Assembly: GCF_005281615.1 (NCBI RefSeq)
Contig: NZ_SZZM01000010.1
Location: forward strand, 1-50,020
Source of the DNA: Rhodoligotrophos defluvii
Lineage (GTDB): Bacteria > Pseudomonadota > Alphaproteobacteria > Rhizobiales > Im1
Length of the DNA stretch: 50,020 nucleotides
Direction: 5' to 3'
Shown: positions 1 to 50,020 of the stretch, piece by piece
Layout of the letters: every line of letters starts with the position of its first letter
Numbering within the stretch: position 1 is the first letter of the stretch
Position numbers and translations under genes: made by a program
The notes under the pieces: generated by a model
Database searches by the model: none
The model's input: only the letters and a program-made list of their open reading frames with translations
What the model was told of the DNA's origin: nothing

Positions 1-254
1 CGCCTCGCGGCATCCGCGCCTGCCGGGGACCGGCCGGTGCCGCCGGAGCCCGGCCGAGCGGCGGCCCGGGCGACGCTTGCCCAAGGCTTGGGCTGCGAAT
101 CTTGCCCGGGAACCTGCCGCGCTTTGCGGGGGGTCCTTTCCGTGACGGGCCGTCCAGCCGCGTCCCGATGCGCCCTTCGCCGCGGCCGTGCCGGGTGCGG
201 CTGGTGGGTGCGCCGCCTCGCGACGACGGCGCGTATTGACCGGTAGCGGCCGCC
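1..254. other. Upstream stretch without a supported gene
   Basis: This very GC-rich stretch holds only short open frames with no recognisable protein features. It may be the 3' flank of a gene lying outside the window. I see no tRNA-like fold and no clear terminator. Confidence 0.4.
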
Positions 255-1418
255 ATGAACCTCGATATTCAGACCATTCTCATTCTGCTCATCGCCGTCT
301 GCGCCGTGATCGCAATGGTACTGGTGGTCTCCTGGCACGACGAGCCCTCTGCCCGCTCCTATGGATGGTGGAGCGCCGGCTGCCTGGCCGCGATTGCCGG
401 GCTGTCCTTGCTGCTGTGGCGGGATCGCATCACCGATGTGCTTTCGGTCGACATTGCCAACGTGCTGCTGTTGATCGGCGGCGGGCTGGGCTGGGCCGGC
501 CTACGCTCGCTCTATGGACGCCGGGTGGCGTTCTGGCAGGTCGCCGGGCCGATCGCGCCGTGGGTGGCGGGGCTGATCGCCATGGGACCGGACGATCAGC
601 CCTGGGAACGCACGGTCTGGCTCTCGATCGCCGCGAGCGCCGTGTGCGTGGCGATCGCGCGGGAGTTCTGGCGCGGAGGCGAAGAACGCCTGCCGTCGAG
701 CCGGCCCCTCGCGGCGCTTCTGGTGTTCAATGCCGCGTTCTACCTGGTCCGCGGCGGCGTGGCGCTGGTGACGCCGATGCCGGACAGCATCGGCCGCACC
801 GGGCTGTGGTTCGCCGTAAGCCTCGCCGAGGCGCTGCTGTTTCTCGTGGCCGTCGGCCTGTTTGCGGTGGCGCTGATCCGGGAAAAGACGGCGCGCCGCC
901 TCAAGCTGATCGCCATGCAGGATCCGCTCACCCGAAGCCTCAACCGGCGCGGACTGGCCGAGGCGGCGACACCCGTGCTGCGCCGGCTGGCACGGAATGG
1001 CGGGATCGTTTCGGTGGTGCTCTTCGACATAGACGGTTTCAAGCTGCTCAACGACCGTTATGGCCATGATGTGGGCGACGGCGTACTGTCCGACTTCGCC
1101 CGCAGCCTGGGCGCGCTCCTGCCGCCAGAAACCCTGCTATGCCGCCTGGGCGGAGAGGAGTTCGCCGCCCTGCTCCCGGACACCGACCCCGAGGCGGCCA
1201 TGGAGATCGCCGAGCGGGTGCGCAGCGGAATTGCCAGCCAAGCCTTCATCTATCGCGGGACTCGCTTGAGCATCACCGTGAGCGCAGGGGTAGCCTCGCA
1301 GCAGGGGAACGATATCGATCTCACCGGATTGCTCACATTGGCCGACCGCGCCCTCTACGAGGCGAAGGCGGACGGACGGAACCGGGTCCGCCTCAGCGCC
1401 GCGTCCGGCGCCGGTTGA
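255..1418 (+). CDS. Membrane-anchored diguanylate cyclase (GGDEF)
   Basis: Predicted to make cyclic di-GMP from two GTP at the inner membrane. The N-terminal half (about residues 4-210 of 387) is a run of hydrophobic segments, probably six or seven helices, with no recognised named sensor domain. The C-terminal GGDEF domain starts near residue 220 ([13 protein letters not shown]) and carries the metal site FDIDGFK around 257-263 and the active-site loop GGEEF at 299-303, so it should be catalytically competent. The four residues where the inhibitory RxxD site normally lies read PPET, so classic product inhibition at the I-site is probably missing. It sits 188 bases upstream of rpsB on the same strand. 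This neighbour is not a usual member of the rpsB cluster and is probably separately transcribed. Confidence 0.9.
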
Positions 1419-1606
1419 ACGCGCACGCATATTCCGCGGCACGCCGTGGCTGGCCGCTTGCAAATCGCGGGTCGACCGCGTATATGGCCACCGTCAACTC
1501 GCACGCGGGTGTCGGGCGGCCAGGCGTATTGGCTGTCCTTCCGGTGCCGGACGGGATCCGGCCACACCATCCGCGGAGGTTCAACCGGAAAAGGAGCAAG
1601 ACTGGC

Positions 1607-2632
1607 ATGGCATTGCCGGATTTCTCGATGCGTCAGCTGTTGGAAGCGGGCGTTCACTTCGGTCACCAGACCCATCGCTGGAACCCCAAGATGGGCACCT
1701 ATATCTATGGCGACCGCAACGGCATCCACATTATCGACCTGGCGCAGACCGTGCCGTTGCTGCACCAGGCGCTCGTGGCGGTGCGCGACGTGGTGGCCGC
1801 CGGCGGCCGCGTGCTGTTCGTGGCCACCAAGCGGCAGGCTTCGGACATCGTGGCCGAGAGCGCCCGCCGCTGCGCGCAATATTATGTCAATCACCGCTGG
1901 CTCGGCGGCACGCTGACCAACTGGAAGACGATTTCGCATTCCATCCGCCGGCTGCGCCAGCTCGAGGACATGCTCGCCCAGGAGCATCTTGGCCTGACCA
2001 AGAAGGAAACGCTCAACCTGACCCGCGAGCGGGACAAGCTGGAGCGGGCCCTGGGGGGCATCAAGGACATGGGCGGCATTCCCGACCTGATGTTCGTGAT
2101 CGACACCAACAAGGAGGCGATCGCGATCCAGGAGGCGCGCAAGCTCAACATCCCCGTGGTGGCGATCGTCGATACCAATTGCGACCCGCAGGGGATCACG
2201 TATCCGATCCCGGGAAATGACGATGCGGGCCGGGCGATCAGCTTGTATTGCGACCTGATCGCGCGTGCGGCGCTGGAGGGTATCTCGGTCGGGCAGGGCG
2301 CCGCCGGGGTCGATATCGGCGAGCTCGAGAACCCGCTGAGCGAGCCCGCGCTCGAGGACAAGGCCGAAGCCGATACGGCGGAGGATGCCGACCTGGGCTT
2401 CCCGCGCCTGAGCGAGCCTCGCGGTGCGCCCGACGATCTGAAGAAGATCACCGGACTCGGGCCCACGGTCGAGAAGAAGCTGAACGAACTCGGCATCTAT
2501 CATTTCTGGCAGATCGCCGAAATGAACACCGACCAGATCAGGGCCCTGGACGATGCCCTGCAGTTCAAGGGGCGCGTCGAGCGCGACGACTGGGCTGCCC
2601 AGGCCAAGGGCCTTGCCGGCCTGGATGCCTGA
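1607..2632 (+). CDS. rpsB: 30S ribosomal protein S2 with C-terminal helix-hairpin-helix extension
   Basis: Structural protein of the small ribosomal subunit. The 341-residue product begins [20 protein letters not shown], typical of S2; the ATG at 1607 is preceded by AAGGAG at about 1591, and longer in-frame readings upstream only extend into non-conserved sequence. The S2 core occupies roughly residues 1-240. An acidic linker ([13 protein letters not shown]) follows, then a C-terminal module of about 65 residues with the pattern [22 protein letters not shown], a helix-hairpin-helix type fold. Such tails are known on S2 of some alphaproteobacteria (Bradyrhizobium and Rhodopseudomonas relatives), while S2 elsewhere is about 240-260 residues. 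First gene of the tsf-pyrH-frr run. Confidence 0.97.
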
Positions 2633-2698
2633 TACACGAACCGTCATGCTGGGGCGGGAGTTGGCCTGCCTCAGCGCTGCAAGAGATAGGATTCCGCT

Positions 2699-3622
2699 AT
2701 GGCTGAGATCACTGCGAGCATGGTGAAGGCGCTGCGCGACAGCACCGGCGCCGGGATGATGGACTGCAAGAGCGCGCTCGCAGAGACCGGCGGGGACATG
2801 GAGGCTGCGGTCGACTGGCTGCGGAAGAAGGGTCTCGCCAAGGCGGCCAAGAAATCATCGCGCGTTGCGGCCGAGGGCCTCGTGGGCGTGGCGACCGCCG
2901 ACCGCAAGGGCGCGGTGGTGGAGGTGAATTCCGAGACCGACTTCGTGGCCCGCAACGAGGCGTTCCAGTCGATGGTCAGCGAGATCGCCAAACTGGGGAT
3001 CGACGCGCAGGGCGACGTGGATGCGCTGAGAGCCGCCACGATGCCCAACGGCAAGACGGTGGCTGATTTCGTGACCGATGCGGTGGCCACCATCGGCGAG
3101 AACATGAACGTGCGCCGCACCGGCTATATCGAAGTGAGCGAGGGTGTGGTCGCGAGCTATGTCCACGGCCAAGTGGTGCCCGGCCTCGGCAAGATCGGCG
3201 TGCTGGTGGGGCTCGAATCCAAGGGCGACAAGGAGAAGCTGGCCGCCCATGGCAAGCAGCTCGCCATGCACATCGCCGCGGCAAGCCCCATCGCCGTGCG
3301 GCCGGAAGAGGTGGATGCAAGCCTCGTCGACCGTGAGCGCGAGGTTCTGGCGGCGCAGGCGCGCGATTCCGGCAAGCCCGAGGACATCATCGCCAAGATG
3401 GTGGAGGGCCGGCTTCGGAAGTACTACGAAGAGGTCGTGCTGCTGCACCAGATCTACGTGATCGACGGCGAGAACACGGTCGGCAAGGCCATCAAAGAGA
3501 TGGAAAAGGACGTCGGCGCGCCGATCACGGTGGCTGCTTTCGCGCGCTTCGCCATCGGCGAAGGCATCGAGCGCGAGGAAAGCGATTTCGCGAGCGAGGT
3601 TGCGGCCGCGGCTGGCTCGTGA
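2699..3622 (+). CDS. tsf: Elongation factor Ts
   Basis: Guanine nucleotide exchange factor that regenerates EF-Tu-GTP during translation. The 307-residue protein starts with the UBA-like N-terminal domain ([21 protein letters not shown]) and carries the conserved EF-Tu contact motif [10 protein letters not shown] around residues 80-89, followed by the two core subdomains. Length is normal for the family. It lies 66 bases after rpsB, the universal partner, and is followed by a stem-loop before pyrH. Confidence 0.98.
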
Positions 3623-3635
3623 TACGCGGGCGCTT

Positions 3636-3660
3636 GGGATCGTGAGGCGTCTCAGATCCC
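3636..3660 (+). other. Intercistronic stem-loop between tsf and pyrH
   Basis: GGGATC (3636-3641) pairs with GATCCC (3655-3660), continued after a one-base bulge by TGAG with CTCA around a GCGT loop. There is no T-run after it, so it is more likely an RNA-stabilising or attenuating hairpin than a full intrinsic terminator. Confidence 0.5.
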
Positions 3661-3691
3661 TCGCGCTGTGTCGACACGAGGTTCTAGGACA

Positions 3692-4423
3692 ATGGCAGGC
3701 CTTCCGCGCTTCAGCCGTGTGCTGCTGAAACTCTCCGGCGAAGCGTTGATGGGCCGCGAATCCTACGGCATCGACATGGCGATGGTGCGCCGCGTCGCGG
3801 ATGAGATTCGCGATGTGGCGCAGTATGGGATCGAGCTCTGCATCGTGGTCGGGGGCGGCAATATCTTCCGGGGCCTGGCCGGCGCTGCGCAAGGCATGGA
3901 CCGCACCACCGCCGACCATATCGGCATGCTGGCGACCGTCATGAACTCGCTCGCCCTCAACAATGCGCTGGTCCATGCGGGGCTGCAGTCGCGCGTGCTC
4001 TCGGCGATCTCCATGCCGACCGTGTGCGAGCCTTACATCCGCCCGCGTGCCCTGCGGCACCTTGAGAAAGGGCGGGTGGTGATCTTCGCAGCGGGCACGG
4101 GCAATCCCTATTTCACCACCGACACGGCCGCGACGCTGCGGGCGGCGGAGATGGGCTGCCAAGCCATATTGAAGGGCACCAGCGTCGACGGGGTCTATTC
4201 GCAGGATCCCAAGCGCCATGCGGATGCCGAGCGTTTCGACCGGGTGAGTTATCAAGAGGTGCTTGCGCAGCAGCTGCGGGTGATGGATCCTTCCGCCATT
4301 GCACTTGCGCGCGACAACAATATTTCTGTAATCGTGTTCTCGATCCGCGAGCCGGGAAATCTGGCGGCCGTGATCCGCGGCGAGGGCCGGTTCACGGTCA
4401 TCGATGCCGGCAAGGCTGAATGA
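3692..4423 (+). CDS. pyrH: UMP kinase
   Basis: Phosphorylates UMP to UDP in pyrimidine nucleotide synthesis; cytosolic, hexameric amino-acid-kinase family. The 243-residue product begins [21 protein letters not shown], where KLSGEAL is the phosphate-binding motif; GGGNIFRG near residue 55 and TTDTAA near residue 146 are further family signatures. I chose the ATG at 3692 (GAGG about 10 bases upstream) over an in-frame GTG at 3668, which would add eight unconserved residues. It stands between tsf and frr as in most bacteria. Confidence 0.97.
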
Positions 4424-4445
4424 TCCGCAGTTGGACGAAGAACAC

Positions 4446-5012
4446 ATGACAGATCCCGACAAAATGGACATGAAGGAGCTGAGGCGCCGGATGCAAGGCG
4501 CACTCGCCAAGCTCAAGGAGGAGTTCAGTGGCCTGCGCACCGGCCGCGCATCCGTTCACCTGCTGGAGCCCATAACGGTCGACGCCTATGGCGCGACCAT
4601 GCCGCTCAACCAGGTGGCCACCGTCTCGGTGCCCGAGCCGCGGATGCTCACCGTGCAGGTCTGGGACAGAGGTCTCGTCTCGGCCGTGGACAAGGCCATC
4701 CGCAACTCGAGCCTGGGGCTCAATCCGATCGCCGAGGGGCAGACCTTGCGTGTTCCCGTGCCCGAACTGTCGCAAGAACGCCGAAAAGAGCTGGTTAAGG
4801 TCGCCCATAATTATGCGGAACAGGCGAAGGTTGCTGTGCGTAACGTGCGCCGCGACGGTATGGAGCAGCTGAAGCGGCTCGAAAAAGACGGCGAGATCAG
4901 TCAGGATGAGCACCGCGCCTGGGCCGACGACGTGCAGAAGCTGACAGACCAGACCATCAAGAGCATCGACGAGGCGATGGCGCAGAAGCAGGCGGAGATC
5001 CTGCAGATCTGA
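4446..5012 (+). CDS. frr: Ribosome recycling factor
   Basis: Splits post-termination ribosomes together with EF-G. The 188-residue protein shows the conserved run [21 protein letters not shown] and the C-terminal helical domain with [11 protein letters not shown] and DDVQKLTD. The family is usually 185-187 residues, which supports the ATG at 4446 ([16 protein letters not shown]); an upstream ATG at 4404 would overlap pyrH and add 14 unconserved residues. Confidence 0.97.
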
Positions 5013-5057
5013 GTTGTTCCTGGGCGGGCCGGTGCTTTCAGCCGCGGGTGGAGTCAA

Positions 5058-5831
5058 ATGTCTCTACGAATGAGCCGGTTGAGCGAAGGAGACGCGGAAC
5101 CCGCCCTGGATGTGCCGGGCAGTCTTCCTCGCCACGTCGCCATCATCATGGATGGTAACGGCCGATGGGCCAAGCGGCGTTCCCTGCCGCGCTCCGCCGG
5201 CCACAGCCAAGGGGTGCAGGCGGTGCGCCGGGCGGTGAGCGCGGCGCTGGACTTCGGCATCCAGTATCTGACGCTCTACAGTTTCAGCTCGGAGAACTGG
5301 AGCCGACCCAAGGAGGAGGTGGGCTATCTGCTCGATCTGCTGCGCCGCTTCGCCAATCGCGACGTGGCGGAGCTGCATGCCCGGGGCGTGCGGATCAAGA
5401 TCATCGGCGACAGGCAAACGCTTGCCCCGGATATCGTGTCGCTGATCGAGCGCTCGGAGGAGCTGACCCGCAACAACGAAGCGCTGACCCTTGTGGTCGC
5501 CTTCAACTACGGCGCGCGGGACGAGCTGACCCGCGCCGTTCAGGCGATCGCGCGCAAGGTGGAATCGGGGGCGCTTTCGGCCGGGGAGGTGAACGGGGTA
5601 ACGCTCGAGCGGCACCTGGACACGGCCGGGCTGCCTGACCCCGATCTGGTGATCAGGACCAGCGGCGAGCAGCGCCTGTCGAACTTCCTGCTGTGGCAGA
5701 GCGCGTACTCCGAATTCGTGTTCGTCGACGAGGCCTGGCCCGATTTCGACCAGGACATCTTCGCCGCCGCACTGCGGCAGTTCATGCAGCGGGATCGGCG
5801 CTTCGGTGGCCTTGCCGCCTCGGCATCCTAG
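5058..5831 (+). CDS. uppS: Isoprenyl transferase (undecaprenyl diphosphate synthase)
   Basis: Condenses isopentenyl diphosphate onto farnesyl diphosphate to build the C55 carrier lipid for peptidoglycan and other surface polymers. The cis-prenyltransferase signature HVAIIMDGNGRWAKRR, with the catalytic Asp, lies near residues 30-45; SFSSENWSRP and the C-terminal DLVIRTSGEQRLSNFLLWQ motif are intact. Length (257) is normal. It is 15 bases upstream of cdsA, so probably co-transcribed with it. Confidence 0.96.
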   Translation: MSLRMSRLSEGDAEPALDVPGSLPRHVAIIMDGNGRWAKRRSLPRSAGHSQGVQAVRRAVSAALDFGIQYLTLYSFSSENWSRPKEEVGYLLDLLRRFANRDVAELHARGVRIKIIGDRQTLAPDIVSLIERSEELTRNNEALTLVVAFNYGARDELTRAVQAIARKVESGALSAGEVNGVTLERHLDTAGLPDPDLVIRTSGEQRLSNFLLWQSAYSEFVFVDEAWPDFDQDIFAAALRQFMQRDRRFGGLAASAS

Positions 5832-5846
5832 CTCAAGACACGCGCT

Positions 5847-6692
5847 ATGGCCGCGGCCTGGAGCTCTGGCAAATGGGGCGATCTTGCCGTCAGAACCGCC
5901 TCGGCCGTGGTGCTCGTGCCGATCGTGCTGGCTCTGGCCTGGCTGGGCGGGGCGTGGTTTGCTCTCCTGCTCTCGGTGATCGGCGTTCTCATGGGCGTGG
6001 AGTGGGTGCGCCTTGCCTATCGCGCGCCCTCGCCCCTGCCTTATGCGCTGCATTGCCTGGCGGCGGCAGCCGCACCATGGCTGGCCCTCGCCGGGCGGCC
6101 GCTCATCGGCCTTGCCGCCATTTTGGCGCTGTGGGCCGTCTCGCTGGCCCATCTCTTCTGGCAAAAGCCCGACCATGACCGGGCGGCGACCATCGGGGTG
6201 ATCTATGTGGCGGTGCCGGTGCTGAGCCTCGCCCTGCTGCGGGCGGATGCCGAGCTTGGACTGCGCGCCCTGCTCTGGCTCATGGTCGTGGTGTGGAGCG
6301 CGGATACGGTCGCCTATGGGGTGGGCCGGCTGCTGGGCGGCCCGAAGCTTGCGCCGCGCATCTCGCCGGGCAAGACATGGTCCGGTTTTTTCGGCGCCGT
6401 CGCCGGGGGCGGCGCGGCCGGTGCCATTGCCGGCATGCTGATGGATTTGCCGGCGGCCATATCATTGACCATATTGGGCGGCAGCTTGGCGGTCGTGGCG
6501 CAGCTCGGCGACCTTTTCGAGTCACAGCTCAAGCGCCATGCTGGTGTCAAGGATTCAGGGCAAGTCATTCCGGGGCACGGGGGAATACTCGATCGGGTCG
6601 ATGGTCTGATGGCGGTTGCAACAGCGGCTTTGGCGATCGGGTTTTTGCGGGAAGGGCCAAACAATATTGCCAAAGCTTTGCTGCTATGGTGA
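5847..6692 (+). CDS. cdsA: Phosphatidate cytidylyltransferase
   Basis: Makes CDP-diacylglycerol from phosphatidic acid and CTP, the branch-point precursor for phospholipids. The 281-residue protein is largely hydrophobic (about seven or eight membrane segments) and ends with the family signature: SQLKRHAGVKDSG and PGHGGILDRVDG around residues 228-254. It is positioned between uppS and dxr as in many proteobacteria. Confidence 0.95.
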   Translation: MAAAWSSGKWGDLAVRTASAVVLVPIVLALAWLGGAWFALLLSVIGVLMGVEWVRLAYRAPSPLPYALHCLAAAAAPWLALAGRPLIGLAAILALWAVSLAHLFWQKPDHDRAATIGVIYVAVPVLSLALLRADAELGLRALLWLMVVVWSADTVAYGVGRLLGGPKLAPRISPGKTWSGFFGAVAGGGAAGAIAGMLMDLPAAISLTILGGSLAVVAQLGDLFESQLKRHAGVKDSGQVIPGHGGILDRVDGLMAVATAALAIGFLREGPNNIAKALLLW

Positions 6693-6752
6693 CAACAGTA
6701 ACCTTACAAAAACCTTCTCCATGCAGATTGGACAGTGGGAGAGTTGTGAGCC

Positions 6753-7961
6753 GTGACCGCCATCGCCGAACGCATTGACCGGGCTGATTGCGCCAAGCGC
6801 ATCACCATTCTTGGCTCGACCGGCTCGATCGGGTGCTCGACGCTGGATATCGTGAGCCGTGCGCCCGACCGCTTCGAGGTCGATGCGCTGGTGGGCAATT
6901 CGAATGTGGCGCGGCTGGCGGAGCAGGCGAAGGCTATGCGCGCGCGACTGGTGGTCAGCGCCGATCCCACCAATTATCGCGCGCTGAAGGAAGCGCTGGC
7001 CGGATCCGGCATCGCGGTGGCGGCGGGGCCGGAGGCGGTGGTCGAGGCGGCGCAGCGGCCGGTAGACATGATCATGGCGTCGATCGTCGGGGCGGCCGGC
7101 CTGGCGCCGACCATCGCGGCGGTGCAGCAAGGCACCACGATCGGGCTTGCCAACAAGGAATGCCTGGTCTCCGGCGGCAGCCTGTTCACGCAGGCCGCAC
7201 TCCGCTCGGGCGCCCGCATCCTGCCGGTCGATTCCGAGCACAGCGCGGTGTTCCAGGTGCTCAACCGCGACCATGCGGACCAGGTCTCGCGCATTATCCT
7301 CACCGCTTCGGGCGGGCCGTTCCGCACCTTCAGCCCGGCGGAGCTCGAGGCTGCGACACCGGAGCAGGCGCTCAAGCACCCGAACTGGAGCATGGGCCGC
7401 AAGATCACGATCGACTCGGCCAGCCTGATGAACAAGGGGCTGGAGCTGATCGAGGCCTTCCATCTGTTCGACGTGGCGATCGACCAGCTGGACGTGCTGG
7501 TCCATCCGCAATCGATCGTGCACAGCCTGGTCGAGTATAACGACGGTTCGACGCTGGCGCAGCTGGGCATGCCGGACATGCGCACGCCCATCGCCTATGC
7601 GCTCGCCTGGCCGCAGCGGATCAGCGCGCCCGTGCAGCAGCTGCGGCTCGAGAAGATCGGCCAGCTCACCTTCGAGGAGGTCGACGAGCAGCGGTTCCCG
7701 GCAATCAGGGTGAGCCTCGATGCCTTGGCGCGGGGTGGCAGCGCGACGGCGGTGCTGAACGCGGCCAACGAAATCGCGGTCGCGGAATTCTTGTCGAAAC
7801 GCCTGTCCTTTCCGGGTATCACACGGCTTGTCCAGGCGACCATCGACCGGGCCGAGCAGGATGGCATGCTCGCCGGGCTCAACTCGCTGGATGACGTCTG
7901 GTCGGCGGACGCCTATGGCCGCCGCGTGGCGCAGGAGCTGGCGGCAAGGTTCGGGCGGTAG
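6753..7961 (+). CDS. dxr: 1-deoxy-D-xylulose 5-phosphate reductoisomerase
   Basis: Converts DXP to 2-C-methyl-D-erythritol 4-phosphate with NADPH, the committed step of the MEP isoprenoid pathway that feeds UppS two genes upstream. The 402-residue protein has the nucleotide-binding motif ILGSTGSIG near residue 19, NKECLVSGG, the metal/substrate segment DSEHSAVFQ, and KITIDSASLMNKGLE. Translation starts at a GTG (6753) with a good GGGAGAG ribosome site about nine bases upstream. Confidence 0.97.
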   Translation: MTAIAERIDRADCAKRITILGSTGSIGCSTLDIVSRAPDRFEVDALVGNSNVARLAEQAKAMRARLVVSADPTNYRALKEALAGSGIAVAAGPEAVVEAAQRPVDMIMASIVGAAGLAPTIAAVQQGTTIGLANKECLVSGGSLFTQAALRSGARILPVDSEHSAVFQVLNRDHADQVSRIILTASGGPFRTFSPAELEAATPEQALKHPNWSMGRKITIDSASLMNKGLELIEAFHLFDVAIDQLDVLVHPQSIVHSLVEYNDGSTLAQLGMPDMRTPIAYALAWPQRISAPVQQLRLEKIGQLTFEEVDEQRFPAIRVSLDALARGGSATAVLNAANEIAVAEFLSKRLSFPGITRLVQATIDRAEQDGMLAGLNSLDDVWSADAYGRRVAQELAARFGR

Positions 7962-7982
7962 CTCAGGTCCAAGATGAAGCGA

Positions 7983-8004
7983 GCCGGCTAAATGGCTAGC
8001 CGGC
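7983..8004 (+). other. Intercistronic stem-loop between dxr and rseP
   Basis: GCCGGCTA (7983-7990) and TAGCCGGC (7997-8004) form a perfect eight-base stem with a six-base loop. No T-run follows, so simple intrinsic termination is unlikely; it may protect the upstream message or tune rseP expression. Confidence 0.5.
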
Positions 8005-8043
8005 AAGGAATTAGGCCGGTAGCGGCTGATAGGTGGACGTGAA

Positions 8044-9192
8044 ATGGTACTCGCGGAGATGATCGGTTCGGGGTTGTGGACGTTCCTGTCCTACCTCGTG
8101 CCGTTCCTGTTCGTGCTCACAATCGTCGTGTTCTTCCACGAGCTGGGGCATTTCCTCACGGCGCGGGCCTGCGGGGTGAAGGTGGACAGCTTCGCGGTCG
8201 GCTTCGGCCGGGCAATCGCGTCCTGGGTCGATCGGCACGGCACCGAGTGGCGAATCGGCTGGCTGCCACTCGGCGGCTATGTGAGCTTCCGCGGCGACAA
8301 GTCGGTGGCCAGCACGCCGGACGAAGCGGTGCTGGAGGCCGCCGCCCATGATCCTGCCGAAGCCAGCCAGCTGTTCCACAACAAGCCGCTTGCACAGCGC
8401 GCGGCGGTGGTGGCTGCGGGGCCGATCGCCAATTTCATCGTCGCCATCCTCATCTTCGCGGCCACTTTCATGATCGTCGGGCGCCATGTGGCCCCGCCGA
8501 TCGCCGACACGGTGCAGCCGGATACGCCGGCGGCTGCGGCGGGAATGCAACCGGGCGACGAGATCAAGACGGTGGATGGCCACGCGATCGAGACCTTCGC
8601 CGATCTGCAGCGCATCGTTTCCGGGAGCGCCGGCCAGCCGCTCACCCTCGGCATCCTGCGCGACGGCCGCCTCATCACCCTGCAGGTAACCCCGGCGGCC
8701 CGGGAGATCGAGGACCGGTTCGGGGGCAAGCACACCATCGGCATTCTGGGGATCACGGGCGGGGCGGGCGAGGGGGCACGCGTCGAGCGCTACGGCCCCG
8801 TGATGGCCTTGTGGAAAGGGGCCGAGCAGACCTGGTTCGTGATCACCAGCACCCTGAGCTATGTGGGTCAAGTGATCGTTGGCACTCAGTCTGCGGATCA
8901 GCTCGGCGGGCCGCTGCGGATCGCGCAGATGTCCGGGGAAATCGCGGGAATCGGCCTTCTCCCGCTTATCAACCTGGCTGCGGTGCTCTCGGTAAGCATC
9001 GGTTTGATCAACCTGTTTCCGATTCCGATACTTGATGGCGGCCACCTTTTATACTACGCCATTGAGGCTGTGAGAGGGAGGCCGCTCAGTCCGAGAGCAC
9101 AGGATCTGGGCTTCAGAGTGGGAATGGTCCTGGTCTTGATGCTGATGCTGTTCGCGACGTGGAACGACCTTATCCACTTCGAACTGTTTTGA
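8044..9192 (+). CDS. rseP: RIP metalloprotease RseP (site-2 protease)
   Basis: Intramembrane zinc protease that cleaves anti-sigma factors and membrane remnants in envelope-stress signalling. The 382-residue protein has the zinc site HELGH at residues 32-36 in the first membrane helix, one recognisable PDZ region in the middle (DTPAAAAGMQPGDEIKTVDG), and the third-ligand motif NLFPIPILDGGH near the C terminus. E. coli RseP is longer (about 450) with two PDZ domains; the single-PDZ form is usual in alphaproteobacteria. It precedes bamA, matching the usual order. Confidence 0.95.
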   Translation: MVLAEMIGSGLWTFLSYLVPFLFVLTIVVFFHELGHFLTARACGVKVDSFAVGFGRAIASWVDRHGTEWRIGWLPLGGYVSFRGDKSVASTPDEAVLEAAAHDPAEASQLFHNKPLAQRAAVVAAGPIANFIVAILIFAATFMIVGRHVAPPIADTVQPDTPAAAAGMQPGDEIKTVDGHAIETFADLQRIVSGSAGQPLTLGILRDGRLITLQVTPAAREIEDRFGGKHTIGILGITGGAGEGARVERYGPVMALWKGAEQTWFVITSTLSYVGQVIVGTQSADQLGGPLRIAQMSGEIAGIGLLPLINLAAVLSVSIGLINLFPIPILDGGHLLYYAIEAVRGRPLSPRAQDLGFRVGMVLVLMLMLFATWNDLIHFELF

Positions 9193-9327
9193 TTTTGACA
9201 CTATGGAGCGGGAAATCGCCCTGCTGACGATCATGCGGTTTTCAGCTGAGCCGAAACCACGTAAAACAACTCGTTACACGCGTTTCGGCCTGGGGCGGCG
9301 GGGATAACAACTGATGATTGGTACCTT

Positions 9328-11646
9328 ATGCGCTATCGGTTTGTAATTGCCGCCTGTCTGGCTCTGCTCTTGACCGCTTTGGGACCGATCGCGGGGATCG
9401 GTTTCACGGCCGGCGAGGCGCACGCGCAGACAGTGTCGCGTATCGCTGTCGAGGGGAATCAGCGTATCGACCCCGAGACCGTCACCGCCTACATGCAAAT
9501 CGGACCGGGCGACCCGTTCGATGCCGAGCGCATCGACCAATCGCTGAAGGCTCTGTTCCAGACAGGCCTGTTCTCGGACGTCCAGATCTTCCGCCGCGGC
9601 AACGTGCTCGTGGTGCATGTGGAGGAGAACCCGCTGATCAACCAGATCAGCTTCGAGGGCAACAGCGAGATCACCGACGAGAATCTCGGCAAGGAGGTCG
9701 AGCTCAAGCCGCGCATGGTCTTTACCCGCGCCCGGGTGCAGAGCGACGTGCAGAGGCTGCAGGCTCTCTACAGGCGGTCCGGCCTGTTTGCGGCCCGGAT
9801 CGAGCCGAAGGTGATCCGTCTGCCGCAGAACCGGGTCAACCTGGTGTTCGAGATCACCGAGGGCGCCACAACCCGCATCCAGCGCATTACCTTCATCGGC
9901 AACGAGGCGTTCGATTCGGGCCAGCTGCGCGATGTGATCACCACCGAGGAATCGCGCTGGTGGAAGTTCCTGTCCACGTCCGACAACTACGATCCGGATC
10001 GGCTGGCCTATGACCGGGAGCTGCTCCGGCGGTTCTACCTGAACCACGGCTATGCGGATTTCCAGGTGCTGTCGGCCACGGCCGAGCTCGCGCCGGACGG
10101 GGAGAATTTCTACATCACCTTCACGGTCTATGAAGGACCGCAGTACAACTTCGGCCCGGTCGCCGTCGACCCCGGCAGCACCAATCTCAGCCCCGAGGAG
10201 CTGATGGAGCGGGTCCGGACGCGCAGCGGCGACGTCTATAGCGCGGAGCTGGTCGACTCCACGGTCGAACGCCTGACGGTCGAGGCCGGCACCTCCGGCT
10301 ATGCCTTCGCGAAGGTGCGGCCGCGCATCGAACGCGACGAGCAGACGCGGACCATAGGGCTGACCTATACGCTCGAGGAAGGGCCGCGGGTCTATATCGA
10401 GCGCATCGACATCGTCGGCAACACGCGCACCCAGGACAACGTCATCCGGCGGGAGATCCGGCTGGTCGAGGGCGATGCCTATAACCGGGTGCTGGTGGAC
10501 CGGGCCCGGCGCCGCATCACCGCGCTGGATTTCTTCAGCAAGGTCGACATCATCGAGCAGCCGGGCAGCGCGCCCGACCGCGTGGTGCTGATCGTGCAGG
10601 TTGAGGAGAAGTCGACCGGTACCCTCAACTTCGCGGCCGGTTACTCGACCTCGGAGGCGGTGGTCGGATCGGTGAGCGTCACCGAGCGCAACCTGCTGGG
10701 CAAGGGGCAGTTCGTCCGACTGGCGACATCGCTGAGCTTCAAGCGCCAGGAGGTCGACTTCAGCTTCACCGAGCCGTATTTCCTCGGGCGCAACCTGTCG
10801 GCGGGCATCGACGCCTATGCGACGCGCACGGATCAGCAGGACGAGTCGTCCTTCGACGTGCGCCAGCTGGGTGGCGGGTTCCGCTTCGGCTTCCCGCTAT
10901 CGGAAAACGGCCGCATAACGACGCGGTACAACTTCACCAACCGGCGCATCTGGAACGTTCCGGAAAACGCCTCGCAAGCCATTCTGCAATCCAAGGGCAC
11001 CACGAATATCTCGCTGGTCGGGGCCACCTACGTCTATGACATGCTGGACAACCCGCTGAACCCGACCTCGGGCTACCGGTTCCAGCTGTCGACCGACGTG
11101 GCGGGCCTCGGCGGCGATGCCCAGTGGGCGAGGGCGGAACTCGCCGGCTATTACTTCTATCCCATCTGGGACGGCGTCGTGTTCATGGCGCGCGGCACGG
11201 CCGGCCATATGGAGCCGCTCGGCAAGGAGATCCAGCCGATCGACCGCTTCTTCAAGGGCGGCAACTCGTTCCGCGGCTTCGAGCGCGCCGGTATCGGCCC
11301 GCGCGACATCTCGACCTCGCGGGACGATGCGCTGGGCGGCTATACCTACGGCATCGGCACGCTGGAAGTGACGTTCCCGCTCGGTCTGCCCGAGGAGTTC
11401 GGAATTCGGGGCGCGGTGTTCACCGACTTCGGCACGCTGTTCAACGCACCCGACAACTTCAAGTGCTCGAACGACTACACGAAGTGCTTGGTGGGCGACA
11501 AAGCCGAGTTCCGGGCGTCCGCGGGTGCCAGCGTGATCTGGCAGTCGCCGTTCGGTCCGCTGCGCTTCGACTTCGCGGAAGCCCTGCTGAAGGAGAAGTA
11601 TGACAAGACCGAGTGGTTCCGCTTCAGCGTCGGCACGCAGTTCTAA
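9328..11646 (+). CDS. bamA: Outer membrane assembly factor BamA
   Basis: Inserts beta-barrel proteins into the outer membrane. The 772-residue protein has a signal peptide (about residues 1-34, probable cleavage after GEAHA), a periplasmic part with repeated POTRA-like units (for example VSRIAVEGNQRID, ISFEGNSEITDE, IQRITFIGNEAFD, IERIDIVGNTRTQDN) and a C-terminal barrel from about residue 420. It ends in Phe (FSVGTQF), the usual barrel signal. Its presence shows a genuine outer membrane, which matters because lpxD, normally next, is absent. Confidence 0.97.
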   Translation: MRYRFVIAACLALLLTALGPIAGIGFTAGEAHAQTVSRIAVEGNQRIDPETVTAYMQIGPGDPFDAERIDQSLKALFQTGLFSDVQIFRRGNVLVVHVEENPLINQISFEGNSEITDENLGKEVELKPRMVFTRARVQSDVQRLQALYRRSGLFAARIEPKVIRLPQNRVNLVFEITEGATTRIQRITFIGNEAFDSGQLRDVITTEESRWWKFLSTSDNYDPDRLAYDRELLRRFYLNHGYADFQVLSATAELAPDGENFYITFTVYEGPQYNFGPVAVDPGSTNLSPEELMERVRTRSGDVYSAELVDSTVERLTVEAGTSGYAFAKVRPRIERDEQTRTIGLTYTLEEGPRVYIERIDIVGNTRTQDNVIRREIRLVEGDAYNRVLVDRARRRITALDFFSKVDIIEQPGSAPDRVVLIVQVEEKSTGTLNFAAGYSTSEAVVGSVSVTERNLLGKGQFVRLATSLSFKRQEVDFSFTEPYFLGRNLSAGIDAYATRTDQQDESSFDVRQLGGGFRFGFPLSENGRITTRYNFTNRRIWNVPENASQAILQSKGTTNISLVGATYVYDMLDNPLNPTSGYRFQLSTDVAGLGGDAQWARAELAGYYFYPIWDGVVFMARGTAGHMEPLGKEIQPIDRFFKGGNSFRGFERAGIGPRDISTSRDDALGGYTYGIGTLEVTFPLGLPEEFGIRGAVFTDFGTLFNAPDNFKCSNDYTKCLVGDKAEFRASAGASVIWQSPFGPLRFDFAEALLKEKYDKTEWFRFSVGTQF

Positions 11647-11717
11647 GCGCCGGACGACCGGCTCCGCCCATGGGCAGACTGGAAAGCCGTTGGTCTTTTC
11701 TGTTCATTCCTCTAAAC

Positions 11718-11747
11718 AGGCCGGCAAAATATGCCGGCCTTTCCTTT
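11718..11747 (+). terminator. Intrinsic terminator after bamA
   Basis: AGGCCGGC (11718-11725) and GCCGGCCT (11733-11740) form an eight-base GC-rich stem with a seven-base loop, followed by TTCCTTT. It should end the rseP-bamA transcript and make fabZ a separate unit. Confidence 0.75.
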
Positions 11748-11816
11748 GCGCGAGGATACTGGCGGCTTGGCGTTCGCCTGGCCTGTAGACAAGTCTGATG
11801 GGGTTGCTGGACCAGC

Positions 11817-12290
11817 ATGGTGACCGACGTCTCTAAGCCGGGACTGGACGCGGCCGATATCAACCGCGTGCTGCAGTTGCTGCCTCACCGATACCCATTC
11901 CTGATGATCGACCGTATCGTCGACATGGACGGGGATCTGTCGGGGATCGGCATCAAGAACGTGACCATCAACGAGCCGTATTTCGCCGGCCACTTCCCGG
12001 GCGCGCCGGTGATGCCCGGGGTCCTGCTGATCGAAGCCATGGCACAGACCGCAGGCGGGCTGGTGGTGGCCAGCCGCGGCGAGGAGGGGCAGGGAAAGCT
12101 CGTCTATTTCATGACCATCGACAAGGCGCGATTTCGCAGGCCCGTGGTGCCGGGTGACACGGTGAAGATCCACGTGCAGCTGCTGCGCAAGCGCGCCAAT
12201 GTGTGGAAGTACAGGGGAGAGGCCCGGGTCGACGGGCGGCTTGCGGCGGAAGCGGAGATCAGCGCCATGCTGACCGAAGCCAAGCTTTAG
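11817..12290 (+). CDS. fabZ: 3-hydroxyacyl-ACP dehydratase FabZ
   Basis: Dehydrates 3-hydroxyacyl-ACP in type II fatty acid synthesis. The 157-residue hotdog-fold protein contains [14 protein letters not shown] near residue 21 and the catalytic block [20 protein letters not shown] (His near residue 60, Glu near 74). The annotated ATG is 1817 after the window's 10-kb mark, within 76 bases of the bamA terminator. In most alphaproteobacteria fabZ lies between lpxD and lpxA; here it has neither neighbour, which leaves it as the only acyl-chain gene of that cluster. Confidence 0.96.
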
Positions 12291-12699
12291 ATCAATCGCG
12301 GCCAATTTGCACCACAGCTAGGCTCTAGGCCGGTGATGACGAAGGCAGGGCGGTTGAGCGAGACCGTCTTGCCCCGGCTTGACCGGGGCATCCAGGGCCA
12401 CGCGGCATAGGCGTTCCGCTTGACCCCTGGATTGCCGCGTCAAGCGCGGCAGTGACGAGAGGAGCCGGTGTTCCTCCCCCGCCCCGTCATGCCGGCCGCG
12501 CCGAGGCGCCGAGCCGGCATCCAGGGCCACACGGCACGAACTCCCTTGCGGCCCCTGGATTGCCGCGTCAAGCGCGGCAATGACGAGAGGGGGCGTATGG
12601 AGCTCATCGTCATGCCGGCCGCGCTGAGGCGCCGAGCCGGGCATCTAGGGCCACACGGCACGAACTCCCAAAGCCGCCCAACACCCTCAACTCGAGACC
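12291..12699. repeat. Cluster of REP-like palindromic repeats between fabZ and the cyd operon
   Basis: This gene-free junction between converging genes is built from at least three kinds of short inverted repeat. CCCCGGCTTGACCGGGGC lies at about 12371. TTGCCGCGTCAAGCGCGGCA-type palindromes occur at about 12432-12452 and 12560-12580. A 60-base unit beginning CGTCATGCCGGCCGCG and ending CGGCACGAACTCCC occurs at 12485-12545 and 12608-12669. All carry CCAGGG or CCTGG next to the palindrome. The 60-base unit recurs in opposite orientation near 24440 and 24563. Confidence 0.85.
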
Positions 12700-12855
12700 T
12701 CAGCTCAGCCAGAGCTTGATGGCGAGCCCTACCAGGGCCGTCGTGGCGACACCGCCCAGCCATAGGGCCGCGAACCACAACCAGCGGCGCAATGTGGGCG
12801 AAAGCTGCTCGGGACGAGGCAGCCGCCGCCATCGCATGTCAATGGTATCCTTCAT
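12700..12855 (-). CDS. DUF2474-like small membrane subunit of the bd oxidase
   Basis: A 51-residue protein (MKDTIDMRWRRLPRPEQLSP...) with a basic N-terminal half and one membrane helix near the C terminus (about residues 23-48, rich in Leu, Ala and Val, ending KLWLS). Small single-helix proteins of this type (DUF2474) are commonly encoded after cydB-like genes in proteobacteria and are thought to play a CydX-like stabilising role. The start at 12855 overlaps the end of cydB by 17 bases; an alternative ATG at 12837, touching the cydB stop, gives 45 residues. Either arrangement suggests translational coupling. Confidence 0.7.
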   Translation of the reverse strand: MKDTIDMRWRRLPRPEQLSPTLRRWLWFAALWLGGVATTALVGLAIKLWLS

Positions 12856-13840
12856 GGCCGGTCTTGCCGCGGAAAACCCAATAGGCGTGGGCCGTATAGG
12901 CAAGGATGATCGGGATCAGGATGCCCGCGCCGACGAGCATGAAGATGAGGCTCTCGTCGGGCGCGGCAGCATCCCAGATCGTGACCACATTCGGCACCAC
13001 GTGCGGGAAGATGCTGATGCCCAGCCCGATCTGTCCGAGCCCAAAGAAGGCTATGGCGATCAGGAACGGCCAGATGTCGCGGCGGAACTTCAAGCTGAGG
13101 AAAAAGCCCACGGCGGCTATGGTGACCAGCAGGGGAACCTGCGCGGTGAACAGCACCTGCGGCCAGGAGAACCACCGCTCGTAATAGTCGCCGCTGAGGA
13201 AGGGGGTGGCCAAGCTGACCAGAGCCATGCAGATCAAGGTGCCGATGCCGAGGATCTTGGCAAGGCGGAAGCAATGGTCCTGCGTGGCGCCCTCGGTCTT
13301 CATGATGAGCCAGGTCGAGCCAAGGAGCGCGTAGCCGATGACCACGCTCACTCCGACCAGCAGGCTGAAGGGCGTGAGCCAGTCCCACCAGCCTCCGGCA
13401 TAGCTGCGGTTGGCGACGGTTATGCCCTGGAGAAGGGCGCCGAGCGTGATGCCCTGGGCCAGGGCGGCGACCACCGACCCCACCGTGAAGCCCACGTCCC
13501 AATAGGGGCGATGCCTGGGATCGCGCCAGCGGAACTCGAAGGCGACGCCACGAAACACCAGGGCGAGCAGCATGGCGATGATCGGCGCATAGAGCGCCGG
13601 CAGGATGATGGCATAGGCCAGGGGGAATGCCGCCATGAGGCCGCCGCCGCCCAGCACGAGCCAGGTCTCGTTGCCGTCCCATACGGGGGCCACGGAATTC
13701 ATGGCGCTGTCGCGCTCTTCTCCGGGCGCAAAGAAGGGAAACAGAATGCCGATGCCGAGGTCGAATCCGTCCATCACCACGTAGGCGAACACGGCGAAGG
13801 CCAGAATGCACGCCCAGACCGTCGGTAGATCGATTTCCAT
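12839..13840 (-). CDS. cydB: Cytochrome bd-type ubiquinol oxidase subunit II
   Basis: Membrane partner of CydA in the terminal quinol oxidase that reduces oxygen to water. The 333-residue protein has about eight or nine hydrophobic helices and the family N-terminal motif YVVMDGFDLGIGIL near residues 20-33; WDGNETWLV follows. It lies 12 bases after cydA, and the DUF2474-like gene overlaps its 3' end. No cydDC assembly transporter is seen in this window. Confidence 0.95.
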   Translation of the reverse strand: MEIDLPTVWACILAFAVFAYVVMDGFDLGIGILFPFFAPGEERDSAMNSVAPVWDGNETWLVLGGGGLMAAFPLAYAIILPALYAPIIAMLLALVFRGVAFEFRWRDPRHRPYWDVGFTVGSVVAALAQGITLGALLQGITVANRSYAGGWWDWLTPFSLLVGVSVVIGYALLGSTWLIMKTEGATQDHCFRLAKILGIGTLICMALVSLATPFLSGDYYERWFSWPQVLFTAQVPLLVTIAAVGFFLSLKFRRDIWPFLIAIAFFGLGQIGLGISIFPHVVPNVVTIWDAAAPDESLIFMLVGAGILIPIILAYTAHAYWVFRGKTGHEGYH

Positions 13841-13852
13841 TTCGAACCTCCT

Positions 13853-15292
13853 TCAGTGGCGGGTTGTGGCGCCGGCTTCCCCCAGGGTGCGCTGCGGATC
13901 GACGGAGGGCGCGGGTGTGATGCCGGCGGCGCGCACGGGCCCGCGCAGCTCCGTATCGGGGCTCGGTTCGCCCGGATAGGGCGCATGGCTCATGAGCTTC
14001 AGGATGTAGGCGGTTCCCACGCCGAACACGATGAAATAGACCACGATGAAGGTCAGGAGCGAGGTGCCCACAGCCGGAGCATCCAGGGGAGACACGGAGT
14101 CGGCGGTGCGCAGCAGGTTATAGACGGTATACGGCTGCCGGCCGACCTCGGTCGTAACCCACCCGGCAATGACCGCAACGAAGCCGGCGGGGCCCATGAG
14201 CAGGGCGTAGCGGTGCAACAGCCGCCAATCATAAAGCCTGTGGCGGAAACGGGCGATCACGCTGAACACCGCCAAGCCGAGCATCAGGACGCCGAGCCCG
14301 ACCATGATGCGAAAGCTCCAGAACACGATGGGGACGGGCGGCCATTCCGAGCGCGGCACCGTGTCGAGCCCGGCCAGCGGGGCGTCAAGCTCATGCTTGA
14401 GGATCAGCGAGGAGGCCTTGGGAATGCTGACTTCGTATCGTACTTCGCCGGTCTCCATATCCGGTAGGCCGAACAAAATCAGCGGAGCCCCGTCCTGGTA
14501 GCTTTTGAAATGACCTTCGATGGCCATGATCTTGACCGGCTGGTATTCGAGCGTGTTCAGCCCGTGCTGATCGCCGGCCAGGATCTGCAGAGGGGCCGCG
14601 ACCGTGATGAGGCCCGTGGCCATCGAGAACATGATGCGGGCGCCCTCGTTCCGGGCATCACGCAGAAGATGCCAGGCCGCCACGGCCCCGACCACCAGGG
14701 CGGTGGTGAGATAGGCGGCGAGCACCGTGTGCACGAGACGGTACGGGAAGGACGGGTTGAAGATGACCTGCCACCAATCCGCGGGCACGAACTGGCCGAC
14801 ATCATTGGCCGCATGACCGCTGGGCGTGTGCATCCAGCTGTTGGCCGAGAGAATCCAGAAGGCGGAAAGCAGGGTGCCAAACGCCACCGCCAAAGTGGCC
14901 AGGAAGTGGAGCTTCGGGCCGACCCGGTTCATGCCGAACAGCATGACGCCGAGGAAGCCCGCTTCCAGGAAGAAGGCCGTCATCACCTCGTAGGCCATGA
15001 GCGGCCCGATGACCGGGCCGACCTTGTCGGAAAACACCGACCAGTTGGTGCCGAACTGGTAGGACATGACGATGCCCGACACCACGCCCATGCCGAAGGC
15101 CAGGGCGAAGATCTTGACCCAGTACTTGTACAGGTTGAGGTAGGTCTCGCGTCCGGTCTTCAGCCACAAGCCTTCCAGCACTGCCAAATAGCTGGCCAGC
15201 CCTATGGAGAATGATGGGAAGATGAAATGAAAGGAGACGGTGAAGGCGAACTGCATTCGGGCGAGCGTGAGCGCATCGAAATGCTCAAACAT
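13853..15292 (-). CDS. cydA: Cytochrome bd-type ubiquinol oxidase subunit I, probable cyanide-insensitive (CioA) type
   Basis: Haem-bearing subunit of the quinol oxidase in the inner membrane. The N-terminal MFEHFDALTLARMQFAFTVS with conserved His at FTVSFHFIFP, and the quinol-site motif YQPVKIMAIEGHF, are typical. The loop that follows (DMETGEVRYEVSIPKASS to the next helix at about VPIVFWSFRIMVG) is short, unlike the long Q-loop of E. coli CydA, and matches the CioA subtype. I start at 15292 because GGAGG at 15298-15302 lies five bases upstream; ATGs at 15295, 15304 and 15322 are in frame but poorly placed or unconserved. Confidence 0.93.
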   Translation of the reverse strand: MFEHFDALTLARMQFAFTVSFHFIFPSFSIGLASYLAVLEGLWLKTGRETYLNLYKYWVKIFALAFGMGVVSGIVMSYQFGTNWSVFSDKVGPVIGPLMAYEVMTAFFLEAGFLGVMLFGMNRVGPKLHFLATLAVAFGTLLSAFWILSANSWMHTPSGHAANDVGQFVPADWWQVIFNPSFPYRLVHTVLAAYLTTALVVGAVAAWHLLRDARNEGARIMFSMATGLITVAAPLQILAGDQHGLNTLEYQPVKIMAIEGHFKSYQDGAPLILFGLPDMETGEVRYEVSIPKASSLILKHELDAPLAGLDTVPRSEWPPVPIVFWSFRIMVGLGVLMLGLAVFSVIARFRHRLYDWRLLHRYALLMGPAGFVAVIAGWVTTEVGRQPYTVYNLLRTADSVSPLDAPAVGTSLLTFIVVYFIVFGVGTAYILKLMSHAPYPGEPSPDTELRGPVRAAGITPAPSVDPQRTLGEAGATTRH

Positions 15293-15593
15293 CATCTCCT
15301 CCATAAACTCGCGAGCCGGCAATGACGATGGTGATCGGAAGGCGCGCGAGACGAGCCGTCGATGAAGGCATGGGCCGGCTCGGCCCGCCGCGAACCTCGT
15401 CGCGGGGGTTGGCCGGGCGCACCCCGTTCTGTTCGCATTGTGTGGCCACCGTCCCGCTCTGATCCGGTGAATCGCCTGATTGCGATTCGTAGTCTAATGC
15501 GCATCGCAGAAAGGGCACGCGTGATCTCGCGGTCGCAGCGACGAAATATCCGGGGCGAGGCGATCGGGCGATGGGCGATCTGATCCGGGCGGC
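15293..15593. other. Upstream region of the cyd operon
   Basis: About 300 bases without a supported gene separate cydA from the 3' end of the ClpP-like gene, both on the minus strand. It should hold the cydAB promoter, but I could not identify convincing -35/-10 boxes or a symmetrical FNR-type site by eye. Confidence 0.4.
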
Positions 15594-16454
15594 TTACAAG
15601 TTCCGCGGTGGCTGCTTGGCCGGTGCCGCCGTGGCTTGGGCAGGTGCCATGGTGGAGCCGGTGGCCAAGTTGAGGCGGATGAGCTCTTCCGGCGTGAAGT
15701 AGAAGATCTGCTGCGGCGGCGTCTCCATGGCATGGATCCAGACCTGTGGGTCCACACCCATGTCGACTAGATGGCGCTGGCAGCGGGCCGAGACCTGCTG
15801 TGCGCGCGCGAAACCGCCTTCGGCCGGCAAGGCGAACGGAGACGCGCTTGCCGGCGCAATGGCGTAGACCTGATGCACGCCGACGGACGCGCCGCTCTCC
15901 ACTATCCGCTCGACCCCGCCGGCGAGCACCAGCGGGCAGGACGAGGCACACAGCCCCTTTGCCTCGACGAGCGTCGCAAGCTTGCGTGCGCGGATCAGCT
16001 CGGCCATGGCCAAAGCATCCTCCACCGATCCGCCGGGGGAGTTCAGAACCACGGCCTTTACGTAGTCGCCACGCTTCTCGATCTCGGCCTGGAACCGTTC
16101 GGCCGTGCCCGGCGTGATGGTGCCGATGGCCTCGAGCCGGCCGTCGGCAACCAATTCGATGGTCATTGGCTTCTGGAGCTCGGCGGCCGGCGTGCGGCGG
16201 TCGCCCGGCTGCACGATCTCCGGCCGGATCGAGGGCAGGAAGGGCTGCACATCGGGGTATGCGGCGGGCGAGAGCGTCTGGACAGCCGGCGGCGGCTGCG
16301 ACTTCATGCGTTCGGCGAGATCGTACCCAAGCACGCCCGTGGCCAGCGCGACCAGCGTGAAGAAGACGCTGCGCAGTATGGTTTCGTCACGCGCTTCCCC
16401 GGGCGCGCGACGCCAAAGGGTCGATCGCCGCGATGATGGATCGGCGCTGCTCAT
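15594..16454 (-). CDS. Membrane-anchored ClpP/SppA-like serine protease homologue (COG3904-like)
   Basis: A 286-residue protein with one N-terminal membrane helix at about residues 27-45 and a predicted periplasmic ClpP-fold domain. Residues 135-145 read VVLNSPGGSVE, the glycine-rich oxyanion strand of the ClpP/SppA superfamily. CASSCP at 169-174 supplies a candidate nucleophile Ser, and VGVHQ has His at 194 where the catalytic His is expected. A Pro-rich linker follows the helix and an Ala/Pro tail ends the chain. It resembles predicted periplasmic COG3904 proteins, whose substrates are unknown. The start overlaps the stop of the upstream membrane-protein gene by four bases (ATGA), so the two are translationally coupled and probably work together. 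Confidence 0.75.
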   Translation of the reverse strand: MSSADPSSRRSTLWRRAPGEARDETILRSVFFTLVALATGVLGYDLAERMKSQPPPAVQTLSPAAYPDVQPFLPSIRPEIVQPGDRRTPAAELQKPMTIELVADGRLEAIGTITPGTAERFQAEIEKRGDYVKAVVLNSPGGSVEDALAMAELIRARKLATLVEAKGLCASSCPLVLAGGVERIVESGASVGVHQVYAIAPASASPFALPAEGGFARAQQVSARCQRHLVDMGVDPQVWIHAMETPPQQIFYFTPEELIRLNLATGSTMAPAQATAAPAKQPPRNL

Positions 16455-17734
16455 TCCTTCTTCACGCCGCGAGCAGTGGTGAGAGGCGTGACGGTCGATT
16501 CGGCGGGGCCGCCCAGCAGCTGTCGCTCCTCCGCCTCTCGATGCACGCTCCCCGCATTCGCCAGCCGCTCGCCATCTACCTCGCGCAGCAGGCGCATGGC
16601 CGCAATGAGATCGGCGGCGGTCATGGACTCGGCGGTGGTTGGTTCGGCCTCGCGCCGGATTGCCGCGTGAACGATGCAGAGGATGAGCACGAGCACGGCG
16701 GGAAGCAGATCGATCGAAATGGCGCCGGCCCAGCTGGGCAGAAAATCGCCGGCATAACGCAGCACCGCTTCCGCGGTGGACAGGGGCTGGAACCGGGATG
16801 GCTCGACCGGACCATTGCCGATGATGGCCTCGGCCGCCTTGGAGAGGGCATTTGCCTGGGCGGCGACCGCCTTCTCCACATTGTCGACCACCTGGCTCTG
16901 GCGGCCGGCGAGATCCGCCGTGCGGCCGTCCGGGGCCGGTGGAATGAAGCCGGCGGCCAGGTCGTCGGCGGCCCGTTTCACGGCGGGCGCCATGGAGGTC
17001 TGTTCCATGGAGGCGATCGTGCCGATCAACTTCAGCGCTTCGGCCCCGAAGGCGTCGCTGCGGGCCTTGATGTCGCCTTGCCGGGAGACGAACTCGCGCA
17101 TGCGCGCGATCTGCCTGCTGCCTTCCGCATAGAGCTGATGGGCGCGATCGGCGCTATCGGCGACTTGGCGGCCAAGCTCATCGAGCTGGCCCGACATCTG
17201 GGTGAGCAGCTGCACCACGGTGCCGGAACCGCCGGTGCCGGTGAGGGCGCCGTTGCGCTCGGCGTCGGCCAGGCGCGCAAAGCGGGTGGAGGCGAGCTGA
17301 ATGTCGGGCAGCAGGCTCTGGGCGCCCAGCGCCCGGTTATGAGCGGCGTCGAGATCGCGCGTGTAGGCCTGCAGGGTCATGGCAAGATGCTGCTCGATGG
17401 CGGCGGAACCCGCCAGGGCCGCCGCGTTCAGCCAGGATGACATGGCCACGATCATCAGCGAGCCGAGCGCCATGGCGGCGGCGAGCCACAAGCGGCTGGT
17501 CACGTCCCTTACATGCGGCAGGAAGCGCATGAGAAACGACCAGAAGGCATAGATCGCAACCGAAACGGCGGCCGAGTAGATGACGGCTGCAAAAAAGGTG
17601 AGCACGGCCGAGCCGTCGAGCAGATCGCGGACGCCGAGATAGGTGTAGACGCCGGACGCCAAGGCGAGGACGGCCAGCGTGATTCGCATGGTGAGATCGA
17701 TCGCGGTGACGCCGTTCCGGAGTGCCGAAGTCAT
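16451..17734 (-). CDS. Uncharacterised membrane protein with long coiled-coil region
   Basis: I do not recognise the 427-residue product. It has three N-terminal hydrophobic helices (about 15-33, 45-68 and 82-102), a long helical middle (about 110-330) rich in Ala, Gln, Glu and Arg that looks coiled-coil, and a final helix near 343-362 (IDLLPAVLVLILCIVHAAIRR) followed by a charged tail. The layout recalls integral membrane scaffolds or receptor-like proteins with an extracytoplasmic helical bundle, but no catalytic or signalling domain is visible. The four-base overlap with the downstream ClpP-like gene suggests a substrate, partner or adaptor for that protein; this is inference from context only. 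Confidence 0.7.
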   Translation of the reverse strand: MTSALRNGVTAIDLTMRITLAVLALASGVYTYLGVRDLLDGSAVLTFFAAVIYSAAVSVAIYAFWSFLMRFLPHVRDVTSRLWLAAAMALGSLMIVAMSSWLNAAALAGSAAIEQHLAMTLQAYTRDLDAAHNRALGAQSLLPDIQLASTRFARLADAERNGALTGTGGSGTVVQLLTQMSGQLDELGRQVADSADRAHQLYAEGSRQIARMREFVSRQGDIKARSDAFGAEALKLIGTIASMEQTSMAPAVKRAADDLAAGFIPPAPDGRTADLAGRQSQVVDNVEKAVAAQANALSKAAEAIIGNGPVEPSRFQPLSTAEAVLRYAGDFLPSWAGAISIDLLPAVLVLILCIVHAAIRREAEPTTAESMTAADLIAAMRLLREVDGERLANAGSVHREAEERQLLGGPAESTVTPLTTARGVKKE

Positions 17735-17811
17735 TCAGGAATGTTCCGCCGAAGAATTTCCGATAATTGTCTTAATCTATGAGACGGTATTGTGGCGACG
17801 GTTCGTTAACG

Positions 17812-17834
17812 AAAAAGGCGGGCCGGAGCCCGCC
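17812..17834 (-). terminator. Intrinsic terminator for the 17878-18507 gene
   Basis: Read on the minus strand, GGCGGGC-TCCG-GCCCGCC forms a perfect seven-base stem with a four-base loop and is followed by TTTTT (plus strand A-run 17812-17816). It ends transcription just after the secreted-protein gene and insulates the 17734 gene. Confidence 0.85.
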
Positions 17835-17877
17835 TCGATACTTCAGGAATTCGTGAAGAGGTGTGCCCGCCCGGGCA

Positions 17878-18507
17878 TCAATAGGCCCACCAGGGCCGGC
17901 AGTGCAGGCCGCCATAAGGCCCGCGCCAGCAGCCGCCACCGGCCCACGGGCCAGGGCCCCAACCCCAGCCCCAGCGGTGACGCCAGCCGGGACCATACCA
18001 CCAGTCGATGAATATGGTGGCCTGCTGGCCGGACTGCGGCAGCTCGCCGCTCAGCGGCTTGATGTCGTAGGTGAGCGTATCCCCTTCGAGCCGCGGATTG
18101 AGCAGCTCAACGATCACGATGTCCGTCTTGCCATCAACCCCAGTGGAGATCGAGGCATTCGGCGGGTCCTTCTCGAAACTGTCCTTGCCCTTGTTCCAGA
18201 ACTCCACGAATTTCGCGGTCGAGGCATCGCCCGTCATCCGTTCGGGCCGGTCGCTGAACATCAGCGTCTGCGGGTTGATGCCCTTCAAGGTGAGCGTCTT
18301 GCCGTCCGAGGTGAAGCTGTCGGCGGTCTGCACGAACAGCCAATTGGCTGCCGGCATCTCGACCATGTTCGACTTCTGATCGTCCGGGCTTGGTGTGGTG
18401 CTCTGGGCAGCTGGCGGCGTCGAGGTGCCGGAGCTGGTTTGCGCGTAGGCCCCTGTGGTGAACACGGCCATGGTTGCCATTGCCAGGCCGGCAAGCAGAA
18501 CCTTCAT
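17878..18507 (-). CDS. Secreted hypothetical protein with Trp/Gly-rich C terminus
   Basis: A 209-residue exported protein of unknown function. The signal peptide is clear (MKVLLAGLAMATMAVFTTGAYA, cleavage after about residue 22), followed by a Ser/Thr/Pro linker. A folded domain of about 130 residues (from ANWLFVQTADSF to YDIKPLSGELP) looks beta-rich. The last 40 residues are dominated by Trp, Gly, Pro and Arg (WWYGPGWRHRWGWGWGPG), a composition seen in small envelope proteins that bind surfaces or metals, but no function is established. The ATG at 18507 has a GAGAGGGA ribosome site close upstream; an upstream in-frame ATG would put the signal peptide 29 residues inside, which is unlikely. 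A strong terminator follows the gene. Confidence 0.75.
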   Translation of the reverse strand: MKVLLAGLAMATMAVFTTGAYAQTSSGTSTPPAAQSTTPSPDDQKSNMVEMPAANWLFVQTADSFTSDGKTLTLKGINPQTLMFSDRPERMTGDASTAKFVEFWNKGKDSFEKDPPNASISTGVDGKTDIVIVELLNPRLEGDTLTYDIKPLSGELPQSGQQATIFIDWWYGPGWRHRWGWGWGPGPWAGGGCWRGPYGGLHCRPWWAY

Positions 18508-18606
18508 CGTCCCTCTCCATCTGTATAGGAGTGAGGCGAACGCTATGGCTTTTTCAAAGGCAGGGCAACGGCAATCAGCGGCAGAATAGCGCATCGGCCT
18601 GTGCCT

Positions 18607-19641
18607 TTACGATACACGGTGAACAAATCTGAAACGCTGCAAGAAGGATTGGAGATTGTCGCCCAGCGGCGGGCAAATATAGCCGCCTTCCTGAATGATC
18701 ACCGTGGGGAGGGCGAGGGATGCCAGTCTTGCCGCTATCTCAGCGAAGCCCCGCGTGGTGACCGCCAGCCCCGCCAGCGGATCGGCCTCGGAGGGGTCCA
18801 GCCCGAGCGCGATGACCACGGCGTCCGGCGCGAAGGCCGCCACCCGGTCGAGGCCGCAGTCGAGCGCTCTCAGGAAACCCTCGTCGCCGGTCTTGCGCGG
18901 CAAAGGGAGGTTCAGATTATAGCCGAGGCCGGGGCCTTTGCCGCGCTCGTCGGCATAACCCCAGAAGAATGGGTAGAAGCGCTCGGGATGGGCGTGGATC
19001 GAGACGGTGAGCACGTCGGCCCGGTCGTAGAAGATGCCCTGGGTGCCATTGCCGTGATGCAGGTCCACGTCGATGATCGCCACCCGCTCGTAGCGTCGGC
19101 GCAAATGCTGGGTGGCGATGGCCGCGTTGTTGAGGAAGCAGAAGCCGCCGGCGAGATCGCGAAAGGCGTGGTGACCGGGCGGCCGGCACAGGGCATAGGC
19201 GGAGCCTTCGCCGTTCAGAACGAGCTCCGCCGCATGAACGGCCGAATGGGCGCTGCGCAGCGCGGAGGTCCAGGTTTCCCGGCCAATCGGCGCTGCGGTG
19301 TCGGCCACGTGGTAGCCGACCTGGCCTACGGCGGAGGCGGGGTAGGCGCCGTCGCGCCGGTCGGGGTGGATGTTGGGGATTACCTCCTCGGAGGCCTCCC
19401 CGATACGCATCCACCGCTCATAGATACCCTTCAGGAACTGCAGATATTCAGGCGTGTGGACCGCGGCCACCGGCGTGAGGCCATAATCATCCGGCACCAC
19501 CCGTTCGAGCCCTGCGCGCAGGGCGGCCTCCAGCAGGATGTCGGCGCGGCGGGGCTGCTCGGGATTGGGCTTGCCCGCTCCGCTCGACAGGAAGAACTTG
19601 GGATCGTGGAGCTTCTGGGCGTCGTCGAACACAACCTTCAT
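18607..19641 (-). CDS. Histone deacetylase superfamily, acetylpolyamine amidohydrolase-like
   Basis: Zinc hydrolase predicted to remove acetyl groups, probably from acetylated polyamines. The 344-residue product begins MKVVFDDAQKLHDPKFFLSS, resembling bacterial acetylpolyamine amidohydrolases. It has the His-His pair in RPPGHHAF (157-158) and the zinc motif DVDLHHGNG (ligands near 193 and 195), with a further Asp in ALGLDPSEADPLAG and a glycine-rich EGGY near the end. The ATG at 19641 fits the family N terminus; an upstream ATG at 19728 adds an unconserved segment. It is divergent from a spermidine acetyltransferase-like gene and a Pot-type transporter, which supports the polyamine reading over acetoin or protein substrates. 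Confidence 0.85.
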   Translation of the reverse strand: MKVVFDDAQKLHDPKFFLSSGAGKPNPEQPRRADILLEAALRAGLERVVPDDYGLTPVAAVHTPEYLQFLKGIYERWMRIGEASEEVIPNIHPDRRDGAYPASAVGQVGYHVADTAAPIGRETWTSALRSAHSAVHAAELVLNGEGSAYALCRPPGHHAFRDLAGGFCFLNNAAIATQHLRRRYERVAIIDVDLHHGNGTQGIFYDRADVLTVSIHAHPERFYPFFWGYADERGKGPGLGYNLNLPLPRKTGDEGFLRALDCGLDRVAAFAPDAVVIALGLDPSEADPLAGLAVTTRGFAEIAARLASLALPTVIIQEGGYICPPLGDNLQSFLQRFRFVHRVS

Positions 19642-19772
19642 CTGCGGTTTTTCCCCTGAGGTCGCGAGCGTCGTGGCGGGTTTTCGAGGCGGCCACGTCT
19701 CTCCGTTAAGCGGGCGTTTTGAGCACATAGCAGAGATTGCCGATCTGGTCAGTCAATGCGAGGGAGAAGGTG
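19642..19772. promoter_or_regulatory. Divergent control region of the polyamine-related genes
   Basis: These 131 bases separate the start codons of the deacetylase (minus) and the acetyltransferase (plus), so both promoters must lie here or overlap. I see no confident -35/-10 pair or operator. A good ribosome site (GAGGGAGAAGG) precedes the ATG at 19773. Confidence 0.5.
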
Positions 19773-20303
19773 ATGGCCGTCACAGTGAGAATGGCAGAGG
19801 AAAGCGATGCGGCGACTGTTGCCAGCATGATCCAGGCGCATGCCCGGTTCGACGGCAAGGCGCATCTGTGCAAGACCTCGGCTGAGGACATCCGGCGCCA
19901 TGGCTTCGGAGATGATCCTGCGTTCCGCGTGCTGCTGGCGGAGAAAGACGGCGAGGCCGTGGGCTCGCTGATGTTCTACCGCTGCTTCTCGTCATGGGAG
20001 GGCAAGCCGTTCCTGTTCATCGACGATTTCTTCGTGCGGGAGGAGCTGCGCGGCCACGGCATCGGCCGGCTGCTGCTGGCCCATGTGGCGGGTCTGGCCA
20101 AGGCACAAGGCTATCCACGGGTCGACTGGCACGTGCTCCGGGCAGCGGAGGCGCGCGGGTTCTATGAGCGGCTCGGCGGCATGTGGGTGCAGGACTTCGT
20201 GATTTACCGGCTGGAGGGTGGGGCGCTCGATCGGCTGGCCGAGGACGGCCTTAGACCAAGAGATGACGCTCCTGGTCTGGACAGCCCAAAGCCTGTGCTC
20301 TAG
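19773..20303 (+). CDS. GNAT acetyltransferase, spermidine/diamine N-acetyltransferase-like
   Basis: Predicted to transfer acetyl from acetyl-CoA to a small amine. The 176-residue protein has the acetyl-CoA loop RGHGIG at 93-98 and the C-terminal FYERLGG motif. Its overall pattern (DIRRHGFGDDP, SSWEGKPFLFIDDFFV, then the loop) follows eukaryote-type spermidine/spermine N1-acetyltransferase closely. The ATG at 19773 is chosen for its ribosome site; an ATG at 19737 is also in frame. It is 35 bases upstream of the permease gene and so may be the first gene of the transporter operon, and it is divergent from a putative acetylpolyamine deacetylase. Confidence 0.8.
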   Translation: MAVTVRMAEESDAATVASMIQAHARFDGKAHLCKTSAEDIRRHGFGDDPAFRVLLAEKDGEAVGSLMFYRCFSSWEGKPFLFIDDFFVREELRGHGIGRLLLAHVAGLAKAQGYPRVDWHVLRAAEARGFYERLGGMWVQDFVIYRLEGGALDRLAEDGLRPRDDAPGLDSPKPVL

Positions 20304-20338
20304 CGTCAGGAAAAAAGGGGGAACGCCGCGCGTGGCTC

Positions 20339-21262
20339 ATGACGATCGCTGAACGATGGGGGACCATTCGGGCGCGTGCACCTTCTGCCGCGCCGATGAC
20401 TGCGGCCGAGGCGCGCCGGCCCTGGCTGCTGCTCGCGCCGACCTTGCTCGCGCTGCTGGTGCTGATGGTCCTGCCCATCTGCATCATGCTGCTGTTTTCG
20501 TTTTATGAATTCGTGACGGGCGGGGTCGAGCGGGAGGTGCTGACCACCGCGAACTGGCACGAGTTCTTCACCGACAGCTATTACCACTATTTCCTCTGGA
20601 AGACGGTGAGAGTGGCGGGGATAACGGCCGTGCTGTGCGCGGTGATGGGCTATCCGCCCGCTTATTTCATCGCCATGACGCATTTCAAGCACAAGTGGCT
20701 GCTGCTGCTTCTGCTCATCGTGCCGTTCTGGATCAGCTTCACCATCCGCACCTTCTCATGGATCAACATCCTGGGTGAGCAGGGGGTGATCAACGTGGTG
20801 CTGCTCAAGCTCGGCATCATCAGCGAGCCACTCCGCATGCTCTATACGGAAGGCGCGGTGATCATGGGCATGATCCACTTCCTTCTGCCCTACATGATCC
20901 TGAACGTCTATGTGAGCCTCGAGGGCATCGACCGGAACCTGATTTCCGCGGCCCGCACCCTGGGCTGCACCAATTGGCAGGCGTTCCGGGAGGTGACATT
21001 GCCTTTGTCGCTGCCCGGCCTGATGGCGGGCCTGCTCCTGTGCTTCGTGCTGGCGGCGGGCAGCTATGTCACGCCGGAGATCCTGGGCTCCGGCCGGGAC
21101 GCGCTGTTCGGCAACCTGATCTATGACACGATCATGGGCCAGCTGAACTGGCCGATGGGGGCGACGCTCTCGATGGTGCTGCTGGTGCTGCTGGGCGCGG
21201 TGGCGGCGGTCTATAGCCGCTACATGGGCCTGTCGCGCATGTTCAAAGGGTTGAGCCGGTGA
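20339..21262 (+). CDS. Polyamine-type ABC transporter permease (PotB family)
   Basis: Inner-membrane channel subunit of a type I ABC importer. The 307-residue protein has about six membrane helices and the EAA loop that docks on the ATPase (LISAARTLGCTNWQAFREVTLPLSLPG, around 198-224). The family handles spermidine or putrescine, though close relatives carry other cationic or carboxylic solutes. Its 3' end overlaps the next permease gene by four bases. The start at 20339 lacks a close ribosome site; ATG 20396 is an alternative. Confidence 0.88.
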   Translation: MTIAERWGTIRARAPSAAPMTAAEARRPWLLLAPTLLALLVLMVLPICIMLLFSFYEFVTGGVEREVLTTANWHEFFTDSYYHYFLWKTVRVAGITAVLCAVMGYPPAYFIAMTHFKHKWLLLLLLIVPFWISFTIRTFSWINILGEQGVINVVLLKLGIISEPLRMLYTEGAVIMGMIHFLLPYMILNVYVSLEGIDRNLISAARTLGCTNWQAFREVTLPLSLPGLMAGLLLCFVLAAGSYVTPEILGSGRDALFGNLIYDTIMGQLNWPMGATLSMVLLVLLGAVAAVYSRYMGLSRMFKGLSR

Positions 21263-22074
21263 GCCCGTCCGCAAGCGATGTGACCAGCGGCTGGGGCTGG
21301 CAGGCGGTGAAGGTTCTGACCATTCTGGTCTATATCTTCATGTTCGCGCCGATCCTGGCGGTGGTCATTCTTTCGTTCAACGATTCGATGTTCGGCGGCT
21401 TTCCCATGACCGGCTTCAGCCTGCGCTGGTATGAGAAGCTGATGGGCAACGAGGCGGTGCTGCGCGCCTTCAGAACCTCGCTGTGGGTGGCGCTGGTCAC
21501 ATCGGTCATCTGCACCACGCTCGGCATCATGGCGGCCATGGCGCTGGTGCGCTATGAATTTCCCGGCAAGCAGCTCGTGAACACGATGGTGATCGCGCCG
21601 GCGCTGGTGCCGGAGACGGTGCTGGGCGTCGGATTGCTGCTGCTGATCCGCTGGGCCCAGGAGCCGCGCACACTGGGGCTGATGGTCGCCGGCCACATCA
21701 TGCTGGCCTTGCCTTACGTGGTTCTGGTGGTGCAGGCCCGGCTGATCGGGATCAAGCGGGTCTATGAGGAAGCCGCCCTGTCGCTGGGCGCCAACCGCTT
21801 CCACACGTTCCGCGAGGTGACCCTGCCGCTGCTGATGCCGGCCATCGTGGCGAGCATGCTGCTGGTCTTCACCATATCCTTCGATAACATCACCGCCAGC
21901 ATGTTCTGGCGTCCGAGCGGCGTCGAGACGATGCCGACCCAGATCCTGTCGATGCTGAAGATCTCGATCAGTCCGGAAATCAACGCGCTTGGCACGCTGA
22001 TGATCGTGATCACCGTCGGCGTGCCTCTTCTGGGCGGAGCGCTTGCCCGCATGCTTGCCCGCGGTGCCAAATGA
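21259..22074 (+). CDS. Polyamine-type ABC transporter permease (PotC family)
   Basis: Second channel subunit of the same importer. The 271-residue protein begins at a GTG that overlaps the stop of the first permease gene (GTGA), giving translational coupling. It has six predicted helices and the EAA loop around LSLGANRFHTFREVTLPLLMP. The segment ISFDNITASMFW is typical of PotC-like permeases. Confidence 0.88.
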   Translation: MSPSASDVTSGWGWQAVKVLTILVYIFMFAPILAVVILSFNDSMFGGFPMTGFSLRWYEKLMGNEAVLRAFRTSLWVALVTSVICTTLGIMAAMALVRYEFPGKQLVNTMVIAPALVPETVLGVGLLLLIRWAQEPRTLGLMVAGHIMLALPYVVLVVQARLIGIKRVYEEAALSLGANRFHTFREVTLPLLMPAIVASMLLVFTISFDNITASMFWRPSGVETMPTQILSMLKISISPEINALGTLMIVITVGVPLLGGALARMLARGAK

Positions 22075-22117
22075 AATCGCAAGAATGATCGCAAAAATGG
22101 AAGCGAGGGAGACTGTC

Positions 22118-23260
22118 ATGAAAATCTCGACCACGAAGCGGCTGGAACGGCTGCAAGATCGCTACAGGAGCGGCAATATCGACCGGCGCACCTTCCTGAG
22201 CCTGACGGCCGCGGCCGCGGTGGCTTCCGGCGTTTCGATGCGCTGGATGGGCCCGGCGCTGGCGGCGGTGAAGGAAGTGCGGTTCGACGGCTGGGGCGGC
22301 GTGGTGCAGGAGGCGATCGATAAATATGCCTTCCAGCCCTATACGGCGAAGACCGGCATCAAGGTGGTGCAGGGCACGTTCGGCGACGAGGACGAGATCA
22401 TCACCAAGGTGAAGGCCGCCGCGCCCGGGGAATATCAGATCATCCATTCCTCCGGGGTCGAGTACTACATCCGCTACGTGCAGGGCGGCTATAATTCGGA
22501 GATCAACGAGGCCAATATCCCTAACATGACGAATGTCATGGAGGCGATGATCAAGCCGTTCCGGGCCATCACGCCGAAGCTGTCGGCGGTGCCTTACGAC
22601 TATGGCACCACCGGCATTGCGTACAACACCAAGGTGATCCCTCCGGAGGAGGCGAAGGAGAAGGGCGTGGCGCTGCTGACCGACCCGCGCTTCAAGAACA
22701 AGATCGGCGGCTATGCCAGCATGACGACGCGGGTCTGGTACGGGGCGCTCGGCACCGGCCAGAACCCGAACGACATCAAAGACATCGATGCGGTCTGGGA
22801 GAAGATCAGGGAGCAGCGCGACCTGGTGAAGAAATATTGGGGCTCCGGCGCCGAGCTCATGGATCTCTTGAGCAAGGAGGAGATCGTGGTGACGGACGCC
22901 TGGTCCGGCCGCGTGGCGGCGCTTCAGCAGCAGGGCGCGCCCATCGGCTATCTCGACCCGCCCGGCTCCTATGCCTGGATGGAGGACATGCTGGTGCTCA
23001 AAGGCTCGCCCATGGCCGAGTGCGAGGAGCTCATCAACTTCATGCTCGAGCCGGGCACTGCGATAGCGGTGGCGGAAGGGCAGAACTATCCGCCTTCGCT
23101 CGACCCGACCAAGGTCGAGATGAGCGAGAAGGTGAAGAAGCTGCCGGCCTTCGACCCGACGGGCAAGATGGAGCATCTTACCTTTGCGGACGCGCAATAC
23201 TGGGCCCAGCACACGGATGCCTGGACCAAGCAGTGGGACCGCATCGCCCGCGGTGCCTGA
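22118..23260 (+). CDS. Substrate-binding protein of the Pot-type transporter (Tat-exported)
   Basis: Periplasmic solute receptor of the PotD/extracellular binding protein superfamily, 380 residues. The N terminus contains a twin-arginine signal (IDRRTFLSLTAAAAVASG, near residues 22-40), so it is probably folded before export. The mature part has the hinge motif PYDYGTTGIAYNT and late DAWSGRVAALQQQGAPIGYLDP. Ligand cannot be fixed by eye; the neighbours favour spermidine, putrescine or acetylated forms. The ATG at 22118 follows GCGAGGGAG; an earlier ATG at 22043 overlaps the permease gene. Confidence 0.87.
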   Translation: MKISTTKRLERLQDRYRSGNIDRRTFLSLTAAAAVASGVSMRWMGPALAAVKEVRFDGWGGVVQEAIDKYAFQPYTAKTGIKVVQGTFGDEDEIITKVKAAAPGEYQIIHSSGVEYYIRYVQGGYNSEINEANIPNMTNVMEAMIKPFRAITPKLSAVPYDYGTTGIAYNTKVIPPEEAKEKGVALLTDPRFKNKIGGYASMTTRVWYGALGTGQNPNDIKDIDAVWEKIREQRDLVKKYWGSGAELMDLLSKEEIVVTDAWSGRVAALQQQGAPIGYLDPPGSYAWMEDMLVLKGSPMAECEELINFMLEPGTAIAVAEGQNYPPSLDPTKVEMSEKVKKLPAFDPTGKMEHLTFADAQYWAQHTDAWTKQWDRIARGA

Positions 23261-23268
23261 TCAGGAAG

Positions 23269-23293
23269 GGCCCCCGCCGGTCTGGTGGGGGCC
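23269..23293 (+). other. Intercistronic hairpin between binding-protein and ATPase genes
   Basis: GGCCCCC (23269-23275) pairs with GGGGGCC (23287-23293), with further pairing inside. No T-run follows. Hairpins after binding-protein genes commonly stabilise the upstream message so that receptor is made in excess over ATPase. Confidence 0.6.
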
Positions 23294-23327
23294 ATTCTAA
23301 GGAATGCAAGTGGAGGATCCTGCCGGC

Positions 23328-24419
23328 ATGGCGCAGATTGCCGTTCAGCTGAACAACGTCACGCTCGCCTATGGCTCGTTCGTGGCGATCAAGAACGTCA
23401 GTCTGACGATCGAGAAAGGCTCGTTCGTCACCCTGCTCGGCCCTTCGGGCTGCGGCAAGACTACCATCCTCAGGTCGATCGCCGGGCTGGTCGACCCGAC
23501 CTCCGGGGAGATCGTGGTGGCGGGCCGGCGCATCAACGACGTGCCGATCCACAAGCGCAATATCGGGCTGGTGTTTCAGAACTACGCGCTGTTCCCGCAC
23601 AAGACGGTGTTCGACAACATTGCCTTCGGCCTCAAATACCGTGGGGTGGAGAAGCAGGAAATCGCCCGCAAGGTGAAGCGTGCCCTGGAGATGGTTCGGC
23701 TGCCCGGGGTGGAAAAGAAGCTGCCGTCGGAGATGTCGGGCGGCCAGCAGCAGCGGATCGCGCTGGCGCGCGCCATCGTCATCGAGCCGGACGTGCTGCT
23801 CCTGGACGAGCCGTTGTCGGCGCTGGATGCGAATCTGCGCGAGGAGATGCGCACCGAGCTCAAGCTCATCCAGCGGGAAGTGGGCATCACCACCATCTTC
23901 GTGACCCACGACCAGGAGGAGGCGCTGGCGATGTCCGACCGCATCGTGGTGATGAACCACGGGGTGGTCGAACAGGAAGGGCCGCCGGAAGAGGTCTACC
24001 GCCGGCCGGCGTCGCGCTTCGTGGCAAGCTTCCTTGGCCAGTCGAACCTGCTGGGCGGGCGGATCAACGGGGTCAATGGCTCGGTTGCGCAGGTTGAGCT
24101 CGACGGCGGGCCGCAGCTGACGGTGCAGGCGCCACCAGGGGTGGCCCCTGGTCTGCCGGTCACGGTGGTGGTGCGGGCGCAGCGGGTGAAGGTGGGGGAG
24201 GGCGACGGGCTGGGCGAGAACCGCATCGCCGGCAAGATCCTCAACACCTCCTATCTCGGCGGTGCGGCCTCCTATTTCATCGACGTGAACGGCATCACGA
24301 TCCAGGCCAACAATGCCATCGAGGACAAGGTGTTCCGGGAGGGCGAGCCGGTCACCTTCTCCATCGCACCGCAGGACTGCGTGCTGCTGGACGAGCACGG
24401 CCGGCGCTTTGGTGCTTAG
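23328..24419 (+). CDS. ABC transporter ATPase (PotA family)
   Basis: Energises the importer encoded just upstream. The 363-residue protein has Walker A GPSGCGKTT, Q-loop VFQNYALFPHKTV, signature MSGGQQQR, Walker B VLLLDEP and the His switch FVTHDQEEA, then a C-terminal TOBE-like regulatory domain from about residue 240. The ATG at 23328 lies 11 bases after GGAGG; an ATG at 23304 gives eight extra residues. Last gene of the operon; a repeat cluster follows. Confidence 0.92.
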   Translation: MAQIAVQLNNVTLAYGSFVAIKNVSLTIEKGSFVTLLGPSGCGKTTILRSIAGLVDPTSGEIVVAGRRINDVPIHKRNIGLVFQNYALFPHKTVFDNIAFGLKYRGVEKQEIARKVKRALEMVRLPGVEKKLPSEMSGGQQQRIALARAIVIEPDVLLLDEPLSALDANLREEMRTELKLIQREVGITTIFVTHDQEEALAMSDRIVVMNHGVVEQEGPPEEVYRRPASRFVASFLGQSNLLGGRINGVNGSVAQVELDGGPQLTVQAPPGVAPGLPVTVVVRAQRVKVGEGDGLGENRIAGKILNTSYLGGAASYFIDVNGITIQANNAIEDKVFREGEPVTFSIAPQDCVLLDEHGRRFGA

Positions 24420-24439
24420 CGGGCGTCGCCTGCGTATCC

Positions 24440-24488
24440 CGTGTGGCCCTGGATGCCGGCTCAGCGCCTAGGCGCGGCCGGCATGACG
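24440..24488 (-). repeat. GC-rich palindromic repeat, inverted copy
   Basis: This is the reverse complement of the 60-base unit at 12485-12545: the order CGTCATGCCGGC...GAGCCGGCATCCAGGGCCACAC is kept on the minus strand with only a few base changes. It lies just after the ATPase stop codon. Confidence 0.8.
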
Positions 24489-24510
24489 GTTTGGAGGCTG
24501 AGTTGTAAAC

Positions 24511-24550
24511 CACCGTCATCACCCGGCTTGACCGGGTGATCCAGGGTCCC
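24511..24550. repeat. Short palindromic repeat (CACCCGGCTTGACCGGGTG)
   Basis: A perfect inverted repeat ATCACCCGG...CCGGGTGAT followed by CCAGGGTCCC; same kind as the element near 12371, with different but still complementary arms. Confidence 0.75.
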
Positions 24551-24562
24551 AGGGGAAAGCTT

Positions 24563-24616
24563 GTGCCGTGTGGCCCTGGATGCCGGCTCAGCGCCTAGGC
24601 GCCGTCGGGCATGACG
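24563..24616 (-). repeat. GC-rich palindromic repeat, second inverted copy
   Basis: Second minus-strand copy of the CGTCATGCC...GGCCACACGGCAC unit, about 75 bases after the first copy and slightly diverged at its distal end (CGGGCATGACG). Confidence 0.8.
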
Positions 24617-24652
24617 CGCTTGTTTTTCAGGTATTTACCTCATCACCGGGTT

Positions 24653-24757
24653 CTAGAGCATTTCCGCGTTTCTCCGAATCGCTGAATGCTCTAAGTTCTT
24701 ACCTGGTCGCATTTTCTTCACGCGAACCGGTATCCACTTCGCTCGAAAATGCTCTAG
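24653..24757. repeat. Two-hairpin interspersed element (copy 1)
   Basis: A roughly 105-base element: first hairpin AGAGCATT...AATGCTCT, then a second with outer arms GCATTTTC and GAAAATGC and inner arms GCGAA and TTCGC. Its last bases, CTAG, contain the stop codon of the short-chain dehydrogenase gene that ends at 24754. Elements of this appearance are common in Hyphomicrobiales genomes. Two more copies lie at 38967-39174. Confidence 0.85.
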
Positions 24758-25506
24758 AAATGCGCGAGGTAGCCGCCGTCGACCGCCAGCACATGACCGG
24801 TGACATAGCTGGCAGCGGGGGACGCGAGAAATACCACCGCGCCGGCGATCTCCTCGGGCCGACCCCAGCGGCCGAGCGCGGTGCGCCGGCTCAGCCATTG
24901 GGCAATGGCCGGGTCCGCCACCATCTCGGCATTGGCTTCGGTGGCGAAGAAGCCAGGGGCAACCGCGTTGACGGTGATGCCGCGCGGGCCGAATTCCGCC
25001 GCGAGCGCGCGGGTCAATCCTTCCAGCCCGGCCTTGGCGGCAGTATAGGCGGCATCGCCCGCCCGGGCGATCTGGCCGGCGATCGAGGTGACATTGATGA
25101 TCCGGCCGCCGCTCGGCATGGTCGCGGCCGCCTGGCGCGAGAGGTGGAGGGGCGCGACGAGGTCGATTTCGAGCAGCTGACGCACGGTGGCGAGGTCGAA
25201 GCTCTCGACCGGCCGGCGATCGCGCATACCCGCGTTGTTGACCAGGATGTGGAGCGGCCCGAAGGCTGAGCGCGCCGTTTCCAAGGCGCCGTCGATGGCG
25301 CTGGGGTCCGTGAGATCGAATGGAAGGGGCGAGACCGACCCGCCCGCCGCGCGGATCTCCGCGACCGATCGCGCCAGCGCATCGGCGTGCCGGCCATGCA
25401 CCAGCACATGGGCGCCGGCCTCGGCCAGCGCCTGGGCCATGGCGAAACCGAGACCGCCGCGCGAGCCGGTGACCAGGGCCAGTTTTCCTTCGAGAACCTT
25501 CGCCAT
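24754..25506 (-). CDS. Short-chain dehydrogenase/reductase
   Basis: NAD(P)-dependent oxidoreductase, 250 residues. The cofactor motif GSRGGLG is near residue 14, NNAGM near 89, the catalytic Ser in NVTSIAG near 139 and the YTAAK Tyr/Lys pair near 153-157; the C-terminal VDGGY is also typical. It resembles gluconate 5-dehydrogenase or 3-oxoacyl-ACP reductase-like members, and the substrate cannot be named. It lies 16 bases after der on the same strand. Its TAG stop is provided by the terminal CTAG of an interspersed repeat element. Confidence 0.9.
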   Translation of the reverse strand: MAKVLEGKLALVTGSRGGLGFAMAQALAEAGAHVLVHGRHADALARSVAEIRAAGGSVSPLPFDLTDPSAIDGALETARSAFGPLHILVNNAGMRDRRPVESFDLATVRQLLEIDLVAPLHLSRQAAATMPSGGRIINVTSIAGQIARAGDAAYTAAKAGLEGLTRALAAEFGPRGITVNAVAPGFFATEANAEMVADPAIAQWLSRRTALGRWGRPEEIAGAVVFLASPAASYVTGHVLAVDGGYLAHF

Positions 25507-25522
25507 GGCGCCCCGCCGCTAT

Positions 25523-26932
25523 TCACACATAGGGGTTCTCGCCCTTGCGGTAATGCAGGCGAATGGGCGTGCCCCACAGCCCGAAGCTTTCGCGCAGACC
25601 ATTGACGAGATAGCGGGTGTAAGAGTCCGGCAGATGCTCGGGCGTAGAGCAAAAGACGATGAAGGTCGGCGGCCGCGCCTTGATCTGGGTCATGTAGCGC
25701 AGCTTGATGCGGCGGCCGCCCGGGGCCGGGGGCGGGTGGCGCTCGACCATCTCGGCGAGCCAGCGGTTGAGCCTGGCGGTGGAGATGCGCTGCTGCCAGG
25801 TCTCGTAGGCCCTGAACGCTGCCTCGATCAGCGCATCGACGCCTTGACCGGTGCGGCCGGAAACCGGCACCAGCGATATGCCCCTGACTTGCGGCAGCAG
25901 CCGCTCGATCGCCTGTTCCATAGCGGCCAGCGTGGCCTTGCCGTCGGTCACCAGGTCCCACTTGTTGGCGGCCACGACCATGGCACGGCCCTCGCGCGCG
26001 ACGAGGTCGATAATGTGCAGATCCTGCTTTTCGAAGATCTGGTTGAGGTCGGCGCGCTGGGCTTCCGCCAGGGCCGCGTCGACCATGACCACCACCACCT
26101 CGGCGAATTGGATGGCGCGCAGGGCATCGGCCACGGACAGCTTCTCGATCTTGCCTTCGACGCGCGACCGGCGCCTCAGCCCCGCCGTGTCGTAGAACCT
26201 GATCGGCTTGCCGCGCCATTGCCAGTCCACGGCGATCGCATCGCGGGTGATGCCCGCCTCGGGGCCGGTGAGCAGCCGCTCCTCCCCCAGAATGCGGTTG
26301 ATCAGCGTTGACTTGCCGGCATTGGGGCGCCCGGTGACGGCAAGCCGCAGGGGTCCGCGCTCGGCCTCCTCGTCGGAAACGGCCTCCTCGGCCATGCCGG
26401 CTTCATCAGGCGCCGCCTGGTTGCGCCGCGCCGCGATCTCCTCGGCCACGGCGGTAATGGCGTCATAGAGGTCCGAGGTGCCGAGGCCATGCTCGGCCGA
26501 GAAGGCGATGGGCTCGCCCAGGCCGAGCGCGTAGGCGTCATAGAGACCGATATCGCCGGCTGCGCCTTCCGCTTTGTTGGCGATCAGAATGACCGGCTTG
26601 CCCGCGCGCCGCAGCAGATCGGCGAAGTGCTGGTCATGAGGGGTGACGCCGGCCCGGGCGTCGATCATGAACAGGCAGAGATCGGCCTCCGCTATGGCCG
26701 CCTCGGTCTGCTGGCGCATGCGGCCCAGAAGGCTGTCCTCAGCGGCTTCCTCGAGCCCGGCCGTGTCGATAACGGTGAACTGCAAGTCGCCCAGCTTGGC
26801 GTCGCCGGCGCGCCGGTCGCGCGTCACCCCGGGCTGATCGTCGACCAGCGCGAGCCGCTTGCCGACCAGCCTGTTGAACAGGGTGGACTTGCCGACATTG
26901 GGCCGACCGATAATGGCAACGGTAAATGTCAT
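25523..26932 (-). CDS. der: GTPase Der
   Basis: Essential double GTPase in assembly of the large ribosomal subunit. The 469-residue protein has two G domains ([14 protein letters not shown] at residue 8 and [15 protein letters not shown] near residue 206, with NKAE and NKWD as nucleotide-specificity motifs) and a C-terminal KH-like domain ending [16 protein letters not shown]. The linker between the G domains is acidic ([12 protein letters not shown]). It is downstream of bamB, as in many proteobacteria. Confidence 0.97.
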
Positions 26933-27020
26933 CGCAGCGCCGTTGCTCCAAACGCCTGGAAGCCTGTCCGCCAGTCTTCCGCACCGCCCTTAAGAAAGCG
27001 CTGCGGCCCGGCAGGGCAGC

Positions 27021-28391
27021 TCACCGCAGGGCGATGAGCGTGCCGTCATTCGCCAACAGATACAGGGTGTTGTTGGCGATGATGGGGGGAATGAAAAACG
27101 GCCGCTCCAGGTTCATCTGATTGATGATCTGGCCGTCCTGCGGATTGATGGTGGCCACGGTGCCGGTGGACGAGACCGCAATCAGGCGGCCGCCACCCAT
27201 GACCGGGCCCGCCCACCTCTGTCCGCTCGGCAACACCGAGGACCATCTCACCGCGCCGTTCTTGCGTGACAAGGCCACGAGGATGTTGCGGTTGGAGATC
27301 ACGAAGACCGTATCGCCGGCGATCCACGGGGTCTGCGTGCCGGAAATGTCCTGGGTCCATTGCCGCACCCCATCGCTGAGCGAAAACGCGCCGAGGCGCC
27401 CAGCATGGGAGATGGCGATGACCTGGTTGCCTTCGATCACCGGGCGGCCGCCGATATTGTTGAGGGTCGCGGTGGAGCTGAGGCCGGCAAGGGTGGTGAG
27501 CGCATCGCCCCATTTCGGAATGCCATCGCTCTCGCGGAAGGCGATGAGTTCGCCCGACGTGTAGGGGGCAACCACGGTGTCGCTGGCGACCGCGGGGCTC
27601 GTGTTGGAGATGACGGCCGCCTGCTCGCCGGCCCCCTCGAACCGCCAAAGCTCGGCACCGTTTTCGGTCGAGAAGGCGAAGACCTGGTTGTTCACGTTGA
27701 CGATAAAGACGCGCCCGTTGACCACGGTGGGGGCCGCGCGCACGGGCACCGTCACGCTCTTGCGCCAGATGATGGCGCCATTGGATGCATCAACCGCCAG
27801 GACTTCGCCAAGCCCGGTGGTGACGAACAGGCGCCGTCCATCGGACGCGATGCCGCCGCCGAACGCGCCCTGGCTGCTGCGGCCTTGCGGCACCAGCGAG
27901 GTAGACCAGGCGCGCGCGCCGGAAGATGCATCGAACGCGGAGAGGGTCGCCCGGATATCGAGCGTGTAAACGCGGCCGCCGACCACGATGGGCGGGGCGC
28001 TCAGCTGGCCGTCGCGGTCGGAGCCCTCGCCGATGGAGGCCGACCAGACGGTCGAGAGATTGGCGCCGAGAGACAGGTTCTGATAGGCGTTGGTCGGGAC
28101 CCCGCCAGGCTGGGCCCAATTGGCATTGGTCTGGGCGGCGGGAATGACGATCGGGGTCGATGCAGCCGTCGGATCAGGTGCGAGGGCACCCGTGTTCGGC
28201 ACGACGGCCTCGCGCTTGCCGGGAAGCACCGTGTCGTCATTGCCGGCGCCGAACATGCCCTTGACGGACGAGCACGCCGATAGCGCGAGCAGCGGCAGGA
28301 TCGCTCCCGTCAACAAGAAGCGGCGCAGCCCCGGCTTGCCAGTTCCGGGACGGCTTCGTTCGATGGATCCGTGCATACCTGCTTCCGTCAT
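27021..28391 (-). CDS. bamB: Outer membrane assembly lipoprotein BamB-like (PQQ-type beta-propeller)
   Basis: Accessory lipoprotein of the BAM complex. The 456-residue protein has a lipobox (LLALSAC, Cys near residue 40) and then repeated propeller blades with the pattern G.v.A.d..nG...W (for example VLAVDASNGAIIWRKSV and VFAFSTENGAELWRF). E. coli BamB is about 390 residues; the extra length is in a low-complexity N-terminal linker. The gene overlaps the preceding TPR-like gene by four bases and precedes der, the standard yfgM-bamB-der order. An ATG at 28376 is also possible. Confidence 0.9.
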   Translation of the reverse strand: MTEAGMHGSIERSRPGTGKPGLRRFLLTGAILPLLALSACSSVKGMFGAGNDDTVLPGKREAVVPNTGALAPDPTAASTPIVIPAAQTNANWAQPGGVPTNAYQNLSLGANLSTVWSASIGEGSDRDGQLSAPPIVVGGRVYTLDIRATLSAFDASSGARAWSTSLVPQGRSSQGAFGGGIASDGRRLFVTTGLGEVLAVDASNGAIIWRKSVTVPVRAAPTVVNGRVFIVNVNNQVFAFSTENGAELWRFEGAGEQAAVISNTSPAVASDTVVAPYTSGELIAFRESDGIPKWGDALTTLAGLSSTATLNNIGGRPVIEGNQVIAISHAGRLGAFSLSDGVRQWTQDISGTQTPWIAGDTVFVISNRNILVALSRKNGAVRWSSVLPSGQRWAGPVMGGGRLIAVSSTGTVATINPQDGQIINQMNLERPFFIPPIIANNTLYLLANDGTLIALR

Positions 28392-29239
28392 TCTGAACTG
28401 GAACTCGAACTCTCGGCCGGGGCGGGGGCCGGGCTGGTAGTCGTCTCTCCCTGGCCTGCCGTCGGCGCCGTGGAGGCCTCAGACTGGGCTGGCGCTTCGG
28501 TCGAGGGTGCCTGCTCCCGCGATGCCGCAGGCGCAGCGCTGCCGGCCGCAGGCTGTTGCCGAGCGGCAGGCGCGTTCTTGGCGGCCAGCGCGCCACTGAC
28601 CAGAGCAGATACGATCTGCGCCCGCTGCCGAGAGCTCATGGATGCCCTCGGGTCGCCCATGATATCGGCGAGCAGTTCGTTCGCCCGCTCCAGATCACCG
28701 GTGCGATAGGCCGCGAGCGCGATGATCTCACGCGCGGCATTGCGCCAGGGATTGCCTTCCGCATTCAGGGCTCCCACTCGCTGCTCGAGCTCAGCCGGGG
28801 GTGCGGTATCGACCAAGAGATATGCGGCGCGGATGCGGGCAAGGTCGCGCAGGACCGGCGAGGCGTCGTTATCGGCGGCAATGGAGTCATAGGCTGAAAC
28901 GGCTCCCGCAACGTCGTTGCGCGCGAGCTTGATCGCCGCTTCCTGCAGAATGGCGAGGGTGCGAGGTCCGGTTTTCGAGCTTTCGGCGAGCTTGGCGAAG
29001 GCAGCCTGCGCCTCGTCCACCTTGCCCTGGTCGGCCAGCTCCATGGCCTCGACATATTGCTGCCCGGCATTCAGCGCCTGCTGGTGCTCGAAATATTGCC
29101 ACAGCTTATAGCCGCCGACCCCGACGATGACGAGCAGGCACAGTCCGATGACGTAGGCGCCGAACCGGTTCCAGAGCCGCTTGAACTGTTCTTTGCGGAC
29201 TTCTTCTTCGACTTCGCGATACAGCGACTCTTCACTCAA
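28388..29239 (-). CDS. YfgM-like membrane protein with tetratricopeptide region
   Basis: Inner-membrane protein of 283 residues facing the periplasm. A charged N terminus (REVEEEVRKEQFKRLWNRFG) is followed by one helix at about 26-46 and then a helical repeat region (about 50-220) typical of YfgM/DUF2133-like proteins, which associate with the SecYEG translocon and periplasmic chaperones in E. coli. The C-terminal 60 residues are Ala, Ser, Pro and Glu rich and probably disordered. Translation appears to start at a TTG (29237-29239) with AGGGG upstream. The four-base overlap with bamB shows coupling. Confidence 0.83.
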   Translation of the reverse strand: MSEESLYREVEEEVRKEQFKRLWNRFGAYVIGLCLLVIVGVGGYKLWQYFEHQQALNAGQQYVEAMELADQGKVDEAQAAFAKLAESSKTGPRTLAILQEAAIKLARNDVAGAVSAYDSIAADNDASPVLRDLARIRAAYLLVDTAPPAELEQRVGALNAEGNPWRNAAREIIALAAYRTGDLERANELLADIMGDPRASMSSRQRAQIVSALVSGALAAKNAPAARQQPAAGSAAPAASREQAPSTEAPAQSEASTAPTAGQGETTTSPAPAPAESSSSSSE

Positions 29240-29431
29240 CGGGCAACCCCTTTCACGGCTGTCGGCACAAAAGCAAATTGAACCGATTCGTCGGTACCGT
29301 TCTCACAGCCCGCGAGGCGCGTAAACTACATGGGTGGCCGAATGAAGGCAATGCGACCCCCTCCCTTTCGAAAGGCGGCGGATTTGTCCGGCCGCGCGGG
29401 CAAAAAGTGCTTCCTCCGGCTGACCATGATC

Positions 29432-29845
29432 TCAGAGGGCGGACTGCAGCTGCTCCGCGCCCGCCAGCCTGTCGAGAATTGCACAGTCCTGCTGCTCATT
29501 TCCCGGACAGGCGGCGATGAGCTCGTTCAGCTCGCGGCGCATCTCCCGCAAATGCTCGATCCGACGGTCGATCTCCTCCACGTGGTGCTCGGCGATGGCC
29601 CGCACCTCCGCGCTGCGCCGGCCATGGTCCTCCTGCAGGGAGGCCAGCATGCGGCAGTCGTCGATCGAGAAGCCCAACGCGCGGGCGCGCTGCAGGAAGC
29701 GGAGGCGTGCGACCTCCTGCGGTCCGTAGACGCGGTAGCCATTGTCGCGGCGCCGCGGCCGGACGAGGCCGATGTCCTCGTAATAGCGCAAGGTCTTGGC
29801 GGGCAGCCCGCTCGCGCGGGCGGCTTGGGATATGTTCATTTTCAC
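29432..29845 (-). CDS. MerR-family copper-type regulator (CueR-like)
   Basis: Metal-sensing transcription regulator, 137 residues. The winged helix starts ISQAARASGLPAKTLRYYEDIGL, followed by the dimerisation helix and the metal loop ACPGNEQQDCAIL with Cys 113 and Cys 121. The Ser at about 78 (RRSAEV) matches the residue that marks sensors of monovalent ions (Cu+, Ag+, Au+) in CueR. No copper ATPase, chaperone or oxidase gene is adjacent, so it probably acts on distant targets or on its own promoter. It is divergent from cvpA with 309 bases between. Confidence 0.85.
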   Translation of the reverse strand: MKMNISQAARASGLPAKTLRYYEDIGLVRPRRRDNGYRVYGPQEVARLRFLQRARALGFSIDDCRMLASLQEDHGRRSAEVRAIAEHHVEEIDRRIEHLREMRRELNELIAACPGNEQQDCAILDRLAGAEQLQSAL

Positions 29846-30154
29846 CTGTCCTCGGTCATTCGGCTCAATATGGTTACGATTATACGTGCCGTACAGGATC
29901 GAGCGGGGTGAATACAGGGCGCCGCACAGTGGTTGCGACGACGTGACGTCAGCCTCGCGTTCCTTGCATGTGACAGAAGGGCAAAAGCATCATATAGTCC
30001 GCGCGGCCTGGAGGGTGGCTGAAGGCGGCGGCCGCGCCGTCTCACTCGATGGTTACCGGATCAGGATGATGATGATGCGAACACATCGGACGGGCGCCGC
30101 CGCGGGCGCCTTTCCGAAGCGTGATTCGACAAGCTGCTGTGGAGCCTGGGCTAA
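29846..30154. other. Divergent gap between cueR-like gene and cvpA
   Basis: About 309 bases with no gene. It holds a candidate sigma-70 promoter facing cvpA (listed separately) and presumably the promoter of the MerR-type gene, for which I could not recognise the usual dyad with a long spacer. Confidence 0.5.
29970..29998 (+). promoter_or_regulatory. Candidate sigma-70 promoter for cvpA-purF
   Basis: GTGACA (29970-29975) and TATAGT (29993-29998) each match the consensus at five of six positions and are separated by exactly 17 bases. Start of transcription near 30005 would give a leader of about 150 bases before cvpA. Confidence 0.4.
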
Positions 30155-30832
30155 ATGTCGTTCTCGCTTTTGGACGTCATCCTGATCGGCATCATGCTGG
30201 TCTCGGGCCTGCTGGCTCTGATGCGCGGCTTCACCCGCGAGATCCTGTCGATTCTCGCCTGGGCCGGCGCCGCGCTGGCGGCCTATGTGGCCTATACCGG
30301 CTTTCGCGAATTCGCGCGCAGCTATATCCAGCCAGACTACGTCGCCGACATCACCCTGGTCGCCGGCGTTTTTTTCCTGGTGCTGATCATCATCTCCGTG
30401 CTGACCAGCAAGATCTCCGACTGGATCCTCGATTCGGGGGTCGGCGCGCTCGACCGAACCCTGGGCTTCGTGTTCGGCCTGGCCCGCGGCCTGCTGCTGG
30501 TGGTGGTTGCCTATATCTTCTTTATCTGGCTGGTGCCGGTCGAGCGCCGGCCCGAATGGGTGCGCAATGCGGCCAGCCTTCCCCTCATCGAGGACACCAG
30601 CACATTCGTGATTTCATTTCTGCCGCCGGATGTGGCTGAAACCCTGTTGGGCAAGACCTATATAAACGCCAACCCCGATGGTGCCCCCTCCACGGCTCCC
30701 GCGGAACCGGACGAATCGACTGAACCAGCACCGGGCGTCGATCCTGAGGAGGAAGAGGGCTACGATAACCCATCGCGACAGGGTATCGAGCAGTTGCTGG
30801 ATAACAATAACCCGCAAAGCACCGGCAATTAA
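30155..30832 (+). CDS. cvpA: CvpA family membrane protein
   Basis: Inner-membrane protein of 225 residues, named for its need in colicin V production in E. coli; now linked to envelope homeostasis. Four hydrophobic helices lie at about 7-25, 35-50, 64-84 and 105-127, with the family motif RGFTREILSILAW near residue 24. The C-terminal 50 residues are acidic and polar. It is 32 bases upstream of purF, a conserved pairing. Confidence 0.93.
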   Translation: MSFSLLDVILIGIMLVSGLLALMRGFTREILSILAWAGAALAAYVAYTGFREFARSYIQPDYVADITLVAGVFFLVLIIISVLTSKISDWILDSGVGALDRTLGFVFGLARGLLLVVVAYIFFIWLVPVERRPEWVRNAASLPLIEDTSTFVISFLPPDVAETLLGKTYINANPDGAPSTAPAEPDESTEPAPGVDPEEEEGYDNPSRQGIEQLLDNNNPQSTGN

Positions 30833-30864
30833 CCAGTCTGGGAGGTCCCGGACAGGAGACCGAC

Positions 30865-32397
<1,533 letters not shown>

Positions 32398-32447
32398 CCA
32401 CCAGCCGGTGCTTGACCGTGGGGTAGGAGCCGAATAACACCGGCACC

Positions 32448-33176
32448 ATGACCAATCTGCTCAAGGACCGCATCGCGCTGGTGACCGGCGCGTCCCGCGG
32501 CATCGGCTATGCCACGGCCAAGGCGCTGGCCGCCGAGGGCGCGCACATCATCGCGCTCGCCCGCACCGTGGGCGGCCTCGAGGAACTCGACGACGAGATC
32601 AAGGCGCTCGGCGGCGCGGCCACCCTGGTGCCGGTGGACCTCAGGGATTTCGATGCGCTCGACCGGCTCGGTGTCTCCATCTACGAGCGCTGGGGCAAGC
32701 TCGACATTCTCATCGGCAATGCGGGCGTGCTCGGCCGCCTGACCCCGGTCGGCCATATCAAGCCCAAGGAATGGGACGAAGCCTTTGCGGTGAACGTGAC
32801 CGCGAACTGGCGCTTGATCCGCTCCCTCGACGTGCTCTTGCGCCAGTCGGATGCGGGGCGCGCCCTATTCATCACCTCGGGGGCGGCTCGCAATGCGCGC
32901 GCCTATTGGGGCCTCTACTCCACCACCAAGGCGGCGCTCGAGACCCTGGTGCTGACCTATGCCAAGGAAGTGGCGATCACGCCGGTGCGGGTCAACCTGC
33001 TCAACCCCGGGGCGACCCGCACGGCCATGCGAGCGAAGGCCATGCCAGGGGAGGACCCGGCCAGCCTGCCTGCCCCGGCCGACATTGCCGCGCAGATCCC
33101 GCCGCTGGTCGCGCCGGCGCTGACGGACAACGGCGCGATCTGGGACATCAGGGAAGGCCGTCTGGTGCGGCGGTAA
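32448..33176 (+). CDS. Short-chain dehydrogenase/reductase downstream of purF
   Basis: 242-residue NAD(P)-dependent oxidoreductase. It has TGASRGIG near residue 14, GNAG in place of the usual NNAG near 89, a catalytic Ser in FITSGAA and the YSTTK Tyr/Lys motif near 157-161. Its substrate is unknown. The gene follows purF by 50 bases, a pairing found in other alphaproteobacteria, and ends 10 bases before the convergent IOR gene. Confidence 0.88.
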   Translation: MTNLLKDRIALVTGASRGIGYATAKALAAEGAHIIALARTVGGLEELDDEIKALGGAATLVPVDLRDFDALDRLGVSIYERWGKLDILIGNAGVLGRLTPVGHIKPKEWDEAFAVNVTANWRLIRSLDVLLRQSDAGRALFITSGAARNARAYWGLYSTTKAALETLVLTYAKEVAITPVRVNLLNPGATRTAMRAKAMPGEDPASLPAPADIAAQIPPLVAPALTDNGAIWDIREGRLVRR

Positions 33177-33186
33177 GGCAGGGTGC

Positions 33187-36100
33187 CTATTCCGCCGCCT
33201 CGCGGACCGGGGCGGGCCGGCCGGAGCGGAACTGCGCGAGCAGTGCCTGCTCGTCGGCCTTCGCCTTCTCCAGATGCCGCTCCTTCACGTGACCAAACCC
33301 GCGGATCTGCTCGGGGATCGAGGCGATCTCCACCGCAAGCCCGTAGAGCTCGGGCTTGAGGCCGGCCAGCAGCTCGTCGATCCGCGCCTCATATTCGCCG
33401 ATCAGTGCCCGCTCAGTCTTCCGTTCCGCCGTATAGCCGAAAATGTCGAGCGGCGTGCCGCGCAGACGCCTGAGCTTGGCCAGCATCCGGAATGCCCGCA
33501 TCATCCACGGTCCGAACTCCTGCTTGCGCAGGTGACCCGTCTGGGGGTCGCGCTTGGCCAGCAGCGGCGGCGCCAGATGGAACTTCACCGTGAAGTCGCC
33601 CTCGAATCGCCGCTTCAGCTCGTGCTCGAACGCGCCGTCCGTATACAGCCGGGCGACCTCGTACTCGTCCTTATAGGCCATCAGCTTGAAATAGTAGCGG
33701 GCAACCGCCTTCGACAGCGCATCCGACCCCGGCATCACCTTCGCTTCCGCCGCCCGCACCCGGTCAACCAGCGCCTGATAGCGCTGGGCATAGGGGGCAT
33801 CCTGGTAGTCCGTGAGGAAAGCCACTCGCCGGGCGATCATCTCGTCGAGGTCATGGGCCGGCGGCGGCGCCATTTCGTCCTCATGCGCCACGATCTTCTC
33901 GACCGCTGCCAGATTGTGGGCGGCACGCCGGCCCCACAGGAAGGCCTGGGTGTTCATCTTCACCGCCGCGCCATTCAGCTCGATCGCTTTCTCGATCGCC
34001 TCAGCACTCAGGGGGATCAGGCCCTTCTGATAGGCAAAGCCGAGGGTAAACATGTTGGAGGCAATCGAATCGCCCAGAAGCTCAGTCGCAATGCCCGTCG
34101 CGTCGACAAAGAAGCTGCGGTCGCGCCCCGTCCGCGCGGCGATGCCCATGGCCAGATCGTCCGATGGCAGCCGCAGGTCCGGGTTGCGGGTGAACTGGGC
34201 CGGCATGGTCTCGTGATTGTTCACCACTGCGTAGGAGCGGCCCTTGGCCAGGGTGGCCAGGTTCTTCTCCGAGGCCGAGGTGATGAGATCGCAGCCGAGC
34301 AGCAGATCGGCGCCGCCGGCCGACAGGCGGATGGTGGCGATATCGGCCGGTGTACGCGCGATCTTCATGTGCGTGACGACCGCGCCGTTCTTCTGGGCAA
34401 GGCCAGCCATGTCGATGATGCCGGCGCCCTTGTCCTCCAGATAGGCCGCCATGCCGAGGATCTGGCCGATGGTGACCACCCCGGTGCCGCCGATGCCGGT
34501 GATCAGAATGCTCCATGGCCGGTCGAGCGAGGGCTGAACCGGATCCGGCAGCGCCTCGAACAGCGCGCCGTCGCCGGCACGCCGCGGCTTGCCGCGCGTG
34601 AGCTGGCCGCCTTCCACCGTCACGAAGCTCGGGCAGAAGCCGTTCACGCAGGAATAGTCCTTGTTGCAGGACGACTGGTCGATCTGCCGCTTGCGGCCGA
34701 ACTCCGTCTCGACCGGCACCACCGCCACGCAGTTCGACTTCACCCCGCAGTCGCCGCAGCCTTCGCAGACCAGCTCGTTGATGAACACCCGCTTCTGCGG
34801 ATCCGGGAAGGTGCCGCGCTTGCGACGGCGCCGCTTCTCCGCCGCGCAGGTCTGATCATAGATCAGCACCGTCACCCCCGGCGTCTCCATCAGCTCCTTC
34901 TGCAGCGTGTTCAGCTCGGAGCGATGATGGACGGTGGTGCCCGGCGGGAAACCGGCATCCGAGGGATATTTCTCGGGCTGATCGCTGACGATCACCACCC
35001 GCTTCACGCCCTCGGCCGCCACCTGATTGGCGATCATGCCGACGGTGAGGTCGCCCTCGTGATGCTGGCCGCCGGTCATGGCCACCGCATCATTGTAGAG
35101 GATCTTGTAGGTGATGTTCACCTTGGCCGCCACGGCCGCGCGGATCGCCAGATAGCCCGAGTGGTTGTAGGTGCCGTCGCCCAGGTTCTGGAACACGTGC
35201 TGGCGCTTCGAGAACGGCGCCTCGCCGATCCAGTTGGCGCCTTCGCCACCCATATGGGTGTTGCCCTCGGTCAGCCGCTCGGGGATCTGCTGCACCATCC
35301 AATGGCAGCCGATGCCGGCGTAGCCGCGGGCGCCGTCCGGCAGGATGGTCGAGGAATTGTGCGGGCACCCCGCGCAGAAATAGGGAATGCGGGCGATGAG
35401 GTCGGGCGCGTTGCGCACATTCTGCAGGGCTGCGGCCAGGGCATCCATGCGCGCGGTGATCTGCTTGTCGAGCACCGCCCCGTGCAGGGCCAGCCGCTTG
35501 CCGATCTCCAGCGCGATATGGTTGGGGTCGAGCGCGCCGTAGGCCGGGAAGAGGGTCGCGCCCTGCTCGTCGGTCTTGCCGATCACCAGCGGCCGCCTGG
35601 GCGCGTTGTAGAGTTCGTCGCGGATCTGCGCTTCGAGCAACGAACGCTTCTCCTCGACCACCATGATGAGGTCGAGCCCCTCCGCAAAGCTCTTCACGAT
35701 CTTCGGGTCGAGCGGCCAGACCATGCCGACCTTGAGCAGGCGCAGGCCGAGATCGGCGGCCTTGACCTCGTCGATGCCGAGCTCGTCCAGGGCCTGGCGC
35801 ACGTCCATATAGCTCTTGCCGGTGCTGACGATGCCGATCTTCGGCGCCCGTCCACCGGCGAACACGACCTTGTCCAGCCCGTTGGCGCGGGCGAAGGCGA
35901 CCGCCGCCGCCTGCTTGTAGATGTGAATACGCTTTTCCTGATCCAGCCGCTCGTCGCGCGGACGAATGTTGAGCCCGCCCGGCGGCATCTCGAAATCATC
36001 GGGAACAACGATCTTGATCCGGTCGAGGCCGGCTTCCGCCACCGCCGTCGATTCCACATTGTCCTTCACGAGCTTGAGCCCGACCCACAGGCCGGAAAAG

Positions 36101-36672
36101 CGCGACATGGCGATGCCGTAGAGCCCGTAATCCAAGATCTCCTGAACGCCAGCCGGATTGAGCACCGGCATCATCGCATCCACCAGCGCAAACTCGCTCT
36201 GATGGGCCACTGTCGACGACTCGGCCGTGTGATCGTCGCCCATCAGCACGAGCACGCCGCCGAGCTTGGACGTGCCGGCGGAATTGCCGTGGCGGAACAC
36301 GTCGCCACAGCGGTCAACGCCGGGACCCTTGCCGTACCACAGGCCGAACACGCCGTCATAGGCACCTTCGCCGCGCATCTCCGCCTGCTGCGTGCCCCAG
36401 ATGGCGGTCGCCGCCAGGTCCTCGTTCAGGCCGGGCTGAAAGATGACCGAGCTTGCCTTGAGCAAGGCGGCGCGGCGGCCAAATTCCTGGTCGACCCCGC
36501 CCAGGGGCGAGCCGCGATAGCCGGTGACATAGCCTGCCGTATTGTGACCGGCCCGGGCATCGAGCGCGTGCTGCATCAGCGTCAGCCGGACCAGCGCCTG
36601 GACGCCGGAGAGATAGACCCGATCCTTCGAAAGGTCGTAGCGATCATCCAGCGATACAGTCTTGAGATTCAT
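33187..36672 (-). CDS. Indolepyruvate ferredoxin oxidoreductase, fused single-chain form
   Basis: Oxidatively decarboxylates aryl-pyruvates from aromatic amino acid breakdown to acyl-CoA, passing electrons to ferredoxin. The 1161-residue protein joins the alpha part (N-terminal, with YRGSPLGGVDQEFG), the TPP-binding part (CAGCPHNSS, GGEGANWIGEAPF, NDAVAMTGGQHHEG) and the gamma part (ITGIGGTGVVTIGQILGMAA, near 745). A Cys-rich segment after the TPP domain (CEGCGDCGVKSNC and later CNKDYSCVNGFC) should bind iron-sulfur clusters. This fused architecture and length are normal in alphaproteobacteria. AGGGAG precedes the ATG at 36672. A dyad at 36726-36746 may be its operator. Confidence 0.94.
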   Translation of the reverse strand: MNLKTVSLDDRYDLSKDRVYLSGVQALVRLTLMQHALDARAGHNTAGYVTGYRGSPLGGVDQEFGRRAALLKASSVIFQPGLNEDLAATAIWGTQQAEMRGEGAYDGVFGLWYGKGPGVDRCGDVFRHGNSAGTSKLGGVLVLMGDDHTAESSTVAHQSEFALVDAMMPVLNPAGVQEILDYGLYGIAMSRFSGLWVGLKLVKDNVESTAVAEAGLDRIKIVVPDDFEMPPGGLNIRPRDERLDQEKRIHIYKQAAAVAFARANGLDKVVFAGGRAPKIGIVSTGKSYMDVRQALDELGIDEVKAADLGLRLLKVGMVWPLDPKIVKSFAEGLDLIMVVEEKRSLLEAQIRDELYNAPRRPLVIGKTDEQGATLFPAYGALDPNHIALEIGKRLALHGAVLDKQITARMDALAAALQNVRNAPDLIARIPYFCAGCPHNSSTILPDGARGYAGIGCHWMVQQIPERLTEGNTHMGGEGANWIGEAPFSKRQHVFQNLGDGTYNHSGYLAIRAAVAAKVNITYKILYNDAVAMTGGQHHEGDLTVGMIANQVAAEGVKRVVIVSDQPEKYPSDAGFPPGTTVHHRSELNTLQKELMETPGVTVLIYDQTCAAEKRRRRKRGTFPDPQKRVFINELVCEGCGDCGVKSNCVAVVPVETEFGRKRQIDQSSCNKDYSCVNGFCPSFVTVEGGQLTRGKPRRAGDGALFEALPDPVQPSLDRPWSILITGIGGTGVVTIGQILGMAAYLEDKGAGIIDMAGLAQKNGAVVTHMKIARTPADIATIRLSAGGADLLLGCDLITSASEKNLATLAKGRSYAVVNNHETMPAQFTRNPDLRLPSDDLAMGIAARTGRDRSFFVDATGIATELLGDSIASNMFTLGFAYQKGLIPLSAEAIEKAIELNGAAVKMNTQAFLWGRRAAHNLAAVEKIVAHEDEMAPPPAHDLDEMIARRVAFLTDYQDAPYAQRYQALVDRVRAAEAKVMPGSDALSKAVARYYFKLMAYKDEYEVARLYTDGAFEHELKRRFEGDFTVKFHLAPPLLAKRDPQTGHLRKQEFGPWMMRAFRMLAKLRRLRGTPLDIFGYTAERKTERALIGEYEARIDELLAGLKPELYGLAVEIASIPEQIRGFGHVKERHLEKAKADEQALLAQFRSGRPAPVREAAE

Positions 36673-36725
36673 TGGGACTCCCTAGGCGCTAGATCGCTCA
36701 TGTTCTGCCGATTAGGTAAGCAAGA

Positions 36726-36746
36726 TTGACATAAATAGGCAGTCAA
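36726..36746. promoter_or_regulatory. Dyad TTGAC-N11-GTCAA upstream of the IOR gene
   Basis: An exact five-base inverted repeat with an 11-base A/T-rich spacer, 54 to 74 bases upstream of the IOR start codon and between it and the end of the pcp gene. Spacing suits a dimeric regulator such as an Lrp/AsnC or GntR type, but short dyads arise by chance. Confidence 0.3.
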
Positions 36747-36777
36747 TGCAACGCTCACGACATTGGTGTATCCAGGA

Positions 36778-37467
36778 TTAAATGTGGACCTTCTCCGTGC
36801 TTGTCACAAGATGCGCTTGATTTCGCCAACAATCTGTGACGGTCCGCAGGCAACAACATGCGCCGCGCCACAGAATTTCCTTGGAAAACAGCAGCGCCGT
36901 ATCAGCCAACGGCGTCTCGAATGCCGGAACGTGGATGAAGCCGGCCATGGCAGGGGCTAGGGAGGGAATATATCCGCCAATGATCAAGTAGAACACGAAG
37001 TTGCAGAGATAGCTTCCGGCGTCGTCAGAGAATTTTGCCGGAATGCCTTCAGCCTCGAGAGCCGCGCGAATAGCATCCAGAGGCAGGCCGCTCGGTAGAA
37101 TCTCCGCGGCACCGGCGCGTATGGTTCCCTCGGCAAAGACCTGGCCTGCCGTGTCAGCAAGCGCCTCGCCGCAGCGGTTGCGAGCGATCCGCTCCAGGGT
37201 GAATGCGGTTGCCTTGCGGCTCAAGCCGAAGCACAGCACGATATCCGGCTGAATATCCCGGCCAAGCCGTGCAAGCACGTCCGGCGCCTCGCCATAGGCG
37301 CAAGGAATGACCGCGGCGTGGATGTCCGCCTCAAGCCCTGCATGGCGCGTCTTAAGCATCTCCACCAGATGCTCCGTCGGGTTGACCGGCGCGGTTGGAA
37401 ACGGCGGAAACCCGGTGACCAGAATCCGCGGCGGCCCGTCGCCGCGTTTCGGCGCCTCTTGCCCCAT
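36778..37467 (-). CDS. pcp: Pyroglutamyl-peptidase I (C15 family), 3' end apparently frameshifted
   Basis: Cysteine peptidase that removes N-terminal pyroglutamate. The 229-residue open frame has the three catalytic residues in context: Glu in TAFTLERIARN, Cys in GSYLCNFVFY and His in AGFIHVPAF. After FSKEILWRGA the reading becomes unlike the family, with CCCLRTVTDCWR. In the other frame the DNA reads HVVACGPSQIVGEIKRIL followed by TGA at 36804, a plausible native helix and end, giving about 220 residues as expected. So an indel around 36855-36870, real or a sequencing error, has changed the last ten or more residues. The catalytic core is intact, so activity may survive. Confidence 0.8.
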   Translation of the reverse strand: MGQEAPKRGDGPPRILVTGFPPFPTAPVNPTEHLVEMLKTRHAGLEADIHAAVIPCAYGEAPDVLARLGRDIQPDIVLCFGLSRKATAFTLERIARNRCGEALADTAGQVFAEGTIRAGAAEILPSGLPLDAIRAALEAEGIPAKFSDDAGSYLCNFVFYLIIGGYIPSLAPAMAGFIHVPAFETPLADTALLFSKEILWRGACCCLRTVTDCWRNQAHLVTSTEKVHI

Positions 37468-37553
37468 GGTGATCAGTCGAGAACTCCTCTAATAATTCGG
37501 TCCGCACAAGACTCGCCCTTTGCTCGCGCATCCGCAACCGAAAGCGTCATCCC

Positions 37554-38123
37554 ATGTCTCTTCTGATCCTCGGCCTCGTCCTGTTCTTCGGCGTGCATCT
37601 CGTGCCTTTCACCCCGGCCAAAGCCGCGCTCCGGGCGCGCCTGGGCGAAGGCCCCTACAAGGGGGGCTTCGCGCTGATCGCCGCGGTGGGCCTCATCCTG
37701 ATCATATGGGGCTTCGCCTCGACCCGCGGTACGCTCGATGAAGCCGACATGCTTTACTACCCGCCGGCCTGGGCACGCCACGCCACCATGGCGCTGGTGC
37801 TTCTGGGGTTCATCTGCCTCGGCATCTACCTGCACAAGGGCCGGCTGAGGCTGTGGCTGCGCCACCCCATGGCGCTGGCCATCATCTTCTGGTCGGTCGG
37901 CCACCTCATCTCCAACGGCGACAAGCCGGGTGTGATTGTATTCGGCGCCTTCCTCGTTTATGCCTTGCTGGACATCGCCGTCGAGACCGCGCGAGGCACC
38001 CGGCCGGACTTTGTTCCCAAGCCAAGGCACGACATCATTGCACCCCTGGCCGGGATCATTATGTACGCGGCGATGCTGTTCCTGCATCCCTATCTGTTCG
38101 GGGTGCCGGTGATAAACATGTGA
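37554..38123 (+). CDS. NnrU family membrane protein
   Basis: Integral inner-membrane protein of 189 residues with about five or six hydrophobic helices. Family features include the N-terminal [23 protein letters not shown] and [11 protein letters not shown]. NnrU was first found near nitric oxide reductase genes, but most members, as here, stand apart from any denitrification genes and their role is unclear. Its stop overlaps the ribosome site of panB, so the two are probably co-transcribed. Confidence 0.85.
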
Positions 38124-38137
38124 GGAGGCTTTGGCCG

Positions 38138-38956
38138 ATGTCCGTCCACCGTCCCGTGAAGCGTCTCACCGCGCCCGACATCCTCGCCCGCAAAGGCGGC
38201 GCCCCGATCGTGTCCCTTACCTGCTACCACGCCCACACGGCCGCCTTGGCCGACCCATACGTGGATTTCCTGCTGGTGGGCGACTCACTCGGCATGGTCA
38301 TGCATGGCTATGAGACCACGCTGCCCGTGCCCCTGGAACTCATGATCATGCATGGCCGCGCCGTGGTGCGCGGCTCCAAGCGCGCGCTGGTAATCGTGGA
38401 CATGCCCTTCGGGTCATACGAGGAAAGCCCGAGCGTAGCCTTCCGCAACGCCGCACGGGTCATGAAGGAAACGGGCTGCGGCGCGGTCAAGCTCGAGGGC
38501 GGACGCCGCATGGCGGAGACGATCCGCTTCCTCACCGAGCGCGGCATCCCGGTGATGGCCCATATCGGCCTGACGCCCCAGTCGATCAACGTGCTCGGCG
38601 GCTTCAAGACGCAAGGGCGCACCCGCGATGCGTGGGCCGCCATCGAGGAGGATGCGCGCCAGGTCGCCGATGCGGGCGCCTTCGGCATCGTGCTCGAAGC
38701 CATGGCCGAGCCGCTGGCGGCGCAGATCACCAAGGCCATTCCCATCCCGACCATCGGCATCGGCGCCTCGGCCCAGTGCGACGGCCAGGTGCTGGTGATG
38801 GAGGACATGCTGGGCTTGACCCCGCGCGTGCCGAAATTCGTCAAGAAGTTCGGCCGGGTCGGCGATGCCATCGAGGCCGCCATCAGCGAATATGCCGAAG
38901 CGGTGAGCAATCGCAGCTTTCCGGGCCCCGAACACACCTATGAGGTGAAGGACTGA
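38138..38956 (+). CDS. panB: 3-methyl-2-oxobutanoate hydroxymethyltransferase
   Basis: First enzyme of pantothenate (vitamin B5 and CoA) synthesis; adds a hydroxymethyl group to ketoisovalerate. The 272-residue TIM-barrel protein has [11 protein letters not shown], the metal-binding GDSLGMV near residue 49, DMPFGSYE and [28 protein letters not shown] at 38121-38128 sits nine bases before the ATG at 38138, fixing the start. panC is not adjacent. Confidence 0.97.
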
Positions 38957-38966
38957 GCGCGCATGC

Positions 38967-39073
38967 CTAGAGCGTATTCGCTTTTCATGGAATCGCGAAA
39001 CCGCTCTAAGCTATTGTCTGGTCGCATTTTCTTCACGCGAACCGGTGCCCACTTCGCTCGAAAATGCTCTAGA
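38967..39073. repeat. Two-hairpin interspersed element (copy 2)
   Basis: Begins CTAGAGCG ten bases after the panB stop; the first hairpin has arms AGAGCG/CGCTCT. The second half (TGGTCGCATTTTCTTCACG...CGAAAATGCTCTAG) is nearly identical to the other two copies. Confidence 0.85.
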
Positions 39074-39174
39074 GTGCTTCCGCTTTTCTCCGAATCGCGG
39101 AAGCACTCTAAGTTCTTGTGTGGTCGCATTTTCTTCACGCGAACCGGTGCCCACTTCGCTCGAAAATGCTCTAG
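39069..39174. repeat. Two-hairpin interspersed element (copy 3, tandem)
   Basis: Immediately follows copy 2, sharing the junction CTAGAG. Its first hairpin is a perfect 13-base inverted repeat, AGAGTGCTTCCGC with GCGGAAGCACTCT. The second half matches copy 2 at almost every base. Confidence 0.85.
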
Positions 39175-39248
39175 CGGCATCGCGGGCGAGGACAAGAAGA
39201 TCGCCAACTCACCGACCGCGGCAAAGGCAAAGTGACGGGCAGAGCCGG

Positions 39249-40685
39249 TCATGCTCCGGCGATGGACCGGGCAGGGGCGGGCCCGGCTTCCCGCGGACGG
39301 CCAGTGGCAGGGCCGAAGGACTGAACCCAGCGGACAAGGCTCCTCAGGTCCGGCGGGGCGTGCAGGGCAAGTGGCGGATTGCGCTTCCACTCGGACTTGG
39401 CGGCTTCCGGCACCACGGCCGTCTTGAAGCCAAGCTTGGCGGCCTCCTTGAGCCGCGCCTCGCCCTGGGCGACCGGACGAAGGGCCCCGGAGAGGGCGAC
39501 CTCGCCGAAGAGGACACTGTCGGCGGGAAGGGCGGCCCCGAGCAGCGAGGATACCAGCGCCGCCGCCACGGCCAGATCGGCCGCCGGCTCGCGTATGCGC
39601 AGGCCGCCGGCCACGTTGAGATAGACATCATAGCCGCCGAGGCCGACGCCACAGTGGGTATCGAGCACGGCGAGGATCATGGCAAGCCGGCTGCCGTCCC
39701 AGCCCACCACCGCCCGCCTGGGCGTTCCCAACGTCGAAGGGGAGACCAGGGTCTGCACCTCGACCAGCAGGGGGCGGGTTCCTTCCATGCCGGCGAAGAC
39801 GGCGGCGCCCGGGGTGGCCGCGCTGCGGTCGCCCAGGAACAGGCCGGACGGGTTCTCAACCTCGGCCAAGCCGCCGTCGGACATCTCGAACACGCCGATC
39901 TCGTCGGTGGGGCCGAAGCGGTTCTTCACGGCACGCAGAATGCGGAAGTGATGTCCGCGATCGCCCTCAAAATAGAACACCGCGTCGACCATGTGCTCGA
40001 TGAGCTTGGGGCCGGCGATCTGGCCCTCCTTGGTGACATGGCCGACCAGCAGCACGGTGGTGCCCCGGCTCTTGGCGAAGCGGACCAGCGCCTCGGTGCC
40101 GGCGCGAAGCTGGGACACGGTGCCCGGTGCAGCATCGATCTGCGGAGACCAGATGGTCTGCACCGAATCGACCGCGATCACCGACGGCGACGGCGCATCG
40201 CCCAGGGTGGTGAGCACGTCGTCGAGATTGGTTTCCGCCGCGAGCAGCACGGCGGCATCGCTCAACCCGAGCCGCTCGGCGCGCAGACGCACCTGGTCCA
40301 CCGCCTCCTCGCCGGAGACGTAGACCACCTTCTCGCCGCGGCGGGCGAGCAGCGCCAGTGCCTGGAGAATGAGGGTGGATTTGCCGATGCCGGGGTCGCC
40401 GCCGATCAGCACCGCGGAGCCTGGAACAAGACCGCCGCCGGCCACCCTGTCCAGCTCCTGAATGCCCGAGCGCAGCCGGGCCGGCACGGGCGAGGCACCC
40501 TTGAGCCCGACAAGCTCGACGCGCCGGCCTTTGCCGGCCCGCGGCCGGACGCCACCCGGCAATGGTGCTGCCGCCGCTTCCTCGACCAGGCTGTTCCAGG
40601 CGCCGCAATTGTCGCAGCGGCCCGCCCAGCGCGAGGCGGTCGCACCGCAGGATTGGCAGACGTAGATCGACGAGGCTTTGGCCAA
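39249..40685 (-). CDS. radA: DNA repair protein RadA
   Basis: RecA-related helicase-like protein that helps process recombination intermediates. It has the four-Cys zinc motif CQSCG...CDNCG near the N terminus, Walker A GGDPGIGKSTL near residue 93, the RadA-specific KNRFG near residue 255, and a C-terminal Lon-like domain. I place the start at a TTG (40685), giving 478 residues: GGAGGAG at 40691-40697 is five bases upstream and the product then begins (M)AKASSIYVCQ like other RadA proteins. The in-frame ATG at 40700 would place that ribosome site inside the gene. Confidence 0.95.
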   Translation of the reverse strand: MAKASSIYVCQSCGATASRWAGRCDNCGAWNSLVEEAAAAPLPGGVRPRAGKGRRVELVGLKGASPVPARLRSGIQELDRVAGGGLVPGSAVLIGGDPGIGKSTLILQALALLARRGEKVVYVSGEEAVDQVRLRAERLGLSDAAVLLAAETNLDDVLTTLGDAPSPSVIAVDSVQTIWSPQIDAAPGTVSQLRAGTEALVRFAKSRGTTVLLVGHVTKEGQIAGPKLIEHMVDAVFYFEGDRGHHFRILRAVKNRFGPTDEIGVFEMSDGGLAEVENPSGLFLGDRSAATPGAAVFAGMEGTRPLLVEVQTLVSPSTLGTPRRAVVGWDGSRLAMILAVLDTHCGVGLGGYDVYLNVAGGLRIREPAADLAVAAALVSSLLGAALPADSVLFGEVALSGALRPVAQGEARLKEAAKLGFKTAVVPEAAKSEWKRNPPLALHAPPDLRSLVRWVQSFGPATGRPREAGPAPARSIAGA

Positions 40686-40759
40686 GCGTGCTCCTCCCAT
40701 TCTTCGGGATCACGCTCTAGATACCCCAATCTCCCCTGGGGTAAAAGGAGAACATCCGG

Positions 40760-41785
40760 TTATGAACGGAATTCGCCGGCGACCACCACCTTGCCTACCA
40801 TCTTGCCGCTTTCCACCAGCTGGTGGGCCTGCAGGAGGGTTGCGGCATTGATCGGCTCCAGGGTGCGCGTGAGGGTGGTGCGCACCAGGCCTTCGTCCAC
40901 CAGCCGCGCCGTCTCGCTCAGGATCTCGTGCTGAACGAGAATGTCGGGCGTCGTGAATTGCGGACGGGTGAACATGTATTCCCAGGCGATGCGCACGCTC
41001 TTGGGCTGATAGATCGCCGCGTCGGCCGGCTCGGCATTGGCGACGATGAAGCAGACCGTGCCCTGGGGCGCGATCAGCTCGGCGGCGGGTTTGAAATAGC
41101 TGTCGGTCGAGGCGCAGCAGAAAATGGCGTCCACCGTGGGGAAGCCGGCTTGCTTCAGGGCGGGCGCCAGGTCGCGATGGTCGATGACGTGATCGGCGCC
41201 CAGCGACCGGCACCATTCTGCCGATTCGGGCCGGGATGCAGTGGCGATCACCGTCAGGCCGGCCAGCTTGGCAAGCTGGATGGCGATGGAGCCCACGCCG
41301 CCGGCGCCATTGATGATCAGCAGGCTGCGGTGGGCATTCGCGCCGGGATCACGCGAGAAGCCGATGCGCTCGTGAATGGCCTCCCACGCGGTGAGGGTGG
41401 TCAAGGGGAGGGCGGCGGCCTCGGGAAAGTCGAGGCTCGCCGGCTTGCGGGCGACGATGCGCTCGTCGATAGCCACGAGCTCCGCATTGCTGCCATTGCG
41501 CGTAACGTCGCCGGCGAAGTACACGGCATCGCCCGGCTTGAACATGGTGCATTCGGGGCCGACCGTCTCGACGATGCCGGCGCCGTCGAAGCCGAGAACG
41601 CGCGGCGTGGTGAGCTCTTCCTTCACGCGCAGCCCACGGACCTTGGTGTCGACCGGATTGACCGAGACTGCCTTCACCCGCACCAGCAGGTCCCGAGGGC
41701 GCAGCTCGGGTGCGGGCAGCTCCACATCCTGCAAGGCATCGGGATCGGTCAGCGGCTTGGAACGGAACATGCCGATGGCGCGCAT
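40760..41785 (-). CDS. Medium-chain alcohol dehydrogenase / quinone oxidoreductase-like protein
   Basis: NAD(P)H-dependent oxidoreductase of 341 residues. A GroES-like N-terminal domain (VKAVSVNPVDTKVRG, VLGFDGAGIVETVG) is followed by a Rossmann domain with the nucleotide loop NGAGGVGSIAIQLAKL near residue 155. The catalytic-zinc cysteine is not in the usual place, pointing to the zinc-independent quinone oxidoreductase branch. The substrate is unknown. It lies between mlaF and radA on the same strand and is not a usual member of this cluster. Confidence 0.87.
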   Translation of the reverse strand: MRAIGMFRSKPLTDPDALQDVELPAPELRPRDLLVRVKAVSVNPVDTKVRGLRVKEELTTPRVLGFDGAGIVETVGPECTMFKPGDAVYFAGDVTRNGSNAELVAIDERIVARKPASLDFPEAAALPLTTLTAWEAIHERIGFSRDPGANAHRSLLIINGAGGVGSIAIQLAKLAGLTVIATASRPESAEWCRSLGADHVIDHRDLAPALKQAGFPTVDAIFCCASTDSYFKPAAELIAPQGTVCFIVANAEPADAAIYQPKSVRIAWEYMFTRPQFTTPDILVQHEILSETARLVDEGLVRTTLTRTLEPINAATLLQAHQLVESGKMVGKVVVAGEFRS

Positions 41786-41801
41786 TTGTATCCTCCCTCG
41801 A

Positions 41802-42578
41802 TCAGGGCTTGAGCACGTCCATCTTTATGGGGCCTTCCGCGCGCCCGTGGATGAACTGCTCGACATATGGGTTGCCGCTGTGGTCAATCTCGGCGGCATC
41901 ACCCTGCCAGATGATCTTGCCCTTGTAGATCATGGCGATGCGGTCGGCGATCTTGCGGGCCGAGGCCATGTCATGGGTAATGGAGATGGCGGTAGCCCCG
42001 AGGCGGCCCACGCAGTCGCGGATCAGGTCATTGATCACGTCGGCCATGATCGGATCAAGGCCGGTGGTCGGCTCGTCGAAGAAAATGACATCGGGATCGG
42101 CGGCAATCGCCCGGGCAAGGCCTACGCGCTTCTGCATGCCGCCGGACAGCTCTGCCGGCGAGAGCTCGCCCACCTCGCGGCCGAGGCCGACCTGGCCGAG
42201 CTTCTCATGGGCGATCTCCCGCGCCTCTTCCCGCGGCATCTGCTTGCCCTGGATCAGGCCGAAGGCCACATTCTCCCAGACGGTCAGGCTGTCGAACAAG
42301 GCGGCACCCTGGAAGAGCATGCCGAACTTGCGCAGCATCTCGTCGCGGGCCTGCCCACGCATTCCCACCGTTTCGACACCGTCGACCTTGATCGAGCCGG
42401 CATCGGGGCGGATGAGCCCGAGAATGCATTTCAGGCTGACCGACTTGCCCGATCCCGAGCCGCCGATCACCACCAGAGACTTGCCGCGGTCGACGGCGAG
42501 GTCGACGCCGTCCAGCACCGTCTTCGGCCCGAAACTCTTGCGGACGCCCTTCAGCTCGATATGGGGGCTTGCTGCCAT
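41802..42578 (-). CDS. mlaF: ABC transporter ATPase MlaF-like (phospholipid transport)
   Basis: ATPase of the Mla-type system that moves phospholipids between the membranes and keeps the outer membrane asymmetric. The 258-residue protein has Walker A GGSGSGKSVSLK, Q-loop MLFQGAALFDSLTVWENVAF, signature LSGGMQKR, Walker B VIFFDEPTTGLDP and the His switch ITHD. The start at 42578 (MAASPHIELKGV) lies 14 bases after the mlaE stop. No mlaD-type MCE gene follows. Confidence 0.92.
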   Translation of the reverse strand: MAASPHIELKGVRKSFGPKTVLDGVDLAVDRGKSLVVIGGSGSGKSVSLKCILGLIRPDAGSIKVDGVETVGMRGQARDEMLRKFGMLFQGAALFDSLTVWENVAFGLIQGKQMPREEAREIAHEKLGQVGLGREVGELSPAELSGGMQKRVGLARAIAADPDVIFFDEPTTGLDPIMADVINDLIRDCVGRLGATAISITHDMASARKIADRIAMIYKGKIIWQGDAAEIDHSGNPYVEQFIHGRAEGPIKMDVLKP

Positions 42579-42592
42579 GGTGTCATTCAACC

Positions 42593-43360
42593 TTACGAGA
42601 AGATGAGCGAGGTCATGATGTAGTTCACGGCCAGGATGAGGATCGAGGCCGAGACCACGGCATTGGTGGTGGCGCGACCCACGCCTTGCGCGCCGCCGCG
42701 GCTGTAGTAGCCCTGGTAGCAGCCCATCACCGCGATGACGAAGCCGAACACCGCCGCCTTGGCCAAGCCCGACAGCACGTCGCCGGGCTCGAGAAAATCG
42801 ACGGTGCTGCTGATATAGGCGGTGGAGTTGAAACCGAGGCTGCGGGTGCCCACGATATAGCCGCCGAAAATGCCGATGGTGTCGGCGATCGCCACCAGGA
42901 TCGGCACGGTGATCACCGCCGAGATGATGCGCGGCGCCACCAGATATTTGAACGGGTTGGTCGAAAGGGTGGTCAGGGCATCGATCTGCTCGGTCACGCG
43001 CATGGTGCCGAGCTCGGCCGCAATCGCGGCGCTGACCCGGCCGGCGACGATCAGGCCGGTGAGCACCGGCCCGAGCTCGCGGGTGATGCCGATGGCCACG
43101 ATCTGCGCAACGATGCTTTCCGCATTGAAGCGCGAGCCGCCGACATAGATCTGCAAGGCGAGAGCGGCGCCGGTGAAGAAGGCGGTGAGGCCCACCACGA
43201 ACAGGGAATTGTAACCGATCCGCAGCATCTGCTCGAGGATCTGCCGGCCGAAGTAAGGCGGGACGGCGGTGTGGAAGACCGCATTCCACAGGAAGATCGA
43301 CAGCCGGCCGACTTCCTCGCAAAACCGCAGCGTGATCCGGCCGACACTGGCGAGAATGTT
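42593..43360 (-). CDS. mlaE: MlaE-like permease
   Basis: Inner-membrane channel partner of MlaF, 255 residues from a TTG start at 43360 (LNILASVGRI). A GTGAGG sequence lies about eight bases upstream; an ATG at 43465 would add 35 residues of low-quality Cys-rich sequence. The permease signature is clear: ALALQIYVGGSRF, GPVLTGLIVAGRVSAAIAAELGTMRVTEQIDAL and FKYLVAPRI. It has about five or six helices and is immediately upstream of mlaF. Confidence 0.9.
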   Translation of the reverse strand, partial: NILASVGRITLRFCEEVGRLSIFLWNAVFHTAVPPYFGRQILEQMLRIGYNSLFVVGLTAFFTGAALALQIYVGGSRFNAESIVAQIVAIGITRELGPVLTGLIVAGRVSAAIAAELGTMRVTEQIDALTTLSTNPFKYLVAPRIISAVITVPILVAIADTIGIFGGYIVGTRSLGFNSTAYISSTVDFLEPGDVLSGLAKAAVFGFVIAVMGCYQGYYSRGGAQGVGRATTNAVVSASILILAVNYIMTSLIFS

Positions 43361-43532
43361 CAAGGGCTGAGCCTCACAGACGTGGACACATCCCGCCGGC
43401 CCGCAAAGGCCGGCGCAACATGCCGGGACGAAGTTCTCGAAAACGAACCGCTGGCTCGCTCTCACGACTGGGAGAGTTCTATAGCCCGGAGCAGCCCCTG
43501 CTCGGAAGAGGCTAATCGCAAAGCCGGTGTGA

Positions 43533-44732
43533 TCAGAGGTCCTGGCGCGAACCGCGGTCCTGGCGCTGATCGTATGGCGAATAGAGCCGGCAGTATCGCG
43601 GGCCCAAGGCGGTCAAGACCTCATAGGGGATGGTCTCGGCCCAGCGGGCAAGATCGTCGATGGTGATATGAGGGCCGATCAGCTCGGCGCGACCGCCTCT
43701 GCGGGCGAAATCGGGCGGAACGTCAGTGACGTCGACCGTGATCATGTCCATGGAGACGCGGCCCACCACGGGGGCAAACTGGCCGCCGATGAAGATATGG
43801 GCACGTTCGGACCGGCTCGAACCACTGAGGCAGCGGAAGAAACCGTCCGCATAGCCCACGCTGATGATGGCGATCTGCGCGTTGCGCTCGGAGCGCCAGG
43901 TGGCACTGTATCCCACGCTTTCGCCCGCCTTGACCTCACGCACGCTGAGCACGGTGCCATAGAGGCTAACCACCTGCTTCATGGGATTGGCGCGATCGGC
44001 CAAAGGCTTGCCCCCATAGAGCGCGATGCCCGGCCGGACGAGATCATAGTGGAAATCGGGCACGTTGAGGGTGCCGGCGGAGTTGGCAATGCTGGCGCGT
44101 GCATGCGGCAGCATGGCGCGCAGCCGGTCGAACGTGGCCAGTTGCTCACGGTTCATGGGCGCGTTCGGCGTATCGGCGCAGGCGAGATGGCTGATGATCA
44201 AGGTGATCCGGAACGCGCCGAGATCCTTGTGGCTCGCGGCCAGGCACTCGACCTGGGCACTGGTGAGGCCGAGCCGGTTGATGCCGGTGTCCACGTGGAT
44301 GCCGGCGGGCAGCCGCCTGTCCTGATCGCGGCAGAACTGCGCCCACTCGCCGATCTCCTCGATGGAAGAAAGGATCGGCTGCAGGTTATGCTGGGCGAGA
44401 TAGCCGGCGCTACCCGGCAACAGGCCACCGAGGAGGTAAATGGTCGCTTCCGGCAAGGTCTGCCGCAGCTTGGCGCCTTCGCAAGGCAGAGCCACGAAGA
44501 AGGTGCGGCAGCCCGCAGCCCACAAGGCCTGGCTCACCGGAATCATGCCGAGCCCGTAGGCATCTGCCTTCACCGCGGCGCCGCACTCCGTCTGGCCGAC
44601 CCGGCCGGCGAGATAGCGATAATTCGCCTGGATAGCACGCAGATCGATCATCAGCGTGCCTCCGGCAAGCTCGGAGGACGGCTCATCCGCGTCCGGCGAC
44701 GGATTCTCTTGAAGGTGCTCGGTGTCACTCAT
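43533..44732 (-). CDS. alr: Alanine racemase
   Basis: PLP enzyme interconverting L- and D-alanine for peptidoglycan. The catalytic Lys is in AAVKADAYGLG and the catalytic Tyr in VGYSATW; the family core begins at MIDLRAIQANYRYLAG. I use the ATG at 44732 (399 residues), 14 bases after the dnaB stop; an ATG at 44774 overlaps dnaB by 29 bases and gives 413 residues. Neither has a strong ribosome site, and the N-terminal 40 residues are polar and unconserved, so the start is uncertain. Confidence 0.93.
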   Translation of the reverse strand: MSDTEHLQENPSPDADEPSSELAGGTLMIDLRAIQANYRYLAGRVGQTECGAAVKADAYGLGMIPVSQALWAAGCRTFFVALPCEGAKLRQTLPEATIYLLGGLLPGSAGYLAQHNLQPILSSIEEIGEWAQFCRDQDRRLPAGIHVDTGINRLGLTSAQVECLAASHKDLGAFRITLIISHLACADTPNAPMNREQLATFDRLRAMLPHARASIANSAGTLNVPDFHYDLVRPGIALYGGKPLADRANPMKQVVSLYGTVLSVREVKAGESVGYSATWRSERNAQIAIISVGYADGFFRCLSGSSRSERAHIFIGGQFAPVVGRVSMDMITVDVTDVPPDFARRGGRAELIGPHITIDDLARWAETIPYEVLTALGPRYCRLYSPYDQRQDRGSRQDL

Positions 44733-44745
44733 CAGCGCAGTTGGA

Positions 44746-46251
44746 TCACTCAAATCGTTCTGGGAGATATTCATTCGCGATATGATTTTGAAATTTTGTC
44801 AGGCTTGCGTCGAAATACAGCTGAATTGTGCCGGTGGGGCCGTGCCTCTGCTTTCCAATGATGACCTCGGCAAGACCGGTCACCTTGTTCATGGCGTCCT
44901 GCCATTCGAAATGTTCCGGAGTATTCGGCTTCGGTTCCTTGCGTTGGAGATAATATTCCTCACGATAAACGAACATGACAACGTCAGCGTCCTGCTCAAT
45001 CGAGCCTGATTCGCGCAAATCTGCAAGCTGAGGCCGCTTGTCATCCCGCTGCTCGACTTGGCGTGAGAGCTGCGAGAGTGCGAGCACCGGCACATCCAGT
45101 TCCTTGGCCAAGGCCTTAAGGCCGGTCGTGATCTCGGTTATTTCCTGCACCCGCCCTTCGGCCGAACGCCGCGAGGAACCGGCAAGCAGCTGAAGATAAT
45201 CCACAACGACGAGGCCCAAGCCGCGCTGCCGCTTGAGCCGGCGCGCCCGGGCCGCGAGCTGGGCGATGGTGAGGCCGCCGGTGTCGTCGATATACAAAGG
45301 CAGGGTCTGCATCTCCTGGCTGACCGCCGTCAGCCTGCGGAATTCCTCCTCGGTGATCTTGCCGCGGCGGATGCGCTCGGATGGGATCTCGGCCTGCTCG
45401 GACAGAATACGGGTGGCGAGCTGCTCGGCCGACATTTCCAGGGAGAAGAAGGCCACGACGCCGCCTTCCAGCACCCTTTCGGTCCCGTCCGCCACCCGCT
45501 CCGAGCGGTAGGCGCGGGCGACGTTATAGGCGATGTTGGTGGCGAGCGCGGTCTTGCCCATGGCCGGCCGCCCAGCCAGCACGACGAGATCCGATCGCTG
45601 CAGGCCGCCCATCTTGGCGTCGATGTCGGTGAGGCCGCAGGAAATGCCGGAGAGACCACCGTCGCGCTCGTAAGCTGCCGCCGCCATATCGATGGCCTCG
45701 GTCAAGGCTTCGCCAAAGCCGCGGAAACCCTTGCCGTAGCGCCCCGTTTCCGCCAGCTCGTACAAGCCCTGTTCCGCTTCCTCGATGAGCTCTCGCGGGC
45801 CGATGTCGACAGGGGCGTCATAGGATGCGTTCACCACATCGGTGCCGATCTCGATCAAGCGCCGCCTGACGGCCAGATCATAGATGGTGCGCCCGTATTC
45901 CTGCGCATTGATGATCGTGGTGGCCGATGCCGCGAGCCTGGCGAGGTAAGCCGGCCCACCGATCTCGGCCAAGGACTGGTCGCGATCAAAAAAGGTCTTG
46001 AGGGTGACGGGCGAGGCAAGCTTGCCCGCGCGCACCAGGCGGAAAATCGCCTCGTAAATGCGAGCGTGGACAGGCTCGAAGAAGTGCTCGGGCTTGAGAA
46101 AATCCGCCACCCGCTCGCAGGCCTCGTTGTTGACCAGGATCGCCCCGAGCAGGGCCTGCTCAGCCTCGATGTTGTGAGGGAGCGACCGGTATGCCAGTTC
46201 GTTGCCGGCCGGATGCGGATCGATGCTCGAATAGGTCTGGGCGCGTTCCAT
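44746..46251 (-). CDS. dnaB: Replicative DNA helicase
   Basis: Hexameric helicase that unwinds DNA at the fork. The 501-residue protein has the N-terminal primase-interacting domain (LPHNIEAEQALLGAIL), Walker A AGRPAMGKTALA near residue 227, Walker B VVVDYLQLL and the late RESGSIEQDADVVMF. No intein is present. It follows the rpsF-rpsR-rplI group as in many bacteria, with cfa inserted between. Confidence 0.97.
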   Translation of the reverse strand: MERAQTYSSIDPHPAGNELAYRSLPHNIEAEQALLGAILVNNEACERVADFLKPEHFFEPVHARIYEAIFRLVRAGKLASPVTLKTFFDRDQSLAEIGGPAYLARLAASATTIINAQEYGRTIYDLAVRRRLIEIGTDVVNASYDAPVDIGPRELIEEAEQGLYELAETGRYGKGFRGFGEALTEAIDMAAAAYERDGGLSGISCGLTDIDAKMGGLQRSDLVVLAGRPAMGKTALATNIAYNVARAYRSERVADGTERVLEGGVVAFFSLEMSAEQLATRILSEQAEIPSERIRRGKITEEEFRRLTAVSQEMQTLPLYIDDTGGLTIAQLAARARRLKRQRGLGLVVVDYLQLLAGSSRRSAEGRVQEITEITTGLKALAKELDVPVLALSQLSRQVEQRDDKRPQLADLRESGSIEQDADVVMFVYREEYYLQRKEPKPNTPEHFEWQDAMNKVTGLAEVIIGKQRHGPTGTIQLYFDASLTKFQNHIANEYLPERFE

Positions 46252-46446
46252 TTAGCCTAGTTACCGTAAGGGAGAGGGCTTGCGGAGCATCAGATTGAGA
46301 CCTCGCCCCGCCTGTGCGCACTATCCACAGAAGCGGGTGACCCGCGGGTCACAACGCCCGACGATTCGCAAAGCCGCTTACTTTTTCAGAGAGCGTGACA
46401 TGATTGGCGCAGCCGCGCCAGGCGGTGATCGCTTTGGCACGGCACT

Positions 46447-47703
46447 TCACTCGGCCGGGACGGAGACCAAGTGACGTCCATCGATCTCGCGACGCCGCAG
46501 CCGCCGTTCCTCCTCGATCATGTAGTCGCGAGTCATGGGCAGGCTGTGCTGGCTCTTGGTGAACTGGATCTGGAAATTGTTCATGCCCTGAAAGCGGAAG
46601 GCCGTCTCGGAGGCGGCCAGATAGAATTCCCACATGCGGCAGAACCGCTCGTCATAGAGCGCCTTGGCGCGGTCCCAGCTCGCCAGGAAGCGGCGGCGCC
46701 ACTCCCGCAGGGTCTCCGCGTAGTGGAGCCGCAGGATCTCGATATCGGTGACGTAGAGGCCGGTGCGCTCGATGACGGGAACGACTTCGGACAGAGCGGG
46801 TATGGCGCCGCCCGGGAAGATGTATTTGGCGATCCACGGATTGGTGGCACCGGGACCGTCGGAGCGGTTGATCGAATGCAGCACCGCCACGCCGTCCTCG
46901 GTGAGCAGCTCGCGCACGGTCTCGAAGAATTCCGTATAATGGCCGACACCGACATGCTCAAACATGCCGACGGAAACGATGCGGTCGAACCTGCCGGTCA
47001 AGCTGCGATAGTCCTGCAGCAGGAAGCGGACGCGGTTCGACAGGCCGCGGCTCGCGGCACGCTCGTTCGACAGCTTGAACTGCTCTTCCGACAGGGTGAC
47101 GCCCGTCACCTCCACCTCGGCGATCTCGGCGAGGTAGAGGCCGAGGCCACCCCAGCCGGAGCCGATGTCGAGCACCCGCTGGCCGGGCTTGAGGTAAAGC
47201 TTGGCGGCCAGATGCCGCTTCTTCGACAGCTGCGCCTCCTCGAGGCTGCTGGTCGGCTGGTCGAAATAAGCGCAGGAATATTGCCGGTCGCGATCGAGGA
47301 AGAGATCGTAGAGCGTGCCGTTCAGGTCATAGTGGTGGGCGATGTGGCGCTGGGCGCGCCCGATCGGATTGTGCTGGTGGAAGCGCCGCAAGCGGTAGCG
47401 CAGCTGACCCCAGAGGTTCAGCCATTGCGGATACCGTCGCTTTTCCAGATTGGCGAAGACCAGCGCGAGGAAGTCATAGATGTCGCCCTGCTCCATGCGG
47501 AAGGTGCCATCCATGTACACCTCGCCGAGGCGAAGCTCGGGGTTCAGGGAAAGCTTACGGTATACGGATGGGTCGGTGATGCGCACCACCACCGGCTCTC
47601 CGGTATCGTCGCCGAAACGGTGAGAGCGCCCCTTGGCGTCGATCAGAACGAGCGTGCCAGCACGGACGATGAAATCCAGCACATGATTGAGGACCGACAG
47701 CAC
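46447..47703 (-). CDS. cfa: Cyclopropane-fatty-acyl-phospholipid synthase
   Basis: SAM-dependent methyltransferase that adds a methylene bridge to unsaturated phospholipid acyl chains at the membrane. The 418-residue protein has the SAM motif VLDIGSGWGGLGLYLAE near residue 165, the membrane/bicarbonate-site segments FEHVGVGHY and INRSD, and the conserved Cys in RFCRMWEFYL. It is a typical length for the family. It sits between rplI and dnaB, where most relatives have no gene, suggesting insertion by rearrangement or acquisition; base composition is not obviously different. Confidence 0.95.
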   Translation of the reverse strand: MLSVLNHVLDFIVRAGTLVLIDAKGRSHRFGDDTGEPVVVRITDPSVYRKLSLNPELRLGEVYMDGTFRMEQGDIYDFLALVFANLEKRRYPQWLNLWGQLRYRLRRFHQHNPIGRAQRHIAHHYDLNGTLYDLFLDRDRQYSCAYFDQPTSSLEEAQLSKKRHLAAKLYLKPGQRVLDIGSGWGGLGLYLAEIAEVEVTGVTLSEEQFKLSNERAASRGLSNRVRFLLQDYRSLTGRFDRIVSVGMFEHVGVGHYTEFFETVRELLTEDGVAVLHSINRSDGPGATNPWIAKYIFPGGAIPALSEVVPVIERTGLYVTDIEILRLHYAETLREWRRRFLASWDRAKALYDERFCRMWEFYLAASETAFRFQGMNNFQIQFTKSQHSLPMTRDYMIEEERRLRRREIDGRHLVSVPAE

Positions 47704-47947
47704 CGGAAGCTCCTTCTCCAGCGCCTGTGTGCCGTCACATTCACGCCAGCCGCCGGAGCAACGAAGTTCAACCCCGCTAGCAATTTAATCATGTCGGTTT
47801 CGCAACGGCAACCAGGGCGACATGCTCAAATCTCAGACCTGCCAGGACGATAGCGGAGATCTGTAAATTTTCACCTCTTCCTGCCGGAGTGAGAAGCTTC
47901 GTTCCGGTGCTGATCCCCGCGCCCAAGGGCGGGCGCGGGGCATGGTC
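47704..47947. other. Spacer between rplI and cfa
   Basis: About 244 bases without a supported gene. It includes the cfa upstream region and a strong GC hairpin next to the rplI stop (listed separately). I recognise no promoter boxes with confidence. Confidence 0.4.
47915..47940 (-). other. GC-rich hairpin after rplI
   Basis: CCCCGCGCCC (47915-47924) and GGGCGCGGGG (47931-47940) form a perfect ten-base stem with a six-base loop, seven bases past the rplI stop. No T-run follows on the minus strand, so it may be a factor-dependent terminator or a message-stabilising end. Confidence 0.6.
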
Positions 47948-48538
47948 TCATTCGCGCTCGGGGGTGGCGGCCGCTTCCATCTCCTCGGTTGCCGCCTCGA
48001 TCTCGTCAAAGCCGGCCGCTTCCATGGCCGCAAGCCGCTCGTCCACCGGAATCGCGAGATTTTCGCCGCGGGCCTGGGCGTCCGCCTCGTCCGCCGAACG
48101 GGCGACATTCAGGGTGACCGTGACCGGCACTTCCGGGTGCAGCGCGATGCGCACCTGGGTCATGCCGATCGTCTTGATGGGGTGATCGAGCACCACCTGG
48201 TTGCGCACCACCTCGGTGCCGGTCTCGGCGGTGATCACCTCGGCGATGTCGCGGGTGCTGACCGATCCATAAAGCTGGCCCGATTCGCCCGCCTGGCGAA
48301 TCACCACGAAGGTCTTGCCGTCGATCGAGGCCGCCTGCTGCTCGGCCTTCGACTTCCGCTCCGCATTGCGCTGCTCCAGCGTCTCGCGTTGGGCCTCGAA
48401 GCGCTTCTTGTTCTCCTCGCTGGCGCGCAGCGCCTTGCCTTTCGGCAGGAGATAGTTGCGCGCATAGCCGTCGCGGACCTTTACGACATCGCCCATGGCG
48501 CCGAGCTTTTCGACCCGTTCGAGAAGAATGACATGCAT
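47948..48538 (-). CDS. rplI: 50S ribosomal protein L9
   Basis: Large-subunit protein contacting 23S rRNA. The 196-residue product begins [19 protein letters not shown] and contains the signature [13 protein letters not shown]; the C-terminal domain ([15 protein letters not shown]) is followed by an acidic tail of about 45 residues ([14 protein letters not shown]). E. coli L9 is 149 residues, but tailed forms are common in alphaproteobacteria. The ATG at 48538 fits the universal N terminus; longer in-frame readings overlap the DUF2232 gene. Confidence 0.96.
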
Positions 48539-48576
48539 GTTCGGTGCTCCTGTTCTTTTCCGAATATTGAAGATGG

Positions 48577-49557
48577 TCAGGTTGTAGTCGGCGGTCCGCC
48601 CTGGCTTGGACCAACAGCCGGCCGCATCAGCGTCTGGGCTATGCCCAGGCCGGAGAGGGCAAGTACGACGAGCCAGTTGAACACGATGATGGTCGCGTAA
48701 AGCGCGCCGAGCAGCAGCGGGCGCGAAGCCATGCCCAGCGTGCGCTTGTGGATCGTGGCCAGCCCGACGATGGCAAAGGCGGTCAGCAGCAGCGCAACGA
48801 AGACCTCGCCGATGAGGCCTATGGTGCCGGGGAGGAGAGCGGCGATCAGCGCGGCAAGCGGCGCCAAGGCGGCGCTGCGCGGAAAGGCAAGGGCGCTGAA
48901 GGGCGCCCATGGCCGCAAGGTTCGTCCGGACATGACCACGATCCGCGCGGCGAGATAGAGATTGACGAGGGAGGCGATCAGCCAGAGCACCCCGGATGCC
49001 GGCGGCATCAGCCGTACGAACAGATCGACCAAGGCGGCGCGTTCCGCTTCCGTGCCGGCCGGACCGCCCGGCGCCGGCTGGGCGGCGAGGACACGGTTGA
49101 TGGCCTCGCGCAGGGTGGCCCGGAAGCTCTCGGCGTCGGGCCCGAGCATCAGGATGGTCGCGGTGATGAGGAGGCCGGCAACCAGCGCCGTCCACAGCAC
49201 CAGCCGCCCTTCGGGATAATAGTCGCGGCCGCCCGCCACGGGCGCGCCCTCATGGTCGACCGCCTCGGTGGTATCGCGCGAGAGCAGGGCCACGTAGCTG
49301 ATCAGCGTCGGCGCAATTCCAACGCTCAGCAGAAACAGGAGGCCCGGCCGCAAGCCCGCGGCGAAGGCCATGGTCGCCGTGCCGGTGAGGGCGCCGATAC
49401 CGGCAGTCACCGCACCCCAGCCGAGCCCCGCGATGAATAGGGGGAGGGGGGCGAGATAGAGCAGCACGATCGCCAGCAGCGAATAGCTGATGACGGTGGA
49501 ATAAAGCGCGGCGGCCGCAAGGCCTGCCCCTATGCCGACAAGGATCGTGCTCTGCAT
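48577..49557 (-). CDS. DUF2232 family membrane protein
   Basis: Integral membrane protein of 326 residues with about eight hydrophobic helices, encoded between rpsR and rplI. DUF2232 (YybS-like) proteins occur at this position in many alphaproteobacteria and some Firmicutes. Their role is not established; a transporter-like or S-component-like function has been proposed from topology. The C terminus is short and polar. Confidence 0.83.
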
Positions 49558-49638
49558 GGTCCGGCTGTCCCGCTGATGCGGTTAGAGGCGGCTTTCTCGA
49601 CACCGCCCCAACCCAATCTCCGGCTTTCGCCGCCGGAG

Positions 49639-49881
49639 CTACTTGATGACGTAAGGCAAAAGGCCCAGGAAGCGGGCACGCTTGATGGCCTTGGCGAGCT
49701 CGCGCTGGCGCTTGGCGGATACCGCGGTGATGCGGCTGGGCACGATCTTGCCGCGCTCGGAGACGAAGCGCTGCAGGAGCCGCACGTCCTTGTAGTCAAT
49801 GATCGGCGCATTGGTGCCCGAGAACGGGCAGGTCTTGCGGCGGCGGAAAAACGGCCTGCGGGCCTGTGCTTGCGTGGACAT
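49639..49881 (-). CDS. rpsR: 30S ribosomal protein S18
   Basis: Small-subunit protein that pairs with S6. The 80-residue product is rich in Arg/Lys and shows the signature [32 protein letters not shown] and [21 protein letters not shown]. Its ATG overlaps the rpsF stop by one base (TGATG), indicating tight translational coupling. Confidence 0.97.
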
Positions 49882-50020
49882 CAGAGGGCCTCCTCACGGC
49901 TGCGGCCGCCATCCATCCCATCGCGGCCTCCACGGGCGCGGGGCGCCCCATCGCGCGCAGCGCCGTCACGCGGAGCGCCCTCACGCGGGGCTCCGTCGCG
50001 GCCTCCCCGCGGCCCGCGCG
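49881..50020 (-). CDS. rpsF: 30S ribosomal protein S6, C-terminal part (runs off the window)
   Basis: Only the last 45 or so codons are inside the window. Read on the minus strand they give a disordered tail built of imperfect RDGAP-type units ([20 protein letters not shown], then [13 protein letters not shown]) and ending SREEAL before TGA. The globular S6 fold lies beyond the window edge, so the assignment rests on position before rpsR and on knowledge that alphaproteobacterial S6 often carries Arg/Gly/Asp-rich tails. Confidence 0.8.

Follow-up and report, generated by a model that had tools for sequence, protein, structure and literature searches.

By sequence, the genome of Rhodoligotrophos defluvii (G000) lacks the six gene families of the Raetz pathway of Kdo2-lipid A synthesis (LpxA, LpxC, LpxD, LpxB, LpxK and KdtA), and keeps LptD together with an LptF/LptG pair of a distinct type, located in a cluster of sphingolipid genes. 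Lipid A is the anchor of the usual Gram-negative surface. The loss of its genes extends to a number of relatives of this bacterium, and is repeated among them. We consider it likely that an anionic sphingolipid has taken the place of lipid A, and that the Lpt machine exports it with the help of a dedicated LptFG pair.

The window, that is the whole stretch of 50,020 nucleotides analysed, carries genes in the order rpsB-tsf-pyrH-frr-uppS-cdsA-dxr-rseP-bamA, followed by a short gap and fabZ. Cytochrome bd subunit genes are found past fabZ and a set of repeats, on the minus strand. The features of the site are the following:

8044 to 9192, plus strand: rseP, site-2 protease (TIGR00054, 282.8 bits, cut-off 147.55)
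9328 to 11646, plus strand: bamA, the last gene ahead of the usual lpxD start site (TIGR03303, 780.1 bits, cut-off 297)
11647 to 11816: bamA-fabZ gap of 170 bases, lpxD missing, no remnant
11718 to 11740, plus strand: terminator-like hairpin, 9-pair stem and T-rich tail
11817 to 12290, plus strand: fabZ, kept, with no lpxA, lpxI or lpxB after it (PF07977, 126.7 bits)
12387 to 12669: imperfect repeats at intervals of about 125 bases, separating fabZ from the cytochrome bd genes

The preliminary description had read this site as rseP-bamA followed, after a clear terminator at 11718-11747, by fabZ, a repeat cluster and the cyd operon. The genes were found where it placed them, with profile matches, as were the repeats and the cytochrome bd genes. 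The hairpin, by its stem and tail, is terminator-like, but its count (1 found against 0.8 expected in shuffles) is not significant. The remark that only 170 bases are left for lpxD, and that nothing like lpxA, lpxI or lpxB follows fabZ, proved correct. In tblastn searches of the window, with frames covering those of two relatives, no counterpart of LpxD, LpxA, LpxI or LpxB was detected, and the region from bamA to the cyd genes gave a single match, to a frame antisense to fabZ. The order bamA-lpxD-fabZ-lpxA-lpxI-lpxB, assumed to be the usual one, is present and followed by gltA in the lipid A-positive relatives G034 (L138) and G094 (L140), where lpxI and gltA were identified by position and by eye. 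The repeats occupy the place that lpxA-lpxI-lpxB have in the relatives.

Two options had been left open, that the genes had moved elsewhere or that the lineage lacks classical lipid A, and a search of the full genome had been proposed to decide. The G000 assembly (5.49 Mb, 20 contigs, 99.86% complete, 1.04% contamination) gave 0 matches for each of the six families genome-wide, and no complete lpx set sits elsewhere; E. coli and Caulobacter vibrioides, used as positive controls, were found every time. The first option is thus refuted for the six families, and the second is supported. The search for LptD, proposed at the same time, was positive. In the other sampled members of the family (G004, G055, G092) none of the six families is over cut-off. 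LpxD matches below cut-off in G092, G121, G122 and G114 sit, by eye, in MurE-like proteins, and that of G037 in a 311-residue hexapeptide-repeat-like protein; all were discarded.

The survey was extended to 121 genomes drawn from the order of the host. LpxC is missing in 22 of them, and all six families are below cut-off in 21, spread over 15 genera. The remaining genome, G089 (84% complete), has no LpxC or LpxD match; as LpxA, LpxB, LpxK and KdtA are present, it has been treated as an incomplete assembly. All 9 LpxC-positive genomes of the first panel also have LpxD and LpxB. When G006, G094 and G076 are added to the panel, KdtA and LpxK are found in 12/12 LpxC-positive genomes and LpxA in 11/12. 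The one missing LpxA is G006, which has LpxC, LpxK and KdtA; this genome gives no BamA match either, and a gap at the LpxA site is therefore probable. In G121 (Taklimakanibacter lacteus), G122 and G123 the five families other than LpxC are below cut-off. T. lacteus is placed in Hyphomicrobiales, Aestuariivirgaceae, and falls inside the order of G000 on the BamA tree, so that G000 probably belongs to Hyphomicrobiales as well. On this tree of 30 genomes the trait must have changed 6 times, and supported branches force 5 or more of these changes; losses and regains are counted alike, and G121, G122 and G123 are taken as lipid A-less.

One change can be followed within a genus. G111 belongs to the same genus as G034 and G076, both of which have LpxC and two LptFG pairs. 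In G111 the lpxA-lpxI-lpxB stretch, about 2.9 kb long in G034, is gone from between fabZ and gltA, and of lpxD only a fragment is left, which aligns with residues 103-281 of 357. No housekeeping LptFG pair is found either, and LptD, serine palmitoyltransferase (Spt) and the cluster LptFG are kept. G034, G076 and G117 each host a second, divergent LpxC; it scores 229-231 bits, and the usual copy 323-327.

Genes of G000 relevant to lipid export and synthesis, the latter lying in a cluster outside the window, are:

LptD, contig C3 (PF04453, 8.6e-69)
LptF/LptG pair, contig C2 (PF03739, 2.2e-66 and 3.3e-57), the sole two matches in the genome
Spt, contig C2 (NF047599, 586.3 bits, cut-off 500)
acyl-AMP ligase, cluster (NF006624, 765.9 bits, cut-off 600)
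GNAT-like protein, putative N-acyltransferase, cluster (20.5 of 20.7 bits)
epimerase/reductase-like protein, cluster (the counterpart in the sister G055 matches PF01370)
acyl carrier protein-like frame, cluster (the counterpart in G055 matches PF00550)
DAGK-type kinase (DAGK_cat in G055; a 76% identical full-length frame in G000)
CDP-alcohol phosphotransferase, cluster (PF01066)
cytidylyltransferase-like protein, cluster (best solved relative 1jyk, a phosphocholine cytidylyltransferase)
protein with no Pfam match beside spt, where CpgC might stand

Of the bacterial ceramide synthesis set (Spt, AcpR, AasR, CerR, CerS), Spt is present by its profile match, and the acyl-AMP ligase, the acyl carrier protein-like frame and the reductase-like and GNAT-like proteins are candidates for the rest. 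The kinase, the phosphotransferase and the cytidylyltransferase-like protein may likewise belong to a ceramide diphosphoglycerate (CPG2) set, in which CpgB is the ceramide kinase and CpgD the cytidylyltransferase, next to CpgA and CpgC. The parts by which an Lpt exporter was recognized, LptD and an LptF/LptG pair, are both found in G000. LptF (210.7 of 230 bits) and LptG (222 of 240) score slightly under the NCBIfam equivalog cut-offs. The pair is 3.3 kb from the Spt gene on C2; lptD is on C3, and frames downstream of it resemble, by eye, surA, pdxA and ksgA. LptFG adjoins lptD in 11 of the 12 lipid A-positive panel genomes holding both; only in G125 do the two fall on separate contigs. Among the 21 lipid A-less genomes LptD is found in 18, and LptF/LptG in 18. 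Curtailment is more severe in G051 and G088 (family f51) and in G066 (family f20, 1.4 Mb). In these three genomes, 95-99% complete, no lipid A family, LptD, LptFG or Spt is over cut-off, and BamA is kept; the sphingolipid route proposed here is therefore not the only one. The idea that the DAGK-like gene might be broken in G000 was dismissed, as tblastn gives one full-length frame. An OlsC/LpxO-like aspartyl/asparaginyl hydroxylase, below both NCBI cut-offs, is encoded in the sphingolipid cluster at 2132-2968 of L042, and might hydroxylate one of the acyl chains of the ceramide.

The composition of the cluster recurs in relatives. Twenty stretches were compared; LptFG pairs or LptG stand at the centre of 19 of them, and a stray LptF at that of the other one, L060. 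Neighbours include a metallophosphoesterase in 18, CDP-alcohol phosphotransferase, a GNAT-like protein and each of two nucleotidyltransferase-like proteins in 16, Spt and acyl-AMP ligase in 15, and an MsbA-like ABC protein in 14. These figures are approximate, as automatic codon-position GC calls took some antisense frames, and some stretches end at contig ends. Spt is over cut-off in 20/121 genomes, 16 of the 21 that are lipid A-less versus 4 of the other 100 (99 LpxC-positive genomes and G089; p 2e-12 by Fisher test); when only genomes of high quality are counted, the figures are 13/16 versus 3/91 (p 2e-11). Both Fisher tests ignore relatedness. LptF and/or LptG lie at most 6 kb from Spt, on the same contig, in 18 of the 20 Spt-positive genomes. 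In one genome, G104, only LptG is near Spt, and in G022 and G014 LptFG and Spt are on different contigs. The five lipid A-less genomes having no Spt over cut-off are G051, G088, G066, G062 (86% complete) and G114 (71%); the last two have the cluster LptFG nonetheless. In family f19, the LpxC-positive genomes G019 (L103) and G101 (L106) feature a second LptFG about 4 kb from an Spt-like gene, which scores 467-470 of 500 bits, just under cut-off.

LptFG pairs fall into two types, and the pair of G000, as judged from alignment scores and trees, is not of the housekeeping type linked to lptD. Scores against G000 LptF/LptG are 296-898 bits for cluster proteins in the main clade, to which the cluster copies of G006 and G094 belong, 64-220 bits for the cluster copies of G034, G076, G111 and G123, and 38-102 bits for housekeeping copies. 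The pair found in the genus of G034 may be a separate recruitment. In an LptG tree of 46 rows, cluster and housekeeping types are split with an SH-aLRT of 96. G101_L106, which is adjacent to Spt and labelled housekeeping by default, falls on the housekeeping side, where its branch is very long; when it was left out of a wider FastTree, cluster LptG proteins formed one group at 78. G006, G094, G034 and G076, all four positive for both Spt and LpxC, have one pair of each type. LptFG is kept in 18 lipid A-less genomes, and typing covered all of these but G078; the cluster type is present in 17/17, and 16/17 have no housekeeping type. The exception is G014, in which a housekeeping-like LptG is found by a very divergent LptF on a separate contig:

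L131 (contig C197), 354 to 1583 and 2500 to 3615, opposite strands: housekeeping-like LptG and divergent LptF of G014

Extra LptF/LptG-like proteins are encoded by G036, G113, G068, G104, G037, G079 and G114, some falling with cluster LptF and others making up a third type; these proteins (L060, L128-L136) were typed in FastTree only. L132, L133 and L134 (G037, G079 and G114, respectively) are further pairs of the third, divergent type, located on other contigs. When presence of lipid A and of housekeeping LptFG was compared in a tree-based paired test, 5 pairs on supported branches were available, of which 4-5 agree and 0 oppose. The result (p 0.06-0.125) is consistent with joint loss, the pairs being too few for significance.

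The two LptG types also differ in charge. With E. coli LptG as position ruler, 22 housekeeping and 23 cluster proteins were compared. The K40 position is R in 21/22 housekeeping proteins; in cluster proteins it is K or R in 2/23 and D or E in 11/23. The K41 position is K or R in 20/22 housekeeping versus 1/23 cluster proteins, being acidic (D or E) in 22/23 of the latter. The D37 position is D or E in 22/22 housekeeping proteins, and includes 3 D and 14 T among the 23 cluster ones. In the part of PMC6744409 used here, the LPS-bound Shigella structure is described as having contacts of K40 with the 4'-phosphate, K41 with the inner core and D37 with the glucosamines. How an acidic pair would hold an anionic lipid is not obvious. 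As a sign of substrate the signature is only suggestive, because the K34 position is acidic in both types, and because a K40E/K41E double mutant grew normally and the two residues are called not conserved, according to the portion of PMC5548808 consulted.

Lpt parts kept beside sphingolipid genes suggest that the machine has been given new cargo. In the explanation that we favour, lipid A synthesis has been lost from the lineage, and an anionic phospholipid built on ceramide, of the type of ceramide-phosphoglycerate, would fill the outer leaflet of the outer membrane. This lipid would be made by the cluster, on another contig than the window, through acyl-AMP ligase, acyl carrier protein, Spt, the reductase-like protein, the GNAT-like N-acyltransferase, the DAGK-type kinase, the cytidylyltransferase-like protein and CDP-alcohol phosphotransferase. 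It would be flipped by the cluster-borne MsbA-like ABC protein, extracted from the inner membrane and loaded on the Lpt bridge by the cluster LptF/LptG, unlike the housekeeping pair, and inserted in the outer membrane by the retained LptD. A bacterium owning this second route could dispense with lipid A and the LptFG pair dedicated to it, which would have been lost together, several times. We infer which structure the lipid has, how abundant it is, where it lies and in what order the events took place, and likewise, by association, transport by Lpt.

Other explanations are less convincing. That the lpx genes have moved, or lie in assembly gaps, is hardly credible. The G000 assembly is in 20 contigs, and gaps do occur, as one can hide LpxC in G089, and G006 has an incomplete set; yet six separate gap losses in a genome as complete as that of G000 are implausible, and among the relatives in which all six families are below cut-off G055 and G092 are single-contig genomes. 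A single ancestral loss of lipid A, followed by regain through transfer in the lineage of G094 and in others, is very improbable. G094 is found among lipid A-less genomes in the BamA tree (92/88, an open fork), and the change count fits loss or gain alike; against this, G094 has the ordinary bamA-lpxD-fabZ-lpxA-lpxI-lpxB order, and G111 looks like a loss in progress inside another genus.

Rather less improbable, though still unlikely, is that lipid A is gone and the outer leaflet consists of phospholipid or of another lipid (ornithine lipid, hopanoid), the sphingolipid being minor and LptD and LptFG having other cargo. In favour of this, G051, G088 and G066 live with neither lipid A nor LptD, LptFG or Spt over cut-off. 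Against it stand the association of Spt with lipid A-less genomes, the position of LptFG among the genes around Spt, and G111, from which lipid A genes and housekeeping LptFG have gone jointly.

We also lean, with somewhat less assurance than for the replacement itself, to the wider notion that LptF/LptG pairs act as interchangeable adaptors to one LptD, one pair for lipid A and another for an anionic sphingolipid; owning a second pair would predispose the order to lipid A loss, and joint losses would leave a sphingolipid-only Lpt.

Partial parallels are known. Sphingomonas is described, in the sections of PMC11324152 cited here, as an alphaproteobacterium without LPS in which sphingolipid synthesis is seemingly essential, and S. 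wittichii as having its sphingolipid genes scattered over the genome. G000 is alike in having sphingolipid genes and no match for the lipid A genes. It belongs however to another order, its genes are in one cluster, the headgroup genes of its group suggest a phospho-headgroup, and lipid A-positive sisters are available in its order for comparison. By gene content the cluster resembles the ceramide diphosphoglycerate cluster of Caulobacter crescentus, where ceramide genes, a ceramide-kinase-type gene, a cytidylyltransferase and LptF/LptG are in one region. For the Caulobacter genes CC_1152-CC_1168, Olea-Ozuna et al. use the names LptC2/F2/G2 and propose selective sphingolipid transport, a proposal given as untested in the same sections (PMC11324152), and an anionic sphingolipid supports life without LPS in Caulobacter, according to the extracts used of PMC11324152, PMC12275187 and PMC10331486. 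In that species, however, lipid A is lost only in mutants and LptF2/G2 are a second pair, whereas in the G000 group its absence is natural, and G000 has no LptFG match other than the cluster pair. LptD, LptF and LptG families are those of the lipopolysaccharide exporter LptB2FGC-A-DE, but G000 has no lipid A genes, and its LptFG is of the other type, which mostly lacks the basic K40/K41 pair.

The transporters taking bacterial sphingolipids to the outer membrane are stated to be not known in the excerpts used of PMC11324152 and PMC11087976. Among the matches listed from the openly licensed PMC literature, no title or opening of an abstract reports lipid A loss in this order. As LPS-free sphingolipid membranes are known from Sphingomonas, the kind of membrane is not new; what is new is that, in another order, the changes recur and can be traced, and LptFG types are partitioned. 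Repeated natural changes that remove lipid A genes together with housekeeping LptFG, and spare LptD and the sphingolipid-linked LptFG, point to Lpt as the carrier, and lipid A-positive and lipid A-less relatives are matched material for a test of transport. The repeated losses bear on when lipid A is dispensable. If the explanation is true, these would be natural bacteria whose Lpt machine carries only sphingolipid.
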